Below, one piece after another: positions 1 to 64,000 of a DNA stretch of 64,000 bases. The position numbers and the translations under genes were made by a program. The stretch is from Stieleria maiorica (GTDB taxonomy: Bacteria; Planctomycetota; Planctomycetia; Pirellulales; Pirellulaceae), in NCBI RefSeq assembly GCF_008035925.1, contig NZ_CP036264.1, positions 7,783,641 to 7,847,640 on the forward strand. The letters are read 5' to 3'. Under the pieces are notes generated by a model. It had not been told where the DNA came from. It did no database searches and saw nothing but the letters and a program-made list of their open reading frames with translations. Position 1 is the first letter of the stretch; each line of letters starts with the position of its first letter.

Positions 1-317
1 ACCAGCGAATCGTCGTCGCTGGAGCCTTGGACCGTGATCGTGTCGGCTTGGTCGATCGACACACTGTTGACGCGTTCCCCGTTGACGCTAACGTGCAGCT
101 GGTCCTGATCGAACGTCAGATGAAACGCATCGGCGTGTCCGTCGTTGGCGTCGGCGCCGGCGTCGATCACCAATCCATCGCCGTTCAGCACACGTCGTGT
201 CTCCAGCCGCGTGACGTTCAATTCGGCAACCAGATCGTTTCTCCGTCGCTCCTTGCGTCTCCGACGCACCGGCAAGCGAGCGCCGGCGAGCTGCTGGATC
301 CAATGGGAGAGTTTCAT
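1..317 (-). CDS. N-terminal fragment of a large planctomycete surface-type protein (partial)
   Basis: The gene reads leftwards from an ATG at 317 and is still open at the window edge, so only about 105 residues are visible. The product starts with a basic stretch containing RRRRKERRR and then the motif LETRRVL, followed by Asp/Gly-rich beta-type sequence (GDGLVIDAGADANDG). Planctomycetes carry many very large secreted proteins with a near-N-terminal LEPR/LEDRRVL-type motif, which is the basis for the call. No catalytic domain can be seen in the visible part. Upstream in the same frame there is no other ATG, so 317 is the likely start. Function beyond a surface or extracellular location is unknown. 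Confidence 0.7.
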   Translation of the reverse strand, partial: MKLSHWIQQLAGARLPVRRRRKERRRNDLVAELNVTRLETRRVLNGDGLVIDAGADANDGHADAFHLTFDQDQLHVSVNGERVNSVSIDQADTITVQGSSDDDSL

Positions 318-716
318 GATGGCGCGACAGGAATAGTCGAAAAAAGCGATTGCAATGCGACGATCGACGCAACCTTCAAATCTTAACACATCGCCTTTGA
401 ATCACCGTCAAAAACACCGACGCTTGCGCAACCGTCCCCGTGTAATTTCGGAACAAACGGATCAGATTCTCAAGGATTGCCGGATCTCGATCTGCTTGTG
501 CCGCGATTCTGGTCATCTAATGGATTTGATCGGGATGTAGCGGTCCTGCCTGATTGATCGACCGCCGTCACAAACTGCAGAGCAAGGACAACCGGCGACG
601 AATCGATATCAAGCTCAAGAAACTCTGTCCTCCATCCACCGCGGCCGCCGGCGGCGGCCCACCGATCGGAGCGGCTGGTTTTCTTGCCCGTGCATCAACC
701 CTTGGGAACGTGACAG
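318..716. other. intergenic, divergent gene starts
   Basis: This roughly 400-base gap separates two genes transcribed away from each other, so promoters for both probably lie here. No convincing -35/-10 pair or operator could be picked out by eye. A GC-rich stretch near 640-665 (ggccgccggcggcggcc) could form a short hairpin. Confidence 0.4.
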
Positions 717-1736
717 GTGATGACTGATTCTGACAACCGGTCGAACGTCGCTCGCTTCGCCAGCAGATGGGTTCCCGACGTTTTCCACGCTCTGGCGAGT
801 GTCGCTACATCGAACGCCGCGTCCCCGGCAAGACTCGCCACCGCCGCAAGACTCGCCACCGCCGCGGTCGTGTTGACGGCCACACCGCTGGTCGCCCAAG
901 AAGGCGTGCCATGCCTCTGGCGTTCCAGCGGTCATGGGCCGACCACCACCGACCCGTCCGCAACCATCGTACGTGTTGCCCCCCGGATTCTGATTAGCAA
1001 TCCCGCCGATTCCGACGCGATGCCTCGCGATGAAGATTCACGAGTCACGTTGGCCGCACTCCATCGACGCCCCCGACCGTTGCAAGTCGAGCAATTCGAA
1101 TCGCTGCCAAGTCCCTCGGACGACAATCCCGTCGAGGGGCAAGTCGAGGAGCCGACGTTGGTCCAACCGGTGCCATTAGCGCCGCCGCCATCGCTGTTGC
1201 CCGTGCCCGACAACACGCCGCGCGGATCGATCGATCAGTTTGACGACGGGCAACCCGAGCTGATTGAAAGTGATGTGTTGGACTTGGGAGAGATTCCACT
1301 GGTGCCCGAGGCAGTCGAGAATCAATCCGTCGACTACCCGCCGCAATCGGGCGGGGCTTGGTTGGACATCCGCCCACGCGGGATCGGATCATTTTCCAAC
1401 GAGTTGGTCGCCGAGGCCGATCTTCCCGGCGACACCAGCGGGCTTGCCCAAAAGGAACCGATTCCGCAGCTGGTCATGCTTCACCGGGCCGATTTGAACA
1501 TGCGAGATTTCTGGGGTGGGGCATCGTTTTGCCACAAGCCGCTGTACTTTGAAGACAACCGTTTGGAACGCTACGGCGCGATACGCGGTCCACTCTGCCG
1601 CGCGCCCGCGCTTCATTCGGGGCTGCACTTTGCCTTGAAAGCCGGCGTGTTGCCGGTGTCGGCGGCCATCGATCCGCCCTGCAACTGTGTTCGCAGCGGC
1701 TATCACACGCCGCCGCTGAAGCGGTTGATCAAATGA
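717..1736 (+). CDS. exported hypothetical protein, N-terminus overlapping a genomic repeat
   Basis: A 339-residue protein of unknown function. Residues about 38-60 form an Ala/Leu/Val-rich stretch ending AQEG, compatible with a secretion signal. The middle is Pro- and acid-rich and probably disordered. The C-terminal third is the most structured part, with FCHKPLYFEDNRLERYG and the cysteine-containing DPPCNC. Residues about 9-30 (SNVARF...FHALASVAT) are encoded by a repeat also found inside the HlyD gene at 4927-4994, so the real start may be downstream of 717. The stop overlaps the convergent M50/HlyD gene by 8 bases. Its position next to the export operon may be meaningful, but no domain proves a link. 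Confidence 0.65.
   Translation: MMTDSDNRSNVARFASRWVPDVFHALASVATSNAASPARLATAARLATAAVVLTATPLVAQEGVPCLWRSSGHGPTTTDPSATIVRVAPRILISNPADSDAMPRDEDSRVTLAALHRRPRPLQVEQFESLPSPSDDNPVEGQVEEPTLVQPVPLAPPPSLLPVPDNTPRGSIDQFDDGQPELIESDVLDLGEIPLVPEAVENQSVDYPPQSGGAWLDIRPRGIGSFSNELVAEADLPGDTSGLAQKEPIPQLVMLHRADLNMRDFWGGASFCHKPLYFEDNRLERYGAIRGPLCRAPALHSGLHFALKAGVLPVSAAIDPPCNCVRSGYHTPPLKRLIK
743..808 (+). repeat. copy of a dispersed repeat, inside coding sequence
   Basis: About 65 bases matching, with substitutions, the reverse complement of 4927-4994. The shared core is ttccacgctctggcgag followed by tgtcgctac or cgtagctac. Both copies are read in the same frame and give similar peptides (SNVAxFxxRW then FHALASVAT). 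Confidence 0.7.
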
Positions 1737-3993
1737 CGGATTTGAAGGTCCGCGAGAGCACGCGATACACTCGCTGGCTGAGCGGCTGACCTTGCACGAT
1801 GATCTTTGCCCGTCCGCGGGCCCCGATCAACAGCGGCACATCGGTCGAATCCAACGTGACGTGTGCCTTGTACGATGTCGTCTGCGGTCGCAAAACACCC
1901 GACGAATCGATTCGGTTGGAAATCTGCTGGTCCACCGCCAATTCACTCGGCACGCTTTCGAGATTGACCCTGGAGATCTCCGTCACTGTGCCGTTGACGA
2001 CTTCGCCGCCGGCGATGTCCAGCCGCATCTTGACGCGTTGGTTTTCGCGCACGAATTGCAGGTCCGATTGGTCGATGTAGACCGCCGCTTCGAACGCGTT
2101 TTCCTGGCCGACCAGACAATACAGCGTCTTCCGCTCCAACGTGCTGCCGCGATTGCTCGGGTCCATCGGCGTGCCGCTCCAACGCGGCAATTCCAATTCG
2201 CTTGATGTCTGGGCCGCCGCTTGGTTCGCCAGCGTCGGCGGGGCCAACACCGTGCCGTCGACCGGGGCGGTCAGCACCAACGCCTGTTCGTCTTTGCGTA
2301 GTTGCTGCAGCCGTCGCTGCAGATCCGCAAGAATCTCTCGGGCGGCGGGCAATTGCGACGCCAACGCTTCGTCATTGCCACGCAACGATTCCAGGTTCTT
2401 GACCCTCAGTTGCTGTTGCCGCAGCTGGCCTTGCACACGTTCCAATTCGCGGCGGACATCGATGTTCTCCAAGGTCGCCAACGGCTGGCCGGCGGTCACC
2501 TTCGTCCCGACCGCAACCGCTTGGGTCAGTCTGCCCGGCACCGACACATAGACCCGACGCGCCTGCCGAGGCTCGATCATCATCGGCGCCGCAATCCGGC
2601 ACGGAAGTGGGATCAAAAAACACGCGGCCACGATCAGCGTCGTCACGACACTCGACGCAATCAAGCGGCCGGTCTTGACCCGTCGACGCACAGCAGGGTT
2701 GGTCATGATCCTCCATCCAGCGGTTAGCGGAGTCGAAAGTAACGCGGCAATCAAAACGACGGCCAAGACCTGGGCGATGAAGGCCAATCCGATCGGTTTG
2801 CAGATTCGGTACACCAGAAATAGGATCGAAACCATCACCACCGCACGATAGGTCATCGAAGCAAACGCGTAAACAAGATTCACCCCGCGACGCGATTGCA
2901 TCGACACGCTACCGCCCGGATCAATCCCGGTGAACACACGCGATACCAAACGACGCGCGGCCTGTCGCGAGTCCTGCCAAAGGTTCGGCATGTCCAGAAA
3001 GTCGGACAACAGATAATAGCCGTCATACCGCAGCAGCGGATTGCCGTTCAGCAACACCGTGCCGACCGAACAGACGATCATCACGTTCAAGCACATCGTA
3101 TTGAACAGCCCCGGTTGGCTGGAAAACCACAAGATCGTACAAATCGCCGCCAACACAATCTCGACGATGATCCCAGCGGCGCTGATCGCCATCCGCCGGT
3201 AGCGGCTGGGCAGCTTCCACGCATCGGTGACGTTGCAGTACAAACACGGCGTCAACACCAGCAGCATCACGCCCAATTCATGGCAGCGGGCGCCGTAGTG
3301 TTTGCACGTCAACGCGTGAGCGAGTTCGTGCAGCAGTTTGGTCGCCGCCATCGCCACGGCCAACACGATCAAGTTGCCGGGGCTGAGCAAGGCATTCATC
3401 TCTGGCAACCGCTGTCGCAATGATTCAAACTCGGTTGCCAGAAGCATCAAGGCGGTTGCGACAAGCATCAAGCACACCGCCGAACACCACCACGTGAACA
3501 CCCAACGCAGCTTGGGGTACAACCAGCAAAGGAATCGTTCGGGATCAAACCCGCGGAACCGAATCGCCAAGGGATTAGCAAACGCGCTGGTCCAAGCAGA
3601 CCAGCGCTGGCGTTCAAATCGGGCGCGCAAGGGAGTGCCTTGGCCCGGCGCATCGGACAGCACCAATCCGTTGCGATGCAGGTTGGCGACGAACCAGTGC
3701 AGCCGCTGTTGCGTCATCCGTTGCGGCGCGAATCGTTGCTCAAAGCGTTGCTTGATCCGCTGCAAACTGGTGCGGCCGTCCAACCACTGCAAGATCGCGT
3801 ACTCTTCCTCGCGAAACTGAAAGTACCGCAGCGACAGCGGATCCTTGATCACCCAGACGTTGTGGCCACGTCGGCGTTGCGGAAAGATCTCCAAGTCCAA
3901 CCGACGTCGCAGTCTTAAACGATTCTCCGAAGGCGATGATGATGCACCATCGTCTTCGGAATCGCTATCGGTCGTCTGGTCGGTTCGTGACAC
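1729..3993 (-). CDS. PqqD-like / M50-type site-2 peptidase / HlyD fusion membrane protein
   Basis: A 754-residue fusion. Residues about 30-115 look like a PqqD-type peptide-recognition domain. Residues about 160-460 are polytopic membrane sequence carrying the zinc motif HELAH at 222-226 and NGNPLLRYDGYY at 316-327, the two signatures of M50 site-2 proteases. Residues about 480-510 look like a lipoyl/biotinyl-type HlyD half-motif, followed by a coiled coil (511-572), a second half-motif (VLTAPVDGTV) and a beta-barrel tail. The protein would sit in the inner membrane with the adaptor part in the periplasm. It is the last gene of a three-gene operon, 27 bases after the HlyD gene. It probably processes and/or hands on a peptide substrate; this is inference, and no substrate gene is seen. 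Confidence 0.88.
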   Translation of the reverse strand: MSRTDQTTDSDSEDDGASSSPSENRLRLRRRLDLEIFPQRRRGHNVWVIKDPLSLRYFQFREEEYAILQWLDGRTSLQRIKQRFEQRFAPQRMTQQRLHWFVANLHRNGLVLSDAPGQGTPLRARFERQRWSAWTSAFANPLAIRFRGFDPERFLCWLYPKLRWVFTWWCSAVCLMLVATALMLLATEFESLRQRLPEMNALLSPGNLIVLAVAMAATKLLHELAHALTCKHYGARCHELGVMLLVLTPCLYCNVTDAWKLPSRYRRMAISAAGIIVEIVLAAICTILWFSSQPGLFNTMCLNVMIVCSVGTVLLNGNPLLRYDGYYLLSDFLDMPNLWQDSRQAARRLVSRVFTGIDPGGSVSMQSRRGVNLVYAFASMTYRAVVMVSILFLVYRICKPIGLAFIAQVLAVVLIAALLSTPLTAGWRIMTNPAVRRRVKTGRLIASSVVTTLIVAACFLIPLPCRIAAPMMIEPRQARRVYVSVPGRLTQAVAVGTKVTAGQPLATLENIDVRRELERVQGQLRQQQLRVKNLESLRGNDEALASQLPAAREILADLQRRLQQLRKDEQALVLTAPVDGTVLAPPTLANQAAAQTSSELELPRWSGTPMDPSNRGSTLERKTLYCLVGQENAFEAAVYIDQSDLQFVRENQRVKMRLDIAGGEVVNGTVTEISRVNLESVPSELAVDQQISNRIDSSGVLRPQTTSYKAHVTLDSTDVPLLIGARGRAKIIVQGQPLSQRVYRVLSRTFKSVI

Positions 3994-4020
3994 GTCGCTC
4001 GTCTCCGGTCAATCAAACAA

Positions 4021-5163
4021 TCAATCCAACGTGATCGACATCCCGGCGCGATGCCCCGGTTGCAACCGCCCGTCGGGATTGTCGACTTCGGCCCAGATTC
4101 GTACCTGACCGTTGACCGGGTCGATCTCGCGGCTGACAAACACGACGGTTCCGGAAAATGATTGCCGTTGTCCGCGCTCATCCCGCAAGACAACCGTCAC
4201 GGGGGCCCCTTTCAAGTCGCGGGTCACTTGATCGGCCTGCACAAAACCCTCAGCGCGCAGCCGTTTGATGCTCACGATCCGAAAGATCTTTTCGCCGGGC
4301 GTGACCCACTCGCCCGCCGCATGCAACACCTCGGCGATCTCACCACTTTGCGGCGCCACGATCCGCCGCACTTCGATGTTGCGTTCGGCCATCGCGAGTG
4401 CGTTGGCGGTTAAGCTTTTTCGTGTCCTGGCGTTTTCCAGCTCACTGTGTGCTTTTTCGACTTCGAAAGCGTCTTGTTCGGCATCCAGGCGAGCTTTTTC
4501 GAGTTCCGATTCGGAGACGCTTCGTGGTCGATCGACGTTGGCACGAAAGAGCCGTTCGAATTGTTTCTGTGAATAGTCCCGCGCCTTCATGGCCGATCGA
4601 ATCGCGACGTCGTTTTCCGCGTCACGTGTCGCGATGTCCAGTTCGTACGCCGCCCGTTTGTGATCCAGTTGTGCTTCGGTGTCGTCGATTTGTGCCAGCA
4701 ATTGTCCCTTCTCGACAACGGTTCCCTCGGAGACATGCACGGCGGCCAACGCCCCGGCCGCCCGGGCGGGAACGTCGACCTCGTCGATCAATCGGATCAG
4801 GACGGAATCGACGTCGATCGTTTTGCCCGATGCGATCGCGGCCGGCAGTGTGATGAACAGGCAGCAAAATGCCAGGTGCACGATTGGAGATCCGGCTCTC
4901 GCTCTCGCCGGACCACGCCACGCCCACGTAGCTACGCTCGCCAGAGCGTGGAAACCCGCGGCGATCCACCTTCTGGTGAAGGTAGCTACGTTTGAATGAC
5001 GATCCACGGTGGTCCTCGTGCGGCGTGACGCTGTCCAGCGAGGCCGCCGGGGCGGGGCTTGCCGACGACCGCCCGGAAGGGCCGTCGTACTGGGAGCAGC
5101 GTGACGGCCCGAAAGAGGCGTCGTACTTGGGGAAGCGATCGTCGTCGCCTGGATGTTTTTCAT
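4021..5163 (-). CDS. HlyD/RND-type periplasmic adaptor
   Basis: From the ATG at 5163 the product has 380 residues. A hydrophobic stretch (HLAFCCLFITLPAAIASG) is followed by a classical adaptor: half-lipoyl (VHVSEGTVVEKGQLLAQID), a long alpha-hairpin coiled coil, the second half-lipoyl (VAPQSGEIAEVLHAAGEWVTPGEKI) and a beta-barrel with VSREIDPVNGQVRIWAEVDN. The first ~95 residues before the signal are Arg/Pro-rich and encoded by two repeat elements (4927-4994 and about 5075-5135). An in-frame GTG at 4881 would start directly at the signal peptide, so the annotated start is uncertain. It lies 32 bases after the GAF-HlyD gene and should bridge the inner-membrane partner to the TolC-like protein at 7402. 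Confidence 0.88.
   Translation of the reverse strand: MKNIQATTIASPSTTPLSGRHAAPSTTALPGGRRQAPPRRPRWTASRRTRTTVDRHSNVATFTRRWIAAGFHALASVATWAWRGPARARAGSPIVHLAFCCLFITLPAAIASGKTIDVDSVLIRLIDEVDVPARAAGALAAVHVSEGTVVEKGQLLAQIDDTEAQLDHKRAAYELDIATRDAENDVAIRSAMKARDYSQKQFERLFRANVDRPRSVSESELEKARLDAEQDAFEVEKAHSELENARTRKSLTANALAMAERNIEVRRIVAPQSGEIAEVLHAAGEWVTPGEKIFRIVSIKRLRAEGFVQADQVTRDLKGAPVTVVLRDERGQRQSFSGTVVFVSREIDPVNGQVRIWAEVDNPDGRLQPGHRAGMSITLD
4927..4994 (-). repeat. dispersed repeat with gtagctac ends, inside the HlyD gene
   Basis: The element begins and ends with the palindromic octamer gtagctac and contains the same core as 743-808. It is read through by the HlyD gene as SNVATF...FHALASVAT. Repeats of this look recur in Pirellulaceae intergenic DNA (general knowledge, not checked here). 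Confidence 0.7.
5075..5135. repeat. short tandem-like repeat in the HlyD 5' region
   Basis: Two related units, ccgtcgtactgggagcagc and gcgtcgtacttggggaagc, follow each other separated by a Gly/Arg-coding GC-rich spacer. They fall in the N-terminal extension of the HlyD adaptor, between the ATG at 5163 and the predicted signal peptide. Confidence 0.45.
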
Positions 5164-5195
5164 TGTTGGTTCCCTGAGTTCAAAACGCGGCTTTC

Positions 5196-7223
5196 TCAAA
5201 ACAGGATCCATCCGCGTACCGTTTCATAGATCTCGTGAAACCAAACGTACCCCAGTGATTGAGTCCCGCAATCAAATTTGGCTTTGATCGACACGCCCGG
5301 TCGCAGCATCTGTACCGCGTCGCCCGGGACCGAAACCAGGACGCGAGTCGACGCTTGTTGCCCGTCCAACACTTCGGTGCGGCCGGCGATCTGTGCGACA
5401 GAACCGCGATACGTCGGCGCACCTCCGGTCGCGAGTGTGAACGATACCTCCAAGGGTTCGTCACGTTTGTTCTGGGCGGAAATTACATGACCGATACCGC
5501 GATCGGGAACCGACAACTCCAACTCCCAAGGGCCTCCCAAATCCGCCACGCTGACCAACAACTGGCCTCGCTGGACGGGGCGATCCGATAACAGCTGTTG
5601 CGGATTCCAGGTCAGAATCCGGCCGTCGATCGGACTTCGCGCCTGCAATTGTTGTTGCTGTTTCCGAACCAGAGCGATCTGTGTTTGAAGACTCGACAAT
5701 TGTTGCTTCAATTCCTGTTCTTCGGCCGCCAATTGGCCGGGGAATCGCCCCGATGAATTGTCGGCGACGGATTGAACGCGGGCCGATGCGATCGCCAACA
5801 ATCGTTTTTCGATCGTTTGGTATTCGCCCTGCAGCCGTTCCGATTCCAAGTCCAGTTCTCGGCTGCGGAGCACGACGACGACCTGATCAGCGGAGACGGG
5901 GGCGTCGTGATCGCCGAGCACCTCGACCACCTCGCCATCGGCCGCAGCATAGATGTTTCGGCGGACCACCGGCTGTGCTTCCCCTTCCGCTTCGACGTAA
6001 TGGGTGGCCGGAATCAATTGCAACGCAACGATCACCAGCACCGCGGCGATGCCGCCGATCGTTAGTTTGCGTCGTTGCAATTCCCCATAGCCGACCGCGC
6101 GCCTCAACCATCGCGCCAGCGACAACAAGGGCAACGATTCATAGTCGTTCGCGTTCCGCAGCGCGCTGCTGCACAGATTGGCGATTCGGGTCACACGCTC
6201 TTCCCACGCCGCATCGATCGTCGCGTCAAACTTCTCCAAAACCAACATGCCGACCAGGGACTCGGGCGCATCCGATGGACCAGCGGATGTCGAAACCGAC
6301 GGCGCCAACAAAGGCACTACGTCGATCGATTGCGAGTGGGACTGGTCGGCAAACTCGCTCAGCGGTTGTTCCAACTGGGGTGGCAGCGGTTCCTTCTGGC
6401 CCCGGTACCGCAACCACTGCCGCGACGGCGCGAGCGATCGGGCAAGCGCTTCCATCAAACGCACAAGGTCTGAACGCCGATCCAACGTGTCGACTCCGCT
6501 GATCGCGACGGCCACCAATTGCTCGCCCTTGGGAATCAGCAAACTGGCCCGATCACAGCCGATGAACCAACGTCCGTCGTTGACCAATTGAAACGCCGTG
6601 TCGCGAACGTCCAGACTCGCGTGGGCTCGCTGACACAACGCCTCGTACTGACGCCATCGATCGACCGAAGCGCGAAGATCCTTCAATTGCTGACGCCGCA
6701 AAAAATCGCTCGCGAGATCGCCCACGATTGCTAGCAAGCGTTCGCTGCCGATGCGTGCGGCGTCGCTTTGCGGTGGCGATTGAACCACTTCGATCACGCC
6801 GGTCACTTCACGATCCACGCGGACGGGGGCGCCGGTACAGAGGTAAAAGTCTGACGCGCTGCTGGAACGATTCGGCGAGTCCCCTGTTCGAGCGGCGGGG
6901 ATCGTGGCCGATTGCGGCTGGCCGCTTTCGGCGATCGTTTGGCGCAACCGCGTGTGATGTTCACTGCGGCTCCGCGACTGGACCGTTAATCCATCGTCCG
7001 TTCCGGCGTAACAAAGCGGTTGGAATTCTCCGTCATCGTCGACCATCCAGACCGTTCCGCCGTCCGCGCCCAGCATTTCGACGGTTCGGTCGAGGGCTTC
7101 GCTGGCAAATTCGTCCAACGAGACGGCGGACTGGGAAAGCTCGGAAACCTCAGCAACAAACTGCTCGATCTCGCCCCACTCTTCGCCGCAATCTTCGGGG
7201 GATGACGTCACACTATCTGCCAA
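5196..7223 (-). CDS. GAF-domain HlyD fusion adaptor
   Basis: A 675-residue protein. Residues about 35-175 look like a GAF domain (EMLGADGGTVWMVDDDG...LCYAG). Residues about 190-355 are a second GAF-like region (RASLLIPKGEQLVAVAISG). A transmembrane helix near 395-415 (IGGIAAVLVIVALQLIPA) is followed by a HlyD-type half-lipoyl motif (IYAAADGEVVEVLGDHDAPV), a coiled coil, the second half-motif (LQARSPIDGRILTW) and a barrel domain. It appears to join a cytoplasmic small-molecule sensor to a periplasmic adaptor. It is the first gene of the minus-strand operon and starts 178 bases from the divergent TolC-like gene. What the GAF domains bind cannot be read from sequence. Confidence 0.85.
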   Translation of the reverse strand: MADSVTSSPEDCGEEWGEIEQFVAEVSELSQSAVSLDEFASEALDRTVEMLGADGGTVWMVDDDGEFQPLCYAGTDDGLTVQSRSRSEHHTRLRQTIAESGQPQSATIPAARTGDSPNRSSSASDFYLCTGAPVRVDREVTGVIEVVQSPPQSDAARIGSERLLAIVGDLASDFLRRQQLKDLRASVDRWRQYEALCQRAHASLDVRDTAFQLVNDGRWFIGCDRASLLIPKGEQLVAVAISGVDTLDRRSDLVRLMEALARSLAPSRQWLRYRGQKEPLPPQLEQPLSEFADQSHSQSIDVVPLLAPSVSTSAGPSDAPESLVGMLVLEKFDATIDAAWEERVTRIANLCSSALRNANDYESLPLLSLARWLRRAVGYGELQRRKLTIGGIAAVLVIVALQLIPATHYVEAEGEAQPVVRRNIYAAADGEVVEVLGDHDAPVSADQVVVVLRSRELDLESERLQGEYQTIEKRLLAIASARVQSVADNSSGRFPGQLAAEEQELKQQLSSLQTQIALVRKQQQQLQARSPIDGRILTWNPQQLLSDRPVQRGQLLVSVADLGGPWELELSVPDRGIGHVISAQNKRDEPLEVSFTLATGGAPTYRGSVAQIAGRTEVLDGQQASTRVLVSVPGDAVQMLRPGVSIKAKFDCGTQSLGYVWFHEIYETVRGWILF

Positions 7224-7401
7224 TGGTTGCCGACCTTTACGTCAAATAGGAAGCTTGGGGAGCTTGTTCGGAATGTATCAAAAATGGCGTCTTTGCCGAA
7301 AACAGCGTCTATTTCGGCCGTCACGATGCCGATCTACGGCTTGGGGCTACCATCGTACCACGTAAGTCTTCGCAAACGCTACGGAAAGAATCAGACGCCC
7401 G
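7224..7401. promoter_or_regulatory. divergent promoter region of the export module
   Basis: The only space between the GAF-HlyD operon (minus) and the TolC-like gene (plus), so it should hold promoters for both. No clear operator palindrome or consensus promoter was recognised by eye. Confidence 0.5.
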
Positions 7402-9489
7402 ATGACGCGTAACAGCACCTTCTTTTACAGCTGTTCAGCGATTGCCTTGCTGACTTTGGTCGGTTGCGCGACCCGGGTTGCCGTTCCGTCGTCGGCCGTG
7501 TCCAGTCTGTTGGCCGAGGTGACGATCGCCCAGCCCAGCGTGGATGAGATCATCCAGAGCGATGCGCAGATGTCGTCGAACACGCCGTTCTCGATTCGCG
7601 ACAGTTCGCTGCCGGCTGGGACTCCTCCGGAGCCTTGGGATCTGACGAACGATCAAGCGGTTCAGATCGCGCTGGCCAATTCGACGGTGCTCCGCGACTT
7701 GGGGGCACGTGTGATTCAAACGCCCGGATTGACCTCGACGATCTACGGACCCGCGATCCAGACGACCGATCCGACCGGCGGGGTAGAAGCGGCGCTCAGC
7801 GAATTTGATGCCCAGGTCAACGGCGACCTGTTCCACGAAGACAACGACCGGGTTTTGAACAACGAGTTTTCCGGCGGCGGCGAAAACTTCTACCAACAGC
7901 AACTCACCCGCCTGGAAACCAGCCTCAGCAAACAGACCGTCTCGGGCGCCCTGTTCACCCTGCGACACAACTTCGACGCGGACCTGAACAATTCCGATCG
8001 CAACTTGCTGGACGACACCGCGTGGAACTGGAACTTCGAAGGCGAGGTCCGGCACCCGCTGCTGCAAGGCCGCGGCGTCCATTTCAATCGCATCGCCGGT
8101 CCCAACGCCACGCCAGGCGTCTACAACGGTGTGGTGATCGCCCGGCTAAACGCTGACGTGACGGTGGCCCAATTGGAAATCGCGCTGCGCGACTACCTGA
8201 GTGACGTGGAAAACGCCTACTGGGACTTGTACTTCGCCTATGCCGACTTGAAGGTCAAACAACAGGCCCGGGACCGCAGCTTGAACACGTACTTGTTGCT
8301 CAAGGCGCGGCAGGGGTTGCCGGGTGCCGAAGACGACAAGTTGGCCCAAGCCAAGGAACAGTACTTTCGTTTCGAGCAGGACGTTCAGAACTCCTTGGCC
8401 GGTCGACTGGTCGTCGGTACGCGGACCTTCAACGGCAGCAGTGGCGGGACGTTCCAGGGGACCGGGGGCGTTTATTCCAACGAGCGGCGTTTGCGGTTGA
8501 TCATGGGATTGCCGATCAATGACGGCCGATTGATCCATCCCACCAGCGCGCCCGCCGATGCACCGGTCACCTATGACTGGAACGACATCGTGGCCAACGC
8601 AATTTCACGGCGGACCGAGCTGCGGCGCCAACGGCTGAATGTCGATCGTCGTCGTTACGAATTGACCGCCAGCCGCAATTTTCTGTTGCCACGACTCGAT
8701 GCCGTCGGTCGCTACCGTTATCGGGCGTTGGGGGAAAGCTGGTTCGATCACAACATCACCGCCAACGGGACGCCGACCAGCACGGGAACGCACGAGTGGT
8801 TGATGGGGCTCAGTCTTTCCTATCCGGTCGGTTTCCGGCAGGCGCATTCGGCGGTCAGAAATGCCCAGCTGCGGTTGGCCCGTGAACGCGCGCTGCTGAC
8901 TGAGTTGGAGCGGCAAGTTGTTTACGGATTGAGCAACGCGATGGCGGAGAGTGACCGTGCGTTTGCGATCTTGCGGACGGCGCTGAATCGTGAAAACGCG
9001 GCGCGGGAACAGTATGAAATCCTGGCCGGTGAAGCCCAGGCGCCGGTGCGTCAGTTCGACTTCAACGCTTTGCTGGATTCCGAACAACGCTATGCCGAAG
9101 CGGCCAGCGACGCCAATCGTGCCCGCGTGCAATACGCGCTGGCGACCAAGAATTTGAATTTTGAAATGGGTGCCTTGTTGGAGTACTTCAACATCCACTT
9201 GACCGAAACCCACGCGTCGTCATCCCACCACCGTTCGTCCGCCCCGGGCAGACAAATCGTCCGTTCCGTCGTCGACTTGGCCAAAGTCCCCTTCGGCGGC
9301 GACAAGCAACAGGGAGACGCCAAACCGGCAACGCCACAACCCAGCGAGGTGATTGCGGTTGAAGAATCGATTCTGGGCGAGAGCGAAATCAACGCGATCA
9401 TCGAACGCGAACTGGCAGGCGAATCCTCCATCACCCGCCGCAATGACCCCGACGTCCCGGTCGAATCCCCTTCGGATCGCACCTTCTAG
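7402..9489 (+). CDS. TolC-like outer-membrane efflux lipoprotein
   Basis: A 695-residue protein with a short signal ending in the lipobox LTLVGC (Cys22), so probably a lipoprotein anchored in the outer membrane. The body has the alternation of long helices and strands typical of outer-membrane efflux proteins, with two related halves; recognisable parts are DVENAYWDLYFAYADLKV, NAISRRTELRRQRLNVDRRRYELTASRNFLLPRLDAVGRYRYR and FNALLDSEQRYAEAASDANRARVQYALATKNLNFEMG. The last ~90 residues are a polar extension not needed for the channel fold. It is divergently transcribed from the adaptors at 7223-4021, which it probably docks with. Confidence 0.9.
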   Translation: MTRNSTFFYSCSAIALLTLVGCATRVAVPSSAVSSLLAEVTIAQPSVDEIIQSDAQMSSNTPFSIRDSSLPAGTPPEPWDLTNDQAVQIALANSTVLRDLGARVIQTPGLTSTIYGPAIQTTDPTGGVEAALSEFDAQVNGDLFHEDNDRVLNNEFSGGGENFYQQQLTRLETSLSKQTVSGALFTLRHNFDADLNNSDRNLLDDTAWNWNFEGEVRHPLLQGRGVHFNRIAGPNATPGVYNGVVIARLNADVTVAQLEIALRDYLSDVENAYWDLYFAYADLKVKQQARDRSLNTYLLLKARQGLPGAEDDKLAQAKEQYFRFEQDVQNSLAGRLVVGTRTFNGSSGGTFQGTGGVYSNERRLRLIMGLPINDGRLIHPTSAPADAPVTYDWNDIVANAISRRTELRRQRLNVDRRRYELTASRNFLLPRLDAVGRYRYRALGESWFDHNITANGTPTSTGTHEWLMGLSLSYPVGFRQAHSAVRNAQLRLARERALLTELERQVVYGLSNAMAESDRAFAILRTALNRENAAREQYEILAGEAQAPVRQFDFNALLDSEQRYAEAASDANRARVQYALATKNLNFEMGALLEYFNIHLTETHASSSHHRSSAPGRQIVRSVVDLAKVPFGGDKQQGDAKPATPQPSEVIAVEESILGESEINAIIERELAGESSITRRNDPDVPVESPSDRTF

Positions 9490-10322
9490 CCCTGCCCGCG
9501 ACGGCACCCGGCGGAAACAACCCCGTAGCGGAATTCGCCAAGAATTTCGCTCCCCTTGGCCTCTCCCAGATATAAACACGCCACCTCCGTTGTCAGCGTC
9601 GCCATCCTAGACACGACACGTGCGTTTTAAGCTTTCGTTTTAAACTTGCGCTTTCCGTACAAGCCCGAAGCGCAAGCGAGTGAGTCCTTTTCCAAAGTAA
9701 CCCGAAACGCAAACGGCTGGATCTGCTGTGCTCCCTGCTCGCCCCACGGGCCAATAAAACAACGAGCCGCAAAGAATTTCGCACCTCGCTTCCGCGACTC
9801 TCACCGGTGGACGTCGTACCTTTTTTATTGAAGTACTGCATTCGGGGTGGAAGTCTCGGGAAATCGAAACGCCCACTGATGGCAGCGCGAACCCACGGAT
9901 GTTGTGCGGCCGGGGATCCGTGGGTTCGCGCTGCCATCCGTGGGCACTGATCGGCTTGTGGTCCAGGCGGCCGAGGAAAGGAGTAAAAAAAACGAGACGT
10001 TACACTGTGGCGGTAGAAGAGGTGAGAAGATTGCGGAGGTAGGAAAATTGGCCAAGTCGAACGAGGGTGCGATTCATCATTTTCTCACCCCCAAAACCTT
10101 CTTACCTGACTCTCGCCGACACTCCCCGTTCCCGCCACCGAGACGCGCCTTCAAACGCCGCTCCCAAACATGAATGAAAATCTCCCCCGGTTAACAAAAA
10201 ATAGACGGGAAGGATCGGCAGCCCGTGGGTGTATGATGGTTGTACTTGGCTGTCGCTCGATGGCCTTCACTTTTCTCGAAAACTCGCCGCACCATCCATC
10301 TATTCAACTCCACTGACCGACC
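9490..10322. other. 833-base gap with dispersed repeats, no convincing gene
   Basis: No frame here has a protein-like composition. Around 9655-9720 lies an element (aagcccgaagcgcaagcgag) of a type scattered through Pirellulaceae intergenic DNA. A long inverted repeat is at 9871-9945. The final part just before 10323 probably holds the promoter of the next gene. Confidence 0.5.
9871..9945. repeat. 30-base inverted repeat
   Basis: Arms at 9871-9900 and 9916-9945 are reverse complements apart from about two positions, separated by a 15-base loop. The arm core is ggcagcgcgaacccacggat. It is long enough for a very stable hairpin. No U-tract follows, so a repeat element is more likely than an intrinsic terminator. 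Confidence 0.8.
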
Positions 10323-11018
10323 ATGCTTAAAATCCAATACGACCGATACGTTGCCGACGGCTTTGACGAGTTGGGGGCCTTTGTGATGGTGATCGACGGC
10401 TTTCCGGCGGAGGAGCGTTATGAGCCGACGGTTGAGCTGCTTGAATCTCTCGGCTATCGCCGCAGCCAGGTCGCCGAGATCGACGAAGGCGAATACGTGA
10501 TCAGCACGCCCGCCAGCGACGACACCGAGAAGGCGCTGAGGGTGTTCCTCGTCAAATTCAAACTCGGCGAGTTTTTGATTCAGTACCAGCCCCTCAACCG
10601 AACGCTATTGCGAGGCAAGTCCTGTACGCCGCACCGGCCGGAGTCGGATTTTCGCTTCGCCGATTGGTACCCCGTCAAAGGAAGCCCGGTGAAGGAGCGT
10701 GCCGGCGCGATCGAAGACCAGCTGGCCGACGACTTTCCCAACGCCGCCTTGGCGGCGCAGTTCCTGCACGACCACGGATTCAACCGGTCCAACACCCACA
10801 AGAGACTCGGCAAGAACACGTACTTCGTCGCCAGTCGACATGGAGACGGCCAGCCGTCAGGGATCGTGTTCCGCGGCGAGAAGGAAACGTATTTTTTCGA
10901 CTACTACGCCGACACCCGCTACATCATGGGCGCCAGCGGCCTGATCAAAGACGAGCAGCCGACCGAACGCCAATTTCAGACCACGGCATCGATCGCAATG
11001 ACGAACCTGTTCGGTTGA
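10323..11018 (+). CDS. hypothetical protein, 231 aa
   Basis: A soluble protein with no signal peptide or membrane helix. The composition is normal for a folded protein (MVIDGFPAEERYEPTVELLESLGYRR at the N-terminus, GIVFRGEKETYFFDYYADTRYIMGASGLI near the C-terminus). No family is recognised. It lies just left of the cassette array, where an integron would be expected to carry its integrase, but it has no tyrosine-recombinase motif. Confidence 0.75.
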   Translation: MLKIQYDRYVADGFDELGAFVMVIDGFPAEERYEPTVELLESLGYRRSQVAEIDEGEYVISTPASDDTEKALRVFLVKFKLGEFLIQYQPLNRTLLRGKSCTPHRPESDFRFADWYPVKGSPVKERAGAIEDQLADDFPNAALAAQFLHDHGFNRSNTHKRLGKNTYFVASRHGDGQPSGIVFRGEKETYFFDYYADTRYIMGASGLIKDEQPTERQFQTTASIAMTNLFG

Positions 11019-11223
11019 AGGCATCCCCAAACCACTTGCCGCCCCCACGCCGGCAAACTCAATGGTCCAGCGATCCGTAGGCGTCGCTTCCGCATCCCAG
11101 TCTTTGTTTCCCTGAAGTACGCGTTTCCCTGACGTCCGGTCGCGCGGAAAACAACTGCTCAGATCCAACCGAACGATGCCCCTTCGCCAGAACGCCTGGT
11201 CAAATCGGGTGGTTTCCATTATC

Positions 11224-11272
11224 GGCAGTCCGACTGCTGATAAGATGAGTAAATCACGGCAGTCGGACTGCC
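11224..11272. repeat. 14-base perfect inverted repeat at the left flank of the cassette array
   Basis: Arms ggcagtccgactgc (11224-11237) and gcagtcggactgcc (11259-11272) are exact reverse complements with a 21-base loop, and each arm is itself partly palindromic. It lies just before the first GTTCCCC box at 11284. It could be a dispersed repeat or a remnant of the array's entry site. Confidence 0.7.
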
Positions 11273-11333
11273 AAGAATTCATCGTTCCCCGGCTGATAGT
11301 CGTAGAGCTCACATGTTCAAACACGCATAGCTA

Positions 11334-11648
11334 ATGCCATATGCTATTTGCCCGAAATGTGGTCGACGGACGCACCTGAACGTCGGGGCGACTGATTTGA
11401 AGCAATGGTACGCCGATCACTATCCTGACACGCCATTTGGTGAATCTGTACCAAGTGATTGCTACGACTGCTGGCGACTTGAAAGCGGCATTGTGATTCA
11501 GCAGGATGAAGTCGCACATCGAAAAGCGGTCGCCGATGGTACGGCACGTTCATTTCCTTCTGATGGACCTCCCTGTCCCAAGTGCGGAACTGCATTGCGA
11601 ACTGCTGAATCGCAACAATGCTTCACCTGTGGTGCGGACTGGCATTGA
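11334..11648 (+). CDS. cassette 1: small zinc-ribbon protein
   Basis: A 104-residue protein with paired cysteines typical of zinc ribbons: CPKC near residue 7, CYDC in the middle, CPKC near 81 and CFTC near the C-terminus. No known family is recognised. The gene begins about 50 bases after the GTTCCCC box at 11284 and ends 54 bases before the attC at 11703. Likely a small metal-binding or nucleic-acid-binding protein, by analogy only. Confidence 0.7.
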   Translation: MPYAICPKCGRRTHLNVGATDLKQWYADHYPDTPFGESVPSDCYDCWRLESGIVIQQDEVAHRKAVADGTARSFPSDGPPCPKCGTALRTAESQQCFTCGADWH

Positions 11649-11702
11649 ATTCTCGTGCTACAATGAGATTCCGACTGACGTTCAGTGCAAACTAGCGGAA
11701 GC

Positions 11703-11792
11703 GGGGAACCATGACATGCACGGGAGGACGGCTCGCGCGGTTTTTGAAGTGGAGAATCTTTCGTCCGTCCCCCGTGATGTCTACCGTTCCCC
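11703..11792 (+). other. attC site 1
   Basis: Boxes GGGGAAC and GTTCCCC; stems GACAT/ATGTC, CACGGG/CCCGTG and GGACGG/CCGTCC, with an unpaired G and A in the left arm. Confidence 0.88.
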
Positions 11793-11805
11793 GACGAACT
11801 GTTGC

Positions 11806-12270
11806 ATGATCCGTGACGCAAACGAGTCAGACATACCGTCCTTGGCGGCTGCGATGGTGCGGCTTCAATCGACACATGTGCGCGCTTACCCCGACATCTA
11901 CCGACAGTTCGACGTTAGCGACGCAATTTCGCATTTGTCCGAGTTGCTTTCACGCTCTAATACGATCGTGCGTGTTGCTGAGTACGATGGCACAGTCGTA
12001 GGGCACGTTCTGTTCCTCATCGAGACGAAACCGGAAACAATGTTTACACACGCACGACGATACGGACACATTGCTCAAATAGAGGTGGAGCCTGAATGTC
12101 GGCGAGGAGGCTATGGGCGGTCGCTTATCGCCGACTGTGAATTGATTGCGGCATCGCATGATTTGGGCAGAATTGTTCTTGATGTTTGGGGATTCAACCA
12201 CTCTGCAAAATGCTTCTTTCGATCCCTCGGCTACGATGATTTCGGTTCCAAGATGTCGCGCGCGATTTAG
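11806..12270 (+). CDS. cassette 2: GNAT-family N-acetyltransferase
   Basis: From the ATG at 11806 (MIRDANESD) the product has 154 residues. The frame is open further upstream, but that part translates attC 1 and the previous cassette, so the internal ATG is chosen. Acetyl-CoA-binding motif A is visible as IEVEPECRRGGYGRSLI, with RRGGYGR as the R/QxxGxG/A loop, and motif B as VLDVWGFNHSAKCFFRSLGY. The substrate is unknown. Acetyltransferases are common integron cargo. Confidence 0.88.
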   Translation: MIRDANESDIPSLAAAMVRLQSTHVRAYPDIYRQFDVSDAISHLSELLSRSNTIVRVAEYDGTVVGHVLFLIETKPETMFTHARRYGHIAQIEVEPECRRGGYGRSLIADCELIAASHDLGRIVLDVWGFNHSAKCFFRSLGYDDFGSKMSRAI

Positions 12271-12363
12271 GCCGTGACCGCTACGGAATTGCCGGCGACC
12301 GTTGCGCTCGATATGATTGGGTACCCGTCAATCGAGGTGGTTGACGTTTCTCCTCTGCAATGC

Positions 12364-12453
12364 GGGGAACCATCGGATGCACCGAAGTGCCGGTGGATAC
12401 TTTGCACGAATGGAAACTCAACTCCCGGCACTCGGTGATCCGTGCCGTTCACG
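12364..12453 (+). other. attC site 2
   Basis: Boxes GGGGAAC and GTTCACG; stems CGGAT/ATCCG, CACCGA/TCGGTG and GTGCCGG/CCGGCAC, with an unpaired G and A. Confidence 0.88.
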
Positions 12454-12910
12454 CTTCCAACCGACGCGTGACACGCCAGTCACTACGATTCGTGTCATTC
12501 GAGTGATTCGTGGACAAATCTCTTCTCCGCTATGCGCATTCTGGTCCAACGCCTGACATCCCGACTGCGATTGGTGCGCTCGAATTGCGCTCATCGGATT
12601 TCATCAGACCTCTATTTCTTGGGATTCGCTCCTGACGTCATCGTTCGAGCGGTGCGCGGTCGACTCGGCAGACGATGACAAACCGACGCCTGACGATTGC
12701 AACGCTGACAACCGACACCCGAAGTGCTGACCGCAGATTGGGACGCTCGATTTCCCTTGGCCATTCCGATCGAGTACATTGGCCATCAGCGACGATGGCT
12801 CAAGCTGTCGTCGTGGTCGATCCGCGTGAACCAAGTGGTGCACCGCAGTCGGCGAGTCGAGTTTGTTTTTGAGTTCCGGTCCATCGCGCCGACGCGGTGA
12901 CCACAGGCCG
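12448..12910 (+). repeat. cassette 3: diverged relative of the repeated 431-bp cassette
   Basis: This cassette aligns in its second half with the three identical cassettes at 14953, 16540 and 18192, with scattered substitutions. Two short overlapping plus-strand frames stay partly conserved: one around 12628-12730 (SWDSLLTSSFERCAVDSADDDKPTPDD) and one at 12724-12900 from a GTG (LTADWDARFPLAIPIEYIGHQRRW). Comparing 37 codons of the first frame with the identical copies, I counted differences at codon positions 1/2/3 as 3/6/9, a mild sign of coding constraint. Whether anything is translated is unresolved. Confidence 0.6.
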
Positions 12911-12916
12911 TTCATC
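12825..12916 (+). other. attC site 3
   Basis: Boxes CGTGAAC and GTTCATC; stems GTGGT/ACCAC, CACCGC/GCGGTG and GTCGGCG/CGCCGAC, with an unpaired G and A. Confidence 0.87.
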
Positions 12917-12948
12917 GACTGGAATTGCAGACTTGGCACTTGTCCCCA

Positions 12949-13281
12949 ATGAGACCATTGTTTCCAAAATCCGTCCGCCGCTTGGCCCTGATTGCCGCTT
13001 GCGTTTTCGTTCTTGTAACGATGGGCGTCTGTCACTACCTGATGCAGCACCAGACTGCACGAATGTGGCATCATCCCGCTCCAAACAAACCCTCGGTCAA
13101 GGACTGGGCTGAGCGATGGTATTCGGAAAATGCAGAATGCAGGGTGGTTGCGGGCTGTGATTGCTGCGCTGGTGTCTACGAAGTTCGCGGGCCACGACTC
13201 GCTATTCTTCTGTTTCCTCGCGTTGCCGATGATGGGATCGACTGGAAAAACGACGGATGGGTGCTTCCAGGGCGAGAATGA
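12949..13281 (+). CDS. cassette 4: small membrane-anchored Cys-rich protein
   Basis: From the ATG at 12949 (MRPLFPKS) the product has 110 residues. One N-terminal transmembrane helix (LALIAACVFVLVTMGVCHYLM) is followed by a soluble domain with a cysteine cluster (CRVVAGCDCC). It resembles a signal-anchored periplasmic protein. No family is recognised. The gene ends 7 bases before attC 4. Confidence 0.65.
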   Translation: MRPLFPKSVRRLALIAACVFVLVTMGVCHYLMQHQTARMWHHPAPNKPSVKDWAERWYSENAECRVVAGCDCCAGVYEVRGPRLAILLFPRVADDGIDWKNDGWVLPGRE

Positions 13282-13287
13282 AGATTC

Positions 13288-13379
13288 GAATAACAATGCC
13301 GTGCACACGAAGCCGCCGATCACGCGGTTTGCCAATGGAGAGCGTGTCTCCGGCGGCTCGGTGACGGCTGCCGTTCACA
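13288..13379 (+). other. attC site 4
   Basis: Boxes GAATAAC and GTTCACA; stems CCGT/ACGG, an imperfect CACACGA/TCGGTG and GCCGCCG/CGGCGGC. It starts directly after the cassette 4 gene. Confidence 0.85.
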
Positions 13380-13907
13380 CTGCTAACCGACGCCCGGCAG
13401 CGACGGCCCACCTTTTCTCTGTGTCCCTTCGTGACGTCTATGGTTTCACATTCATCCACGGTTTGATTGATGCACCCGAAGTGGGAGATGTGGCAGACGA
13501 ATGATTGGCAGACGAATGGGAGAGCGCCAATAGCAGGCGGCAGACCTAGCAGGATTCATTCGTCTGCCACCGATTCGTTTGCCACATGGCTCGACAAGGA
13601 AGGGCTCAAACTTCCATGCCCCGAGGATTTCAACGGATCACTCGGCGTTCCAATAGGGTTCTCAGGAGCGGCTACTCAATAGCCGATTGAGTACGATCCG
13701 AACCAATCCCACGCCCGAGATACTGACCGCAGATTGGGATACCGAATTTCCCGTGGCGATTTTAATCGAGTACATTGGCAAACAGCGGCGATGGTTCGAA
13801 CTGTCGTCGTGACCGGACGCGTGAACCATCCGTTGCACACGCAGGCACGGAGTCCGCGTCAATCGAAAACACAATGTCGTTCGCCGTGCCGCGGTGAACG
13901 GCGGTCG
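13374..13907 (+). repeat. cassette 5: part of the repeated-cassette family, no clear gene
   Basis: The last third (about 13715-13812) keeps the conserved segment of the repeated cassettes: the frame reads LTADWDTEFPVAILIEYIGKQRRWFELSS and stops. The middle carries an inverted repeat (13490-13570). A 71-residue frame at 13467-13682 runs through that repeat and is not convincing as a gene. Confidence 0.55.
13490..13570. repeat. inverted repeat with an additional direct copy
   Basis: gtggcagacgaatg (13490-13503) is exactly inverted at 13557-13570. A further direct copy, ttggcagacgaatg, lies at 13506-13519. Probably a dispersed short element inside cassette 5. Confidence 0.75.
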
Positions 13908-13913
13908 TTCCCC
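13820..13913 (+). other. attC site 5
   Basis: Boxes CGTGAAC and GTTCCCC; stems CCGTT/AACGG, imperfect CACACGC/GCGGTG and GGCACGG/CCGTGCC. Confidence 0.87.
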
Positions 13914-14026
13914 GACCAAAGACAAACCGTTCTCGACACCATCGTCATGCCGATGAACCGAAACGCTCCCGACCCGCAGATTCGTCCACGACGATCTCTG
14001 CTGTCATCTCTTACTGACACATCGAA

Positions 14027-14350
14027 ATGACAGCGAATCTCGTAATCTGGAAGTGGAACTCGGATCTGGCTGATCCGGCAGCCCGCCGCAAACGGAAGAT
14101 CAAGGTTGGTAAGGCGGCGGATGCGATCCTACACGATGCTGGCGACGCCTTGACTGATCCATTCCCTCAACAGCCGCTCTTGGATGCTATCGACGCTGCT
14201 TTCCCAGAACCAGAAGAAGATCGTCCTTTTGTGATCGAGCAGAACCCGAAGCACGTAGTCGTAAATGTTACTATGGCGTCGCGAATCAAGATCATTTCCG
14301 TGATTGGACCGCTCGCGAATAGAATGGGACTTAACGCGTCCGAAGCCTAG
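14027..14350 (+). CDS. cassette 6: hypothetical protein, 107 aa
   Basis: A small soluble protein with no recognised family. It starts with hydrophobic/aromatic residues (MTANLVIWKWNSD), continues with a basic stretch (ARRKRKIKVGKA) and an acidic Pro-rich middle (AAFPEPEEDRP). It ends 6 bases before attC 6. Single-gene cassettes with a short leader and tight 3' spacing to attC are the normal integron layout, which supports it being a real gene. Confidence 0.65.
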   Translation: MTANLVIWKWNSDLADPAARRKRKIKVGKAADAILHDAGDALTDPFPQQPLLDAIDAAFPEPEEDRPFVIEQNPKHVVVNVTMASRIKIISVIGPLANRMGLNASEA

Positions 14351-14356
14351 AGCAGC

Positions 14357-14445
14357 GGGGAACAATGCCGTGCACCGGAGGACGGCGTCGCGCGTTTACA
14401 AATGGAAAATCAACTCGCCGTCCCCGGTGACGGCTGCCGTTCTGC
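14357..14445 (+). other. attC site 6
   Basis: Boxes GGGGAAC and GTTCTGC; stems CCGT/ACGG, CACCGG/CCGGTG and GGACGGCG/CGCCGTCC, with an unpaired G and A. Confidence 0.9.
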
Positions 14446-14506
14446 TCATGAAGTATCGGCTTGCCGAACGCGATACCCTACTTTTGATATTGGATCGACA
14501 GAGGAA

Positions 14507-14821
14507 ATGAACCGTTCCGCCACTAATCCGTATGTCGCTCCAAAATCGTCTGACGATGTGACCGACCGCAGACCCAGGTGGCTACGAAACATCGTCATCC
14601 TGAACATGATTCTCCTGTTGCTTCCGTTGTTACTTATGATGGCGGGGTACATCTTGCTCCGGATCGCGATGGCAACAGCGAATGGCGGAATCTACGACGT
14701 TCAATTGACTGGGGTTTCAAACGTCACGCTGTGGCCGCTCGTCCTTTACCTGATGATCCCAAACCTGGTTTTGTTTTGCTGGATGCTTTTAGCCACTCGA
14801 AGACGCGATTCCACAGACTAG
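14507..14821 (+). CDS. cassette 7: small two-helix membrane protein with NPYVAP motif
   Basis: From the ATG at 14507, preceded by gaggaa, the product has 104 residues. Near the N-terminus it has NPYVAPKSS; NPYxxP is a recurrent N-terminal motif of planctomycete small membrane proteins. Two hydrophobic segments follow (NIVILNMILLLLPLLLMMAG and LWPLVLYLMIPNLVLFCWML), with a charged C-terminus (TRRRDSTD). Function is unknown. The motif suggests the cassette was recruited from a planctomycete chromosome rather than imported from a distant lineage. Confidence 0.72.
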   Translation: MNRSATNPYVAPKSSDDVTDRRPRWLRNIVILNMILLLLPLLLMMAGYILLRIAMATANGGIYDVQLTGVSNVTLWPLVLYLMIPNLVLFCWMLLATRRRDSTD

Positions 14822-14865
14822 CAGGCAGGAACAACGCCTACCGAGTGCGCCGACGGAAGAGACGA

Positions 14866-14958
14866 GCAGAACCATGAATTGCACGGGAGAACGGGAGTCG
14901 TGTTCAATGGTCTGCTTGCATGCCTTCCGACCGTTCCCCGTGAATTCCGTCGTTCGCG
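14866..14958 (+). other. attC site 7
   Basis: Boxes GCAGAAC and GTTCGCG; stems GAATT/AATTC, CACGGG/CCCGTG and GAACGG/CCGTTC, with an unpaired G and A. Confidence 0.88.
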
Positions 14959-15383
14959 GCAGTAGACTTGGCTGCGATGGTCCGGCGCCTGTCGTCCATG
15001 CTGCTGACGGGTGCGCTCGAATTTGGCCCACTTGATGTCGTCGAACCTCCGTTTCCTGGGATTCGCTCTTGATGTCACGGTATGACGGGTGCGCGGTCGA
15101 CTCGGCTGACGAAGACAAACCGACGCCTGACGACTTCAATGCTGAAAACCGACGCCTGAAATGCTGACTGGAGATTGGGAGGTTCGAATTTCCCGTGGCG
15201 ATTCGAATCGAGTACATTGGCAAACCGCGACGATGTTTCAAGCCGGCGTGCCGACCGGCGCCACGAACCGGGCGATGCACCCCAGCACACTCATTGTTGC
15301 GAGACGCAAACTTTTACCCGATTCGGTCATCACGCTCACGCCATCTCAATCGTAAAGGTCCGTGTGCGAGGTGATCGCTGATG
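14953..15383 (+). repeat. repeated 431-bp cassette, copy 1
   Basis: The sequence from ttcgcggc to gatcgctgatg recurs without a visible difference at 16540-16970, and with one apparent base change near its start (ggcggtag for ggcagtag) at 18192-18622. It includes its own long attC. Plus-strand frames of 64-68 residues and antisense frames of 71 or more residues exist but look arbitrary: relative to cassettes 3 and 5 the IEYIG frame is shifted by one base just before gaatttccc. It may be a gene-less cassette, a decayed gene, or one carrying a promoter or RNA. Confidence 0.85.
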
Positions 15384-15389
15384 TTCCAC
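15262..15389 (+). other. attC site 8 (long type)
   Basis: Boxes CACGAAC and GTTCCAC; stems GCGAT/ATCGC, CACC/GGTG and GCACAC/GTGTGC around a loop of about 70 bases. It is clearly longer than the 88-94-base sites of the gene-bearing cassettes. Confidence 0.8.
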
Positions 15390-15431
15390 AATCGAACTTC
15401 GACACACACGAGTCATGGATTCTCGTTAGCA

Positions 15432-15737
15432 ATGTCACCCGACGACATCATTCATCATATGGCGTGCGACATTTCACAATGCATCAGCGACATTGTTCCC
15501 GCATGGCCTTTCCCGGGCGAACCTGCGGACGCGTATACGGATGCCGTTTGCGCTGTTTTTGGTGATGCTCCCACTGAGCAATCGGTGCTCGAAGCATGGC
15601 GAAAGGGAAAACCTGCGGAAACACTGCGTGACGAGCTAAACGATGGAGAGGAAACGGATGTGGTTACTTTGAAGGCCGCAGAGATGCTCGTTCGGATCAT
15701 GATCGTGAACAATTTCGGACCTGAGGCGGTTGCTTGA
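15432..15737 (+). CDS. cassette 9: hypothetical protein, 101 aa
   Basis: A small acidic soluble protein beginning MSPDDIIHHMACDISQCISD and ending NNFGPEAVA. The frame is open back to 15381, but that would start translation inside attC 8, so the internal ATG is preferred. No family is recognised. It follows repeated cassette copy 1 directly. Confidence 0.6.
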   Translation: MSPDDIIHHMACDISQCISDIVPAWPFPGEPADAYTDAVCAVFGDAPTEQSVLEAWRKGKPAETLRDELNDGEETDVVTLKAAEMLVRIMIVNNFGPEAVA

Positions 15738-15755
15738 GGCCTGGGAATGACAGGT

Positions 15756-15843
15756 GTGGAACAATGCGATGCAACGGAGCGGCGGCATCGTTTTTGCAAA
15801 TGGATGATCTTGGGTCGCCGCCCGCTGATCGCCAACGTTCCCC
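15756..15843 (+). other. attC site 9
   Basis: Boxes GTGGAAC and GTTCCCC; stems GCGAT/ATCGC, CAACGG/CCGCTG (one mismatch) and GCGGCG/CGCCGC, with an unpaired G and A. Confidence 0.87.
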
Positions 15844-15849
15844 GAATGA

Positions 15850-16467
15850 ATGATGGACGCTGAATGGTTTGCATCGCGTCTCACGTCGACTGACCGTCGA
15901 TCGCAATGGTGGGCTGCGGTTCAATTGATGAACGCTGGACCGGAAGCGAGCGTCCACCTTTGTCGACTTCTCGAAATCTGCGATGAGATCGATATCGATG
16001 GCGAATTGCCTGAACTTGAACACTGGATCACGTTCTACGCCGCACGCGCATCTGGACGGATTGTCCATTCGATAGGCTACGACGGTGACGACCGCCTCCA
16101 CAAACGAGTATTCGATTGGATTAAACGGCTTGCCTTGCACCGAAACGTAGAGCGTGCAATCGGGGGGATTTGGGGACTCGCTGACCTAGGCACGCCACCT
16201 GCCGCAACCATCGGTCTTCTTGTTGACCTGACGTTGAACGACACACGACGCGACCCGACAGGCGAGCATTCCGCTCGTTCAGTTGCTTTTCGCATGCTTG
16301 CACGAATCGACCGCGCGGCGGCTGTGCATTATGCTGACACACACGCGGGGCGTGAGTTTATTGCGGACGTGTACCGTTGGTCTGAGGCCAATCCAGAACG
16401 TGCCGTGGGACCAAACGGCATACTGACCGAAGCCGGTTGGTTGATCCCGGAGATCGGGGAACAATGA
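15850..16467 (+). CDS. cassette 10: hypothetical protein, 205 aa
   Basis: A helical soluble protein that starts only 7 bases after attC 9, with tandem ATG codons at 15850 and 15853. The text (WWAAVQLMNAGPEASVHLCRLLEICDEID...AIGGIWGLADLGTPPAATIGLLVDLTLND) has the look of HEAT/ARM-like helical repeats, but no family is certain. Its last codons and stop lie inside the left box of attC 10: the stop TGA follows GGGGAACAA directly. Cassette excision therefore takes the complete gene. Confidence 0.72.
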   Translation: MMDAEWFASRLTSTDRRSQWWAAVQLMNAGPEASVHLCRLLEICDEIDIDGELPELEHWITFYAARASGRIVHSIGYDGDDRLHKRVFDWIKRLALHRNVERAIGGIWGLADLGTPPAATIGLLVDLTLNDTRRDPTGEHSARSVAFRMLARIDRAAAVHYADTHAGREFIADVYRWSEANPERAVGPNGILTEAGWLIPEIGEQ

Positions 16468-16545
16468 CATGCACCGAAGCACGCGAGTCGAGATTTTTGA
16501 AGTGGCTGGTCCACCGCGCGTGCTCGGTGATGTCCGGCGTTCGCG
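16456..16545 (+). other. attC site 10
   Basis: Boxes GGGGAAC and GTTCGCG; stems GACAT/ATGTC, CACCGA/TCGGTG and GCACGCG/CGCGTGC, with an unpaired G and A. The left box overlaps the end of the preceding gene. Confidence 0.89.
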
Positions 16546-16970
16546 GCAGTAGACTTGGCTGCGATGGTCCGGCGCCTGTCGTCCATGCTGCTGACGGGTG
16601 CGCTCGAATTTGGCCCACTTGATGTCGTCGAACCTCCGTTTCCTGGGATTCGCTCTTGATGTCACGGTATGACGGGTGCGCGGTCGACTCGGCTGACGAA
16701 GACAAACCGACGCCTGACGACTTCAATGCTGAAAACCGACGCCTGAAATGCTGACTGGAGATTGGGAGGTTCGAATTTCCCGTGGCGATTCGAATCGAGT
16801 ACATTGGCAAACCGCGACGATGTTTCAAGCCGGCGTGCCGACCGGCGCCACGAACCGGGCGATGCACCCCAGCACACTCATTGTTGCGAGACGCAAACTT
16901 TTACCCGATTCGGTCATCACGCTCACGCCATCTCAATCGTAAAGGTCCGTGTGCGAGGTGATCGCTGATG
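16540..16970 (+). repeat. repeated 431-bp cassette, copy 2
   Basis: No difference from copy 1 was seen by eye. It stands between the cassette 10 gene and the receiver-domain gene. Its boundaries fall exactly on the GTT boxes, so it duplicated as a cassette and not by unequal exchange at random points. Confidence 0.88.
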
Positions 16971-16976
16971 TTCCCC
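16849..16976 (+). other. attC site 11 (long type)
   Basis: Same sequence as attC 8 apart from the distal bases of the right box, here GTTCCCC, which belong to the next cassette as expected for insertion between G and TT. Confidence 0.82.
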
Positions 16977-17000
16977 GACTGAAGAGACTGCCCGCTCATC

Positions 17001-17429
17001 GTGAACTTTCTCGTGATGCTAGAAGACGACCTGGATCGCATTTCGCGGTTTCGTGCTGTTTTGGCTCTGTATCATCCCGAGGCGACGCTGGGCGTATATC
17101 GATCGGCGCCTGATTTCATCGCCGGGTATTCCTCTCTCGATCGCATTCCTGACCTCGTCTGCCTCGACCACGATCTGTTTGCCGACTCGCCTGATGACCC
17201 GGATCCGGGTGATGGCCGTGATGTCGCTGCGTTCTTGGTGACACGCCAACCAATCGCTCCTGCACTCATACACTCGACCAACGCCGTAGCAGCAGACTCA
17301 ATGCTTTATTCGATGCGTGACGCCAGCTGGAACGTCGAGCGAATCGCACCACTTGGCGAGGACTGGATTGAGTCGTACTGGTTCCCGACCGCTCGCGAAA
17401 TGGTGGCTGCCCACGAAGGCCAACGCTAG
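17001..17429 (+). CDS. cassette 12: cyclic-phosphate-processing receiver-like domain protein
   Basis: A 142-residue protein starting at a GTG. It has a receiver-like fold: MLEDDLDRI at the first strand, the phospho-acceptor-like segment LVCLDHDLF with acidic residues, then DGRDVAAFLVTRQ and PALIHSTNAVAADSM. This pattern resembles the receiver-like family associated with cyclic-phosphate nucleotide processing in conflict systems (family knowledge; not tested here). No partner kinase or effector gene lies in the same cassette. It is a single-domain protein with no output domain. Confidence 0.68.
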   Translation: MNFLVMLEDDLDRISRFRAVLALYHPEATLGVYRSAPDFIAGYSSLDRIPDLVCLDHDLFADSPDDPDPGDGRDVAAFLVTRQPIAPALIHSTNAVAADSMLYSMRDASWNVERIAPLGEDWIESYWFPTAREMVAAHEGQR

Positions 17430-17435
17430 AATTGC

Positions 17436-17526
17436 GGGGAACCAAGCGGTGAACGGGAGCCGCCGATGACGCGGGTTTCGAAATAATAGATTGTTGGCGG
17501 CGGCCCCGTTACCGCCGTCGTTCGCC
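17436..17526 (+). other. attC site 12
   Basis: Boxes GGGGAAC and GTTCGCC; stems GCGGT/ACCGC, AACGGG/CCCGTT and GCCGCCG/CGGCGGC, with an unpaired G and A. Confidence 0.9.
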
Positions 17527-17604
17527 GACAGGGGGTAGCATTGATTGCCTCCCCACCAACCGCACGCTAAAATGTCAACCGACACTTAACGGCGAGCGAA
17601 AAAG

Positions 17605-17814
17605 ATGCAAAGTGAACCAGAAACCGTAAAACAAGCCGCTTCGTCAATTCTTCAGGGTCTTCCTGACGACGTGACGTGGGAGCGTGTGCAGTATCACCTT
17701 TTTGTCCGTCAACAAGTCGAACTTGGGTTGGCAGACGCTGAGGCTGGGCGGCTTCTTGAAACGTCAGATGTGCGCAAACGGCTGGATGTGGCTAAAGCGA
17801 ACGCATCCAAATGA
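17605..17814 (+). CDS. cassette 13: antitoxin of a RelE/ParE-type pair
   Basis: A 69-residue protein (MQSEPETVKQAASSILQGLP...RRLL-type C-terminus SDVRKRLDVAKANASK). Its length, helical/acidic character and 4-base ATGA overlap with the next gene fit the antitoxin of a type II toxin-antitoxin operon. The region VELGLADAEAGRLLETSDVRKR resembles antitoxins paired with ParE-like toxins. It would bind and neutralise the product of 17811-18143 and probably autoregulate the operon. Confidence 0.8.
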   Translation: MQSEPETVKQAASSILQGLPDDVTWERVQYHLFVRQQVELGLADAEAGRLLETSDVRKRLDVAKANASK

Positions 17815-18143
17815 AGCTCCGCTGGACCGAAAGGGCGACGGATCAATTGATTGGTGTCCACGACTACATCGCTCAATCCTCTCCAGAGTTCGCTTCTGCG
17901 GTTGCCGAACGAATTTTCGCTCGCCCCGAGCCACAACTCATTGATTTCCCGTACTCCGGATCCGTTGTTCCCGAATACGGACGCAATGACATTCGCGAAG
18001 TGTTCTCCGACTCATATCGGATCATACATCAAGTACTGCCTGGCGAGGTTCGTATACTTGCTGTGATTCATGGATCGATGACCCTTCCAATGTCTCCTCC
18101 ATCAGACGGCGAACCAGACGATGCACGTGAGCCGCCGAGCTGA
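17811..18143 (+). CDS. cassette 13: RelE/ParE-family toxin
   Basis: A 110-residue protein with the RelE/ParE fold signature: MKLRWTERATDQLIGVHDYI at the N-terminus, DFPYSGSVVPEYGRNDIREVF, then SYRIIHQVLPGEVRILAVIHGSM. ParE-like toxins act on gyrase and RelE-like toxins on ribosome-bound mRNA; sequence alone does not decide which. The last dozen residues (DGEPDDAREPPS) are translated from the left arm of attC 13, so they are an appendage derived from the recombination site. Toxin-antitoxin cassettes are known to stabilise large integron arrays. Confidence 0.87.
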   Translation: MKLRWTERATDQLIGVHDYIAQSSPEFASAVAERIFARPEPQLIDFPYSGSVVPEYGRNDIREVFSDSYRIIHQVLPGEVRILAVIHGSMTLPMSPPSDGEPDDAREPPS

Positions 18144-18197
18144 GTTTGTTGAAGTGGTGAGTCGTTTGCGGCGGCCACGTGATCGCGGTCGTTCGCG
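18108..18197 (+). other. attC site 13
   Basis: Boxes GGCGAAC and GTTCGCG; stems CGAT/ATCG, CACGTG/CACGTG and GCCGCCG/CGGCGGC. The left half overlaps the end of the toxin gene. Confidence 0.88.
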
Positions 18198-18622
18198 GCG
18201 GTAGACTTGGCTGCGATGGTCCGGCGCCTGTCGTCCATGCTGCTGACGGGTGCGCTCGAATTTGGCCCACTTGATGTCGTCGAACCTCCGTTTCCTGGGA
18301 TTCGCTCTTGATGTCACGGTATGACGGGTGCGCGGTCGACTCGGCTGACGAAGACAAACCGACGCCTGACGACTTCAATGCTGAAAACCGACGCCTGAAA
18401 TGCTGACTGGAGATTGGGAGGTTCGAATTTCCCGTGGCGATTCGAATCGAGTACATTGGCAAACCGCGACGATGTTTCAAGCCGGCGTGCCGACCGGCGC
18501 CACGAACCGGGCGATGCACCCCAGCACACTCATTGTTGCGAGACGCAAACTTTTACCCGATTCGGTCATCACGCTCACGCCATCTCAATCGTAAAGGTCC
18601 GTGTGCGAGGTGATCGCTGATG
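18192..18622 (+). repeat. repeated 431-bp cassette, copy 3
   Basis: Matches copies 1 and 2 over its whole length apart from one base near the left end (ggcggtag for ggcagtag). It follows the toxin-antitoxin cassette and precedes the two-helix membrane protein. Confidence 0.87.
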
Positions 18623-18628
18623 TTATGT
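18501..18628 (+). other. attC site 14 (long type)
   Basis: Same as attC 8 and 11 up to the G of the right box. The box continues GTTATGT because the next cassette differs. Confidence 0.8.
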
Positions 18629-18717
18629 CGCTTCATTGATCGCGTCAAATTCTTCCAATATTTGCAAGCTTTGACCGAATCACCTGTAGTTCTTACCTCC
18701 GTCACTGGGAAAAACGC

Positions 18718-18915
18718 ATGAATAATCCATTCCTACCGGCTCTAGTCATTTTTGGGCCATTTTTCTTGCTTTTGTTGTGCTTTACCCTTACTCGAGCAAG
18801 GGACAAAGAAAACCGGGTGACTCCGAACTCCGTCAGTTTGGCAATTGGTGCGTCCCTACTTATTGGCGTTTTGGGCGGTGCCGTCGTTATTACGATATGG
18901 TCACTAAACGCATAA
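18718..18915 (+). CDS. cassette 15: small two-helix membrane protein, 65 aa
   Basis: Two hydrophobic helices (LPALVIFGPFFLLLLCFTL and SLAIGASLLIGVLGGAVVITIW) flank a charged loop (TRARDKENRVTP). The size and topology are those of a small membrane protein of unknown role. The cassette is AT-richer than its neighbours, suggesting a different origin. Confidence 0.65.
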   Translation: MNNPFLPALVIFGPFFLLLLCFTLTRARDKENRVTPNSVSLAIGASLLIGVLGGAVVITIWSLNA

Positions 18916-19004
18916 GATTTCACTTGTTCCCTTAGCTGAATCTCCAGACGAGTACCAACTATCTTGTGATCAACGCGGCTGGCAGTCGCTCATAAAACGC
19001 CACG

Positions 19005-19094
19005 ACATAACAAAGCCGTGAACCGGAGCACTCATTCACGCGGCAACTGAAATCAAAGCCTTCCGTTCGTGCCCGGTTACGGCGGTCGTTATCG
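19005..19094 (+). other. attC site 15
   Basis: Boxes ACATAAC and GTTATCG; stems GCCGT/ACGGC, AACCGG/CCGGTT and GCAC/GTGC, with an unpaired G and A. This is the site closest to the textbook TAACAA...CGTTA form. Confidence 0.88.
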
Positions 19095-19147
19095 GGACGG
19101 GATGATCTCAAGCGAACCGGACGCTTTCCTCTCGTGTCTTACGGCTC

Positions 19148-19699
19148 ATGGACGACTCAACGACACGCCCGCTTCTCATCCTTGATCTGGATGAAACTCT
19201 CATCCACGGCGCAGAATCGCGTCTTCACCGTGATGCCGACTTCAAGGTTGGGCCATTTCACATTTACATGCGTCCGCATCTGCAAGCGTTTTTTGATTCG
19301 ATCGCTCGACACTTTGATGTTGCGATCTGGTCGTCAGCATCGCCGGACTATGTTGACGGCATCGCGTCCATGCTTGCAAGATTCGTCACCAGTTGGCAAT
19401 TCGTCTGGAGCCGTGTCCGTTGCGTACAGCGAATGGATCCCGAAATGATGACGAAGATCTTCATCAAGGATCTTCGGAAGGTCAAACGTCGTGGATTCGA
19501 TCTTGATCGCGTCTTAATGGTTGATGACACGCGGCACAAAGTATCACGTAACTATGGCAATGCGATCTACATCCCGCCCTACGAAGGCAAGGACGAGGAT
19601 GCTGAACTTCCGCAGCTAGCCAAGTACGTTAACTCGTTGCGTCATGAGCCAAACTTTCGCAGAATAGAGAAACGCGGTTGGCGCACCAAGCCGCTATGA
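19148..19699 (+). CDS. cassette 16: HAD-superfamily NIF/FCP1-like phosphatase
   Basis: A 183-residue protein with HAD motif I as LLILDLDETLIHG (nucleophile and acid in DLDET), motif II as VAIWSSAS, and motif IV as VLMVDDTRHK. MRPHLQAFFDSIARHFDVAIWS followed by NAIYIPPY is the arrangement of NLI-interacting-factor/FCP1-like phosphatases, which dephosphorylate Ser/Thr in eukaryotes. Bacterial members are uncommon and their substrates unknown. The gene starts about 60 bases after the cassette boundary and ends 31 bases before attC 16. Confidence 0.85.
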   Translation: MDDSTTRPLLILDLDETLIHGAESRLHRDADFKVGPFHIYMRPHLQAFFDSIARHFDVAIWSSASPDYVDGIASMLARFVTSWQFVWSRVRCVQRMDPEMMTKIFIKDLRKVKRRGFDLDRVLMVDDTRHKVSRNYGNAIYIPPYEGKDEDAELPQLAKYVNSLRHEPNFRRIEKRGWRTKPL

Positions 19700-19730
19700 A
19701 ATAGATGAAGTCAATCTCGCACAAACTGCC

Positions 19731-19822
19731 CGATAACCATGACATCCACCGAAGGACGCGAGTCGAACGGTTTGGCAATGGTTGAGTCTTTCGCGCGTCC
19801 TCGGTGATGTCTGCCGTTCGCG
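19731..19822 (+). other. attC site 16 (last complete site)
   Basis: Boxes CGATAAC and GTTCGCG; stems GACAT/ATGTC, CACCGA/TCGGTG and GGACGCG/CGCGTCC, with an unpaired C and A. Confidence 0.88.
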
Positions 19823-20103
19823 CTCCTACCCGACGCGTGGCGGCAACGCCGGGTCAACTTTCGTGTTTTTCGCGTCGTTCGTGGTTGCTCTCTTTTCCGC
19901 TGTTCCCATCGCGATCCTAGGCCTGACATCCCGGTTTGATTGATGCGCTCGAAGAGCCCCCATCGGGATTTTCAGACCTCTGTTTCCTGGGATTCGCATT
20001 TGGTTTCGTCGTTTGACTGGTGCGCTGACAAACCGACGACTGATATGACGACTTTAAAGTCATTGCTGAATCCAACGGACCAGCTGCCCGGGCGATGTGT
20101 CTG
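19817..20103 (+). repeat. cassette 17: repeated-cassette relative truncated by the IS
   Basis: The segment around 19925-20070 (ctgtttcctgggattcgc, then gacaaaccgacga) matches the repeated cassettes and cassette 3, and the same SWDS reading frame is kept. No attC follows before the IS begins, so the cassette has lost its 3' end. Confidence 0.6.
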
Positions 20104-20137
20104 AGGCCCGGAGGGCCGGCAGAGTGTCTGCCGGTGG

Positions 20138-20162
20138 CGTCAGCCCTCGTTGTTATACACAA
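20138..20162 (+). repeat. left inner inverted repeat of the IS
   Basis: The sequence starting cgtcagccctcgttgttat matches the reverse complement of 21688-21712. Confidence 0.85.
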
Positions 20163-20252
20163 ATTTTTGATGATGTATTGATTCGCGAAATCGCTCAAAC
20201 TGTTGCTTACAGGGAGTTCAGGTGCACGACAGGTAGCAACGGAGTGTTTGCG

Positions 20253-21686
20253 ATGGTGAGCCAATGGGTGATTGACGAATTAGAAACGGTGGATCTTGGC
20301 GACAAGAGACGAAATGAACGACTTGCCGAAGTGCTCTCCGCCATGGCTGGTTTGCCGAGCAAGAGCATTCCTGCTGCAGTCGGCGCAGGACACAACGAAA
20401 CAACGGCAGCCTACCGACTTTTTGATAACGATGCGATCTGCTTTGAGGACATTTTAGCGCCCCATATAGATGCCTGCTATAAGCGTCTTGCTGAGCAAGA
20501 AGTTGTCATCTTGGCTCACGATACGACGGAACTGGATTTGACGAAACCTAACACGCAAGTAGAAGGGGCCGGTCCGCTAGATGGCAGTTCACGCTACGGC
20601 GAGTTGCTTCACCCGCTGATGGCGTTCACTCCCACCGGCACGCCCTTAGGAACCGTTGCAGCAGAACTTTGGACTCGCGAGGAAGGTCCGTCAAAAGCCG
20701 ATGATCGAAAGAAAGTGCCGATTGAAGAGAAGGAGTCTCTGCGATGGCTTGAAAACCACCGCGAAGCACAGTTGATCGCTAGCGAGCACCCCGAAACGCA
20801 AGTTGTCTGCGTGGCTGACAGCGAAGCGGACATTTTTGAAGTCATCGAGTGTAATTCCGATTCTCCAAAGAACTTTTGGTGGATTATTCGCAGTTGCTAT
20901 GACCGTTCGATCGTTGATCAGCACGGTCGGCCATCAGGAAATCTGCATGAAAAACTCGCCGCGAGCAAAGTACGCTACACCAAAGCGATAACGATTCGTT
21001 CGCACCAACCCAAGTTAGCCTGTGACAAACGAGCACGCAATCAACCGCGAGAGGCACGCCAATGCGAACTCGAGGTGCGTGCAACGACGCTGACACTGAA
21101 GACCCCCTATCGGCCCGATCGACACCTACGGCCCACGAAAGTCAACGCGATTTGGGCTCACGAGATCGATCCGCCTGAAGGGGATACGCCTATCAGTTGG
21201 CTGTTGCTGACCAATATGCCGATTTCGAACAAGGAAGAGATTGAGCTGGTGTTGTCTTACTACTGCATTCGCTGGTTGATCGAAGTATTCTTCCGAACTC
21301 TCAAATCAGGCACTCGCATCGAAGCAAAGCGGTTTGAAAAGATCGAACGATTCGAGCGTTGTCTCGCTGTTTCGATGATCTTGGCGTGGCGAACGTTCTA
21401 CAGCGTGCGGATCGGTCGCGAATGTCCAGACGTCAGCTGTGAAGCAGTATTCGTAGCCGACGAATGGCAGCCGGTATACAAGATCGTCACCGGGGAAGAT
21501 CCGCCAAAGAAACCACCGACGTTGAAGGAGATCGTCCGCATGATCGCTCGGCTTGGCGGCTACATCGACCGACCACGACATGACGAACCTGGCACCGATA
21601 CGGTCATGCGCGGCATGGAACGACTCTACGACATCAGTAGTTGTTGGCGAAGCTTTGGTCCAAATGCAACCAGATCAGGGGAATGA
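20253..21686 (+). CDS. IS4/Tn5-like DDE transposase
   Basis: From the ATG at 20253 (MVSQWVIDELETVDLGDKRR) the product has 477 residues. The DDE residues are likely in VILAHDTTELD, VVCVADSEADIFE and the IS4 YREK signature YYCIRWLIEVFFRTLKSG. The N-terminal DLGDKRRNERL and the AGHNETTAAYRLFDND segment are typical of Tn5/IS50-type transposases. The frame is open upstream to 20097, but that part runs through the terminal repeat and lacks transposase similarity. The gene looks intact. Confidence 0.93.
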   Translation: MVSQWVIDELETVDLGDKRRNERLAEVLSAMAGLPSKSIPAAVGAGHNETTAAYRLFDNDAICFEDILAPHIDACYKRLAEQEVVILAHDTTELDLTKPNTQVEGAGPLDGSSRYGELLHPLMAFTPTGTPLGTVAAELWTREEGPSKADDRKKVPIEEKESLRWLENHREAQLIASEHPETQVVCVADSEADIFEVIECNSDSPKNFWWIIRSCYDRSIVDQHGRPSGNLHEKLAASKVRYTKAITIRSHQPKLACDKRARNQPREARQCELEVRATTLTLKTPYRPDRHLRPTKVNAIWAHEIDPPEGDTPISWLLLTNMPISNKEEIELVLSYYCIRWLIEVFFRTLKSGTRIEAKRFEKIERFERCLAVSMILAWRTFYSVRIGRECPDVSCEAVFVADEWQPVYKIVTGEDPPKKPPTLKEIVRMIARLGGYIDRPRHDEPGTDTVMRGMERLYDISSCWRSFGPNATRSGE

Positions 21687-21687
21687 A

Positions 21688-21712
21688 TTGTGTATAACAA
21701 CGAGGGCTGACG
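21688..21712 (-). repeat. right inner inverted repeat of the IS
   Basis: Exact reverse complement of the left inner repeat; it begins two bases after the transposase stop. Confidence 0.85.
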
Positions 21713-21931
21713 GGCCCGGCAAGCACTCTGTCAGCCCATCGGGCTTTCGCCACCCAGCTCGAATTCGCGTGGTGCTGAGAAGCTGGCACGCTCCTCCTCG
21801 ATCCGCTCTAATTCGGTCCTGTGAGCGGCCCACCCGAGGGCTGACAGTGCTCTCAAACGCAATCGATCCCCGTTGCTCCCGTGCGGGGATTGATCGCCAT
21901 TGGTTACCCGTAGAAGAACCTGACACGCGAA

Positions 21932-22450
21932 ATGCCTTCTGACTTTTTCGGCGATCTCCGTGGACCTCTGAAAATCGAGTTGACCCGACTTCTTGCGACA
22001 CTCGCAAAGGATAAGGACAACTACGGCTTTGCTCTCGCCGTTCCGAACGACTACGGAAGTGCCTTCTTCGTCTACGCCGTCGGAAAGGAATCGACTCTCG
22101 CGAACGATTCGCTTGACTGTCGGTATTCGCCCGTTGAATGGACGCCGTCATGGATGCCCTTGGCCGACGCAAACGATGCGTTGCAAGGGGCTGTGGAACG
22201 ATTCAGTGCGGAGTACGAAGGTGTCGCTGATGCTGCGGAACAGGAACAGATGCATGATCAGTTTGTCACTGATTGTGCCACCGCGTGTCTGGAAGTGCTT
22301 CAAGAATGTGGTGACGAGGGACTCTTCGGCTGTATTTGGTACAAGGTGTTGGACATGTCTGACGATGAGCATCCCGTCGTGGCGGAGGCGTTTCGTCGTC
22401 TTAATTCTGGCCGGGCGAGGTCAGAGGCCGCGCCGCTATTCGACTATTGA
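21932..22450 (+). CDS. DUF4303-like protein
   Basis: A 172-residue soluble protein. The N-terminal helix (LTRLLATLAKDKDNYGFALAVPNDYGSAFFVYAVGKES) followed by CRYSPVEWTPSWMPLADAN, where an acidic/aromatic W-W patch appears, resembles DUF4303 family proteins. That family often occurs among small accessory and polymorphic-toxin-type neighbourhoods; its biochemical role is not established. It lies between the IS and the ankyrin gene, with no attC after it. Confidence 0.6.
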   Translation: MPSDFFGDLRGPLKIELTRLLATLAKDKDNYGFALAVPNDYGSAFFVYAVGKESTLANDSLDCRYSPVEWTPSWMPLADANDALQGAVERFSAEYEGVADAAEQEQMHDQFVTDCATACLEVLQECGDEGLFGCIWYKVLDMSDDEHPVVAEAFRRLNSGRARSEAAPLFDY

Positions 22451-22538
22451 CCGCCCAGTTCCGACGATCCGCTGGCGATCAACCTGACAACCGCGAGACG
22501 GCGATGGACCGATCACTTCGGCATCACAGGCAGACTGA

Positions 22539-23186
22539 ATGATGATCGACAGTAACTCTAGATTTGCTCGGGCGATTGCAGACGAGGATGTCGCGGCAGC
22601 GATCGCGATCGCCCGCGATGATCCGGGCGTGATCGACTTGAAACTCCCCAGTTCGTATCAGTACGAGCGGGCGCTGCATGCTGCGGTTCGAGTCGATTCA
22701 GCAGAACTTGCCGAGATCGTGCTCGATCACGGGGTGGAGGTCGATGTGCACGATGGCGAAGGGTACACACCGCTTTTCCTCGCTCCAGAGCGTGGCGCGT
22801 CATTGGACGTGGTCAAGTTATTGGTCGAGCGAGGAGCGGATATCCACGTTGACAACGACAACCCGCTGTGGTCCGCAATCTGGCATGTGTCGTACGGGTT
22901 CGGCGGGATGCCGATCGTCCGTTACCTGGTGAAACAAGGGTCACGCCCGCGAGGATTGACGCATGCCGCCGAAGCCGGAAAGTTAAGGATCGTCCAAGTC
23001 CTCACGGAGCTGGGGGCGAATTTGAACGAAGTAGACGAGGCCGGCCACACGCCCCTGGACTATGCCACCGGAGTGGCCAAAACTTTCATGTGGGAACAAA
23101 TCAAAAAGAAGAAATCGCGGGAGCACAAGGGCGTGGAGAAGTTTCTGCGTTCACAGGGGGGCAAGCTATCGGCAGAATTGAAGTGA
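22539..23186 (+). CDS. ankyrin-repeat protein
   Basis: A 215-residue protein. Ankyrin consensus segments are visible: LHAAVRVDSAELAEIVLDHGVEVDVHDGEGYTPLFLA, then LDVVKLLVERGADIHVDNDNPLW, then LRIVQVLTELGANLNEVDEAGHTPLDYA. That makes about four to five repeats and implies a protein-binding role. The C-terminus is Lys-rich (KKKKSREHKG). No signal peptide is present, so it is probably cytoplasmic. Confidence 0.88.
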   Translation: MMIDSNSRFARAIADEDVAAAIAIARDDPGVIDLKLPSSYQYERALHAAVRVDSAELAEIVLDHGVEVDVHDGEGYTPLFLAPERGASLDVVKLLVERGADIHVDNDNPLWSAIWHVSYGFGGMPIVRYLVKQGSRPRGLTHAAEAGKLRIVQVLTELGANLNEVDEAGHTPLDYATGVAKTFMWEQIKKKKSREHKGVEKFLRSQGGKLSAELK

Positions 23187-23364
23187 TGCCAAACCACTTC
23201 GCTGTACCGGCGCCGCGGACCTCGTGGAGGCTGTAGTGGAGGCTGTAATTGATGACGACCATTCACAGCAACTCCCCCTGCGACGAGCTGCCAACCTGAA
23301 TTGTTCTTGCCAGATAGCAAGGCCAAAATCATGCGTGCACTTGATCACGGCCTAGGTCGCAACG

Positions 23365-23829
23365 ATGACTCCACGATTTAGTTTGCGTCAGCTGATGTTT
23401 GCCTTGACGATCGCCGTCTTCGGCGTATGGTCGATCTCGATCGGGCTTTCGCGCGCGCGGCACAACGCGGACGCATCCCAGAGTACCTACGCCGCGAGAC
23501 TGGTCGCGCAAATGTGTGTTCGGCACATGAGTTTCAACGGTGATACTTGGCCGAAAGGCTGGCATGAACTCCGAGATGACTTCGCCCCATGCATGGCACG
23601 CGCACGTCAACCATGGGATTTCGATGACCTCATGGACCGGGTCGGCGTCGACTGGAACGTCGATCCGACGGATCTGCTGACGGTGCCGGATTCTCCCACC
23701 GTCATCTGGGTTGCGAGCGATCCAGATTTTCCATTTCACGGCACAACTCCAAACGCCATCGTGCTGCGACACCTTCACGATCAGAATCATTTGCAAAACG
23801 CTGGTACGGTCAGCGTGGATGCGTTCTAA
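23365..23829 (+). CDS. planctomycete membrane-anchored hypothetical protein
   Basis: A 154-residue protein beginning MTPRFSLRQLMFALTIAVFGVWSISIGL, an Arg-containing start followed by one transmembrane helix. The RFSLRxLM start is shared by many short planctomycete membrane proteins of unknown role, including the one at 34378. The remainder is soluble and acidic (DFDDLMDRVGVDWNVDPTDLLTVPDSPTVIWV), probably outside the cytoplasm. Confidence 0.7.
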   Translation: MTPRFSLRQLMFALTIAVFGVWSISIGLSRARHNADASQSTYAARLVAQMCVRHMSFNGDTWPKGWHELRDDFAPCMARARQPWDFDDLMDRVGVDWNVDPTDLLTVPDSPTVIWVASDPDFPFHGTTPNAIVLRHLHDQNHLQNAGTVSVDAF

Positions 23830-24082
23830 TCTCGCCGTGAGGTTGGCTCAACTAAGGCTGGAAATGCTCTGATGCGCGATCGACCTTGCACGACCACTAA
23901 TGCCAATCGATTGCTTGTCACAACCTCAATGACGAGGGCCGATCACGGGATTCGCTTTGACAGACGTTTTTGGTGTCAATGATGTTAGTGCTTTGGTATT
24001 GAGTCGCAATGACATGCGGTTCCCGAGGGCGAGTTTCTTCGTCCCAACGACGCAAGCCGCCACTAGGATGTGGACTTAAAAC
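23830..24082. other. intergenic, nothing recognised
   Basis: About 250 bases with no gene-like frame and no repeat recognised; presumably the upstream region of the broken acetyltransferase gene. Confidence 0.35.
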
Positions 24083-24652
24083 GTGTCCGTTTTCCAACTG
24101 CCGATCGAGACAGACCGAATGTTGATCCGTCGCCTGGTTCAAGGCGACCGCGACGGCCTCTTTGCGATCTATGGTGACGCAGAGAACGCTCGCTACAACT
24201 TCTATCGGCCATGGACAATCGAGCAGATTGAATCGCATATTGATGCGCAGTCGCAGATTGATGTCGATTCCCCCGGAATTGCGGTGATGCTGGCGGCATT
24301 TCTGCAAGATTCCGACGAGTTGGTTGGTTGTATCGAACTGACCAATGTCAGCCCTGACGATCGTCAATCCGAAATCGGCTACTCATTCAACCGATCCTAT
24401 ACTGGAAAGGGATTAGCGACGGAGGCTGTTGTCGGAGTGCTCGGCTATGCCTTCAACTGTCTAGGTTAGCACCGAGTTTGCGCGGGCGTGGACACCCGAA
24501 ACGAGCGTTCTTGGCGACTTCTGGAACGCGTCGGGATGCGAAAAGAAGCGCACTTCATCGATGCAAATCTGGAATCGGATGGCTGGTCGGATGACTTTGT
24601 CTATGCGATGTTGGACTACGAGTGGAACCGGAAATATGCGAGCACCACTTAG
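24083..24652 (+). pseudogene. GNAT acetyltransferase interrupted by one amber codon
   Basis: Residues 1-128 read as a RimJ/RimL-type GNAT domain (TDRMLIRRLVQGDRDGLFAIYGD...IGYSFNRSYTGKGLATEAVVGVLGYAF). A TAG at 24467-24469 then interrupts the sequence CLG*HRVCAGVDTRNERSWRLLERVGM. The same frame continues to 24652 with the expected second half, including the NxxSxxLLExxGMxxE motif. A single base change at a codon such as TTG would restore a 189-residue protein. Either the gene is recently inactivated, the amber codon is read through, or this is a sequencing error. Confidence 0.85.
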
Positions 24653-24823
24653 CAATCGAATAAATGAATCGATTGCCTGGACCCCGTCTGGCAGCACGAG
24701 TCGCTACCGGCTCGTGTTGTCTGGAAAGACTTTCATGTGCCTCACCAAGTCGGCAATCATTCCTTGATCGCCCGAAACACTCTCCCCGCTTGCGAGGAGA
24801 ATGTTTCTGTCACATGCTCACGT
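24653..24823. other. intergenic between convergent genes
   Basis: A short gap between the broken acetyltransferase and the convergent lipoprotein gene. No strong hairpin plus T-tract was recognised. Confidence 0.3.
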
Positions 24824-25012
24824 CTATTCGCCGACGCTTTGCTGTTCGTTCATCTGTGCCCCTTGGCCTTCGATCGCCTCCCAATCGATCCCCTCTGGGG
24901 AGTCGAGTTTCTTGGCTTCGGTGGACCTGTCGCACCCGATCGTGCCGATGGCGGTGGCAATGGCGCAAATCGCGATGCAGGCGAATTTTCTTGCTCGTAA
25001 TGGTTTCATCAT
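24824..25012 (-). CDS. small lipoprotein following the DUF1559 gene
   Basis: From the ATG at 25012 (MMKPLRARKFACIAICAIATAIGTIGCDRS) the product has 62 residues. A basic start, a hydrophobic core and the lipobox IGTIGC give a clear lipoprotein signal. Only ~35 mostly acidic residues (EGIDWEAIEGQGAQMNEQQ) remain after the cysteine. It follows the DUF1559 gene on the same strand after 45 bases; such pairs recur in planctomycetes. Confidence 0.72.
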   Translation of the reverse strand: MMKPLRARKFACIAICAIATAIGTIGCDRSTEAKKLDSPEGIDWEAIEGQGAQMNEQQSVGE

Positions 25013-25057
25013 GACCTCATTGTGAATTTGTTTCTTGTTTGTCCGGTGAGTGCTCAA

Positions 25058-26212
25058 TCACTGATTGAACGCCATTTCAATCGTTTCGCTTGAGCCGATC
25101 GAACCCAATGCTCCCCAAAGCCCATAGGGGCTGGATGCTCCGATGTTGTTGTGGTTCTTCGAGACACTCTCGGCTTGCCGATTGCCCGCCTCGATGGAGT
25201 CGGTGATGAATTGAACCGAACCGTCCGCGAACAGCGCATGCGCTCCGCCTTGGTGATGGCTTGATGCACTGAAGATCCCCGACTGCCAGGCCGTGCCCCA
25301 CTGCATGGCGCAGGTCGGAGAGTTCGGAGGCAGGACGGTGTTCATGCCCGAGATCATCAGGTGGTAATTCCACCATCGTCCGCCGCGCGAGGTTCCGCCG
25401 CTGTCCCAAAGCTGAACGCCTTGCTCAAAGAACTGGGGGCGATCGGGATCAACAAGACTGGTGCAGACGGACGTGTCCCTGCCCATCGAGTCGTCGTTTG
25501 AAAACTGGTCGCGGTGGACGACCGAGCCGCCGATGTGGCGGTCGCCCAGGTTGGTCATGATTTCAGCCAGTGCGATCGTGTTGGACAATCCGTCAAGAAC
25601 ATCACGGAACTTGCGAGGCCGTTCTCGCATGAACATCCCGCGATAGACGCCACGGTCGTGGTATTGGTTTGACGGCGGGTAACCGACTCGCAAGATGGCG
25701 TCTCCGTGACAGAATGCATAGTTCGTCATGCCGGTACCGAGGGGCGAGACGCCAGGATCAGACGGACACCGCATCGTCGGGATTTCCGTTTGGAACGGGT
25801 CATACTCGTTCAGGTCCACCCAGGGATAAGGCCCAAAAGGTGGCCAGGCACCGTTGGGCATGACCCGGCCGCCGCTTGGCGTTTCGCCCGCTTCTGGCAT
25901 CAACGGATTCGACATCATGTCCCACACGGCCTGCTGTTCGAGAAACGGAAGCAGACCGACGTTGGGCGACAACTGGTAGCGTGAGTTGTCCCAAGGCCCG
26001 GTCCCATTGGGCAAGAGTTGCTTGAACGTCGCATGATAATTGTGCAGCGCGATGCCGATCTGTTTGAAGTTGTTGCCGCACGACATTCGGCGCGCCGCTT
26101 CCCGAGCCGCTTGGACCGCTGGAAGCAACAGCCCGACAAGGATTCCAATAATTGCAATGACAACCAGCAGTTCCACTAGCGTGAATGCGGCGCGACTTGG
26201 ACGAGTTCGCAT
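25058..26212 (-). CDS. DUF1559 pilin-like protein
   Basis: From the ATG at 26212 (MRTRPSR) the product has 384 residues; an in-frame ATG four codons earlier is also possible. The N-terminus has a type IV pilin-like methylation signal, [34 protein letters not shown]. It is followed by [19 protein letters not shown] and the C-terminal [12 protein letters not shown], the defining pieces of DUF1559 (SBP_bac_10-type) proteins, which are massively expanded in planctomycetes. Probably exported and assembled or surface-exposed; its role is unknown. Divergent from the FAD oxidoreductase. Confidence 0.95.
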
Positions 26213-26525
26213 GTGTTTCACCACCCTGTAAGAGTTAAAAAAGTCGGCCGAATTTTGATAGTGCCGACGAACGAGAAGTGGTGCTTGAAGAGCGTTGCGG
26301 TCCGCTTATTGGACAACAATCTGAGGAAAAGATGAAAAATTGGCTAAATTCGATTCTTTTCTGTCCAAAAACACGCGGCTCCGGCTCTTTGATGACTGCT
26401 TTCGTACCGAACGGTACTTCTTCCTGCCAAAGCTCATGCAGCGAAACCCGCGATCCGATCTGGCGCGGGGGAAACAGCGAATACCCGTGGAGATTGTTTT
26501 GACCAACCAAAAAACTGGCCGACCA
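26213..26525. promoter_or_regulatory. divergent upstream region of the DUF1559 and oxidoreductase genes
   Basis: About 310 bases between genes pointing away from each other. The oxidoreductase frame is open far upstream of 26526, but the composition there is not protein-like. No operator or sigma-factor motif could be assigned; an ECF-type promoter for the cluster could lie here (inference). Confidence 0.35.
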
Positions 26526-28370
26526 ATGACTCAAAATCGACGTCAATTCCTGCGTGTTGTTGGGGGCGTCGGAATTGTTTCTGCCGTCGCCCCGGGCTAT
26601 GTCGTTGCCCCCGGCCGTGTCGTCGCGTTGGGCAATGATTACTCGCGTGGGGTTCTGATCGAGGCGAGTGCGTTCGCAAATCCCGGCGGCTGGAAACTCG
26701 ATACGCAACATTATCAACAGATGGGCGGTTGTTACCTGCTCGCCCACGGCATGGGGAAGCCGGTCGACAACGCCTCGACGATGGTCCAGGTCGATCAACC
26801 GGGGACGTGGCATGTTTGGGTGCGAACCAGGAACTGGTGCCCCGGCGATTGGGAGTCCCCCGGCCGATTTCAAGTCCGCATCGACGGCGACCAACTTGCC
26901 GCCACCTTCGGCACGGAGCGTCGCGAGTGGCACTGGCAATCCGGTGGAACGGTCGAGATCAAGAAAGCGGGTGCGATCGAGGTCCGGCTTGAAGACTTGA
27001 CGGGTTTTGATGGACGGTGCGATGCGATCTTCCTTTCCAAAGACCCCAGTCCTCGACTGCCGAACGAGGATCTGGTCGATCTCGCCAGCTGGAAAGACGA
27101 ACTGTCCGGCAGGTCTAATCTGCAGATCACCGAGGAAAGTTACGACCTGGTTGTGGTCGGTGGCGGCATGTCGGGATGCGGCGCCGTTCTGGCGGCCCGA
27201 TCGCAAGGATTGAAGGTTGCGCTGATCCAGGACCGTCCACTGCTGGGCGGAAACGCGAGCGAAGAGATTCGCGTTCACACCCTTGGGATTCACGGGCCGA
27301 GTTCTGGGATCCTGAATCGAATCGACACCGAGCACTATCCCAACGGAAGTGATCTTGCGGCGGTGGATCAAAAAAAGCGTGAACGCGAGATGGCCGAATC
27401 GGGCGCGGAGATTTTCGCCGGTCACGTCGCATGTGGGCTTTCCAAGAACGCCGACCGCATCCAAAGCGTGGAGGCAAGAGACGTGCGGACAGGCATCATC
27501 CGCCGGTTTCTCGCTCCCGTTTTCATTGACGCGACCGGGGACGGCTGGCTGGGTTACTGGGCGGGGGCGGATTACCGCGAGGGCCGTGAATCGCACCAAG
27601 AATTCGGGGAGCGATGGGACAAGCACGGAGACCTGTGGAGCCCCACCGTCGCGGACAACCGTGTGATGGGAGCCTCCGTACTTTGGAACGCAGAGAAAAC
27701 GAACCGCCGCGAAGATTTCCCCCCGGTCCCCTGGGCGCTTCCCGTCGCGAAAGATCACGAGGCGACCGCCGGCGAATGGTACTGGGAGTACTCCGACAAC
27801 GATCTGGATCAGGTCAAAGACGCCGAACAGATTCGAGACCACATGTTGCGAGCCATCTACGGATCGTTCTCCAACGCCAAACAGCACCCCAAGAACGCGA
27901 CGTGGCGTCTGCAGTGGGTGGCACACGTCGCCGGAAAGCGAGAATCACGGCGTTTGATGGGCGATTACATCTACACCATGAAGGATGCCAGCGAGCGACG
28001 CACGTTCCACGATGCCGTCGTCGTCGAAAAAAGAGAAATCGACAGCCACTACCAGCGGGTGCTGAAAGGCGAGTCCGTTGATTTCCTTTCGACCGCATTG
28101 TTTTATAAAACAGGCGGCGAGTACTTCATTCCGTTTCGGTGTCTGTACTCCAAGGACATCGCAAATCTGATGATGGCGGGGCGGTGCTTTAGTTGTTCGC
28201 ACATCGGTCTGGCGGGACCACGCGTCATGAACACCTGCGGTCAGATGGGAGTCGCGACGGGATACGCGGCTGCGCTTTGCAAGAAGCACGAGGTGGCACC
28301 CAGGGGAGTGGGGCAGCAGCACATTGATGAATTGAGGACGCTGATCGGATTTGAGGCTGCTTCGACGTGA
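26526..28370 (+). CDS. secreted FAD-dependent oxidoreductase with Tat-type signal
   Basis: From the ATG at 26526 the product has 614 residues. The start MTQNRRQFLRVVGGVG is a twin-arginine signal. Residues about 30-180 form a beta-rich region (GTWHVWVRTRNWCPGDWESPGRFQVRIDGDQL) resembling a carbohydrate-binding or accessory domain. The FAD-binding GGGMSGCGA (about residues 213-221) is followed by LLGGNASEEIR, DATGDGWLGYWAGADYREG, and the C-terminal FSCSHIGLAGPRVMNTCGQMGVATGYAAALC typical of the FAD_oxidored (PF12831-type) family. Acts outside the cytoplasm on an unknown substrate. It overlaps the next gene by one to four bases. Confidence 0.88.
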   Translation: MTQNRRQFLRVVGGVGIVSAVAPGYVVAPGRVVALGNDYSRGVLIEASAFANPGGWKLDTQHYQQMGGCYLLAHGMGKPVDNASTMVQVDQPGTWHVWVRTRNWCPGDWESPGRFQVRIDGDQLAATFGTERREWHWQSGGTVEIKKAGAIEVRLEDLTGFDGRCDAIFLSKDPSPRLPNEDLVDLASWKDELSGRSNLQITEESYDLVVVGGGMSGCGAVLAARSQGLKVALIQDRPLLGGNASEEIRVHTLGIHGPSSGILNRIDTEHYPNGSDLAAVDQKKREREMAESGAEIFAGHVACGLSKNADRIQSVEARDVRTGIIRRFLAPVFIDATGDGWLGYWAGADYREGRESHQEFGERWDKHGDLWSPTVADNRVMGASVLWNAEKTNRREDFPPVPWALPVAKDHEATAGEWYWEYSDNDLDQVKDAEQIRDHMLRAIYGSFSNAKQHPKNATWRLQWVAHVAGKRESRRLMGDYIYTMKDASERRTFHDAVVVEKREIDSHYQRVLKGESVDFLSTALFYKTGGEYFIPFRCLYSKDIANLMMAGRCFSCSHIGLAGPRVMNTCGQMGVATGYAAALCKKHEVAPRGVGQQHIDELRTLIGFEAAST

Positions 28371-29359
28371 TGCGTCACGTGATCAACATCGGCTTGCTGT
28401 GTGCGTTTGCGACGTTACTGTCGACGGGCGTGATGGCGTTTGCACTGCCGTTCTCGATCGCCACAACACGAGTCCACGTTTTCTCCGGGCTGGTGGTTTC
28501 GGTGTTGGTTGCTTGTCACCTCGGATCGCGAGTTGCCTATTTCAAGAACGTACTTGCCGCGCGAATCCGCGGACTGTCCTATCCGACGCTTGCCGTTGTC
28601 GTTGCGTTGTCGGCGGGATTGGCTTGGGCGTCCCTGTGGGGATGGCAGCCGATCTCGTGGCTGATGAACCAAAGCTACGAAGCACGCCATCGAGAGATCA
28701 TTTTCCGGTCGTCGTCGCTTGTCGGTTTCGGGCGTCCCTCACCGCACAGCAGGGTGATTGTTCGCACGACCAAGGACGCTGGTGGACCAGAGTTGGCTGT
28801 CCTGCTGAACTTTCGTGAAACCGTCTCGGGCGTTCCCTCGGTGGCTGTTTGGGCAGAGTCGACCACGGGGACGATGATCGAAACATTGTTCCTGGAGGAC
28901 CGACTTGCCTACAGTGAAAAACCTGATTGGCTTGGTGGAGCACGGGGGCGAAACGAGATCCTGCCGATCTGGCGACACAAGTACACCGCCGTCACCGGAG
29001 TGGATCCGAACGGCGAGGTCGATGCTGTCAGCGGAGCGACGGAGAACCACACGTTTGCACTGGATGAGCATCTGGAATACGGAAAAGGAAATCGATTCGT
29101 GTTATGTGTGGAGATCAATGCACCGGCCGACCCCAACGGTGATTGGACCGACTCGCAACTGGGCCAGCCATCGCTCCTCTACACCGCTCTGGTGGACGTG
29201 GATCGCGACAGTCCCCATGCGTTGTTGGAGTTGACAGGCCATGGCGGCGGAGCGACCGAGGACGGAAACGTGCAATACGACCTTGAATCCATCACCACCG
29301 CAAAAGGCATGGCAGATCTGTTTCTGGTGAAGCTTGATCGAGAACCCGATGTCCGTTGA
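28367..29359 (+). CDS. DUF4405/DUF2271-like membrane protein
   Basis: A 330-residue protein. The first ~105 residues contain three to four membrane helices with histidines placed as in DUF4405/cytochrome-b-like proteins (TRVHVFSGLVVSVLVACH). The periplasmic part contains ETLFLEDRLAYSEKPDWL, LPIWRHKYTAVTG, DAVSGAT and YGKGNRFVLCVEINAPADPN, the arrangement of DUF2271 proteins. Start is GTG 28367 or ATG 28370; both overlap the oxidoreductase stop, implying translational coupling. Haem ligation could supply electrons to or from the upstream flavoprotein (inference). Confidence 0.75.
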   Translation: MMRHVINIGLLCAFATLLSTGVMAFALPFSIATTRVHVFSGLVVSVLVACHLGSRVAYFKNVLAARIRGLSYPTLAVVVALSAGLAWASLWGWQPISWLMNQSYEARHREIIFRSSSLVGFGRPSPHSRVIVRTTKDAGGPELAVLLNFRETVSGVPSVAVWAESTTGTMIETLFLEDRLAYSEKPDWLGGARGRNEILPIWRHKYTAVTGVDPNGEVDAVSGATENHTFALDEHLEYGKGNRFVLCVEINAPADPNGDWTDSQLGQPSLLYTALVDVDRDSPHALLELTGHGGGATEDGNVQYDLESITTAKGMADLFLVKLDREPDVR

Positions 29360-29444
29360 ATATTGTCACGTCGGTTCGATCGGGCGTTCAACGCTACCCC
29401 GAGCGGCCGTGATATCAGTGTCCTTCCCTTTGCACTAAGATTCA

Positions 29445-29999
29445 ATGCAACACTCTCCTCCAGAACATGTCGTGATGAAAGCGGGCGAAGAACACTCCTC
29501 CGAATTCGTGCAGCTCCTCACGGAGCACCAACGAAATCTGTTCACGTACATCCATTCGTTGCTGCTGAACAAGGAAGATGTTGAGGAGGTGCTCCAGGAA
29601 ACCAATCTCGTTTTGTGGCGTGAGTCGAGCAATTTCGAAATCGGGACCAATTTCCGAGCCTGGGCCTGCACGGTGGCGTTGAACCAAGTGCGGGCGTTCA
29701 TCAAGCGAAGGAAACGACATCCGGTTCTGTTCGAGGAAGAGACGATTTCGGCGATTGCCCGCCGCCAGGAAGAGAATTCGGCCCATCTCGATCGACGCGC
29801 CGACGCACTGGCGGGTTGCGTTACCAAACTTTCAAAACGTAAGAGAGTGATTTTGGATCAGCGTTACGGGCAGGGGCAGACGGTGGAGGAGATGGCGCAA
29901 GAATATGGGCTGACTCCCGCCGGGGTCTATAAAATGTTAAGCCGCATCCGCACAGCGCTTCACCTGTGCGTCAACCAGTCACTTTCAGTCAAGAGCTGA
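29445..29999 (+). CDS. ECF sigma factor (planctomycete/verrucomicrobial type)
   Basis: A 184-residue protein with region 2 (SEFVQLLTEHQRNLFTYIHSLLLNKEDVEEVLQETNLVLWRES) and region 4 (LSKRKRVILDQRYGQGQTVEEMAQEYGLTPAGVYKMLSRIRTALHLCV). The pattern EEVLQETNLVLW is characteristic of the sigma-70 family sometimes called Rhodopirellula/Verrucomicrobium type. It is followed 8 bases downstream by a FecR-domain membrane protein, its likely regulatory partner. Targets could include the DUF1559 and oxidoreductase genes of this cluster (inference). Confidence 0.93.
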   Translation: MQHSPPEHVVMKAGEEHSSEFVQLLTEHQRNLFTYIHSLLLNKEDVEEVLQETNLVLWRESSNFEIGTNFRAWACTVALNQVRAFIKRRKRHPVLFEEETISAIARRQEENSAHLDRRADALAGCVTKLSKRKRVILDQRYGQGQTVEEMAQEYGLTPAGVYKMLSRIRTALHLCVNQSLSVKS

Positions 30000-30007
30000 G
30001 CAGAATC

Positions 30008-31420
30008 ATGAGTGATCAAGAACGATACAAACGCCTGCGTGATGCGTGCCTGGATGGTTCGGCGACGGAGGCGGAAATGAAGCAGTTCAGCGAGCTGCTT
30101 TCCACGTCGGAGGAGTTTCTGGACGATTACCTGGAGCATGCCCAGCAAGACGCGACGCTGCAGTGGTATGGATTTTCGAAACATCTTGTTCAGAGCGACG
30201 ATCCGATTGAATCTCCGCGGATTTGGCGCGGCAACCGACTTGCGATTGCCCTTGCTGCTTCGCTGTTGCTGATTTTGACGACGGCCTGGGTGTATCGGTC
30301 GACCAGTTCGCCGGTTGCGGTGGCAAGGATTGAGAGTGCGAGCAATTGCAAGTGGGGGATGAGTACGGTGCCCACGTCATTCGATTCGGATTTACCGGCG
30401 GGGCGACTCCGGCTGATTTCGGGAGTTGCGAAGCTGAAATTTCCCAACGTGTCTGTCACGCTTGAGGGGCCGGTGGACATGGAGATCTTGTCGCGTGACC
30501 GCTGCCGGCTTCATTCCGGCCGCGTTGTCGGCTGGGTTGAGCCGGGTGGGGAAGGGTTTGTTGTTGAAACCCCGTGTGCGGAAATCGTCGATCGTGGCAC
30601 GAAGTTTGGTGTCACGGTCAGTGACAGCGGCAATGCCCAACTGGATGTGATCGACGGCAAGGTCGACATACGGCATCTGAGCACGGGGCGTACGATCACC
30701 GCAAGAGGAGCGAGCAGCATCCAAGCAACCCAGCAAGAGATTGAAGTTGTTGGAAACAAGGTTCGCCCAAATCAAACTCCTGAAGCCAGTGCTTCTCCTC
30801 GTCGAGTTTCCTACATCAGCACCTCCGATGGCGTCGGGGACGAGGCGTACATCACACAAGGGGAACAGTTGGAAGGAAACGATTTTCCTCGTCCCGACAA
30901 CACCTTGCTCGTCAAGCACGCTGACGGCGAGCCGCATTGGGAGCGGAAGACGATCCTGCGGTTTGATCTGTCAAAACTGGATGACGCAGAGATTCTGCAC
31001 GCACACTTGCGACTGGACGGAGTAGCGACGGGGATGGGGTACGCGTCGCTTGTGCCTGATGCCACGTTCGCGATCTACGGACTCTTGGAGGAGTACGAAA
31101 CGAATTGGGATTCCGACACCCTTTCCTGGGAGCTGTTTGATGGCGTTTATAAAGACTCCGACGAACTGGATGACGAAAAGGTTGTCTTGCTCGGTCATCT
31201 CCTGATCCCTCAGTCGCAACCAGAGGGTCGGTTTATCTTGGATGACCCGCGTCTGGCCCGCTTTCTTGTGCAAGATTCCGATTCGACAGTGACACTGATC
31301 GTCGAGCGAATCACGTCAGGAACAGCGGGGCCGAGCTACGTGCACGGTTTCGCGAGCAGAACTCACCCGACTGCCAGCCCTCCGACGCTTCGTGTCGAAA
31401 CGAATCGCACTGCGAATTAA
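30008..31420 (+). CDS. FecR-domain / DNRLRE-domain membrane protein
   Basis: From the ATG at 30008 the product has 470 residues. The N-terminal ~70 residues are a cytoplasmic helical region (anti-sigma-like), followed by one transmembrane helix (LAIALAASLLLILTTAWVY). A FecR domain includes LISGVAKLKFPNVSVTLEGPVDMEI, RVVGWVEPGGEGFVVETPCAEIVDRGTKFGV and LDVIDGKVDI. The C-terminal ~190 residues (DNTLLVKHAD...KTILRFDLSKLDDAEILHAHLRLDGVA) match DNRLRE-type modules seen in secreted proteins. Likely the signalling partner of the sigma factor just upstream. Confidence 0.9.
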   Translation: MSDQERYKRLRDACLDGSATEAEMKQFSELLSTSEEFLDDYLEHAQQDATLQWYGFSKHLVQSDDPIESPRIWRGNRLAIALAASLLLILTTAWVYRSTSSPVAVARIESASNCKWGMSTVPTSFDSDLPAGRLRLISGVAKLKFPNVSVTLEGPVDMEILSRDRCRLHSGRVVGWVEPGGEGFVVETPCAEIVDRGTKFGVTVSDSGNAQLDVIDGKVDIRHLSTGRTITARGASSIQATQQEIEVVGNKVRPNQTPEASASPRRVSYISTSDGVGDEAYITQGEQLEGNDFPRPDNTLLVKHADGEPHWERKTILRFDLSKLDDAEILHAHLRLDGVATGMGYASLVPDATFAIYGLLEEYETNWDSDTLSWELFDGVYKDSDELDDEKVVLLGHLLIPQSQPEGRFILDDPRLARFLVQDSDSTVTLIVERITSGTAGPSYVHGFASRTHPTASPPTLRVETNRTAN

Positions 31421-31508
31421 ATCGTTAGACGCTACGATGGTTGATCTGCGGTCGACTGTGATTGGAGAACCCGTTTGAGTTTAACCCGCACGTAGTAGCG
31501 TAGATTCG

Positions 31509-31949
31509 ATGACCTGCGTCTGGAGCATTCGAGGACTGGAAATTGATGGACAAGTAAGTGAATGGGGGCAATGGATCGGCGACACTCGGGTTGCGATCGC
31601 GACACTTCCGGCCAATCTGGGAAGTAATGAATCGGCCGAGGGCCGGTATGAAAGCTCTGCCGTCGGACTTGCCGAGGCCTGGGACGGGTTCGTTGTCCTG
31701 AGTGAGCCGATCGAGAGTGCTGGGGTCGAAGGCCGACACCAGATCATTAACACCGGTCCGATTATTTTCCGGCGACATTTCTACATTGTCAATGAAGTTG
31801 CCTTGATCGCTGTTGCCTCCTATCCAGAACACGATCACGATGAATCTGTCGTCGAGCACTTCTTGTCTCGGTTCGAGTTGCTTCGGGATGGTGATCCCGT
31901 CGCACCGCTTGATCCAGGAGACACTCTCAATTCACGAGAACTCGAATGA
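31509..31949 (+). CDS. hypothetical protein, 146 aa
   Basis: A soluble protein (MTCVWSIRGLEIDGQVSEWGQWIGDTRVAIATLP...FELLRDGDPVAPLDPGDTL) with alternating beta-type segments and no signal peptide. No family is recognised. It is isolated between the FecR gene and another small hypothetical gene on the same strand. Confidence 0.6.
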   Translation: MTCVWSIRGLEIDGQVSEWGQWIGDTRVAIATLPANLGSNESAEGRYESSAVGLAEAWDGFVVLSEPIESAGVEGRHQIINTGPIIFRRHFYIVNEVALIAVASYPEHDHDESVVEHFLSRFELLRDGDPVAPLDPGDTLNSRELE

Positions 31950-32020
31950 TCCGGCAATTCAGCATTCGGCACCTGATCATTGCGACAACGGCGGCGGCAT
32001 TGTTCAGATAAAATACGTCC

Positions 32021-32467
32021 ATGCCGTCCGAGAACAACAACGACAATTCCAACTCATTTCTGCGGGTTCGATCACCGAAGCTGGGCGTGATGCCCGGTGA
32101 GGAGGAGGAACTTGTCAATGAGGGCATGTATGGAAAGGCTTTCGCACTGTATTTGCGAGATGCGTTGGGTCGGAAGGGATGCCAGGCAACGCAAGTCGTG
32201 TGCGAAGATTGGGGGTGGTGGGTGACGGTTTCGGGGTTGCCGTTCTCGTGCGGCATCGGGATTTATGGGATGCGAATCGATCATTCGGATGACCTTGATC
32301 TGTGCGTCACCGTACTGACACCTCGTGGAAAGAAATGGAGTTGGAGCCGATTCCGATTCGTCGACACCACTGCGGACGTGGATCGACTGCACGAGGCGAT
32401 TCGTGAGATTTGCGCCGCCGACGACGATGTGACGATCGTCGCCGAGACGCCGGGTTTTCCGCTTTGA
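32021..32467 (+). CDS. hypothetical protein, 148 aa
   Basis: A soluble protein with a low-complexity Asn-rich start (PSENNNDNSNS), then EELVNEGMYGKAFALYLRDALGRKGCQATQVVCEDWGWWVTVSG and a structured C-terminal half. The central GxxxAxxLRDxLxxxGxxxxxVxxEDWGWWVxV pattern resembles small immunity-like or DUF-type proteins, but no family is certain. Confidence 0.6.
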   Translation: MPSENNNDNSNSFLRVRSPKLGVMPGEEEELVNEGMYGKAFALYLRDALGRKGCQATQVVCEDWGWWVTVSGLPFSCGIGIYGMRIDHSDDLDLCVTVLTPRGKKWSWSRFRFVDTTADVDRLHEAIREICAADDDVTIVAETPGFPL

Positions 32468-33034
32468 AAGTCGAAGGGGCTGCGGAGAATGCTGGTGTTC
32501 AGGCTTTAGCCGCCCACGGTCGCTGCGGGGACGTCGATTGCTTTATTTTGTTAGCCCGTAAGGTTGTCTCACGATGCTGAGGAATTCATTCCGCAGCACT
32601 TGCCCAAAGGGCATACACATCCGTAGCCTGGGGTTACGCCCGGATTCGCTGGGGCTCATCCGGTCTTACCCGAGGCTAAGTTGTAGATCGCCGTTGGCGA
32701 ACCGAGCAGAGTGATCTTTGATGACGCACGGAACAATAGGAACTGAATCCATCAGACATACAATCGATGTCCCGAGCAGCGACCGGAAATCACCTAAAGG
32801 CTAGACACCAATGCGTATGCCCGTGTCACTAGTTTGTTGCGCGATCGACTATTCGATGCCGCACGAACCCCAGCGGTTCTTCGTCATGCCTCCCGGCATT
32901 TGGGTCGACGACGTCGATCAGATCATGGACGTCTGGGATGGAAAGATCGGAGCAGGCCGCTGATTGAACGGGTACAATCGGAATGGCAAACGAATCTTTG
33001 CAAATCAATCAACGGCGGACGAATGAGGTGAACC
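32468..33034. other. 567-base gap, no convincing gene
   Basis: The first part (around 32500-32680) has the look of the degenerate intergenic elements of Pirellulaceae (gctttagccgcccacgg; cgtagcctggggttacgccc). A 65-codon frame at 32834-33031 has an Arg-rich arbitrary composition and is not called. The last bases hold the upstream region of the next gene. Confidence 0.4.
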
Positions 33035-33460
33035 ATGAAACGGACGGTGATTGCCGCGGTCATGATCGCGGTTGCTGGAATGTGGTTCGTCATGAACCGG
33101 ACCGCTGCGCAGCAGAGTTCCGAGAATCAACATGCCGAAAAGATTGCGGAGTTGATGCAGCAGCGGCACGATGTTTTGCAGCAGCACTATGAGGTGATTA
33201 AACGTCGTTACGCGGACGGCCGATTTGAGTACGATCAGGTCATTTCGGCGATGGATGCCTTGTTAAAGGCGAAACTTGATCTGGCGAAATCAAAACAGGA
33301 GCGACTCGACATTTGCAAGCAGCGTGTCGACAATCTGCGGTCCTTGGAACAATGGGGCGAATCACGATTGAAAAGTGGTGTGGGAGCCGTGGAGGAAACG
33401 ATGCTGGCGACGGCTGCCAGAATTCAGGCAGAAATCGACTGTCTGCGGGAAGAACAATGA
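33035..33460 (+). CDS. exported coiled-coil protein
   Basis: A 141-residue protein with a signal peptide (MKRTVIAAVMIAVAGMWFVMNRTAAQ) and an almost entirely helical, Gln/Lys/Glu-rich mature part (KIAELMQQRHDVLQQHYEVIKRRYADGRFEYDQVISAMDALLKAKLDLAKSKQERLDICKQRV). The heptad pattern resembles half of a TolC-like helical hairpin, a frequent small-protein type in planctomycetes. Periplasmic, function unknown. Confidence 0.7.
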   Translation: MKRTVIAAVMIAVAGMWFVMNRTAAQQSSENQHAEKIAELMQQRHDVLQQHYEVIKRRYADGRFEYDQVISAMDALLKAKLDLAKSKQERLDICKQRVDNLRSLEQWGESRLKSGVGAVEETMLATAARIQAEIDCLREEQ

Positions 33461-33525
33461 ACGAAACGACTGGAACATTTTGCATGGCGACCCCTGCACC
33501 ATCAACGACAGCAAGGCGATGATCG

Positions 33526-33933
33526 ATGACGAAACGCTGGCGATCCTGGGTTCCGGTCCTGAAAGTACGCGACACCCGCAAGAGCGTCGAATTCTTCTGT
33601 CAACGTGTCGGTTTCACGAAGGATTGGGAACATCAATTCGACGCCGATTTTCCGCTCTACGCGTCGGTCAGCCGCGATGGATTGACGCTCCATCTGAGCG
33701 AACATGGCGAGGAAGCGACCCACGTCACGTTGGTCATTTCCGTGGAAGACGTGGACGCGGCCTATTCAGAACTTTGTAGTAACGGACTCTCACCCGAAGG
33801 TCCGCCTGAGGACCGCCCCTACGATGTGCGTGACTTTGCCTTCACGGACCTGGATGGCCACCGGTTTGTAGTTGCGATGCCGCTGGACAACTTTGACGAG
33901 TCCCCGGGCCGCACCAATGCAGATGAAGAATGA
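33526..33933 (+). CDS. glyoxalase/bleomycin-resistance-superfamily protein
   Basis: A 135-residue VOC-fold protein: WVPVLKVRDTRKSVEFFCQRVGFTKDWEHQFDADFPLYASVSRDGLTLHLSEHG gives the first beta-alpha-beta-beta-beta unit, and FAFTDLDGHRFVVAMPL the last. The HLSEHG and DLDGH segments correspond to those that confer antibiotic binding in bleomycin-resistance-like members, but the substrate is not evident here. It overlaps the next gene's 5' end. Confidence 0.85.
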   Translation: MTKRWRSWVPVLKVRDTRKSVEFFCQRVGFTKDWEHQFDADFPLYASVSRDGLTLHLSEHGEEATHVTLVISVEDVDAAYSELCSNGLSPEGPPEDRPYDVRDFAFTDLDGHRFVVAMPLDNFDESPGRTNADEE

Positions 33934-34378
33934 GAAAACGTCGATGGCAACGGGCGATCCTCTCGCAATCGCAGATCAATTTGCTCAGGCACTTGATCGC
34001 GAAAAGTACGCGGTCGCCGAGAGTCTGATTTCCGACCGATGCGAATATCACTGCCGCGGCAGCGTCTACCACGGTCCGGCGGAGATTGTGGCGTCGTACC
34101 AGGGGAACGGAGATGTTGCAAAACAATTTGATGCCGTGGAGTATGAGAGCACCGTTGAACGTGAACTGAACGGGCAAATTCGAGTTCGGTTCGTCGATCA
34201 CCTGACCCATCGCGGGCAGCGGTTGACGTTCCGGTGTGAACAGGTTGTCGAGATCGGCGAGCGTGGAAAGATCGTTCGCATCGAGCACATCGACCTTCCC
34301 GGACAGACGGAGGCTCTCGCGGAGTTTAAGAAGACGGCGTTCGGGCAAACGCCAAAGTCTGAGCGAGAATCTGGCTGA
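33917..34378 (+). CDS. SnoaL-like / NTF2-fold protein
   Basis: From the ATG at 33917 (MQMKNEKTS) the product has 153 residues; MATGDPLA at 33944 is an alternative start. The sequence ADQFAQALDREKYAVAESLISDRCEYHCRGSVYHGPAEIVASYQ is the usual opening of SnoaL-like proteins, followed by the cone-shaped beta sheet (VRFVDHLTHRGQRLTFRCEQVVEIGERGKIVRIEHID). The function is a small-ligand pocket of unknown specificity. It overlaps the glyoxalase gene by 17 bases. Confidence 0.78.
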   Translation: MQMKNEKTSMATGDPLAIADQFAQALDREKYAVAESLISDRCEYHCRGSVYHGPAEIVASYQGNGDVAKQFDAVEYESTVERELNGQIRVRFVDHLTHRGQRLTFRCEQVVEIGERGKIVRIEHIDLPGQTEALAEFKKTAFGQTPKSERESG

Positions 34379-34824
34379 TGCGGTTTAGCTTGCGGACGCT
34401 GATGATCGTCACACTCGTGATCGCCGTTGCAGTGGCGGCTGTTGCGGCGTACTGGCGTCATTTTGGCGGGCAGGTCTATTATGCTCGCCGGATCGAGCGG
34501 CAAATCGAAGAACTTCACAGTCGCTGTCCTCCGTCAATGACGACTGCACAGTGGAGTTGCATGGTCGAATGGACGTGTAATTTGCACGGGAACAGTTTGA
34601 TCCCCTTTCAAACCACGCTTGAAGAGATTTCCGAGTTTGAAGCCCGCCTGGAGGAGCGACTCGATAGACCGGTTGATGCGTCGACGATCGAGTGGACTTG
34701 GAATGAGTATGCTGAGGTCTGCGACGGTGGCAAGCAGTACCAGAGGTTTCGCTTGATGGTCAATGAGGAGTTGAGGGCGCATGGTTCGCCCGTGTTGCTG
34801 GAGGCACGCGTGGATTCGCGATGA
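34378..34824 (+). CDS. planctomycete membrane-anchored protein (RFSLRTLM type)
   Basis: A 148-residue protein starting MRFSLRTLMIVTLVIAVAVAAVAAYW, with one N-terminal transmembrane helix and a soluble C-terminal domain (CPPSMTTAQWSCMVEWTCNLHGNSLIPFQ...IEWTWNEYAEVC). It shares its start with the protein at 23365. The ATG shares one base with the stop of the SnoaL-like gene, suggesting an operon. Confidence 0.72.
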   Translation: MRFSLRTLMIVTLVIAVAVAAVAAYWRHFGGQVYYARRIERQIEELHSRCPPSMTTAQWSCMVEWTCNLHGNSLIPFQTTLEEISEFEARLEERLDRPVDASTIEWTWNEYAEVCDGGKQYQRFRLMVNEELRAHGSPVLLEARVDSR

Positions 34825-34900
34825 CTGCTGGTCTGCTTCTGATACACTGTTGAGGGCGATTGGTGGAGATGTCGAATCCGAATCGAAGAGAACGCAAATC

Positions 34901-35548
34901 ATGAAGGTCAACCGAGGCAGGTTCATTTTGTTGACCCTGTTGATCGCGCATTGGGTGGTTCCACAAGCGGTTTCGGCCGATCAGCCGGAACGCGAAACGG
35001 CGACGTTCGGCGGCGGGTGCTACTGGTGCGTGGAGGCGGTGTTTCAACGGATCGAAGGAGTTTCGAATGTCCGCCCGGGATTCATGGGCGGACGAACGAA
35101 GAATCCGACCTACCAACAGGTGCTCACAGGACGGACCGGTCATGTCGAGGTGATTCAATTTGAATACGACCCCGACGTCGTTTCCTACGACACGCTGTTG
35201 CAGGTGTTTTGGCGGACCCACGATCCGACGACGAAGAATCGGCAGGGGCCGGACTTCGGACCGCAATATCGCAGCGTCGTGTTCGCTCACACCGACCAAC
35301 AACGCGAAGTCGCGTCGGAGTACAAGCGGTTATTGAATCGGCAGCAGGCGTTCAAATCACCCATCGTCACGACGATCGAACGCTCTGCCACGTTCTATCC
35401 CACCGATGCGGATCACCAAAATTTCTTCAACCGCAACCGCGACAATCCGTATTGCGAGTCGTACATCGTTCCCAAGCTAAAGAAACTGCAGACGCTGTTT
35501 CCCAGCCAACTGAAACAAGGTGCGGGAACATCCGAGAAAGTCGAATAG
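34901..35548 (+). CDS. msrA: peptide-methionine (S)-S-oxide reductase MsrA, exported
   Basis: From the ATG at 34901 the product has 215 residues. A signal peptide (RFILLTLLIAHWVVPQAVSA) precedes the catalytic GGGCYWC, where Cys40 is the sulfenic-acid cysteine and Cys43 follows. Other family landmarks are GYxGG-like GFMGGRTKNPTYQQV, TGHVEVIQFEYDPDVVSYDTLL, FWRTHDPTTKNRQGPDFGPQYRS and the C-terminal NPYCESYI. It reduces methionine S-sulfoxide in periplasmic or secreted proteins. The frame is open upstream, but the internal ATG places the signal correctly. Confidence 0.95.
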   Translation: MKVNRGRFILLTLLIAHWVVPQAVSADQPERETATFGGGCYWCVEAVFQRIEGVSNVRPGFMGGRTKNPTYQQVLTGRTGHVEVIQFEYDPDVVSYDTLLQVFWRTHDPTTKNRQGPDFGPQYRSVVFAHTDQQREVASEYKRLLNRQQAFKSPIVTTIERSATFYPTDADHQNFFNRNRDNPYCESYIVPKLKKLQTLFPSQLKQGAGTSEKVE

Positions 35549-35565
35549 ACAATAGGAGTTTGCAA

Positions 35566-35868
35566 ATGCGAGAGGAGCGGGTGATTGAAAAGACTCAGTT
35601 TTACGCCACCGTTTCGCTGCGGACGCTGCTTTTGTCCGTCGCTGCGGTCGCGTTGTTCCTTGGACTGAGTGCGACGGACGTGCGAGACTACGGACCGTTT
35701 GCGCCGATGGTCGTGTTCGTCGCAATGATGTCGCTACTGGCACTGACCTGTTGGCTGTTCGCCAGCTTGGCGGATGATGTATGGCGCGATCCCGGCGTGA
35801 CGATTGCGGCGGGATTCTATGGTCTGCTCGGCTATTGCTTTTTGATTGGGATGCTACTGTTGTGCTAG
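35566..35868 (+). CDS. small integral membrane protein, 100 aa
   Basis: Starts at the ATG at 35566, preceded by aggag at 35553-35557. Three hydrophobic segments are visible (LRTLLLSVAAVALFLGLSA, FAPMVVFVAMMSLLALTCWLFA, VTIAAGFYGLLGYCFLIGMLLL). No family is recognised; the SLRTLL start again resembles planctomycete small membrane proteins. Confidence 0.68.
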   Translation: MREERVIEKTQFYATVSLRTLLLSVAAVALFLGLSATDVRDYGPFAPMVVFVAMMSLLALTCWLFASLADDVWRDPGVTIAAGFYGLLGYCFLIGMLLLC

Positions 35869-36006
35869 CATGATCGTGGATCGGCCCCGAACCGATTCGC
35901 GAGAAAGCACGACGACTGTGCACGGTGAAGCAGATCGGAGAAGAGAGGATTCGACATCGCAGCGCACGTTTCTAAAACCCGAGTTCCGTTTCGCCTCGCG
36001 GCGGGA

Positions 36007-36645
36007 TTGTTGGGCATGCTTTTCATTGCATTCTCGTTCTACCGAGTGCTCGGTGGGGCGGCGGGCTGGATTGAGTTTATCACCGCGATCGTCGCTGGGC
36101 TGATTGGCGTGCAGTTCGTCTATTCCGGGTTGACCGGGCGGTGGACGTCGTTGTTTGAACGCTTGAATCGTGATCTAGAGGAACGAACTCCCGGAAACTT
36201 TTTAGTGGTTGATCCGGTGTCGTGTGAAGTTTCCGAAACCAACGTTGGCCGTGCGTCTGGATCGCCAATGCAAGCCGTCAATCCTTATGCGCCACCGAGT
36301 GACCTGGATGCGACCTTGATCGCTGACGGGACACCGAATGGCGAAGCAACATTGCAGGTTCTGACGCAGCAGTTTTTGGACGGTCACCGGTTCATTCACT
36401 ATGGCGTCGTGTTTTTCCTTGATCCCGGCGACGACGCGTCCATCCATGCGGCTCTTCCGCTTGTTTCGCAGCGTCAGGTCGATGCGCGTCGAAACGTCGA
36501 CGAAGCAATTCGTGTGCTGCCCGAGTTTTTGGATTCACTGCCCGCTGTGAGACAATCGGTCGTTGGGCGGAACCTGGTGATTCGAATGGTCAAATCTTAT
36601 GAACGATTCGATCAGGAGGTTGCCGAGCGCGTGGTGGTTCCTTAA
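36007..36645 (+). CDS. membrane protein with NPYAPP motif
   Basis: A 212-residue protein. The first ~45 residues have two membrane segments (MLGMLFIAFSFYRVLGG and FITAIVAGLIGVQFVYSGL), then a linker with AVNPYAPPSDLD and a C-terminal domain resembling PrsW/TerD-like soluble sequence without clear identity. A TTG codon two to three residues upstream could also start translation. The stop overlaps that of the convergent tssM-like gene by a few bases. Confidence 0.62.
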   Translation: MLGMLFIAFSFYRVLGGAAGWIEFITAIVAGLIGVQFVYSGLTGRWTSLFERLNRDLEERTPGNFLVVDPVSCEVSETNVGRASGSPMQAVNPYAPPSDLDATLIADGTPNGEATLQVLTQQFLDGHRFIHYGVVFFLDPGDDASIHAALPLVSQRQVDARRNVDEAIRVLPEFLDSLPAVRQSVVGRNLVIRMVKSYERFDQEVAERVVVP

Positions 36646-38759
36646 TCAACGACAAAGTTCTGCACGACCAGCAGGGCGGTCAGCAAGAGTGCGATGATCC
36701 ATCCGAGGATGGTAAAGGTGGTCAGCAGGTGTTGTTTGCGGCGCGATGCGGGCGTCCACTGGACCTTGGATTGTTCGTCGACCAATTTGTCTTTGAATAC
36801 GCCCCGGACGAACGCGGGTTGCCCGGTGAGCGCCCCGCTGGCCGCGAAATAACAGCCGCTGAAGAAGAATGAATCGTCGTTGTCGCCGTCGAGGTCTTGC
36901 TCGCTCGACTCGCACCCGAACGCTTGACCGAGCACGATGCGGAGTCGCGGTTTGAGTTCGTGCCGGATCTTGCAGGTGAGCGCGTACAGCTTGCGGTTGC
37001 CGCGTTGTTGGGCCAGCCCGTCTTCGCGGCTGAACAATCGGTAGACCCAGTCTTCGAAGGCGTCACACAAGCGGTCGCTGTGGGTGTTCAATTCATCCGG
37101 CGTCGGACGGCTGCGCAGGTCAAAACGTCCTCCCAATCGTCGCGACAGCAATCCCGACTGCAGCCGACGAACGAGTTCGGTGAACCCCTTGTCTTGTTCC
37201 AGGCCGACAAGCACGGCGGTGACCGGAGATCGAACGCCCAGTGTTTGCTGGATCGTTTCGACATCATTGCGGGCCGATTGGGCGATCGCCGAAAGTTGCA
37301 GCGGGCCGACGCGTGACAGTTCGAACGGAATCAGCGTCACCGCGCCATTGATGCCGCACATCGGCCGCCGCGCCCGCTTGAGCAACTTGCAAACATAACG
37401 CAGCCGCGGGATTTGATCGGAGGTATCGAGCGATGCGGGAAGGGCAATCTTTTTGTGACCGCCACCGCCGGGTAGGGCCAGCGGGGCAGCGGAGCTCGTC
37501 AGCGGCTGAGTGGGGCGTGCCGGACCGGTTGATGCCTTTACGTCGTCATTTCGTTGCGGAGTTGAATCTGAAGCCTGACTAGGTCGCCCCAGCGAACGGG
37601 GCTGTGTCGTCGTTGCTTGCGTCGTGTCCGCAGTGGCGGCGCGAGTGGGCGAGCCGGTCGGTTGGGCAGGTGCAGAAGGCTGGCTGGGCGGGTATTGGTC
37701 AAATGAAATCGTGCCTTCGTACCGCGGTGCCGGCCGCAGGGCATCCCCGGCCGCTCCGCCAGACGCGGGAGGCGTCGATTGGGGGCGCGGCGATTCGGCG
37801 CGTGGTGTTTCAGAGCGCGGTTGCGGCCTGGGTGCCGGCACGTCAAACGCGGACGCTCGCGGCATTGCAGCCGTTTCACGCGGCGGGCCCGATTGCGGCG
37901 ACGAATCGAGGGCGTGCTGCCCGATGGTGCCCAGGTAGGGTTGCGGTTGCGATGGTTGTGGACCCGGCGGCGTGGATTGTGGTGCCGGACGCATCGCGGA
38001 TTCTTTCTTCAGCGGCGTCGGCTTTGACGCGCCCGCCGGTGCGGGAGCTGTCCCTGGGGTGGCGCGTTCGATCTTTTGAATCCCGTTCAGACCGGTTGCC
38101 GCACCAGGCACTGCGGAGGGAGGGCTGCTGCCCGCAGAACTCGCCCCGCCGGCTGCCCCGCTGATTCCGCGGCGCGCGATGCGGCCAGGCGCGACGTTCA
38201 TTGATGATGGCGACCAACGCCCCATCAGCGCGCTCAACGAACTGGCACCGGGACAGAACAAATAGATCGCGTCGCTGCTCATGTACCACTGCAACGCATG
38301 GCTGACACCCGAGGCGTCGGGAACGCCGTGCACCGACAATTCGGTGTCCAGGGCTTCCATCAACCCCTGTTCGGTTTCATTGCCGGCCGATCCGAGGATC
38401 AAGAAGATTGGGTAGTCCGACGGAGAAACGCCCTTGGCCCGAAGCGCGTCGATCCCGGCTTCCCAGGCCCGGTCGATATCCGGAAACTCGCCTTCGATCA
38501 CTTGGTTCCAGCGTCGGATGCCCCAGTAGAGCACCAGTGGGATCAGGATCACCAGTGCGAATTCGATCGCGATGTGGAGCGGCGACACCGCATGGATCAA
38601 ACGAACGCTCTGGGACCCGAATAGGCGAAAGATCCAAACGACGATCAGGATGACGACCAGCGCCAGTGCCGTCACCGTCGCCGATTTTCCGGCCAGCGTC
38701 GTGGGCAAAAAACGACGGTGCAGCGGGAGCTTTTTTTCGGGCGACGGTTCGTTGGACAT
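36642..38759 (-). CDS. short TssM/IcmF-like T6SS membrane protein lacking P-loop lysine
   Basis: From the ATG at 38759 the product has 705 residues. Two N-terminal transmembrane helices (about 30-50 and 65-86) and one C-terminal helix bracket a cytoplasmic region. At about 120-140 DYPIFLILGSAGNETEQGLMEAL occupies the place of the TssM nucleotide-binding loop but lacks the GKS/T lysine. A Pro/Ala/Ser-rich linker of about 250 residues follows, then a conserved part (RRPMCGINGAVTLIPFELS...QQTLGVRSPVTAVLVGLEQDKGF) matching the IcmF N-terminal region. The long periplasmic C-terminal domain of normal TssM (about 1100 residues) is missing. Last gene of the minus-strand T6SS operon. Confidence 0.8.
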   Translation of the reverse strand: MSNEPSPEKKLPLHRRFLPTTLAGKSATVTALALVVILIVVWIFRLFGSQSVRLIHAVSPLHIAIEFALVILIPLVLYWGIRRWNQVIEGEFPDIDRAWEAGIDALRAKGVSPSDYPIFLILGSAGNETEQGLMEALDTELSVHGVPDASGVSHALQWYMSSDAIYLFCPGASSLSALMGRWSPSSMNVAPGRIARRGISGAAGGASSAGSSPPSAVPGAATGLNGIQKIERATPGTAPAPAGASKPTPLKKESAMRPAPQSTPPGPQPSQPQPYLGTIGQHALDSSPQSGPPRETAAMPRASAFDVPAPRPQPRSETPRAESPRPQSTPPASGGAAGDALRPAPRYEGTISFDQYPPSQPSAPAQPTGSPTRAATADTTQATTTQPRSLGRPSQASDSTPQRNDDVKASTGPARPTQPLTSSAAPLALPGGGGHKKIALPASLDTSDQIPRLRYVCKLLKRARRPMCGINGAVTLIPFELSRVGPLQLSAIAQSARNDVETIQQTLGVRSPVTAVLVGLEQDKGFTELVRRLQSGLLSRRLGGRFDLRSRPTPDELNTHSDRLCDAFEDWVYRLFSREDGLAQQRGNRKLYALTCKIRHELKPRLRIVLGQAFGCESSEQDLDGDNDDSFFFSGCYFAASGALTGQPAFVRGVFKDKLVDEQSKVQWTPASRRKQHLLTTFTILGWIIALLLTALLVVQNFVVD

Positions 38760-38795
38760 GATCACTATCGTTAGCGGTCACCGTGACGTCGGTCA

Positions 38796-39446
38796 TCAGG
38801 TGTGGAAGAAGGAAAGGGCAAGCAGTCCGGCCAGTAGGATGGTCAGCAGCCACGGCCAAACGAGTCGGGCGCGGGTCCAGTGCGGAACCGCAGGCACCAG
38901 GTTTCGTTCGCACTCTTGGCCAGCGGTGGAATCGTTCCAACGTTGTCGCGCCTGAGAGACGGCATTGCCGTATTCGGCGGCCCAGGACGGCAGGTCCGTC
39001 GCCAATCCGTATTTGTCGATCAGCATCCGATTCAATTTTGGATCGCGATACAGGCCTCGAAAACCCAGCATCACGCAAACATAAATCAGTTGCAGTGCGT
39101 CATCGGAACCGGAATTCAGTGCCGTCGTCGCGTTGACGTAATACAAGTCGTTACAGCGTCTGGAATTGAACAACGTCCATTCCAACACGTTGTCGCGCCA
39201 CCAGTGTTGTCCGGACCAGATGTGCGCATCGACCAGCATTTCGTCGATCCACGTGGCCAGCGCGTACTTGGCCAAATCCCAATCCTGGGTGTGTCCGGCA
39301 AGCCGGTGGTCGGCTTGTTGCAATAACCCTTCCAGCGTCCGTTTCTCCTCCGCCGGAGCGATTTCCGCTCCCGCATCGATTCGCTCCATCAGAGAAAACG
39401 CGTGAATCAGAATCGGATCGATGGCGTCGGCAAATCTGGGCGTCAT
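38796..39446 (-). CDS. tssL: TssL/DotU T6SS inner-membrane protein
   Basis: A 216-residue protein of the DotU family: the cytoplasmic hook domain (DPILIHAFSLMERIDAG...KYALATWIDEMLVDAHIWSGQHWWRDNVLEWTLFN...LQLIYVCVMLGFRGLYRD) ends in one C-terminal transmembrane helix (LVWPWLLTILLAGLLALSFF). No C-terminal OmpA domain is fused. It forms the membrane complex with TssM and contacts the baseplate. It lies 3 bases from the end of tssK and about 36 bases before the tssM-like gene. Confidence 0.93.
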   Translation of the reverse strand: MTPRFADAIDPILIHAFSLMERIDAGAEIAPAEEKRTLEGLLQQADHRLAGHTQDWDLAKYALATWIDEMLVDAHIWSGQHWWRDNVLEWTLFNSRRCNDLYYVNATTALNSGSDDALQLIYVCVMLGFRGLYRDPKLNRMLIDKYGLATDLPSWAAEYGNAVSQARQRWNDSTAGQECERNLVPAVPHWTRARLVWPWLLTILLAGLLALSFFHT

Positions 39447-39449
39447 GAC

Positions 39450-40880
39450 TTACGTGCGGATGGCGAATAGGGCGAATCGGAGTCGGGCGCGATTGCCGTC
39501 CGGGGTCACGACATCCAAATGCCTTGCACCGGTCAGTTCGTCATAGTTTCGCACTCGCATCGCAACGGTTTGCGTGCGGCGAATCTCCGGCCATGCGGGC
39601 GAGTCGTACTCGTCTTGCGAAACCTTGTAATACGTCCAGTACTGACGCGACGGCAGGTCGGGGATCGTTGTCGACACGATCTCGCGGCCCAGGCCGTTCT
39701 GGCGGACGTGGAAAAAATTCTCGACCTGATCGGCGCTGGCGAACACCCAGTACCATTCCGGTGATCGTTCCAACAGCTCGCGCAAATTCGATTCGCTCGC
39801 CCCGCCGCGTTCGACTCCCAGGTACCACTCCCAGTCCGGGTCGAACCATTCCGGTCCCAACCGAGCCTGCATCATCGATCCGTGGCCTTCGAAATTGGCG
39901 CGCAGGTATTCGTCGAACTGGGTGGCGTACAGGATGCCCAGGATCTTTTCGCGGATATCGGCGAAGATGAAGCCCAAGTTGTCGTGGTCGTACGGTTCGA
40001 CTTCGATCGCACGACGTTCGGGGCCGAAGATTGACAGACGGCCCAGGATTCGAGCCAGTTCCATGTAGGCGTCGAACGGGTGCACGCCCAACGCGGGACC
40101 CATCACGTCCAATGTGCTGTAGGCTTCGTTCAAACGGTCCAGCATCGAAACGCGTCCCGAGTCGGCCGGTTCCAGACTGTGTCGACCGACACTTAACTGA
40201 CGCACCGGTTCGCTAAGCGTGTCCATGTTTCCGCTCAGCACGTCGCGGATCCCTTGGATGTAATGTCGACGCAGGTAGTGCCAGGAGTGGGTCGCCAGGA
40301 TCGGTGGGATGTAGTTCTCGTCGATCACCGGTTGGACTTCGCGTTCGCTGGCGCTGCGGACGCGGGCGATCGGCAACACTTCGTATCCGGCGGTGTCGCT
40401 GCCCACGATCAGTTTCAAGTTCAGCCGGCGGAATTCGATCGGTTGCCCACTGTCTTGCCCGTTTTCATCGGGAACCGTCGATTGGGTGCGTGTGAAACGC
40501 GCGAATCCGTTGGTCGCATCGCTCGTGACGTTTTCACCGCCCAGGTTCAATTTGGGCACGCCGACGTAGATCATCAGCGAGGTTTCCGACTCGCCGGCCG
40601 GCTGGGCGTCGAAGGCCGCTTTCAGATCGACCTCAAGCTCCTGGCCGGCATCCAAGCGAATCAACGTTCCATCGCGGAGGCGGGCGTCCAGTTCTTCGAC
40701 CCGGAAATGCCCGCTCGCCAACGCGTCTTTACTGTATTGGAAGGCGTGCAGACCATATCCATAGGGATGATCCCAGCTTTCGGACGTGTGCGACAGTTCC
40801 AACCAATGTCGATCGGCTGCCTGGAGATGGTGTGGCCGTACGAACAGCCCTTGGTACCAATGCACGCGTGGATTCTTCAT
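39450..40880 (-). CDS. tssK: TssK T6SS baseplate protein
   Basis: A 476-residue protein with the TssK opening VHWYQGLFVRPHHLQAADRHW (W-x-x-G-x-F-x-x-P-x-H-x-Q), the middle segment PIARVRSASEREVQPVIDENYIPPIL and a C-terminal receptor domain ending LPSRQYWTYYKVSQDEYDSPAWPEI. It links the baseplate to the TssL/TssM membrane complex. It is the first gene of the minus-strand operon and diverges from the plus-strand T6SS genes. Confidence 0.94.
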   Translation of the reverse strand: MKNPRVHWYQGLFVRPHHLQAADRHWLELSHTSESWDHPYGYGLHAFQYSKDALASGHFRVEELDARLRDGTLIRLDAGQELEVDLKAAFDAQPAGESETSLMIYVGVPKLNLGGENVTSDATNGFARFTRTQSTVPDENGQDSGQPIEFRRLNLKLIVGSDTAGYEVLPIARVRSASEREVQPVIDENYIPPILATHSWHYLRRHYIQGIRDVLSGNMDTLSEPVRQLSVGRHSLEPADSGRVSMLDRLNEAYSTLDVMGPALGVHPFDAYMELARILGRLSIFGPERRAIEVEPYDHDNLGFIFADIREKILGILYATQFDEYLRANFEGHGSMMQARLGPEWFDPDWEWYLGVERGGASESNLRELLERSPEWYWVFASADQVENFFHVRQNGLGREIVSTTIPDLPSRQYWTYYKVSQDEYDSPAWPEIRRTQTVAMRVRNYDELTGARHLDVVTPDGNRARLRFALFAIRT

Positions 40881-41427
40881 ACGACGGTCACGCCTCTGTT
40901 CATCATCAAGTCGACCCTTTGCTGTCTAAATTCTCGCGGCCCGCCCATTATGCGCGTCTGCCGGCGGATCTCCTACAGCAGTCATCGTCATGTCAATCCC
41001 GCAAAACCACCCCGAATTCTGTAGCCGGCGTTCATTGCATCGGACGTGAAACTGCGGTGGTCCGTTCGTGGGCCATCATTTCCGGCTTTCGACCGGCGTG
41101 TTGATTCAGTCGAAACGAAAAACCCGACGGTCAGCCGATGGGCGCTAGCCCCGGTTGTGTGGCGGCAGAACCCGCGGCCAGCGCCGTGCGGCTGATTAAA
41201 TCAACAAACCCCGACCGGGGCGTCATCGGCATCCGCCCGCCGAATATCCGTATCCGCACGCAAGTCGGGCGGGAAATGAAACGGACGGACGCTAATAACC
41301 GACAAATCTTACCCAATTCTCATGACCGTAAGGATCTGAACGGTCGATAAATCGACAGAGACCAGCAGTGGCGAACAATCCTGTCGATGGATTGCACCGC
41401 CGCGTTGGCCGGTCCGTGCTGTGACTC
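40881..41427. promoter_or_regulatory. divergent region of the T6SS locus
   Basis: A 547-base stretch between tssK and the plus-strand outer-membrane-type gene. No gene-like frame is convincing on either strand. It probably contains promoters for both arms. Small inverted elements such as cccgaccgggg near 41210 are present; no known operator was recognised. Confidence 0.4.
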
Positions 41428-42915
41428 TTGCTCGCGTATCCTCCAGAGACTTCAACGATTTCAGTGACGATTCCTCGGCATGTCACGTTGCGTCCCCTGA
41501 TTGGGCTGCTGTTCGGGTTCGCCGTCGGTGCGTTCGGTTCGGTGTCGGCTCAGGATCCGCCGGTGCCGACGAATCAGCGCGTGATGTCTGCCGAGGCTCC
41601 GTTCTCGTGGACCATCGACGATCCGCAGCCGATCGAAGGCCTGTTGCTGCCCGGTGGTGTCGCGGTGGGCGAGACCGTTGTGGCTGAGATGGATCCGGAG
41701 GCAAGCACGAACGCGCCGGCGCCTCTCGCATCGCAACCGACGTATGTCGCCGATGCCCCGCGGCCAAGGATTTTGTTTCAACCGGCCGTCCCGACCTGGG
41801 ACCCCGCTGCGGGAACGATCCTGAAACCGACGGTGCACTTGGCGGATGATCCCGCCGCGGAGATTTTGCCGACACCCGCGCCCTCGTTTTCAGAGCAGAT
41901 CCCGTCGGCGATTCCCGACACAAGCGACCGCATCCCGATCACCGAGGATCTTCAGCCCGATCGCGTTTGGGTGCCCGCCGGTGCGAGCGAGCGATTCGAA
42001 GCGTTTCGCAATCGCCGCCGAAAACCGCTGGCAAACCTGTTCGACAACGCCGTTCGTGCGATGCGCAGCCAAAGCGGCCGCGATCTTGGCGTCGGTGTCG
42101 AGCGATTGCCGTTCGCATTGTTTGAGATCGACGCGTCGCAACCGTCGAATAACTTTCGCGTGCGATTCGAATCGGCAAGCGACTGGGAATTCGCCGATCG
42201 CGTGGAATACTTTTGGTCACGGATCGGAAAGAAGGGGCCGGAGTTTGCCAATCCGTTGACCTTCGAGCCGTCGGTCGATTACCAGGACATCCGTTTGTCG
42301 TTCGAAGTCGGTGGCAAGAAGTTTTCGGCGACCACTGAAATCCCGCTGCGATTCATCGATCCCACCATTCTGAGCAATACAGGGGGAATGGGGGATATGG
42401 TGCTGACGACCAAAACCGTGATGATCGACGGTGATTCGTTGCAGCTGACACAGGTCTTGCGCAACCAGTTGCCCACCGGATCGGCCAAACGCGGACTCGG
42501 CAACGGTCACGTGTCGATGGAGCCTGGGTTTGTTGCTCGCTATAAGTGGAGTGATCGAACGCTGATCCACAACGAGTTAAAGCTTTGGTTTCCGATCGGC
42601 GGTGAACCGGGATTCTCGGGACCAGTATTAAGATACGGTATGGGTTTTGCTAACGTTTTGTATGACAGTGACACCTTCGCCATTCTTCCGACCTTTGAGA
42701 TTGTCGGCTGGTCGATCTTAACCGGCCAGAAATCAGTCGGTGCGGTCAACCCTCAAAGCATCGACGGCGAGAACATCATCAATCTATACCCCGGCGTGCG
42801 ATTTGTGAGCGACAGACGGCGGCTGTTCGAAGTGGGGATCAGCGGCGGGGCCAGCGTGACCGAGCGGCATTGGTACCGCAGCGTGTTGCGGTTGGATCTG
42901 CGTTGGACGTTCTAG
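41428..42915 (+). CDS. exported outer-membrane-type protein in the T6SS locus
   Basis: A 495-residue protein with a hydrophobic signal (LIGLLFGFAVGAFGSVSAQDPP). The first ~170 residues after it are Pro/Ala-rich and probably disordered. The C-terminal ~280 residues have alternating strands ending in aromatic residues (FVARYKWSDRTLIHNELKLWFPIGG, RHWYRSVLRLDLRWTF) with a terminal Phe, as in outer-membrane beta barrels. Start uncertain: TTG 41428 or GTG 41464. A role in the T6SS is unproven; it could provide the outer-membrane contact that a TssJ-less system would need. Confidence 0.7.
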   Translation: MLAYPPETSTISVTIPRHVTLRPLIGLLFGFAVGAFGSVSAQDPPVPTNQRVMSAEAPFSWTIDDPQPIEGLLLPGGVAVGETVVAEMDPEASTNAPAPLASQPTYVADAPRPRILFQPAVPTWDPAAGTILKPTVHLADDPAAEILPTPAPSFSEQIPSAIPDTSDRIPITEDLQPDRVWVPAGASERFEAFRNRRRKPLANLFDNAVRAMRSQSGRDLGVGVERLPFALFEIDASQPSNNFRVRFESASDWEFADRVEYFWSRIGKKGPEFANPLTFEPSVDYQDIRLSFEVGGKKFSATTEIPLRFIDPTILSNTGGMGDMVLTTKTVMIDGDSLQLTQVLRNQLPTGSAKRGLGNGHVSMEPGFVARYKWSDRTLIHNELKLWFPIGGEPGFSGPVLRYGMGFANVLYDSDTFAILPTFEIVGWSILTGQKSVGAVNPQSIDGENIINLYPGVRFVSDRRRLFEVGISGGASVTERHWYRSVLRLDLRWTF

Positions 42916-42951
42916 TCTTCCGCCGCAGCTTCGTTTTCGATTGGTTCGGAC

Positions 42952-43030
42952 AGTCGCCGTCCTCTCCGAGGTCGGCGCGGGCCAAAGCTTCGCTTTTACG
43001 CGCACGTCGAGTTCGGAGAGGACGGCGACT
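42952..43030. repeat. inverted repeat, first copy
   Basis: Arms agtcgccgtcctctccga (42952-42969) and tcggagaggacggcgact (43013-43030) are exact reverse complements. A second, slightly decayed copy lies at 63358-63434, near the right end of the T6SS locus. Confidence 0.85.
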
Positions 43031-43498
43031 TTCGGAACGCATCGATTTGCGAAAAGGGGGCCGGGATGAATGGCCCACAGGTTGCATCGCAAGGACAAGC
43101 ATCATCGACCGGCGGAGAGAATCTGGGGGACGACCGACGCGCTGTGACTCAAGCCGATGGCATAAGTGCGCCGAAGGAAGAGCTTCAAGAGCAGCACGGT
43201 GCAGGAACCAGGTTCGCGCGACAAATTTTTTCCACCCGCCCCACATTGACGACTGTAGGAATTGTATCTTGAACGGTATCACCGGTGTTTTCCGTCCATC
43301 CGACCGTGGTGGGGTAAATCGTGGCAGCCAAAATTCCTTGTCGACGACGACATCGCTATCGATGTTCTAGGGTTCCCAAGACCAACGTTCAACGCTTTTT
43401 GCGATTGACCCTCTCTCGCGACGTGGCGGCGTCGTTCGGCACCACCTCTGGTGCAGTTTTATTCCATCTCATTCGCTTTCCGGAAACTTGATACGCTG
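43031..43498. other. upstream region of tssA, no gene
   Basis: About 470 bases without a gene-like frame. It separates the repeat from the main T6SS structural operon and probably contains its promoter. Confidence 0.4.
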
Positions 43499-44695
43499 AT
43501 GGATCTATCGGATCACGAAACACTGCTGGCGCCGATTTCCGATGACGAACCCTGCGGTCCGGACTTGGAGTACGATGCGGAGTTTGGCGAGATGGAGCGG
43601 GCTGCGCAGAGCAGCGAAGAGCAGCAGTTCGGTGACACCATCGTCGAGGCGGAACCGCCGGATTGGAAAGATGTCAAAAAGCGCGCCGAAGCGCTGCTGT
43701 CACGCACCAAAGATATGCGTGTGGTCGCCTACCTGGCGCGGGCCACGCTGAATCAAGATGGCGTGGTCGGTTTTTCACAGGCAGTGCATTTGCTGCGAAG
43801 TTATCTGGAAACGTTTTGGGACACGGTTCATCCCGAGCTGGACCACGAAGACAACGACGATCCGACCTATCGCATGAACACGTTGATCACGTTCTGCGAT
43901 GAACAGGGGATCTTGAAGGAGTTGCGTGACGCGCCGTTGGTCGCCTCACGCACCGTGGGACGTTTTTCACTGCGCGACGTCGAACACGCCCGCGAAGCCG
44001 CCGAAAACCCGCCCGAGGATGGCGACGCCGGCGAGGAGTCGGGAGCCAAGGGGCCGACGCTGGCCGTGATCGAGGCTGCGTTCAGCGACACCGACATCGA
44101 AACGATCCAGGCGACCGAGGAGGCACTCCGATCGGCGGCCGAGCATATCGACGCGATCGAGAAATTTGTCACGCTGCAGGTCGGTGTCAACTTCGCCGTC
44201 AGTCTTGCTCCGCCACGGTTGTTGCTTGAAGAGATGGACAAGTTCGTCGTCTCGCAGCTCGAACGGCGTGGCGTTTACGCCGACCAAGCGGAAGCCGAAA
44301 GCGAAGACGAATCGGGTTGGGGCGACTCCAGCTGGGATGACAGTTCCGGCGGCGACGCCGCCCCGCAGGGTGATGCCGCGGCAGCGTCTGCCCCCGCGGC
44401 GGCACAGGGCTATCGCGTCAACGGCAAGATCACGTCACGCAAAGAAGCGATCAAGGCGTTGGATGATGTTTGCGATTTCTACGAGGAGAACGAGCCGTCC
44501 AGCCCGCTGCCCCTGCTGATCCGCCGTGCCCAACGACTCGCCTCGAAAAGCTTCCTGGAGATTCTTCGTGATTTGGCACCCGATGCGGTGTCACAAGCCG
44601 AGGCGTTAGGTGGAAGCAGCTCGGAGAGTTCCGATTCCTCTTATACCAGCAGCGATTCCAGCGACGCTGCTGCCGACGATTCATCAACCTGGTGA
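43499..44695 (+). CDS. tssA: TssA T6SS baseplate-associated protein
   Basis: From the ATG at 43499 (MDLSDHETLLAPISDDEPCGPDLEYD) the product has 398 residues. The ImpA N-terminal domain is clear: LLAPISxxxPCGxDLxYDxEF, DWKDVKKRAEALLSRTKDMRVVAYLARATLNQDGV, RSYLETFWDTVHPELDHEDNDDPTYRMN. The C-terminal part has the ITSRKEAIKALDDVCDFYEENEPSSPLPLLIRRAQRL motif, and the last ~35 residues are Ser/Asp-rich. It starts assembly of baseplate and tail. Confidence 0.93.
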   Translation: MDLSDHETLLAPISDDEPCGPDLEYDAEFGEMERAAQSSEEQQFGDTIVEAEPPDWKDVKKRAEALLSRTKDMRVVAYLARATLNQDGVVGFSQAVHLLRSYLETFWDTVHPELDHEDNDDPTYRMNTLITFCDEQGILKELRDAPLVASRTVGRFSLRDVEHAREAAENPPEDGDAGEESGAKGPTLAVIEAAFSDTDIETIQATEEALRSAAEHIDAIEKFVTLQVGVNFAVSLAPPRLLLEEMDKFVVSQLERRGVYADQAEAESEDESGWGDSSWDDSSGGDAAPQGDAAAASAPAAAQGYRVNGKITSRKEAIKALDDVCDFYEENEPSSPLPLLIRRAQRLASKSFLEILRDLAPDAVSQAEALGGSSSESSDSSYTSSDSSDAAADDSSTW

Positions 44696-44754
44696 CCTTA
44701 CAATTCCTACCGCGGCGGGAAGTGCCCGCCCGAATTCTTACGCAGGAGTAACAG

Positions 44755-45285
44755 ATGGCTAAAGCTAGCGCTCAGAAATTTATCGCGAGGAATCGAGCTC
44801 CTCGCGTGCAAATCGAATACGACGTGGAAGTCTACGGTGCCGAAAAGAAGGTTCAGCTTCCCTTCGTGATGGGCGTGCTGGCCGACCTTTCGGGGAAGCC
44901 CGAAGAGCCGCTCGCTCCGGTGGCCGATCGCAAGGCGCTCGAGATCGATGTGGACAACTTCGACGAGCGAATGAAGTCGATGAAACCGCGCGTCGCTTTC
45001 CAGGTGCCCAACACGTTGACCGGCGAAGGCAACATGGCGGTCGACCTGACGTTCGAAAGCATGGACGACTTTTCCCCCGCCGCGATCGCTCGCAAGGTTG
45101 ACTCGCTGAGCAAATTGCTGCAGGCCCGCGAGCAACTCTCCAACCTGCTGACCTACATGGACGGCAAGGACGGGGCCGAAGCCCTGCTCGCCAAAGCGCT
45201 CAAAGATCCCGCACTGCTGCAATCGCTTTCGGCCGCCCCGAAAGCAGACGGCGGCGACGCTGAAACACCCGCAAACGAGGAGTAA
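44755..45285 (+). CDS. tssB: TssB T6SS sheath small subunit
   Basis: A 176-residue protein with the TssB signature RVQIEYDVEVYGAEKKVQLPFVMGVLADLSG, then DRKALEIDVDNFDERMKSMKPRVAFQVPNTLTG and ARKVDSLSKLLQAREQLSNLLTYMDGKDGAE. The ribosome-binding site gcaggagtaacag immediately precedes the ATG. With TssC it forms the contractile sheath. Confidence 0.96.
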   Translation: MAKASAQKFIARNRAPRVQIEYDVEVYGAEKKVQLPFVMGVLADLSGKPEEPLAPVADRKALEIDVDNFDERMKSMKPRVAFQVPNTLTGEGNMAVDLTFESMDDFSPAAIARKVDSLSKLLQAREQLSNLLTYMDGKDGAEALLAKALKDPALLQSLSAAPKADGGDAETPANEE

Positions 45286-45291
45286 TTCAAA

Positions 45292-46791
45292 ATGAGTACT
45301 GACGAAGCCGCATCCGGACAGCAGGCCGAGGGCGCGACCCTCGAAATGAGTGAGTTCTCTTCGCTGTTGCAGAAAGAATTCCGCCCCAAATCCGATCAAG
45401 CCAAAGAGGCGGTGGAAACCGCCGTCCAGACGCTTGCCGAACATGCCCTCTCGCAAACCGCACTGATCTCTGACGACGTGCTGGCGTCGGTCGAAGCGAT
45501 CATCGCCCAGATCGATTCCAAGCTCAGCGAGCAGATCAATCTGATCCTGCACCACCAAGACTTCCAAAAGCTGGAAGGTGCCTGGCGGGGATTGCATCAC
45601 CTGGTCAACAACACCGAGACCGACGAGTTGTTGAAGATCCGGGTGATGAACATCTCCAAGAAAGAGCTTCACAAGACGCTCAAAAAGTTCAAAGGCACCG
45701 CCTGGGACCAAAGCCCCATCTTCAAAAAGATGTACGAAGAGGAGTACGGTCAGTTCGGTGGCGAGCCCTATGGTTGTCTGGTCGGCGATTACCACTTCGA
45801 CCACAGCCCGCCGGACGTGGAACTGCTCGGCGAGATCGCGCAAGTCTCCGCTGCCTGTCACGCACCGTTTATCGCCGGAGTCGATCCGGCGGTGATGCAG
45901 ATGGACAGTTGGCAAGAGTTGACCAACCCACGCGATTTGACCAAGATCTTTCAAACGCCCGAGTATGCGGCGTGGCGATCGCTCCGTGAGTCGGAAGATT
46001 CCAAGTACATCGGTTTGGCGATGCCGCGTTTCTTGTCCCGTCTGCCCTACGGAGCGGCGTCGGACCCCGTCGACGAATTCGCGTTCGAAGAAGACACCGA
46101 TGCGGCCAACAGCGAGAATTATTGCTGGGCCAATGCCGCCTACGCGATGGCGACCAACATCACGCGATCGTTTAAAATGTACGGTTGGTGCTCACGGATC
46201 CGCGGTATCGAATCCGGCGGTGCCGTCGAAGGGTTGCCCTGTCACACGTTCCCGACCGACGACGGCGGCGTGGACATGAAATGCCCGACGGAAATTGCGA
46301 TCAGCGATCGTCGCGAAGCGGAGTTGGCGAAAAATGGTTTCATGCCATTGATCCACAAAAAGAATTCCGACTTTGCCGCGTTCATCGGCGCCCAATCGTT
46401 GCATCAGCCGGCGGAATATGATGATCCCGATGCGACCGCCAACGCCAATTTGGGCGCACGTCTGCCCTACCTGTTTGCGACCTGCCGTTTCGCTCACTAC
46501 CTGAAGTGCATCGTGCGTGACAAGGTCGGCAGCTTTAAAGAACGAAAGGACATGCAGATCTGGTTGCAAGACTGGATCAACCAATATGTCGATGGCAGTC
46601 CGGGCACCTCGGACGAGGAAACCAAAGCTCGCAAACCATTGGCCGCCGCCGAAGTCGTGGTCGAAGAGGTCGAGGGCAATCCCGGTTACTACACCTCCAA
46701 ATTCTTCTTGCGTCCGCATTACCAATTGGAAGGTCTTTCGGTATCTTTGCGGCTCGTCTCGAAATTACCATCAGGCAAAGGGGGGGGCTGA
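45292..46791 (+). CDS. tssC: TssC T6SS sheath large subunit
   Basis: A 499-residue protein: LSEQINLILHHQDFQKLEGAWRGLHHLV, the long central domain with FLSRLPYGAASDPVDEFAFEED, WCSRIRGIESGGAVEGLPCHTFPTDDGGVDMKCPTEIAISDRREAELAKNGFMPLIHKKNSDFAAFIGAQS, and the C-terminal handshake strand region (KARKPLAAAEVVVEEVEGNPGYYTSKFFLRPHYQLEGLSVSLRLVSKLP). It lies 6 bases after tssB with gaggag before the ATG. The ClpV-sensitive N-terminal helix region is retained. Confidence 0.97.
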   Translation: MSTDEAASGQQAEGATLEMSEFSSLLQKEFRPKSDQAKEAVETAVQTLAEHALSQTALISDDVLASVEAIIAQIDSKLSEQINLILHHQDFQKLEGAWRGLHHLVNNTETDELLKIRVMNISKKELHKTLKKFKGTAWDQSPIFKKMYEEEYGQFGGEPYGCLVGDYHFDHSPPDVELLGEIAQVSAACHAPFIAGVDPAVMQMDSWQELTNPRDLTKIFQTPEYAAWRSLRESEDSKYIGLAMPRFLSRLPYGAASDPVDEFAFEEDTDAANSENYCWANAAYAMATNITRSFKMYGWCSRIRGIESGGAVEGLPCHTFPTDDGGVDMKCPTEIAISDRREAELAKNGFMPLIHKKNSDFAAFIGAQSLHQPAEYDDPDATANANLGARLPYLFATCRFAHYLKCIVRDKVGSFKERKDMQIWLQDWINQYVDGSPGTSDEETKARKPLAAAEVVVEEVEGNPGYYTSKFFLRPHYQLEGLSVSLRLVSKLPSGKGGG

Positions 46792-46822
46792 TAGAGGACC
46801 GCGCGATAGGTAGGTTATGCAT

Positions 46823-46849
46823 GATCGCGAGGCACGCGGCCTCGCGATC
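46823..46849. promoter_or_regulatory. strong hairpin between tssC and hcp
   Basis: The perfect 11-base arms gatcgcgaggc and gcctcgcgatc flank a 5-base loop. Only tta follows, so it is not a textbook terminator. It may attenuate transcription or protect the hcp mRNA end, allowing hcp to be expressed at a different level from the sheath genes. Confidence 0.6.
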
Positions 46850-46891
46850 TTATGAAGATACATTGGCACTCGACTGCAAAAGGAAACTACG

Positions 46892-47383
46892 ATGGCTGTT
46901 GATATGTTTTTGGACATTGAAGGTGAGATCAAAGGAGAATCTCAAGACGATAAACACAAGGACGAGATTGATGTTCTCGCCTGGAGCTGGGGGATGTCCC
47001 AATCCGGTTCGTTCCACGTCGGTGGTGGCGGCGGTGCCGGCAAAGCAAACTTCCAGGATATCAGTGTCACAAAGTGGATCGACGCCGCGTCTCCCATCTT
47101 GATGCTCTACTGTGCAAACGGAGATCACTTCAACAAAGCCACGCTGACCGTTCGCAAGGCCGGTAAAAAGCCGTTGGAGTACATGATCGTTGAAATGAAA
47201 AAGGTGCTCGTCACCTCCGTCAGCACCGGCGGTTCGGGCGGCGAAGACCGACTGACCGAAAACATTTCGCTGAACTTTGCCGAAGTCGAAGTGAAGTACA
47301 AAGAGCAGAAAGCCGATGGCTCCGGAGGACCGGTCAAAGGGTTCAAGTGGAACATCCCGGTCAACAAAGGCAGCTCCAGCTGA
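46892..47383 (+). CDS. hcp: Hcp T6SS tube protein
   Basis: A 163-residue protein: MAVDMFLDIEGEIKGESQDDKHKDEIDVLAWSWGMSQ is the canonical Hcp start, followed by the ring-forming beta barrel (FQDISVTKWIDAASPILMLYCANGDHFNKATLTVRKAG). It stacks into the inner tube and can carry small effectors. The ribosome-binding site aaaggaaac precedes the ATG. A hairpin lies upstream. Confidence 0.97.
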   Translation: MAVDMFLDIEGEIKGESQDDKHKDEIDVLAWSWGMSQSGSFHVGGGGGAGKANFQDISVTKWIDAASPILMLYCANGDHFNKATLTVRKAGKKPLEYMIVEMKKVLVTSVSTGGSGGEDRLTENISLNFAEVEVKYKEQKADGSGGPVKGFKWNIPVNKGSSS

Positions 47384-47614
47384 TCGCTGCGGTTTGATTG
47401 CCAACCGATTCGCAGGCCAATGCCGCTCGGGTGCCAACCCGGCGGCATTGGCCCGGTGAACCGGATCGCGTCGCGTCGTACACCATGGGTCGTGATCGGA
47501 TTGATCGTGATCGTTCGACCGACCATTCTCCGCCAGCCGAGATGTCATGCGTCGCTCAACGACGGCGCCGTTCCAGCTGGTCAACCTGCTCGATTCTCCC
47601 AGGACGCAATAATC

Positions 47615-48484
47615 ATGCTCGCCGAAGAGTACCTCCGCGATGGTAAACTGGATGAGGCCTTCGCCGAGTTGAAGAAGGCGATTCAAAAAGACCCCTCGGA
47701 CGCAAAGTATCGGGTCTTTCTGTTCCAAATGCTGACCGTTCTGGGCAAATGGGAGAGTGCTCAGACCCAATTGGAAATCGCCGGCGACCTCGACCCGGGC
47801 AATCTGGCCATGGTCCAGGCCTATCGCGAAGCCATCCGATGCGAAGCAACGCGGGCACGAGTCTTCGCCGGCGAAACCTCGCCGCTGATTTTCGGCGAAC
47901 CCGATCGTTGGCTCGCGCTGATGATCGAAGCACTCAAGCTTTCCGCCACGCAGAAATACCAACAAGCCGAAGATCTGCGTTCGGAGGCCTTCGACCAGGC
48001 ACCCGCCACGTCCGGAACACTCGAAATCACTGGCGATCAGCGGCACGAATTCGAATGGATCGCCGATGCCGATCCCAGGATGGGACCGGTGCTCGAAGCC
48101 CTGCTGAATGGCCAGTATTACTGGATCCCCTTTCACCGAATCGCCCAAATCGATTTCGAAGCCCCCGCCGATCTGCGCGACTTTGTCTGGACTCCCGTGC
48201 ATTTCACCTGGGCCAACGGCGGTGATGCGGTCGGCATGATTCCGACGCGCTATCCCGGGTCCGAGGCCGTGGAGGATTCCCAGATTCGGCTGTCCCGCAA
48301 GACCGATTGGCAGTCGCTCGGTGATGCGGCAGCAGAGATTTCGGTCGGGATCGGCCAGCGAATGTTGGCCACCGACGTCGACGAGTACGCGTTGCTTGAC
48401 GTGCGTAAGATTACTTTGAACGTCGAAGCGGAGGCCGGGCCGGAGGATTCCGAAGCGACCGACCAATCCGGTGGTGATCAGTAA
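47615..48484 (+). CDS. tagJ: TagJ/ImpE T6SS accessory protein
   Basis: From the ATG at 47615 (MLAEEYLRDGKLDEAFAELKKAIQKDPSDAKYRVFLFQMLTVLGKWE) the product has 289 residues. The N-terminal TPR-like helices and the C-terminal WIADADPRMGPVLEALLNGQYYWIPFHRIAQIDFEAPADLRDFVWTP region are the ImpE/TagJ pattern. Family members contact the TssB/TssC sheath and ClpV. The frame is open to 47420, but the upstream part does not resemble the family. Confidence 0.92.
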   Translation: MLAEEYLRDGKLDEAFAELKKAIQKDPSDAKYRVFLFQMLTVLGKWESAQTQLEIAGDLDPGNLAMVQAYREAIRCEATRARVFAGETSPLIFGEPDRWLALMIEALKLSATQKYQQAEDLRSEAFDQAPATSGTLEITGDQRHEFEWIADADPRMGPVLEALLNGQYYWIPFHRIAQIDFEAPADLRDFVWTPVHFTWANGGDAVGMIPTRYPGSEAVEDSQIRLSRKTDWQSLGDAAAEISVGIGQRMLATDVDEYALLDVRKITLNVEAEAGPEDSEATDQSGGDQ

Positions 48485-48489
48485 CCGCC

Positions 48490-48987
48490 ATGGCAGACCT
48501 CAGTTCACAAGAACGGCTGTTTCCATCGTTGCTGGATCGTCTGACCGATGATCAAGCGGGAACAAAGAACGAATCACGCGAGCAACGTGTCTTTTCCATT
48601 CACAAGTTGCGCGCCGCCGTGTTGCGTGACCTGGCCTGGTTGATGAATACGTGCCACTTGGCCGCCAACCAAGATCTGAGCGACTATCCGGAAGTCGAAA
48701 AATCGGTTCTCAATTACGGCATCCCCGATTTGACCGGGAAAACGGTTTCGGGGTTGCAGATCTTTGAAGTTCAACGTGCTCTTCGCCAGGCCATTCTGGA
48801 TTTTGAACCACGGATTCTGGCCGAGACGCTTGAGGTTCGCGGGGAGAAGGACCCGGATTCCCCGCTTTCCAATTCGTTGCAGTTCGAAATCGAAGGCGAA
48901 CTCTGGTCCCGACCATTCCCCGAACGACTGTACCTACGTTCGGAACTGGATCTGGAAACGGGCACCGTCAACATTCACGAAGCATAA
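48490..48987 (+). CDS. tssE: TssE baseplate wedge (gp25-like)
   Basis: A 165-residue GPW/gp25 protein: LFPSLLDRLTDD opens the family motif, AAVLRDLAWLMNTCHL and EKSVLNYGIPDLTGKTVSG follow, then VQRALRQAILDFEPRILAETLEV. It is part of the wedge that starts sheath assembly. It begins 5 bases after the tagJ stop. Confidence 0.95.
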   Translation: MADLSSQERLFPSLLDRLTDDQAGTKNESREQRVFSIHKLRAAVLRDLAWLMNTCHLAANQDLSDYPEVEKSVLNYGIPDLTGKTVSGLQIFEVQRALRQAILDFEPRILAETLEVRGEKDPDSPLSNSLQFEIEGELWSRPFPERLYLRSELDLETGTVNIHEA

Positions 48988-49001
48988 CGAGGCCGCGTCG
49001 C

Positions 49002-50876
49002 ATGGATCCGCGTTTGCTGCACTATTACAACCAGGAACTCCAATTCGTTCGCGAATCCGGGGCCGAGTTTGCGGCTGAGTATCCCAAGATTGCCAGCCGC
49101 CTGGGGATCGACGACTTCGAATGCGCCGATCCCTACGTCGAACGCTTGTTCGAAGGATTCGCCCTGCTGGCGGCGCGAATTCAGCTCAAGCTGGATGCCG
49201 AGTTTCCTCGATTGACCCAGCATCTGTTGGAGATGGTGTGTCCGCATTACTTGGCGCCCCAACCGGCGATGGCGGTCGTGGAGTTTCGTCCCGACCTGAC
49301 CGAAGGCACGCTCGCCGAGGGCTTCCGTCTACCACGCCACACGTTGCTGCACAGCTTGCTGGGCAAGGGCGAACAGACCCGTTGCACCTTTCGGACGGCA
49401 GACGAGGTCACGTTGTGGCCGATCAAATTGAGCAAGGCAGACTATTTCTTGCGAGACGTCGCGGCGTTGGGATTGCCGGATCATCCGTCGGTCAAAGCGG
49501 CATTGGTGCTGCGATTGGAATCCACCGCGGGTTTGAAATTCAATCAGATACCGATCGACCAGTTGCCGCTGTTCATTCGCGGCGCCACCGACATCCCGAT
49601 GCGGATTTATGAACAGTTGATGACCGGCACCGTTGGGATTGCGGTACGGCGCGGTGGATCGCAGTCACCGTGGGACGTGCACTTTGGCAAATCCAAGGTT
49701 CGTCCGCGTGGTTTTGACGACGACCAGGCCTTGCTGCCTTACGGCCCGCGATCCTTCCAGGGTTACCGCTTGCTGCAAGAGTATTTTTCGTTCCCGCAAC
49801 GTTACATGTTCGCCCAGATCAATGAATTGGGGCCTGCGGTCAAGCGATGCGACAGCGAATCGATCGAAATCGCGATCTTGATTCGGCGCGGTGATCCACA
49901 ACTGGCTAACCGTGTCGACGCCAGCCACTTTTCGCTGTTCAGTTGTCCGGCGATCAATCTGTTTGAAAAACGCGCCGATCGAATTCACTTGAGCGACCGA
50001 ACGGCGGAATATCAGGTCATGCCCGACCGAACGCGCCCGCTGGATTTCGAAGTCTACGAAGTCGGTGAAGTGCGCGGTTATGGCACCAGCAATGACCGCG
50101 AACAAGAGTTCAAGCCCTTTTATTCGCTCAGCGACTTTACCGCCGACCATCGCGCCCGGGCGTACTACACCGTCATGCGACGCCAACGTGTGCTGTCGGC
50201 CAAGCACAAGCAGTACGGCCCGCGATCGAGCTACGTCGGCAGCGAGACGTTTCTAAGTCTGGTCGACGCCAATGAATCACCGTATTCGCACGAATTGCGG
50301 CAACTGTCGATCGAAACGCTTTGCACCAATCGCGATTTGCCGCTGCAAATGCCGGTCGGAATCAGCGAGACCGATTTTACGCTGGAGGTCAGCGCGCCGG
50401 TTGAATCCGTGCGCTGTTTGGCCGGCCCGACCAAGCCGATGCCGTCTAAGAGTTACGAGCAGGGGCAAACGACGTGGCGGCTGATCAATCACCTTTCGCT
50501 GAATTACCTATCGTTGGTCAACAGCAAAACCGGCGGCGCGACGGCACTGCGAGAACTGCTTTCGCTTTACTCGGACACAAACAACGTGATGACGGGGAAG
50601 CAGATCGATGCCGTCCGGTCGATCGAATCCACGCCCGTGACGCGGCCCTTGCCCTCCACGGGACCGCTCAGCTTTGGGCGTGGGCTGGAGCTGACACTCA
50701 CGTTGGACGAAACCGGATTCGAGGGGACCGGCGCGTTTCTGATGGCGGCCGTGCTGAATGAATTCTTTGCCAAGTACGTATCAATCAACTCATTTACCGA
50801 GACGGTTTTTCGAACGACCGAGCGAGGTGAGGTAACGCGATGGCCCGCGAAGATGGGACGACGGCACGCCCTGTAG
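49002..50876 (+). CDS. tssF: TssF T6SS baseplate protein
   Basis: A 624-residue protein with the TssF/VasA start MDPRLLHYYNQELQFVRESGAEFAAEYPKIASRLGI and the following CADPYVERLFEGFALLAARIQLKLDAEFPRLTQHLLEMVCPHYLAPQPAMAVVEF. The C-terminal barrel-like region ends NEFFAKYVSINSFTETVFRTTERGEVTRWPAKMG. It overlaps tssG by 37 bases, implying coupled translation and a TssF-TssG complex. Confidence 0.96.
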   Translation: MDPRLLHYYNQELQFVRESGAEFAAEYPKIASRLGIDDFECADPYVERLFEGFALLAARIQLKLDAEFPRLTQHLLEMVCPHYLAPQPAMAVVEFRPDLTEGTLAEGFRLPRHTLLHSLLGKGEQTRCTFRTADEVTLWPIKLSKADYFLRDVAALGLPDHPSVKAALVLRLESTAGLKFNQIPIDQLPLFIRGATDIPMRIYEQLMTGTVGIAVRRGGSQSPWDVHFGKSKVRPRGFDDDQALLPYGPRSFQGYRLLQEYFSFPQRYMFAQINELGPAVKRCDSESIEIAILIRRGDPQLANRVDASHFSLFSCPAINLFEKRADRIHLSDRTAEYQVMPDRTRPLDFEVYEVGEVRGYGTSNDREQEFKPFYSLSDFTADHRARAYYTVMRRQRVLSAKHKQYGPRSSYVGSETFLSLVDANESPYSHELRQLSIETLCTNRDLPLQMPVGISETDFTLEVSAPVESVRCLAGPTKPMPSKSYEQGQTTWRLINHLSLNYLSLVNSKTGGATALRELLSLYSDTNNVMTGKQIDAVRSIESTPVTRPLPSTGPLSFGRGLELTLTLDETGFEGTGAFLMAAVLNEFFAKYVSINSFTETVFRTTERGEVTRWPAKMGRRHAL

Positions 50877-51865
50877 ACGGGACGTTGCAACGGCTAAACG
50901 ATCAACCGTACAAGTTTGATTTCTATCAAGCGATGCGGTTGCTGGAATGTATGTTTTCCGATTCCCCGCGATTCGGTCACACCGTTCGTCTGTCCGATGA
51001 CCGCGTCCGGCTGACCCAGCAACCGTCGCTCAGTTTCGCGCCCTCATCGTTGTCAGAGTTTGAACTCGGCGGAGGGGCCGGCGGCAATGATTATCACAAA
51101 ATGGCCGTCCGCTTTTTCGGGCTGTGCGGTCCCAACGGCGCCCTGCCGCTGCATTTGACCGAATACATCCGTGATCGCATCCAGCACCACGACGACACGA
51201 CCTTTGCCGCGTTTCTGGATGTCTTCCATCACCGCATGCTGTCGTTGTTCTATCGGGCCTGGGCAGACGCGCAGCCGGTCGCCCATTTCGATCGTCCCGA
51301 ATCGGATCGGTTTTCGGTCTACGTCGGTTCGCTGATGGGGATCGGGATGCCGTCGCTGGAGGATCGTGACGAATTGCCTGATTTGGCAAAGCTTTTTTAC
51401 GCCGGCCGATTCGCTTGCCAGGCCAAAAACCCCGAAGGCCTGGAGGCGATGATTTCAGATTTCTTTAAAGTGCCTTGCCAGATCGACGAGTTTGTCGGCC
51501 GCTGGACCGAGATTCCAGAGGACTGTCGCTTCCATCTCGGCGACGATCCCGACAGTTCCAGCGTCGGCGTCGCCTGCACTCTCGGATCACACGTTTGGGA
51601 GTGCCAGCAGAACTTCCGCCTCACCGTCGGCCCCGTCGGTTGGGATGATTTTGCCCGTCTGCTTCCCGGCGGTGACAGCCTGCATCGTTTGACCGCGATG
51701 GTCAAGAACTACATCGGCGAAGAATTGCTGTGGGATCTGAATCTGGTCCTGAAGAAAGAGGAAACGCCTTCGTGGCGATTGGGCGAAGCAAAACTCGGGC
51801 AAACCATGTGGATGGATGCCGCCGGAGTCCAAGAGGACCCGAAAGACTTACTGTTGCACAGCTGA
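50840..51865 (+). CDS. tssG: TssG T6SS baseplate protein
   Basis: A 341-residue protein: PYKFDFYQAMRLLECMFSDSPRFGHTV, VRFFGLCGPNGALPLHLTEYIRDRIQHHDDTTFAAFLDVFHHRMLSLFYRAWADAQPV, and YAGRFACQAKNPEGLEAMISDFFKVPCQIDEFVGRWTEI match TssG/VasB. It binds TssF and TssK in the wedge. Confidence 0.95.
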   Translation: MAREDGTTARPVDGTLQRLNDQPYKFDFYQAMRLLECMFSDSPRFGHTVRLSDDRVRLTQQPSLSFAPSSLSEFELGGGAGGNDYHKMAVRFFGLCGPNGALPLHLTEYIRDRIQHHDDTTFAAFLDVFHHRMLSLFYRAWADAQPVAHFDRPESDRFSVYVGSLMGIGMPSLEDRDELPDLAKLFYAGRFACQAKNPEGLEAMISDFFKVPCQIDEFVGRWTEIPEDCRFHLGDDPDSSSVGVACTLGSHVWECQQNFRLTVGPVGWDDFARLLPGGDSLHRLTAMVKNYIGEELLWDLNLVLKKEETPSWRLGEAKLGQTMWMDAAGVQEDPKDLLLHS

Positions 51866-51934
51866 GTGCATCAATCGAATACACCAGTGGGATAGGCTTG
51901 CCGCCTGTCGTGTTCACAACCCAGGAGAAAGACC

Positions 51935-54700
51935 GTGTCCGATATCAGCCGCACCGCACTGTTTGGAAAACTCAACAGTGTCGGTTACAAGTCGATCGAG
52001 AGTGCCACCGTGTTTTGCAAAATGCGCGGCAATCCCTACGTCGAACTCGTTCACTGGTTCAATCAGATCCTGCAACTGGAAGACTCGGATCTTCACCACA
52101 TCGTCAAGCAGTTCAACCTGAACCCGTCCAAGTTGGTCAAGGACATGACCGAATCGCTGGACAAACTGCCGCGGGGATCCACGTCGATTTCAGATTTGTC
52201 ATCCCACATCGAAGAAGCGGTCGAACGGGGATGGGTTTTCGGCACGCTGATGTTCGGTGAATCGCAGGTGCGTACCGGGCATCTGGTGGTCGGCATGCTC
52301 AAGACGCGCAGCTTGACGCACGCGCTGTATGACATCTCGCCCGAATTCGAAAAGGTGAAACTGGACACGTTGACCGACCGCTTTGGCGAAGTCGTCAGCG
52401 GTTCGCCGGAAGAATCGATGCACGCCAGCGACGGATTCCAGGTCGGCGGCGGCGCCGCTCCGGGCGAAGCCAGCGGCGCGATGCCTCCCGCGGCGATGGG
52501 CAAACAGGAAGCGCTCAAACAATTCACCGTCGATCTGACCGAGAACGCGCGCCAGGGCAAAATCGATCCGATCGTCGGACGCGACGAAGAGATTCGTCAA
52601 ATCATCGACATCCTGATGCGCCGTCGGCAAAACAACCCGATTTTGACCGGTGAAGCCGGTGTAGGAAAAACGGCTGTCGTCGAAGGATTCGCACTCAAGA
52701 TTGCTTCCGGCGATGTTCCGCCGCCGCTGAAGGATGTCACGTTGCGTGCATTGGACGTGGGACTTCTGCAGGCCGGTGCCAGCATGAAGGGCGAATTCGA
52801 AAACCGGCTCAAACAGGTGATCGAAGAGGTTCAGTCGTCGGAAAAACCGATCATCATGTTCATCGACGAAGCCCATACGTTGGTCGGCGCCGGCGGGGCC
52901 GCGGGAACCGGCGATGCGGCCAACTTGCTGAAACCGGCGCTCGCCCGCGGAACGCTGCGGACCGTGGCCGCGACGACCTGGGCCGAATACAAAAAGCACA
53001 TCGAAAAAGACCCCGCGCTGACGCGACGGTTCCAAGTCGTCCAGGTCGAAGAGCCCAGCGAAGAACGGGCGATCTTGATGATGCGTGGGATCACGTCGAC
53101 GCTGGAAAAACACCACAAGGTCAAAGTTCTGGACGAGGCTCTGGAGGCCGCGGTTAAGCTGTCCCACCGCTACATCCCCGCACGGCAGTTGCCCGACAAA
53201 TCGGTCAGTCTGCTCGACACCGCCGCGGCACGCGTCGCCATCAGCCAGCATGCCGTCCCGGCGGAAGTCGACGATTCGCGAAAACGGATCGATGCACTCA
53301 ATACCGAATTACGAATCATCGCCGACGAAAACCTGGTCGGCGTCGAGACGACCGAACGGCAGAAACGAGCCACCGAAGCGCTCGCCTACGAACAGGAACG
53401 TCTGAGCGGCTTGGAGGAGCGTTGGAACAACGAAAAAGAGCTGGTCGAAAAGATCCTGGATGTCCGCAGCCGGCTTCGTGGTCACCACGGCAAGGTCGAA
53501 GGCACCGACAGCCCGTTAGAAAAGGCTGCCGATGCGGAAGCCGAAACGGTCAAAGTGCAAACCGCCGAGGCGTCCGACGACAAGACCGAAGCCAAGTTGT
53601 CCGATGCGGACCGTCAAAAGCTGCTCGATGAACTCAAGGATCTACAAACGAAACTTCAGGAGCTGCAAGGCGAACACCCGCTGATCCTGCCCACCGTCGA
53701 CGAACAGGCGGTCGGATCGGTCGTCCAGGATTGGACCGGCATTCCTGTCGGCCGGATGGTCAAAGACGAACTGGCGACCGTCTTGAAACTCGCTGACATT
53801 TTGAACGACCGCATCATCGGCCAGCGGCATGCGTTGGAGATGATCGCCAAGCGAATCCAAACATCCCGGGCCAGCCTGGACAATCCCGGCAAACCGATCG
53901 GCGTGTTCATGTTGGCCGGTCCGTCCGGCGTCGGGAAAACCGAAACGGCGCTCGCACTGGCCGAAGCTCTGTACGGCGGCGAGCAGAACGTGATCACGAT
54001 CAACATGAGCGAGTTCCAAGAAGCCCACACCGTCAGCACGCTCAAAGGCGCACCTCCCGGATACGTCGGCTACGGCGAAGGCGGCGTGTTGACCGAAGCG
54101 GTGCGACGACGTCCCTACAGCGTCGTGTTGTTGGACGAAGTGGAAAAAGCTCACCACGATGTCCACGAAATCTTCTTCCAGGTCTTCGACAAGGGCTGGA
54201 TGGAAGACGGCGAGGGGCGTGTGATCGATTTCAAGAACACGCTGATCCTGCTGACCACCAACGCCGGCACGGACCTGACCATGAACATGTGCAAGGATCC
54301 GGAGTTGATGCCCGACCCCGAGGGGCTGGCCAAAGCATTGCGTGGGCCGCTGTTGAAGGTCTTTCCGCCGGCGTTGTTGGGCCGGATCGTCACGATCCCC
54401 TATTATCCGCTCAGCGATGAAATGGTCGGCGCGATCGCCAAGCTGCAACTCGGCCGAATCGCCAAACGCATGCAAGCCAACCATGGCATTCCGTTCACAT
54501 ACGACGATGAAGTGATCAAGTTGATCGCCAGCCGCTGCACGGAATTGGAAAGCGGCGGCCGCATGATCGATGCCATCCTGACCAACACGGTGTTGCCGCA
54601 AATCAGCGGCGAGTTCCTGACCCGCATGATGGAAGGTGATCCGGCCAAGAAGGTTCACGTCTCGGTTAAAGACGGCGAATTCGACTATCAATTCGATTAA
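51935..54700 (+). CDS. clpV: ClpV/TssH sheath-recycling AAA+ ATPase
   Basis: A 921-residue double AAA+ protein. The GTG start at 51935 is supported by aggaga 7 bases upstream. An N-domain (residues 1-160) precedes the first ATPase with GEAGVGKT (239-246) and IDEAH (310-314), a long coiled-coil insertion, and the second ATPase with GPSGVGKT (662-669) and LLDEVEKAH near 732. An acidic linker near 160-190 ([16 protein letters not shown]) separates the N-domain. It disassembles contracted TssB/TssC sheaths. Confidence 0.96.
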
Positions 54701-54775
54701 TCTGCCGCTGTGATCGGATTGGACGCTGCGTCGCGGTCGATCTTTGTGTTTCGATTCAAATAGGGGAAATCATCA

Positions 54776-55954
54776 ATGTATGTGAAATGCGAACACTGCA
54801 AGCATCAAGAGAATGCCGATTGGCTGGACCGAGTGCCAACTCACGAGAAGTTTTTCTATCAATGCTCCAACGGGTGCCCGCCGTCGAAGACCGGGTTTGA
54901 GATACGGATGCGTTCGACCCTTGAGGTCAAGATTCCGTATGAGCTTCCGCGGGTCACGTCGATGCGAGCGATCGCACTGGCATACAAGATCTACGAACGT
55001 GCGAATGCGAAAAGCTTTTCTTGGATCGAGCTTTCCAAGCGGACGACCAAAGCACTCGAGAAAGATTCCGGGTCGGCAAAGATTATCCAAGAGTACCCGG
55101 TGTTCGGTAGAAGCTGGCGTGGACTGACGGACAGTTCGCTGGTGGCGATGGTCGTGGTGTTCGAGAATCCCGGTCAGTTGCCTCCCTATTCGATCTATGT
55201 CGTGTTCCGCGGGTCGGTGGGCGGCAAAAACGAAGGCGGTGCGGGATGGCTTAGCAGCGCCCAGAAGGTCAACGTCGATTGGCGAGCCAACTTCGACAAT
55301 GTTCAAGAAGAAGCCGACTATGGTGGTGCCGGGTTCCTGATTCATGGCGGTTACAAAAGCAGCCTTGGATCCTACCGTGACCGCGTGATGTCCGCGATCG
55401 CCAAAGCGGAGCGGGCGTTTCCGGGCAGCAACATCGTGATCACTGGTCACAGCCAAGGGGCGGGGCATGCCGCCCTGTTCACCCATTGGTTTTCGTACCA
55501 GGTGCCGCACCTTGTTCCAAACATGTTCTGCATCCCGTTTTCTCCGCCACGTGTCGGCGATTACCGGTTTGCGTCGGACTTCAATCACCGGATCGTTGCG
55601 CGACAACTGATCCTGCCGTTCGACGGCGTGCCCTCACTCGGTGCCATGTTCGTCGTCAAGGGGCATGATCCGGTGTCCTTCGACATGGAGCAGGCCTATG
55701 CCTGGAAGGGAACCAACGACGGTCACGAAATCAGCATGCGGAAATACGCCGACTCGGGATTGGTCAAAGGTGGCTTGGCGGCCAAACGCAAGGAAAAGAA
55801 ATATGGGGGCGGTGGGCTGCAAACCTATTTCCACCCCAGTTGCCTGAAGATCCTTCCGGGGGCAAAAATCGCCAAAGGCATCGCGCAAGTCTTGAACCAC
55901 AAACCGAATTGGATTCGAGACCAGATCCGTAAAGAGTTCAAGAAGACGACGTGA
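54776..55954 (+). CDS. lipase class 3 domain protein, candidate T6SS effector
   Basis: A 392-residue protein. Residues 1-40 carry paired cysteines (CEHC, then CSNGC) as in a small zinc ribbon. An alpha/beta-hydrolase core follows, with a first strand YSIYVVFRGSVGG and the nucleophile elbow GHSQG at 224-228 (Ser226), then AALFTHWFSYQVPHLV. The order fits lipase class 3 (PF01764-type). There is no signal peptide. Its place directly after clpV, ahead of another hydrolase, suggests a T6SS phospholipase effector (inference); no immunity gene could be named. Confidence 0.83.
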   Translation: MYVKCEHCKHQENADWLDRVPTHEKFFYQCSNGCPPSKTGFEIRMRSTLEVKIPYELPRVTSMRAIALAYKIYERANAKSFSWIELSKRTTKALEKDSGSAKIIQEYPVFGRSWRGLTDSSLVAMVVVFENPGQLPPYSIYVVFRGSVGGKNEGGAGWLSSAQKVNVDWRANFDNVQEEADYGGAGFLIHGGYKSSLGSYRDRVMSAIAKAERAFPGSNIVITGHSQGAGHAALFTHWFSYQVPHLVPNMFCIPFSPPRVGDYRFASDFNHRIVARQLILPFDGVPSLGAMFVVKGHDPVSFDMEQAYAWKGTNDGHEISMRKYADSGLVKGGLAAKRKEKKYGGGGLQTYFHPSCLKILPGAKIAKGIAQVLNHKPNWIRDQIRKEFKKTT

Positions 55955-56169
55955 AACGAATTCGACGACGCAAGACGCAACTCAGTAACGCGTCGGTTTT
56001 TTGGCCCAATTGAACCGATCCCCGACTCGGTGACCGGGATTCCTGATAAGATCTATTCCGGTGATGGTTCCGCTAATGAGCCGATGGCTCGGTCGGAGTC
56101 GTTGGCGGATCTCTGTTGGTCTCCAACTGAACAGTCAATGGTGAATCCGGGCCCTCTGAGGAAGTGTCG
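55955..56169. other. gap between the two candidate effectors
   Basis: About 210 bases. It contains no convincing small gene on either strand, so no immunity gene is visible here. Confidence 0.4.
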
Positions 56170-57273
56170 ATGTCCAAGAAGACCGCAAGTGAACGGGCAG
56201 AGGAAATCTGGACCTACATCAAGAGTCGAGATGCATGCTCCGGCGCGACGGTGGACAACATCAAAGGTGCGATTCGACAGAACGGACAGTCCGATGACGG
56301 CATCGCAATGCACTTTCACCTCGGTTGGTGGGTCCGCGGAGGAGATGCCGAATCGAATCGTCGAAAAGCCGTGCGGGCGGCTGCGTTTTTGAACTGTGTC
56401 AATTTGAAACTGACCAGCGAAGACGCGATCTCCCGTCAGTTGACATTGCTAAAGAAAGATAAGAAGGGCGAGCTGGACGAGCGAATCGACTCCATCCTGA
56501 CCCTTTATGCCAGATCCGCGCGAAAGTCTTCGCAACCCGCCGTTGGGAATGCACTGATTACGGAGGTGAGGCCGGAATTCGCACCGTCGATGCAGGCGAC
56601 CGGACCCCGGCTAAACGGCCGCGAACGAATGCTCGGGAAGAATTCACTCACGCATGCCGATACGTTGATGGCGCGCACGTGGACGTGGTTGGTCAAAGCA
56701 AAAACGGCGGGATCGGCCGCCCGCGCCTATTTTGAACTCTGTTTCGGACCGTACGACCAAGGTCGATACAACACCGTCAAACGCAATTTCCAGACTATCC
56801 ACAGCGTTGTTTGTGGCGGCGAAGTCGTCTTGCACCTTCGTACGATGAAAACGGTGGGCATGCCCGACGATACCCCCGGCGCCGTCGGGAACATTCAAGG
56901 GCACATCGATACCGCAAACGGACGCTATAACCTGGCAGATTTATTCGCCTGGGCCATTCCTCGCGGTGCCGACGGAAAGCCACACATCTTTCTGTGCGAC
57001 GTGTTTTTCAGCACCAACGCCAAAGGGCCACACGCCGGAGCCAAGGCGATGGAGTCCGGTTCGGGGCAAGACAATATCGGGGGAGTGATGATTCACGAAC
57101 TCTCGCACGCGCTTTGCGGGACTGCCGATGTCGTGCACCCCGACTTCAACCAGGCGTGTTACGGCAGACCATTGTGTCAGCACCTCGCGGCAAACTATCC
57201 CGACTTGGCCGTCAATAATGCGGACAATTACGAGATCTATTGCGAGGACACCGAGAATCGAGAGCTTTTCTAG
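56170..57273 (+). CDS. M35-like zinc metallopeptidase, candidate T6SS effector
   Basis: From the ATG at 56170 (MSKKTASERAEE) the product has 367 residues; a GTG six bases upstream is possible. The N-terminal ~150 residues are helical and unassigned. The C-terminal domain has the zinc motif HELSHALCGTADVVH (His near residue 309) and NADNYEIYCED, the pattern of lysine-specific/deuterolysin M35 peptidases, in which HExxH is completed by a later Asp. No signal peptide is present, as expected for a T6SS-delivered protein. Placement after the lipase supports an effector role, but this is inference. Confidence 0.78.
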   Translation: MSKKTASERAEEIWTYIKSRDACSGATVDNIKGAIRQNGQSDDGIAMHFHLGWWVRGGDAESNRRKAVRAAAFLNCVNLKLTSEDAISRQLTLLKKDKKGELDERIDSILTLYARSARKSSQPAVGNALITEVRPEFAPSMQATGPRLNGRERMLGKNSLTHADTLMARTWTWLVKAKTAGSAARAYFELCFGPYDQGRYNTVKRNFQTIHSVVCGGEVVLHLRTMKTVGMPDDTPGAVGNIQGHIDTANGRYNLADLFAWAIPRGADGKPHIFLCDVFFSTNAKGPHAGAKAMESGSGQDNIGGVMIHELSHALCGTADVVHPDFNQACYGRPLCQHLAANYPDLAVNNADNYEIYCEDTENRELF

Positions 57274-57287
57274 GTCGCTGATTGATC

Positions 57288-57902
57288 TCAAGACCGTTTT
57301 CGACGCGCACGGAGTGAAGTTCCGCCATGATAGGAAATCAACACCGAGCCGGCGTCGGTAACGTCTCGGAACACTGACTCGATAAATCTTTCTTCGGCCG
57401 GCCACGGATAGACATAGACCACCGCGCCGGACAGGGTACCCCCAGACAGTGTCCCGTCAGACAGTGTGCCCTCAGACAGTGTGCCCTCAGACAGTCTCCC
57501 CTCGGACAGTGTGCCCTCTCGGCGGAGATCACGGTAGCTGGCTTGAATGAATTCGGCGGCGACACCGGCCTCGTCGGCCAGTGTTCTGGCGAACTCACAA
57601 AGTGACCCTTCGATCTCAATTCCTGTTGCGTTGAATCCCAACTGCGACGCGATGCAGGTGACCACGCCCAGTCCGCTGCCCCATTCACAAAACGACAGGT
57701 CGCCGCCCATTCCCGTGTCCCGTACGTGTTTGAGCGCATGGTAGGCGATGTAAAAGTTGCTGTTGACCAAAGCCGGGATGTCGGAGTCACACGCGTCCGA
57801 CATCAACGTCTCACGCAATCGATCGGCGATTTCAATCGTGCGCAGGATCTTCGGCGGGGGCGCGTCCCAGCAAACAGGAATCTCGATCTCACGTAAATCC
57901 AT
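57288..57902 (-). CDS. class I SAM-dependent methyltransferase-like protein with 15-bp coding tandem repeat
   Basis: A 204-residue protein. Motif I appears as LSFCEWGSGLGVVTCIASQLGFNATGIEIEG, an acidic-Gly-rich loop followed by the acidic residue of strand 2. At residues 131-159 a run of six pentapeptides of the form (T/R)LSxG is inserted before strand 4 (AVVYVYPWP). It lies 36 bases after the TssB-TssC-like fusion on the same strand, so it probably shares its transcript. Substrate unknown; modification of a T6SS component is possible. Confidence 0.75.
   Translation of the reverse strand: MDLREIEIPVCWDAPPPKILRTIEIADRLRETLMSDACDSDIPALVNSNFYIAYHALKHVRDTGMGGDLSFCEWGSGLGVVTCIASQLGFNATGIEIEGSLCEFARTLADEAGVAAEFIQASYRDLRREGTLSEGRLSEGTLSEGTLSDGTLSGGTLSGAVVYVYPWPAEERFIESVFRDVTDAGSVLISYHGGTSLRARRKRS
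57426..57512. repeat. 15-base tandem repeat, six units, in frame
   Basis: Units of the form gacagtgtgccctca repeat with small changes and keep the reading frame, adding or removing five residues at a time. Copy-number change would therefore alter length without frameshift. Confidence 0.85.
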
Positions 57903-57938
57903 CGGTTCGTAATCGACAACTCTGCAGCAGGCACCATC

Positions 57939-59474
57939 CTAGGACCAGGGGCCGGCAAGCGCCGACGCTGGAGACGAGACCGATTGCACACGCAGCACAC
58001 GCGCGACGTTGCGATTCTTAAAACTCATCAACGGCATCACGCCTTGATCGAGAATCTGTTCGGCGACCCGCTCGGATAAAAAGACTTCGGCACAGGCCTT
58101 CAGATGGACTTCGCCGTCTTCATCCTTGTACGTCAGCGCCGGCAAGTCTCCGATGTCCTGCAGATCTCCCGGCGTCATCTGCCACCCGGATTGCAAGTAC
58201 GACGTCGCCAGCAAGGTTGCCACGAACAAGGAGGATGCGCCCCACAACAACGACTGGTGATTCGCGATCGGGTCGTCGATTTCCTGAAAATCAAATGCGT
58301 CGACCGGGCTGGTCGAGGCGCCGTAGGGCAACCGCAACAAAAACCGGGGGCCGGCCAAGCCGATCCAAGCGGCCGCCGCGCTGGTGCGAATGCTCTGCCA
58401 GTCTTGTTCCCGGCGATTCGCTTCGGCGTTCGGTTTGGGGATCTCGTCGGTCCAGTTCTGACAGCCGACCAATTGCGGCGATGCCGCCGCCAGCACCGGG
58501 CCGCCGGAGTTCGCCCCGATGGCGCCCAAGCGAGTCAGCAAGATCAGATCATTCAATTCGTGGCTGAACGTTTCCGTACTGACGAGCAGCGAGAATGTCG
58601 CTTGCTCTCGATCGGTCACCAATCGGCGAAACAGCAGCGAGTCTTCCAGTTGTTCCGACGCCGACTCACCTGCGTGTAACAATTCCGCTTTGGTCACGTC
58701 CCATAGAAAAACCTGGACCTCTTCGGACTGTGCCACCTGAGACACCAGGAAACTCAATCCCAACCACGCCGCTTCCAATTGCTGGAACGATCGGTCGTGA
58801 AGAATCGCCCGCATCTGGCCCGCGATCGCGGAATCGGTGTGGCTGACATACTCGTCCTGCCTCGGATCGGGTTTCGGTTCGATGTAAGGGGCGACGATCT
58901 GGTTGATCAAACTTTGGATGTCCACCTGTGGTGGTTTGGCGGCGGACGTGTCGACGCGTTTGGCGGATTGCCCCAACACGCGTTCCAATGTGTCCGCATC
59001 ACTCTCATCGGTGGCGGCCGGAGGCGAATCCGGTGCCGTCGGCGTTTCCTGGGCCGTGCCTTTGGATTCGCTGTCGGTTTGAAGTGCAAGTGTCTGGTTC
59101 AATTCCGCCGCGGCATCCGAGAACGAATTCGGATCCATCAATCGTTTCCGCAATTGACGCAATTCGTGAAAGATCGGCACGTTGCGGTAAAGTGCGTCGG
59201 GGTGAAAATCGTCCAGTTCGCTAATGCCGATTTCAATCATCGCATCGGCACTGTCGCCGATTCGGACTGACGCCTTCGGGGCGATTTTTTGCAGAACGTC
59301 TTCAAAGTTGTCGATGTCCACGCGCCGGAACTTGCGTTCGGCCACCGATCCATCAGCGTCGGCGCTGCCGGAAAAATTTCCCATCACCACGATCCGCATC
59401 GGTTCTTGGGGATCAAGCTGACGAGCCGATCCGGCATTGCCGAACTGAAAACTGGATTCAAATGAATTAGACAA
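57939..59474 (-). CDS. TssB-TssC-like fusion protein lacking the TssC C-terminus
   Basis: A 511-residue protein whose TTG start at 59474 is preceded by ggag nine bases upstream. Residues about 20-125 resemble TssB (MRIVVMGNFSG...FRRVDIDNFEDVLQKIAPKASVRIG). A variable linker precedes a TssC-like part (about 215-511: LEAAWLGLSFLV, GPRFLLRLPYGASTSPVDAFDF, LSERVAEQILDQGVMPLMSFKNRNVARVLRVQSV). It stops where TssC continues for about 110 residues with its interlocking C-terminal strand. It may cap or modulate the sheath, or be a separate sheath-like protein (inference). Confidence 0.82.
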   Translation of the reverse strand: MSNSFESSFQFGNAGSARQLDPQEPMRIVVMGNFSGSADADGSVAERKFRRVDIDNFEDVLQKIAPKASVRIGDSADAMIEIGISELDDFHPDALYRNVPIFHELRQLRKRLMDPNSFSDAAAELNQTLALQTDSESKGTAQETPTAPDSPPAATDESDADTLERVLGQSAKRVDTSAAKPPQVDIQSLINQIVAPYIEPKPDPRQDEYVSHTDSAIAGQMRAILHDRSFQQLEAAWLGLSFLVSQVAQSEEVQVFLWDVTKAELLHAGESASEQLEDSLLFRRLVTDREQATFSLLVSTETFSHELNDLILLTRLGAIGANSGGPVLAAASPQLVGCQNWTDEIPKPNAEANRREQDWQSIRTSAAAAWIGLAGPRFLLRLPYGASTSPVDAFDFQEIDDPIANHQSLLWGASSLFVATLLATSYLQSGWQMTPGDLQDIGDLPALTYKDEDGEVHLKACAEVFLSERVAEQILDQGVMPLMSFKNRNVARVLRVQSVSSPASALAGPWS

Positions 59475-59726
59475 TCGTTCGGACTCCGAAAAAAACGGGA
59501 CAGGCTGGGAGGAATGGTTGGTGTCTAGGCTTTAGCCCAATACCGCTAAGTAAAGGCCGAGGGAGAAGCCCGGACGCTGGCGCGAACCGGCTGATGTCGG
59601 ACGATGATCAGCCGTATGGCGCGAGCTTACGGGCCCGCCCCGTTTGCCGATTCTCCCCGGAAACACTCAGGCCGCCAAGGATTTCGGTTACATCGGCACA
59701 CCGCCGAAAGCCGTTGGCGACTTTCG
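59475..59726. repeat. degenerate intergenic repeat region
   Basis: The stretch starting ggtgtctaggctttagccc and containing agccgtatggcgcgagc is of the type scattered between Pirellulaceae genes. No gene is seen here. Confidence 0.4.
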
Positions 59727-59918
59727 CTATTGTTTCAACGATTTTGCCTCACGGTAGCCGTCTTTGTACCCGCGTTTGTAGGCTTGATTCAGCAATGCCG
59801 CGTAGTGTTCCGCGCTCGATGTATCGCGGCAGGTCATCATCGAGCGGCCGGAGGGATCCAGGACCTCGAATTTCCCCGATTCTTCGACGACGTGGAAAAG
59901 CTGACTCTCTTCTGACAA
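59727..59918 (-). CDS. small hypothetical protein, 63 aa
   Basis: Starts at a TTG (59918) preceded at five bases by ggagag. The product SEESQLFHVVEESGKFEVLDPSGRSMMTCRDTSSAEHYAALLNQAYKRGYKDGYREAKSLKQ reads like a folded small protein, a beta hairpin followed by a helix with YKRGYKDGYREAK. No family is recognised. Confidence 0.6.
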   Translation of the reverse strand: MSEESQLFHVVEESGKFEVLDPSGRSMMTCRDTSSAEHYAALLNQAYKRGYKDGYREAKSLKQ

Positions 59919-60063
59919 AACAACTCTCCGACATTCACATCATGGCCCGGCGCGAGGGTTTCTGGTTCATACTCTACCAGCATTGGGAAGCATTGTCGCG
60001 AGTTTGGGGTGACAAGACCATGATGGTCCGAAGCCACGCGTGAGTTTGTGAAGGATGTGATTC

Positions 60064-61155
60064 ATGTTTTGTATTTGCATGCCGAAGGTTGCCGAGATGG
60101 CGGCCGGAATCCAGGTCCCGCCCGTCGCGATCCAGATGCCGCCGTTGCCCGCCGGCGCAGCCGGTTTAGCCGCCGCCGCGGGGATCGCCGCGGCGGTCAA
60201 TGTGACCGCCGAGATGGCCGCCTCCGGGGCGCTGGATGCGGTGCTGTCCGCCGAATTGCCGCCGTTTTCGCTGGAAGCCGTGTTGGCGATGGAATCGATG
60301 GCACAGGTCGGCGCTTCCCTGGGGATCGAAATGACCAGCCCCAGTGCGGCGATGGATCTGTCGCTTGCCGCCGGGGCGCTCAACATCGCCGCCCCCGCGC
60401 TGGGAGATCTCGGAGGGGCACTCGGCGCCGCGATGGAGCCGCTCGGTGGCCTGCCGATGGCGTTGGGCATCAATGCCGCAATCGAATCATCGTTGGGAAT
60501 CGACATGGCCGCCCCCGGTGCGGCGGCCGCGTTGGAAGCCAGCTTGGCGGCGGCGCTTGAAGCCTCCCTGGCGATGTCCGGCACACTCGGGCTGTCGGCC
60601 GCGGGCGGAGGATCGTTCGCGATGGAATTGGCTTTGGCTGCGCGTGCACTCAACGCCGCCCTCGCGCTGGGGTTCAATCCGGCGGCCCCCGGTGAGTTTG
60701 CCGCGGCGCTGGAGATGGCGGGCGGATTGGAAGTGCCTCCGCTCGCGATGTCCGCCGGCGAAATGGGGGAAGTCAGCGCCGGGCTCTCCGATTTCGGACT
60801 CGTCAGCGGCGCGATGGGCGGTCAGCCGATGGAAATGGCGCTGCCGGCGATGGAAGCCGGCGCCGCGGCGCTGGCAGCCAACCTGGAAGCGGCCGTCGAC
60901 GCCAGTGCCGCAATGGCGGCGGAACTGACCGGCGGAGCCGGGGGCAGCGCCGAACTCGCCGCGGCGATGTCGGCCGCCGCCGAAGCGCCGATGCCCGCGG
61001 CACCCGCCTTGTCCGCGATGGAGATGGGCGGGCTGCCAAGCATGGGGGATCTGTCGGTCGCCGCGACGATGGCCGCATCCTTCGAAGCCGCCATGGGAAC
61101 CCCCATGATTTCGGGCGCGCCCTGTCCCAACATTTTTTGTGTCGCCGGACGCTAA
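60064..61155 (+). CDS. Ala-rich low-complexity protein with terminal cysteines, T6SS-associated
   Basis: A 363-residue protein with aagga upstream of its ATG. Ala dominates, with Gly, Met, Leu and Glu next. There is no Trp, Tyr or His, a single Lys and very few Arg, so it is acidic. Cysteines occur only at the ends: Cys3 and Cys5 in MFCICMPKV, and Cys354 and Cys359 in CPNIFCVAGR. The pattern suggests long helical segments (AALEASLAAALEASLAMS) rather than a globular enzyme. It precedes the parvulin, PAAR and methyltransferase genes on the same strand. Function unknown; a spike- or cargo-associated role is possible. Confidence 0.72.
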   Translation: MFCICMPKVAEMAAGIQVPPVAIQMPPLPAGAAGLAAAAGIAAAVNVTAEMAASGALDAVLSAELPPFSLEAVLAMESMAQVGASLGIEMTSPSAAMDLSLAAGALNIAAPALGDLGGALGAAMEPLGGLPMALGINAAIESSLGIDMAAPGAAAALEASLAAALEASLAMSGTLGLSAAGGGSFAMELALAARALNAALALGFNPAAPGEFAAALEMAGGLEVPPLAMSAGEMGEVSAGLSDFGLVSGAMGGQPMEMALPAMEAGAAALAANLEAAVDASAAMAAELTGGAGGSAELAAAMSAAAEAPMPAAPALSAMEMGGLPSMGDLSVAATMAASFEAAMGTPMISGAPCPNIFCVAGR

Positions 61156-61213
61156 CGACGTGGGATCGGTTCCCAGCCTGTCTTTTCACAGCCAACGATT
61201 CCACCCGTCCACC

Positions 61214-61220
61214 AAGGAGA
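61214..61220 (+). promoter_or_regulatory. ribosome-binding site fixing the parvulin start
   Basis: aaggaga lies eight bases before the GTG at 61229 and argues for that start over upstream ATG-type starts in the same frame. Confidence 0.7.
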
Positions 61221-61228
61221 CTTCCGCC

Positions 61229-61516
61229 GTGCTACGTATTCAAGCCCGCCACATCCAGGTCTCGACACCCGAACTGGCCAATGAGGTCATGACCCAATGG
61301 CAGCAGGGGGCCAGTTTCGATCAACTCGCGCAGACCTATTCGGAATGTCCCACCGCTCGCCAAGGTGGATCGTTGGGGGAATTCGGACCCGGACACATGG
61401 CCCCCGAATTGGAACCGGTTTTCATTGAAGGCGACATCGGCAGCGTCTACGGCCCGGTGGCCACCGCACACGGATACCACCTCGTCGAAGTCACCGGACG
61501 TAAGGACTATCCCTAG
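61229..61516 (+). CDS. parvulin-type peptidyl-prolyl isomerase
   Basis: From the GTG at 61229 the product has 95 residues, almost exactly one parvulin domain: RIQARHIQVSTPELANEVMTQWQQGASFDQLAQTYSECPTARQGGSLGEFGPGHMAPELEPVFIEGDIGSVYGPVATAHGYHLVEVTGR. Conserved landmarks are RHI, the S-x-CPT loop, GGxLGxFxxGxM and GYHLV. No signal peptide is present, so it acts in the cytoplasm. Parvulins in this position may help fold the Pro-rich or Ala-rich T6SS proteins (inference). Confidence 0.9.
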   Translation: MLRIQARHIQVSTPELANEVMTQWQQGASFDQLAQTYSECPTARQGGSLGEFGPGHMAPELEPVFIEGDIGSVYGPVATAHGYHLVEVTGRKDYP

Positions 61517-61738
61517 TATTCCCTCTCGCCTTACGAATTGTGAAAACGGTAGTGGACGACGTGAGCAGTCCTCGCGGTGCGCAATCCGAATGGACTCGTC
61601 GCCTCGTCCACTACCTCGAAAACCAAGTTGACTTAGCTACGATCGACTGACCACTGCGATGGCAATCGGACGAACATCAAGCTAGACTCTACCCGAGTAT
61701 CCTTCCTTACTTGCGGACATCCCTTCGAGCCTGACCCC
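61517..61738. repeat. gap carrying an inverted repeat (copy 1 of a pair)
   Basis: gtagtggacga (61549-61559) and tcgtccactac (61604-61614) are exact inverted arms. A related copy lies at about 63228-63292. No gene is seen in the gap. Confidence 0.75.
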
Positions 61739-62125
61739 ATGTCCCCTCCCGCTGCACGCATGACCGATCTTGTCAAACAGGACGCTCCGCACTGTCATGC
61801 ACCGATTCATCCCGCAGCTCCGGTCCCGACGCCGGTTGCGCACCCCGCGCTTCCGTTGATGATCGTCAAAGGCGCGCCCAACGTGATGATCGGAAACATG
61901 CCTGCCGCACGGGTGACCGACACGACACTGCCGTGCATGTTGCCCGGCTGTGTCCCGGCCGGCCCCGGCATGATCGCCAAGGGATCCTCCAGTGTGCTGA
62001 TCGGTGGCATGCCGGCTGCCAGAGTCAACGACATGACGGCCCACAGCAGCTGCGTCGCCCCGATCCCCAGCCCGGTCGGCAAGGTCCTGCCGCCGGGATG
62101 TCCGACTGTGATGATCGGGGGCTGA
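61739..62125 (+). CDS. PAAR-motif T6SS tip protein
   Basis: A 128-residue protein made of repeated PAAR-type strands: PPAARMTDL at the start, then NVMIGNMPAARVTDTTLPC, SSVLIGGMPAARVNDMTAHSSC and a final PTVMIGG. PAAR proteins sharpen the VgrG spike and can carry effector domains, but this one has no C-terminal extension. The VgrG it should sit on is not in the window. Confidence 0.95.
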   Translation: MSPPAARMTDLVKQDAPHCHAPIHPAAPVPTPVAHPALPLMIVKGAPNVMIGNMPAARVTDTTLPCMLPGCVPAGPGMIAKGSSSVLIGGMPAARVNDMTAHSSCVAPIPSPVGKVLPPGCPTVMIGG

Positions 62126-62131
62126 CGTCTC

Positions 62132-63211
62132 GTGCGACGGCGGCATCTCGAAACCTTTCAACCGGTCTGTCCCGTGTGCCGCGTCGCCCGCGGACAATTC
62201 CATCTGCTTGATCTGGCAACGGTCATCAAAGAAGTCGATGACCACATCGTCGAAGGGCTGTTGCACTGCAGCGATCGGAATTGTCAACGCGAGTATCCCA
62301 TCATCGATGGCGTGCCGTTGATCATTCGCGACATCCGCAGCTATCTGTCGGACAATCTGTTCCAAGTCTGCCAACGAACCGATCTGAGCGAAACGATCGA
62401 AAGCGTCTTGGGGGATTGTGGTGGACATGGTTCGGTCTTCGACGCGATCCGCCAGCACGTCAGTTCGTACGCCTGGGACCACTACGGCGATCTGGATCCC
62501 GACGAACCGCCCGGAGATCCCCGCCCGGGATCGATGCTTCGCGTTTTGCGCCGCGGGATCGCATTGTCGGGCCTGGAATCAGATCGGCCCGACAGCATGT
62601 TGGACGTCGGCTGTTCCGTCGGCCGTAGCACGTTCACGCTTGCCGAAACACTCGATCGCCCGGTCCTGGGGATCGATTTGAATCTCCCGATGTTGCGAGT
62701 CGCGGCGCGGGCGCTGCGCGAGGGCGTGGTACGATACCCGCGACGTCGCGTAGGGATTGTTTATGATCGCCGCGAGTTTCCAGTCTCGTTTCGCTGCGCG
62801 GACCGGGTCGACTTTTGGGCCTGCGACGCCACCGCGCTGCCGTTTGCCGAAGAATCGATCGGCGCCGCACTCAGTCTGAACGTGTTGGATTGCGTCCACT
62901 CGCCGATGGAGTTTCTTTCGTCGCTCGGAGCGGTCCTCCAACCGAACGGCCGGGCCGTGATCGCGTCGCCCTATGATTGGTCGTCATCGGCGACGCCCAT
63001 CGAAGGCTGGATCGGTGGCCACTCCCAACGTGGTCCCGATCGCGGTGCCAGCGAATCGATCTTGCGACAGATTCTTACCCCCGGTCATCCACAGGCAATT
63101 CAATCCTTGCGGCTGATCGCCGAAAACAACTGTCCCTGGCACGTCCGCATGCATGATCGAAGCGTCGTGTCCTACGACAGCCACTTGGTCGTCGCGCAAA
63201 AAGTGGGATAG
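62132..63211 (+). CDS. SAM-dependent methyltransferase with N-terminal zinc-ribbon-like segment
   Basis: A 359-residue protein starting at a GTG 7 bases after the PAAR gene, so probably cotranscribed. Residues 10-65 have CPVC and CSDRNCQREYPIIDGVPLII, resembling the Trm112-like zinc segment of some methyltransferases. Motif I is MLDVGCSVGRSTFTLAE, and the second strand acid is in VLGIDLNLPMLRVA. FWACDATALPFAEESIGAALSLNVLDCVHSPMEFLSSLGAVLQPNGRAVI covers motifs II-III. Substrate unknown. Confidence 0.85.
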   Translation: MRRRHLETFQPVCPVCRVARGQFHLLDLATVIKEVDDHIVEGLLHCSDRNCQREYPIIDGVPLIIRDIRSYLSDNLFQVCQRTDLSETIESVLGDCGGHGSVFDAIRQHVSSYAWDHYGDLDPDEPPGDPRPGSMLRVLRRGIALSGLESDRPDSMLDVGCSVGRSTFTLAETLDRPVLGIDLNLPMLRVAARALREGVVRYPRRRVGIVYDRREFPVSFRCADRVDFWACDATALPFAEESIGAALSLNVLDCVHSPMEFLSSLGAVLQPNGRAVIASPYDWSSSATPIEGWIGGHSQRGPDRGASESILRQILTPGHPQAIQSLRLIAENNCPWHVRMHDRSVVSYDSHLVVAQKVG

Positions 63212-63227
63212 GCTTCCACGAATCCGT

Positions 63228-63292
63228 CGTGGACGACGCGAGGAGTCCTGGCCGTGCTTGGAACGAATGGACTCGTCGCCTCGTCCACTACC
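63228..63292. repeat. inverted repeat (copy 2 of a pair)
   Basis: Contains ggactcgtcgcctcgtcc, followed by actac, and the partly inverted tggacgacgcgaggagtcc; it matches the element at 61549-61614. Confidence 0.72.
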
Positions 63293-63357
63293 TGAAACAC
63301 CGAGCTGCTGCGGAGTTCGAGTATAGCGCCACACCTTCGTTTTCGATTGGGCTGGAC

Positions 63358-63434
63358 AGTCGCCGTCCTCTCCGAGGTCGGCGCGGGACAAAGCTCTGCA
63401 TGTTCGTGTGCCGAGCTCGGAGAACACGGCGACT
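63358..63434. repeat. inverted repeat, second copy of the 42952 element
   Basis: Left arm agtcgccgtcctctccga is identical to that at 42952. The right arm (63417-63434) has two or more changes, so this copy is slightly decayed. The flanking ttcgttttcgattgg is shared too. Confidence 0.82.
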
Positions 63435-63479
63435 CTCCGAACGCATCGGCAACTACGCGACTTGAGTTACGGTAAACCC

Positions 63480-64000
63480 CTAGTGCCCCACCGGCAGCAA
63501 GCCGCCTGACTCGGGAATCCCTACCTCCACCCAATCACGATCCAATTGCCAAGCACCGTCGATTTCATGAGTCTGATTCGTGACGCGGATCTGCTGGACC
63601 GGGGCGTTGTTTTTGGTCGGATAGTAGAACGTGTGCACCGACATTCGCCGCAGCGGGTCGAACTGTCGCACGATGCGGATCGGCAGTCCATCGATCGATT
63701 CATCAAGACTGACTTTGATGGATGTCACGGGGATATCGGGGTCGGCAAACTCAACGACGTACCTGCGCCGCGCCACGCCGTCGGCAAACGTGGTGCCCAA
63801 CGGATCGATTCGCACACTGATCCCCGATCCAACGGCGATCGGTTCGCCCGACGTCTCGTCGACCGGGATCGCCCGATTCAGCCGCGCTACTCCGCCTCCA
63901 TCGCTGGCCTGATTGCCTCCGCCGGCAATCCCCGGCGGAAGCAATTCGATCGTGGTGGATTCTTCGGCGGGCCGCGACCAAACGCGCACTCGTGCCTTCA
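63480..64000 (-). CDS. C-terminal part of a hypothetical protein (partial)
   Basis: The gene reads leftwards, ends at 63480 and is open to the right edge of the window, so at least 173 residues are visible. Beta-rich sequence (YVVEFADPDIPVTSIKVSLDESIDGLPIRIVRQFDPLRRMSVHTFYYPTKNNAPVQQIRVTNQTHEID) suggests a secreted or surface protein domain. No family is recognised from this fragment. It converges on the methyltransferase gene across two repeat elements. Confidence 0.65.
   Translation of the reverse strand, partial: KARVRVWSRPAEESTTIELLPPGIAGGGNQASDGGGVARLNRAIPVDETSGEPIAVGSGISVRIDPLGTTFADGVARRRYVVEFADPDIPVTSIKVSLDESIDGLPIRIVRQFDPLRRMSVHTFYYPTKNNAPVQQIRVTNQTHEIDGAWQLDRDWVEVGIPESGGLLPVGH

What the first reader, a model, noticed from the sequence alone, without database searches (positions are those of the whole stretch)
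14953..18622. One 431-bp cassette without a clear gene occurs three times, almost identical, between different gene cassettes
Copies at 14953-15383, 16540-16970 and 18192-18622 begin and end exactly at recombination points and differ, as far as I can see, by a single base. Such identity implies recent cassette duplication. Each copy sits upstream of a different gene cassette (15432, 17001, 18718), so it could supply a promoter, a small RNA or an extra attC substrate. Cassettes 3, 5 and 17 are diverged relatives, so the element has a long history in this array.
Basis: partly seen in the sequence, partly recalled or inferred. Interest (0 to 1): 0.85.

Follow-up and report, generated by a model that had tools for sequence, protein, structure and literature searches.

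The report
Gene-less integron cassette, probably mobile promoter
A short piece of DNA without a clear gene has been copied many times among the gene collections (integron arrays) of a bacterium, and one of its best-conserved parts looks like a switch that could turn on whatever gene lands next to it, although this has not been measured.

Summary
Copies 1 and 2 are identical, copy 3 differs by one base; all start and end at integron crossover points (G|TT) and carry an attC. The genome (one 9.89-Mb contig, Stieleria-type planctomycete) has at least 15 full-length copies in three arrays, 15 of 15 with G|TT ends. They belong to a family of 35 among 115 delimited cassettes; near-identical copies are commoner in it (19 of 35) than elsewhere (4 of 80). 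11 of 14 genomes of the genus, this one included, have matches. I found no conserved reading frame or RNA structure. A conserved block, TTnCCC-nn-GGCGATTC-nn-ATCGAG-TAnAnT, ends 45-46 nt upstream of attC on the same strand in 34 of 36 genomic matches; its hexamer keeps T1, A2, T6 in 49 of 49 non-redundant sequences from five genomes while positions 3 and 5 vary. Best reading: a mobile promoter cassette, like those shown in Vibrio and Treponema. Promoter activity is untested, no sigma-70 consensus is present, a second body block is equally conserved, and even spacing seen here did not replicate in four other genomes.

The parts
14953..15383 (+). Gene-less cassette, copy 1 (431 nt, type I)
16540..16970 (+). 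Gene-less cassette, copy 2, identical to copy 1
18192..18622 (+). Gene-less cassette, copy 3, one base different (base 9)
15264..15388 (+). attC of copy 1 (last 5 nt belong to the next cassette); long 125-nt type
   Evidence: attC covariance model R1, 33.2 bits
16851..16975 (+). attC of copy 2
   Evidence: R1, 35.5 bits
18503..18628 (+). attC of copy 3 (hit as reported; one base longer than in copies 1 and 2)
   Evidence: R1, 26.0 bits
15190..15218 (+). Conserved promoter-like block in copy 1; hexamer TACATT at 15213-15218 (inferred -10), TTTCCC at 15189-15194 (inferred weak -35, 18-nt spacer)
16777..16805 (+). Conserved promoter-like block in copy 2; hexamer at 16800-16805
18429..18457 (+). 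Conserved promoter-like block in copy 3; hexamer at 18452-18457
14868..14957 (+). attC of the cassette before copy 1
   Evidence: R1, 75.2 bits
16458..16544 (+). attC of the cassette before copy 2
   Evidence: R1, 85.5 bits
18110..18196 (+). attC of the cassette before copy 3
   Evidence: R1, 90.6 bits
15432..15737 (+). ORF of the cassette downstream of copy 1 (101 aa, no Pfam match at E 0.01)
17001..17429 (+). ORF of the cassette downstream of copy 2 (142 aa, cREC_REC receiver-like domain, 36.5 bits)
18718..18915 (+). ORF of the cassette downstream of copy 3 (65 aa, below-cut-off TM7S3_TM198 match); the cassette recurs at 99.6% identity in the 6.78-Mb array
12448..12910 (+). Diverged cassette of the same family (463-nt subfamily)
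13374..13907 (+). Diverged cassette of the same family (534 nt)
19914..20086 (+). Family-profile hit in the cassette that starts at 19817; sequence from about 20100 on matches a Tn5-like insertion sequence at about 99%
11203..11290 (+). Array-head element, read as attI (ends ATTCATCG|TT); 5 copies found in the genome; no integrase match in this window

Best explanation
The 431-bp element is a genuine mobile integron cassette without a recognisable gene. An integron integrase excises and re-inserts it at G|TT through its attC, which has spread it among arrays of one chromosome (structure shown; the enzymology is inferred from the integron family). Its most likely function is to act as a promoter cassette: RNA polymerase binds the conserved block that ends 45 nt upstream of attC, starts roughly 7 nt after TACATT in the sense direction, transcribes through attC and expresses the next one or more cassettes, most of whose ORFs start too near the cassette edge to have much room for a promoter of their own (inferred). 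Cassettes that supply transcription to arrays without their own integrase and Pc would be retained and copied (inferred).
For: Cassette: 15 of 15 full-length copies bounded by G|TT; covarying attC structure; copies 99.5-100% identical to copy 1 in three arrays with different neighbours. Selective copying: at >=99% identity 19 of 35 family members against 4 of 80 other cassettes have a copy (Fisher p = 7.4e-9). Promoter: the block contains the best-conserved 20-nt windows among 29 non-redundant bodies; in 49 non-redundant sequences from five genomes the hexamer keeps T1, A2, T6 in 49 and A4 in 48, while positions 3 and 5 are 57% and 55%, although the genomes differ in it (TACATT, TAGACT, TAAACT); the body consensus reads TAnAnT only there, and of 252 columns only two 6-column windows hold at least 4 near-invariant columns, this being one; a variable gap of about discriminator length and then AGCG follow. 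The block pattern has 36 matches in the genome, 0 for the reversed control, 34 of them ending 45-46 nt before an attC on the same strand. 270 of 270 profile hits in 18 stretches from five genomes lie in attC orientation. 56 of 74 non-family cassettes with an ORF >=90 aa have it start within 50 nt of the cassette edge. Precedent: most of 29 gene-less Vibrio cassettes had sense promoter activity (PMC11014356: abstract, Results parts 1-2 of 3, Discussion); also Treponema (PMC6557892, abstract).
Against: No sigma-70 consensus promoter is found in copy 1; TTTCCC matches TTGACA at only 3 of 6. The block is not uniquely conserved: in the 49-sequence set the best 24-nt window overlapping it (from column 229) ties with one from column 153 (both 0.855), and columns 125-170 reach 0.856 against 0.910 in the 29-sequence set. 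Even spacing of family cassettes was significant here at one distance only (two positions, p = 0.0023; one p = 0.053, three p = 0.071; post hoc), weaker on re-annotation (p = 0.017) and absent in four other genomes (p = 0.47, 0.29, 0.49, 0.20). The fixed distance to attC could be common descent. The hexamer argument was made after seeing the alignment. The published work says that such promoters could not be predicted in silico. No expression data. Family membership is by similarity, so the copy-number contrast is partly built in, less so at >=99%.
Confidence: 0.52

Rival explanations
1. A selfish, functionless cassette that multiplied because its attC is a good integrase substrate; the conserved body is shared ancestry and gene conversion.
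For: attCs of the 431-bp copies mostly fold well on the bottom strand (log10 pfold -0.07 to -0.29 in 11 of 14 scored; the others -0.43, -0.68, -1.04). attCs of types I and II differ by one base in about 125 while whole cassettes differ by about 38, which looks like conversion. Family cassettes host an insertion sequence and palindromes. Spacing test not replicated.
Against: attC folding is not significantly better in the family than in other cassettes (p = 0.078; 21 of 115 left out; family as then defined, 38). Blocks of the body stay about 85% conserved across species, one with a -10-like pattern of fixed and free positions.
Confidence: 0.29
2. The conserved block is a binding site (partial dyad CGATTCnnATCG) for a regulator or nucleoid protein that silences or insulates cassettes, or that modulates recombination at the nearby attC.
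For: Dyad, and variable dinucleotides about 10 nt apart (-18/-17 and -8/-7) in the block; fixed 45-46 nt distance to attC.
Against: In this genome 80 of 115 delimited cassettes have no family body and still recombined into arrays; the TAnAnT pattern fits transcription better.
Confidence: 0.11
3. The cassette encodes a small or antisense RNA.
For: A promoter-like block would also make an RNA; some ORF-less cassettes act by antisense RNA (stated in the abstract of PMC6557892).
Against: Folding z-score +0.49, no pairs predicted in the alignment, no Rfam match at gathering score in the window and none in the copies in the sensitive scan, no terminator-like site in copy 1.
Confidence: 0.06
4. It encodes a short protein that I missed.
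For: ORFs of 68 (sense) and 71 (antisense) codons exist in each window copy.
Against: No frame is free of stops in more than 6 of 29 non-redundant bodies (profile columns, gaps removed) and divergence shows no clear 3-base period; the sense ORF runs into attC; relatives differ in length by 1, 3 and 49 nt.
Confidence: 0.02

Closest known systems
Gene-less ('promoter') cassettes of Vibrio sedentary chromosomal integrons (Blanco et al. 2024, PMC11014356)
   Same: Integron cassettes without an annotated gene or sizeable ORF, similar size (491-666 nt there, 431 here), lying among gene cassettes; most of those tested had sense promoter activity.
   Different: Here one homologous family makes up 35 of 115 cassettes, with near-identical copies in several arrays of one chromosome, and keeps conserved blocks across a genus. 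The sections that I read (abstract, Results parts 1-2, Discussion) describe no shared core. Activity is not measured here.
ORF-less gene cassettes of Treponema from the oral metagenome (Tansirichaiya et al. 2019, PMC6557892)
   Same: ORF-less cassettes with promoter activity.
   Different: Different phylum; only the abstract was seen, sequences not compared.
CALIN (attC cluster lacking an integrase)
   Same: The window array has attCs and no integrase match in the window; the only intact IntI found is 1 Mb away at 6.778 Mb.
   Different: The array begins with an attI-like element shared with four other places, one beside a broken intI.

Membership tests
Integron gene cassette | Ends at the G|TT crossover point of flanking attC sites | tested here: met
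   15 of 15 full-length copies in this genome; 10 of 10 distinct copies in the held stretches of other genomes
Integron gene cassette | Carries an attC with R and L boxes, paired arms and an extrahelical base | tested here: met
   Covariation in neighbouring attCs; the window copies' own attCs score 26.0-35.5 bits
Integron gene cassette | Recombined by an integron integrase | not testable with these tools
   One IntI over the cut-off in the genome (6777864-6778841, 400 bits, cut-off 265); activity not tested
Gene-less cassette | No annotated gene and no ORF above 210 bp (70 aa), the definition in PMC11014356 | tested here: inconclusive
   Window copies: longest sense ORF 68 codons, longest antisense ORF 71 codons with GTG start, one codon over if antisense ORFs count. 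In the wider family 21 of 35 have a longest sense ORF of at most 73 codons, 14 of 35 have 81-166
[quoted passage not shown]
   No expression data; only sequence evidence
Promoter cassette | Consensus sigma-70 promoter | tested here: not met
   0 found in copy 1; not required by the published cases, where prediction failed
MITE or insertion sequence | Terminal inverted repeats | tested here: not met
   Only internal 10- and 11-nt inverted pairs in copy 1; ends are G|TT
Structured non-coding RNA | Conserved base pairing | tested here: not met

The most novel reading that the evidence does not exclude
A genus-wide family of interchangeable promoter cassettes: the bacterium keeps many near-identical, integrase-mobile promoters and deals them through several chromosomal arrays, most lacking an intact integrase and hence its Pc promoter, so that array expression is set by where these standard parts land rather than by distance to one promoter.
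Probability: 0.32. Interest if true: 0.75.

Novelty: new variant of a known kind. Interest (0 to 1): 0.51.

Why it matters
How distant cassettes in large integron arrays, and cassettes in arrays without an integrase, are expressed is an open question. A single homologous family of gene-less cassettes with a conserved promoter-like block at fixed distance from attC, copied more than other cassettes, makes it testable in a new phylum. Integrons and attCs of Planctomycetes are already known (passages in PMC2426708 and PMC8352920). On gene-less cassettes in this group I found nothing in print by these searches, listings only: 'integron' + 'Stieleria', 0 papers; 'integron' + 'Rhodopirellula' + 'cassette', 3, not opened; 'integron' + 'Pirellul', 14, none on the subject by title.

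Tried and rejected
Small RNA: folding, alifold and Rfam negative (one search gave two sub-threshold miRNA matches at 11208-11287, in the array head). Hidden protein: disfavoured. Deletion derivative of a transposable element: the longest relatives carry a 529-575-aa Tn5-like transposase (Pfam on one of them; 'IS4 family' is recalled), but five aligned copies show a near-identical insertion sequence with its own ends in diverse surroundings, so it is a passenger (the output was cut in the middle). Plasmid spread: no match in 72,556 plasmid records. Spread outside the genus: in 60 genomes of the family, this one and one congener included, two others had one short match each, 34 and 39 nt. A 27-base pattern from an upstream body block, not the promoter-like one, hit two contigs in genome contigs, Stieleria sedimenti and Rhodopirellula sp. 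JC639. Better attC: not significant. Even spacing: see above.

Corrections made on re-checking: my first family of 38 (19 of 38 against 4 of 77) held three cassettes joined only through similar attCs; by body profile the family is 35 of 115 and the contrast 19 of 35 against 4 of 80. I also first called the promoter-like block the most conserved; in the larger set it ties with another, and I lowered the main confidence from 0.55 to 0.52 and the novel case from 0.33 to 0.32 for that, raising two rivals slightly.

Limits of counts: for the attC list I dropped five of 128 hits and two of 16 (opposite-strand, partial or weak), leaving 137; cassettes are intervals between neighbouring attCs, so first cassettes and single attCs are not counted. 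The whole-genome attC search scored 150 of 5,798 candidates. The full-family alignment was too gappy and was replaced by a profile alignment. One search stopped on an index error after printing what I cite. The simple attC finder used for other genomes found 26 of 31, 15 of 17, 15 of 16, 19 of 22 and 15 of 15 covariance-model sites in this genome's arrays; counts for other genomes are approximate, and their stretches were chosen by matches to this sequence or to its attC. Planctomycete start sites: nothing usable (listing only).
Full report
What is there. The three copies are exact as reported: 14953-15383 and 16540-16970 are identical, 18192-18622 differs at base 9 only. Each starts with TT after a G and ends with G before TT. 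attCs in front of copies covary in their arms (13 sequences, 94.3% standard pairs, 14 of 23 pairs with changes on both sides, 0 of 500 shuffles reach the covariation score). A covariance model built from them finds 115 attCs in the genome at E <= 0.001 (150 of 5,798 first-look candidates scored) and recognises the attC of each 431-bp copy, which is longer (125-126 nt) than the usual 85-91 (94 of 115 cassettes).

The genome. The window lies in a single 9.89-Mb contig. The 431-bp sequence has 54 full or partial matches (40 of 64 candidates scored); 15 are full length, 7 in an array at 2.97 Mb, 5 at 8.74 Mb, 3 in the window, and 15 of 15 have G|TT ends, one of them read two bases beyond the end of its alignment. 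Eight form type I (99.5-100% to copy 1), four type II (98-100% to each other, 89-91% to copy 1), three are further variants (81, 89 and 91%). Of 14 genomes of the genus, this one included, 14 have attC hits and 11 have matches to the 431-bp sequence. Contigs with an upstream body block belong to Stieleria sedimenti and Rhodopirellula sp. JC639, hence my label Stieleria-type; no tool names the window's own organism.

The arrays. An 88-nt element ending in ATTCATCG|TT was found five times in the genome: at the heads of the window's array (11203-11290), of the two others that hold 431-bp copies, of the 4.46-Mb array, and beside a single attC at 4.68 Mb. At 8.74 Mb it lies beside an integron integrase gene that is broken into more than one frame. 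I read it as attI. The only integron integrase over the family cut-off (400 bits against 265) is at 6.778 Mb, beside an array with a different head. In that array I saw no full-length 431-bp copy, but it shares one cassette each with the 8.74-Mb array (99.9%) and the window's (99.6%), so cassettes do move between arrays.

The family. I delimited 115 cassettes in the fetched arrays. By a profile of the body without attC, 35 of 115 form one family, 28 of them in the three arrays that hold 431-bp copies. Fifteen are the 431-bp subfamily; its longest sense ORF is at most 73 codons except in the 480-nt variant (101). In the whole family 14 of 35 have a longer sense ORF, 81-166 codons, which I did not test one by one. 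Several members contain a Tn5-like insertion sequence or palindromic repeats. At >=99% identity over >=95% of length, 19 of 35 members have a copy, against 4 of 80 others (Fisher p = 7.4e-9); since membership itself rests on similarity, part of this contrast is built in.

Function. Against RNA and protein. The body profile had 151 hits in the stretches then held, some of which overlap. Among 29 non-redundant bodies (18 from other genomes) the best 20-nt windows lie at GGCGATTCnnATCGAGTACATTGG. With arrays from four more genomes, 175 of 270 hits cover this block well enough, 49 of them non-redundant at 85%: hexamers TACATT 26, TAGACT 17, TAAACT 2, TACACT 2, TAAATT 1, TAAGAT 1. Of all 175, three break the rule or hold N (TACATG, TGCATT, NNNACT). 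Positions 1, 2 and 6 are 100%, position 4 98%, positions 3 and 5 57% and 55%. In this larger set the best 24-nt window overlapping the block ties with one at columns 153-176, so something else in the body is conserved too. From my knowledge of bacterial promoters (recalled), the T, A and T at these positions are the least variable of the -10 element. An 18-nt spacer upstream stands TTnCCC, a poor -35, and the consensus scan of copy 1 finds no promoter. In this genome the block pattern (up to 3 mismatches) has 36 matches and 0 for the reversed control; 34 end 45 or 46 nt before an attC on the same strand, one 100 nt, and one (8753981) has no called attC downstream in its array. In 18 stretches from five genomes, each turned to the strand with more attCs, 270 of 270 profile hits lie in attC orientation, and 154 of 168 hexamers end 40-49 nt before the next called attC.

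Taken together I favour a sense-directed promoter that fires through attC into the next cassette. Shown: cassette nature, copying, conservation, orientation, distance. Inferred: promoter activity, start site, benefit. In the three arrays, 29 of 33 other cassettes have a family member within two positions upstream (p = 0.0023; within one p = 0.053, within three p = 0.071), but this was chosen after looking and four other genomes gave p = 0.47, 0.29, 0.49 and 0.20 with a simpler annotation, so I give it no weight.

Literature. Blanco et al. 2024 (PMC11014356; abstract, Results parts 1-2 of 3 and Discussion) show sense promoter activity in most gene-less Vibrio cassettes and state that in silico prediction failed; this is both the closest precedent and a warning about my sequence argument. 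Tansirichaiya et al. 2019 (PMC6557892, abstract) show promoter activity for Treponema ORF-less cassettes. A Vibrio DAT722 array had 25 ORF-less of 116 positions (PMC2945992, one passage).

Noticed in passing
window 17605-18143: A cassette with a small ORF (69 aa, no Pfam match) overlapping a ParE-family toxin ORF (PF05016, 45.9 bits): a likely toxin-antitoxin cassette directly before copy 3.
   Followed up: partly
window about 20100-21500 and beyond; also L022, L023, L024, L028, L029, L030, L040: A Tn5-like insertion sequence, about 99% identical at eight places counting the window, several of them inside or beside family cassettes.
   Followed up: partly
L019:16493-17536 (end of the 8.74-Mb array): A group II intron reverse transcriptase/maturase ORF (PF00078, PF08388) on the strand opposite to the cassettes.
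   Followed up: partly
L026:5552-7297: The intact integron integrase lies in a 581-aa frame, with about 150 residues before and 100 after the stretch that matches the integrase family.
   Followed up: no
window 11203-11290; 8743086, 4459124, 2966514, 4678608 in the genome: Five attI-like elements at the heads of four arrays and one single attC; an integrase match was found beside only one, a broken one.
   Followed up: partly
cassettes of 534-560 nt in the window, L019, L021, L025, L027, L029: Long palindromic repeats (CAGACGAATG type and CGCAAAG type) in the middle of family cassettes.
   Followed up: no
L091 and L092 (G069): 16 of 16 non-redundant family sequences of this genome have TAGACT where most of the window genome's have TACATT: a lineage-wide difference in the same hexamer.
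   Followed up: partly
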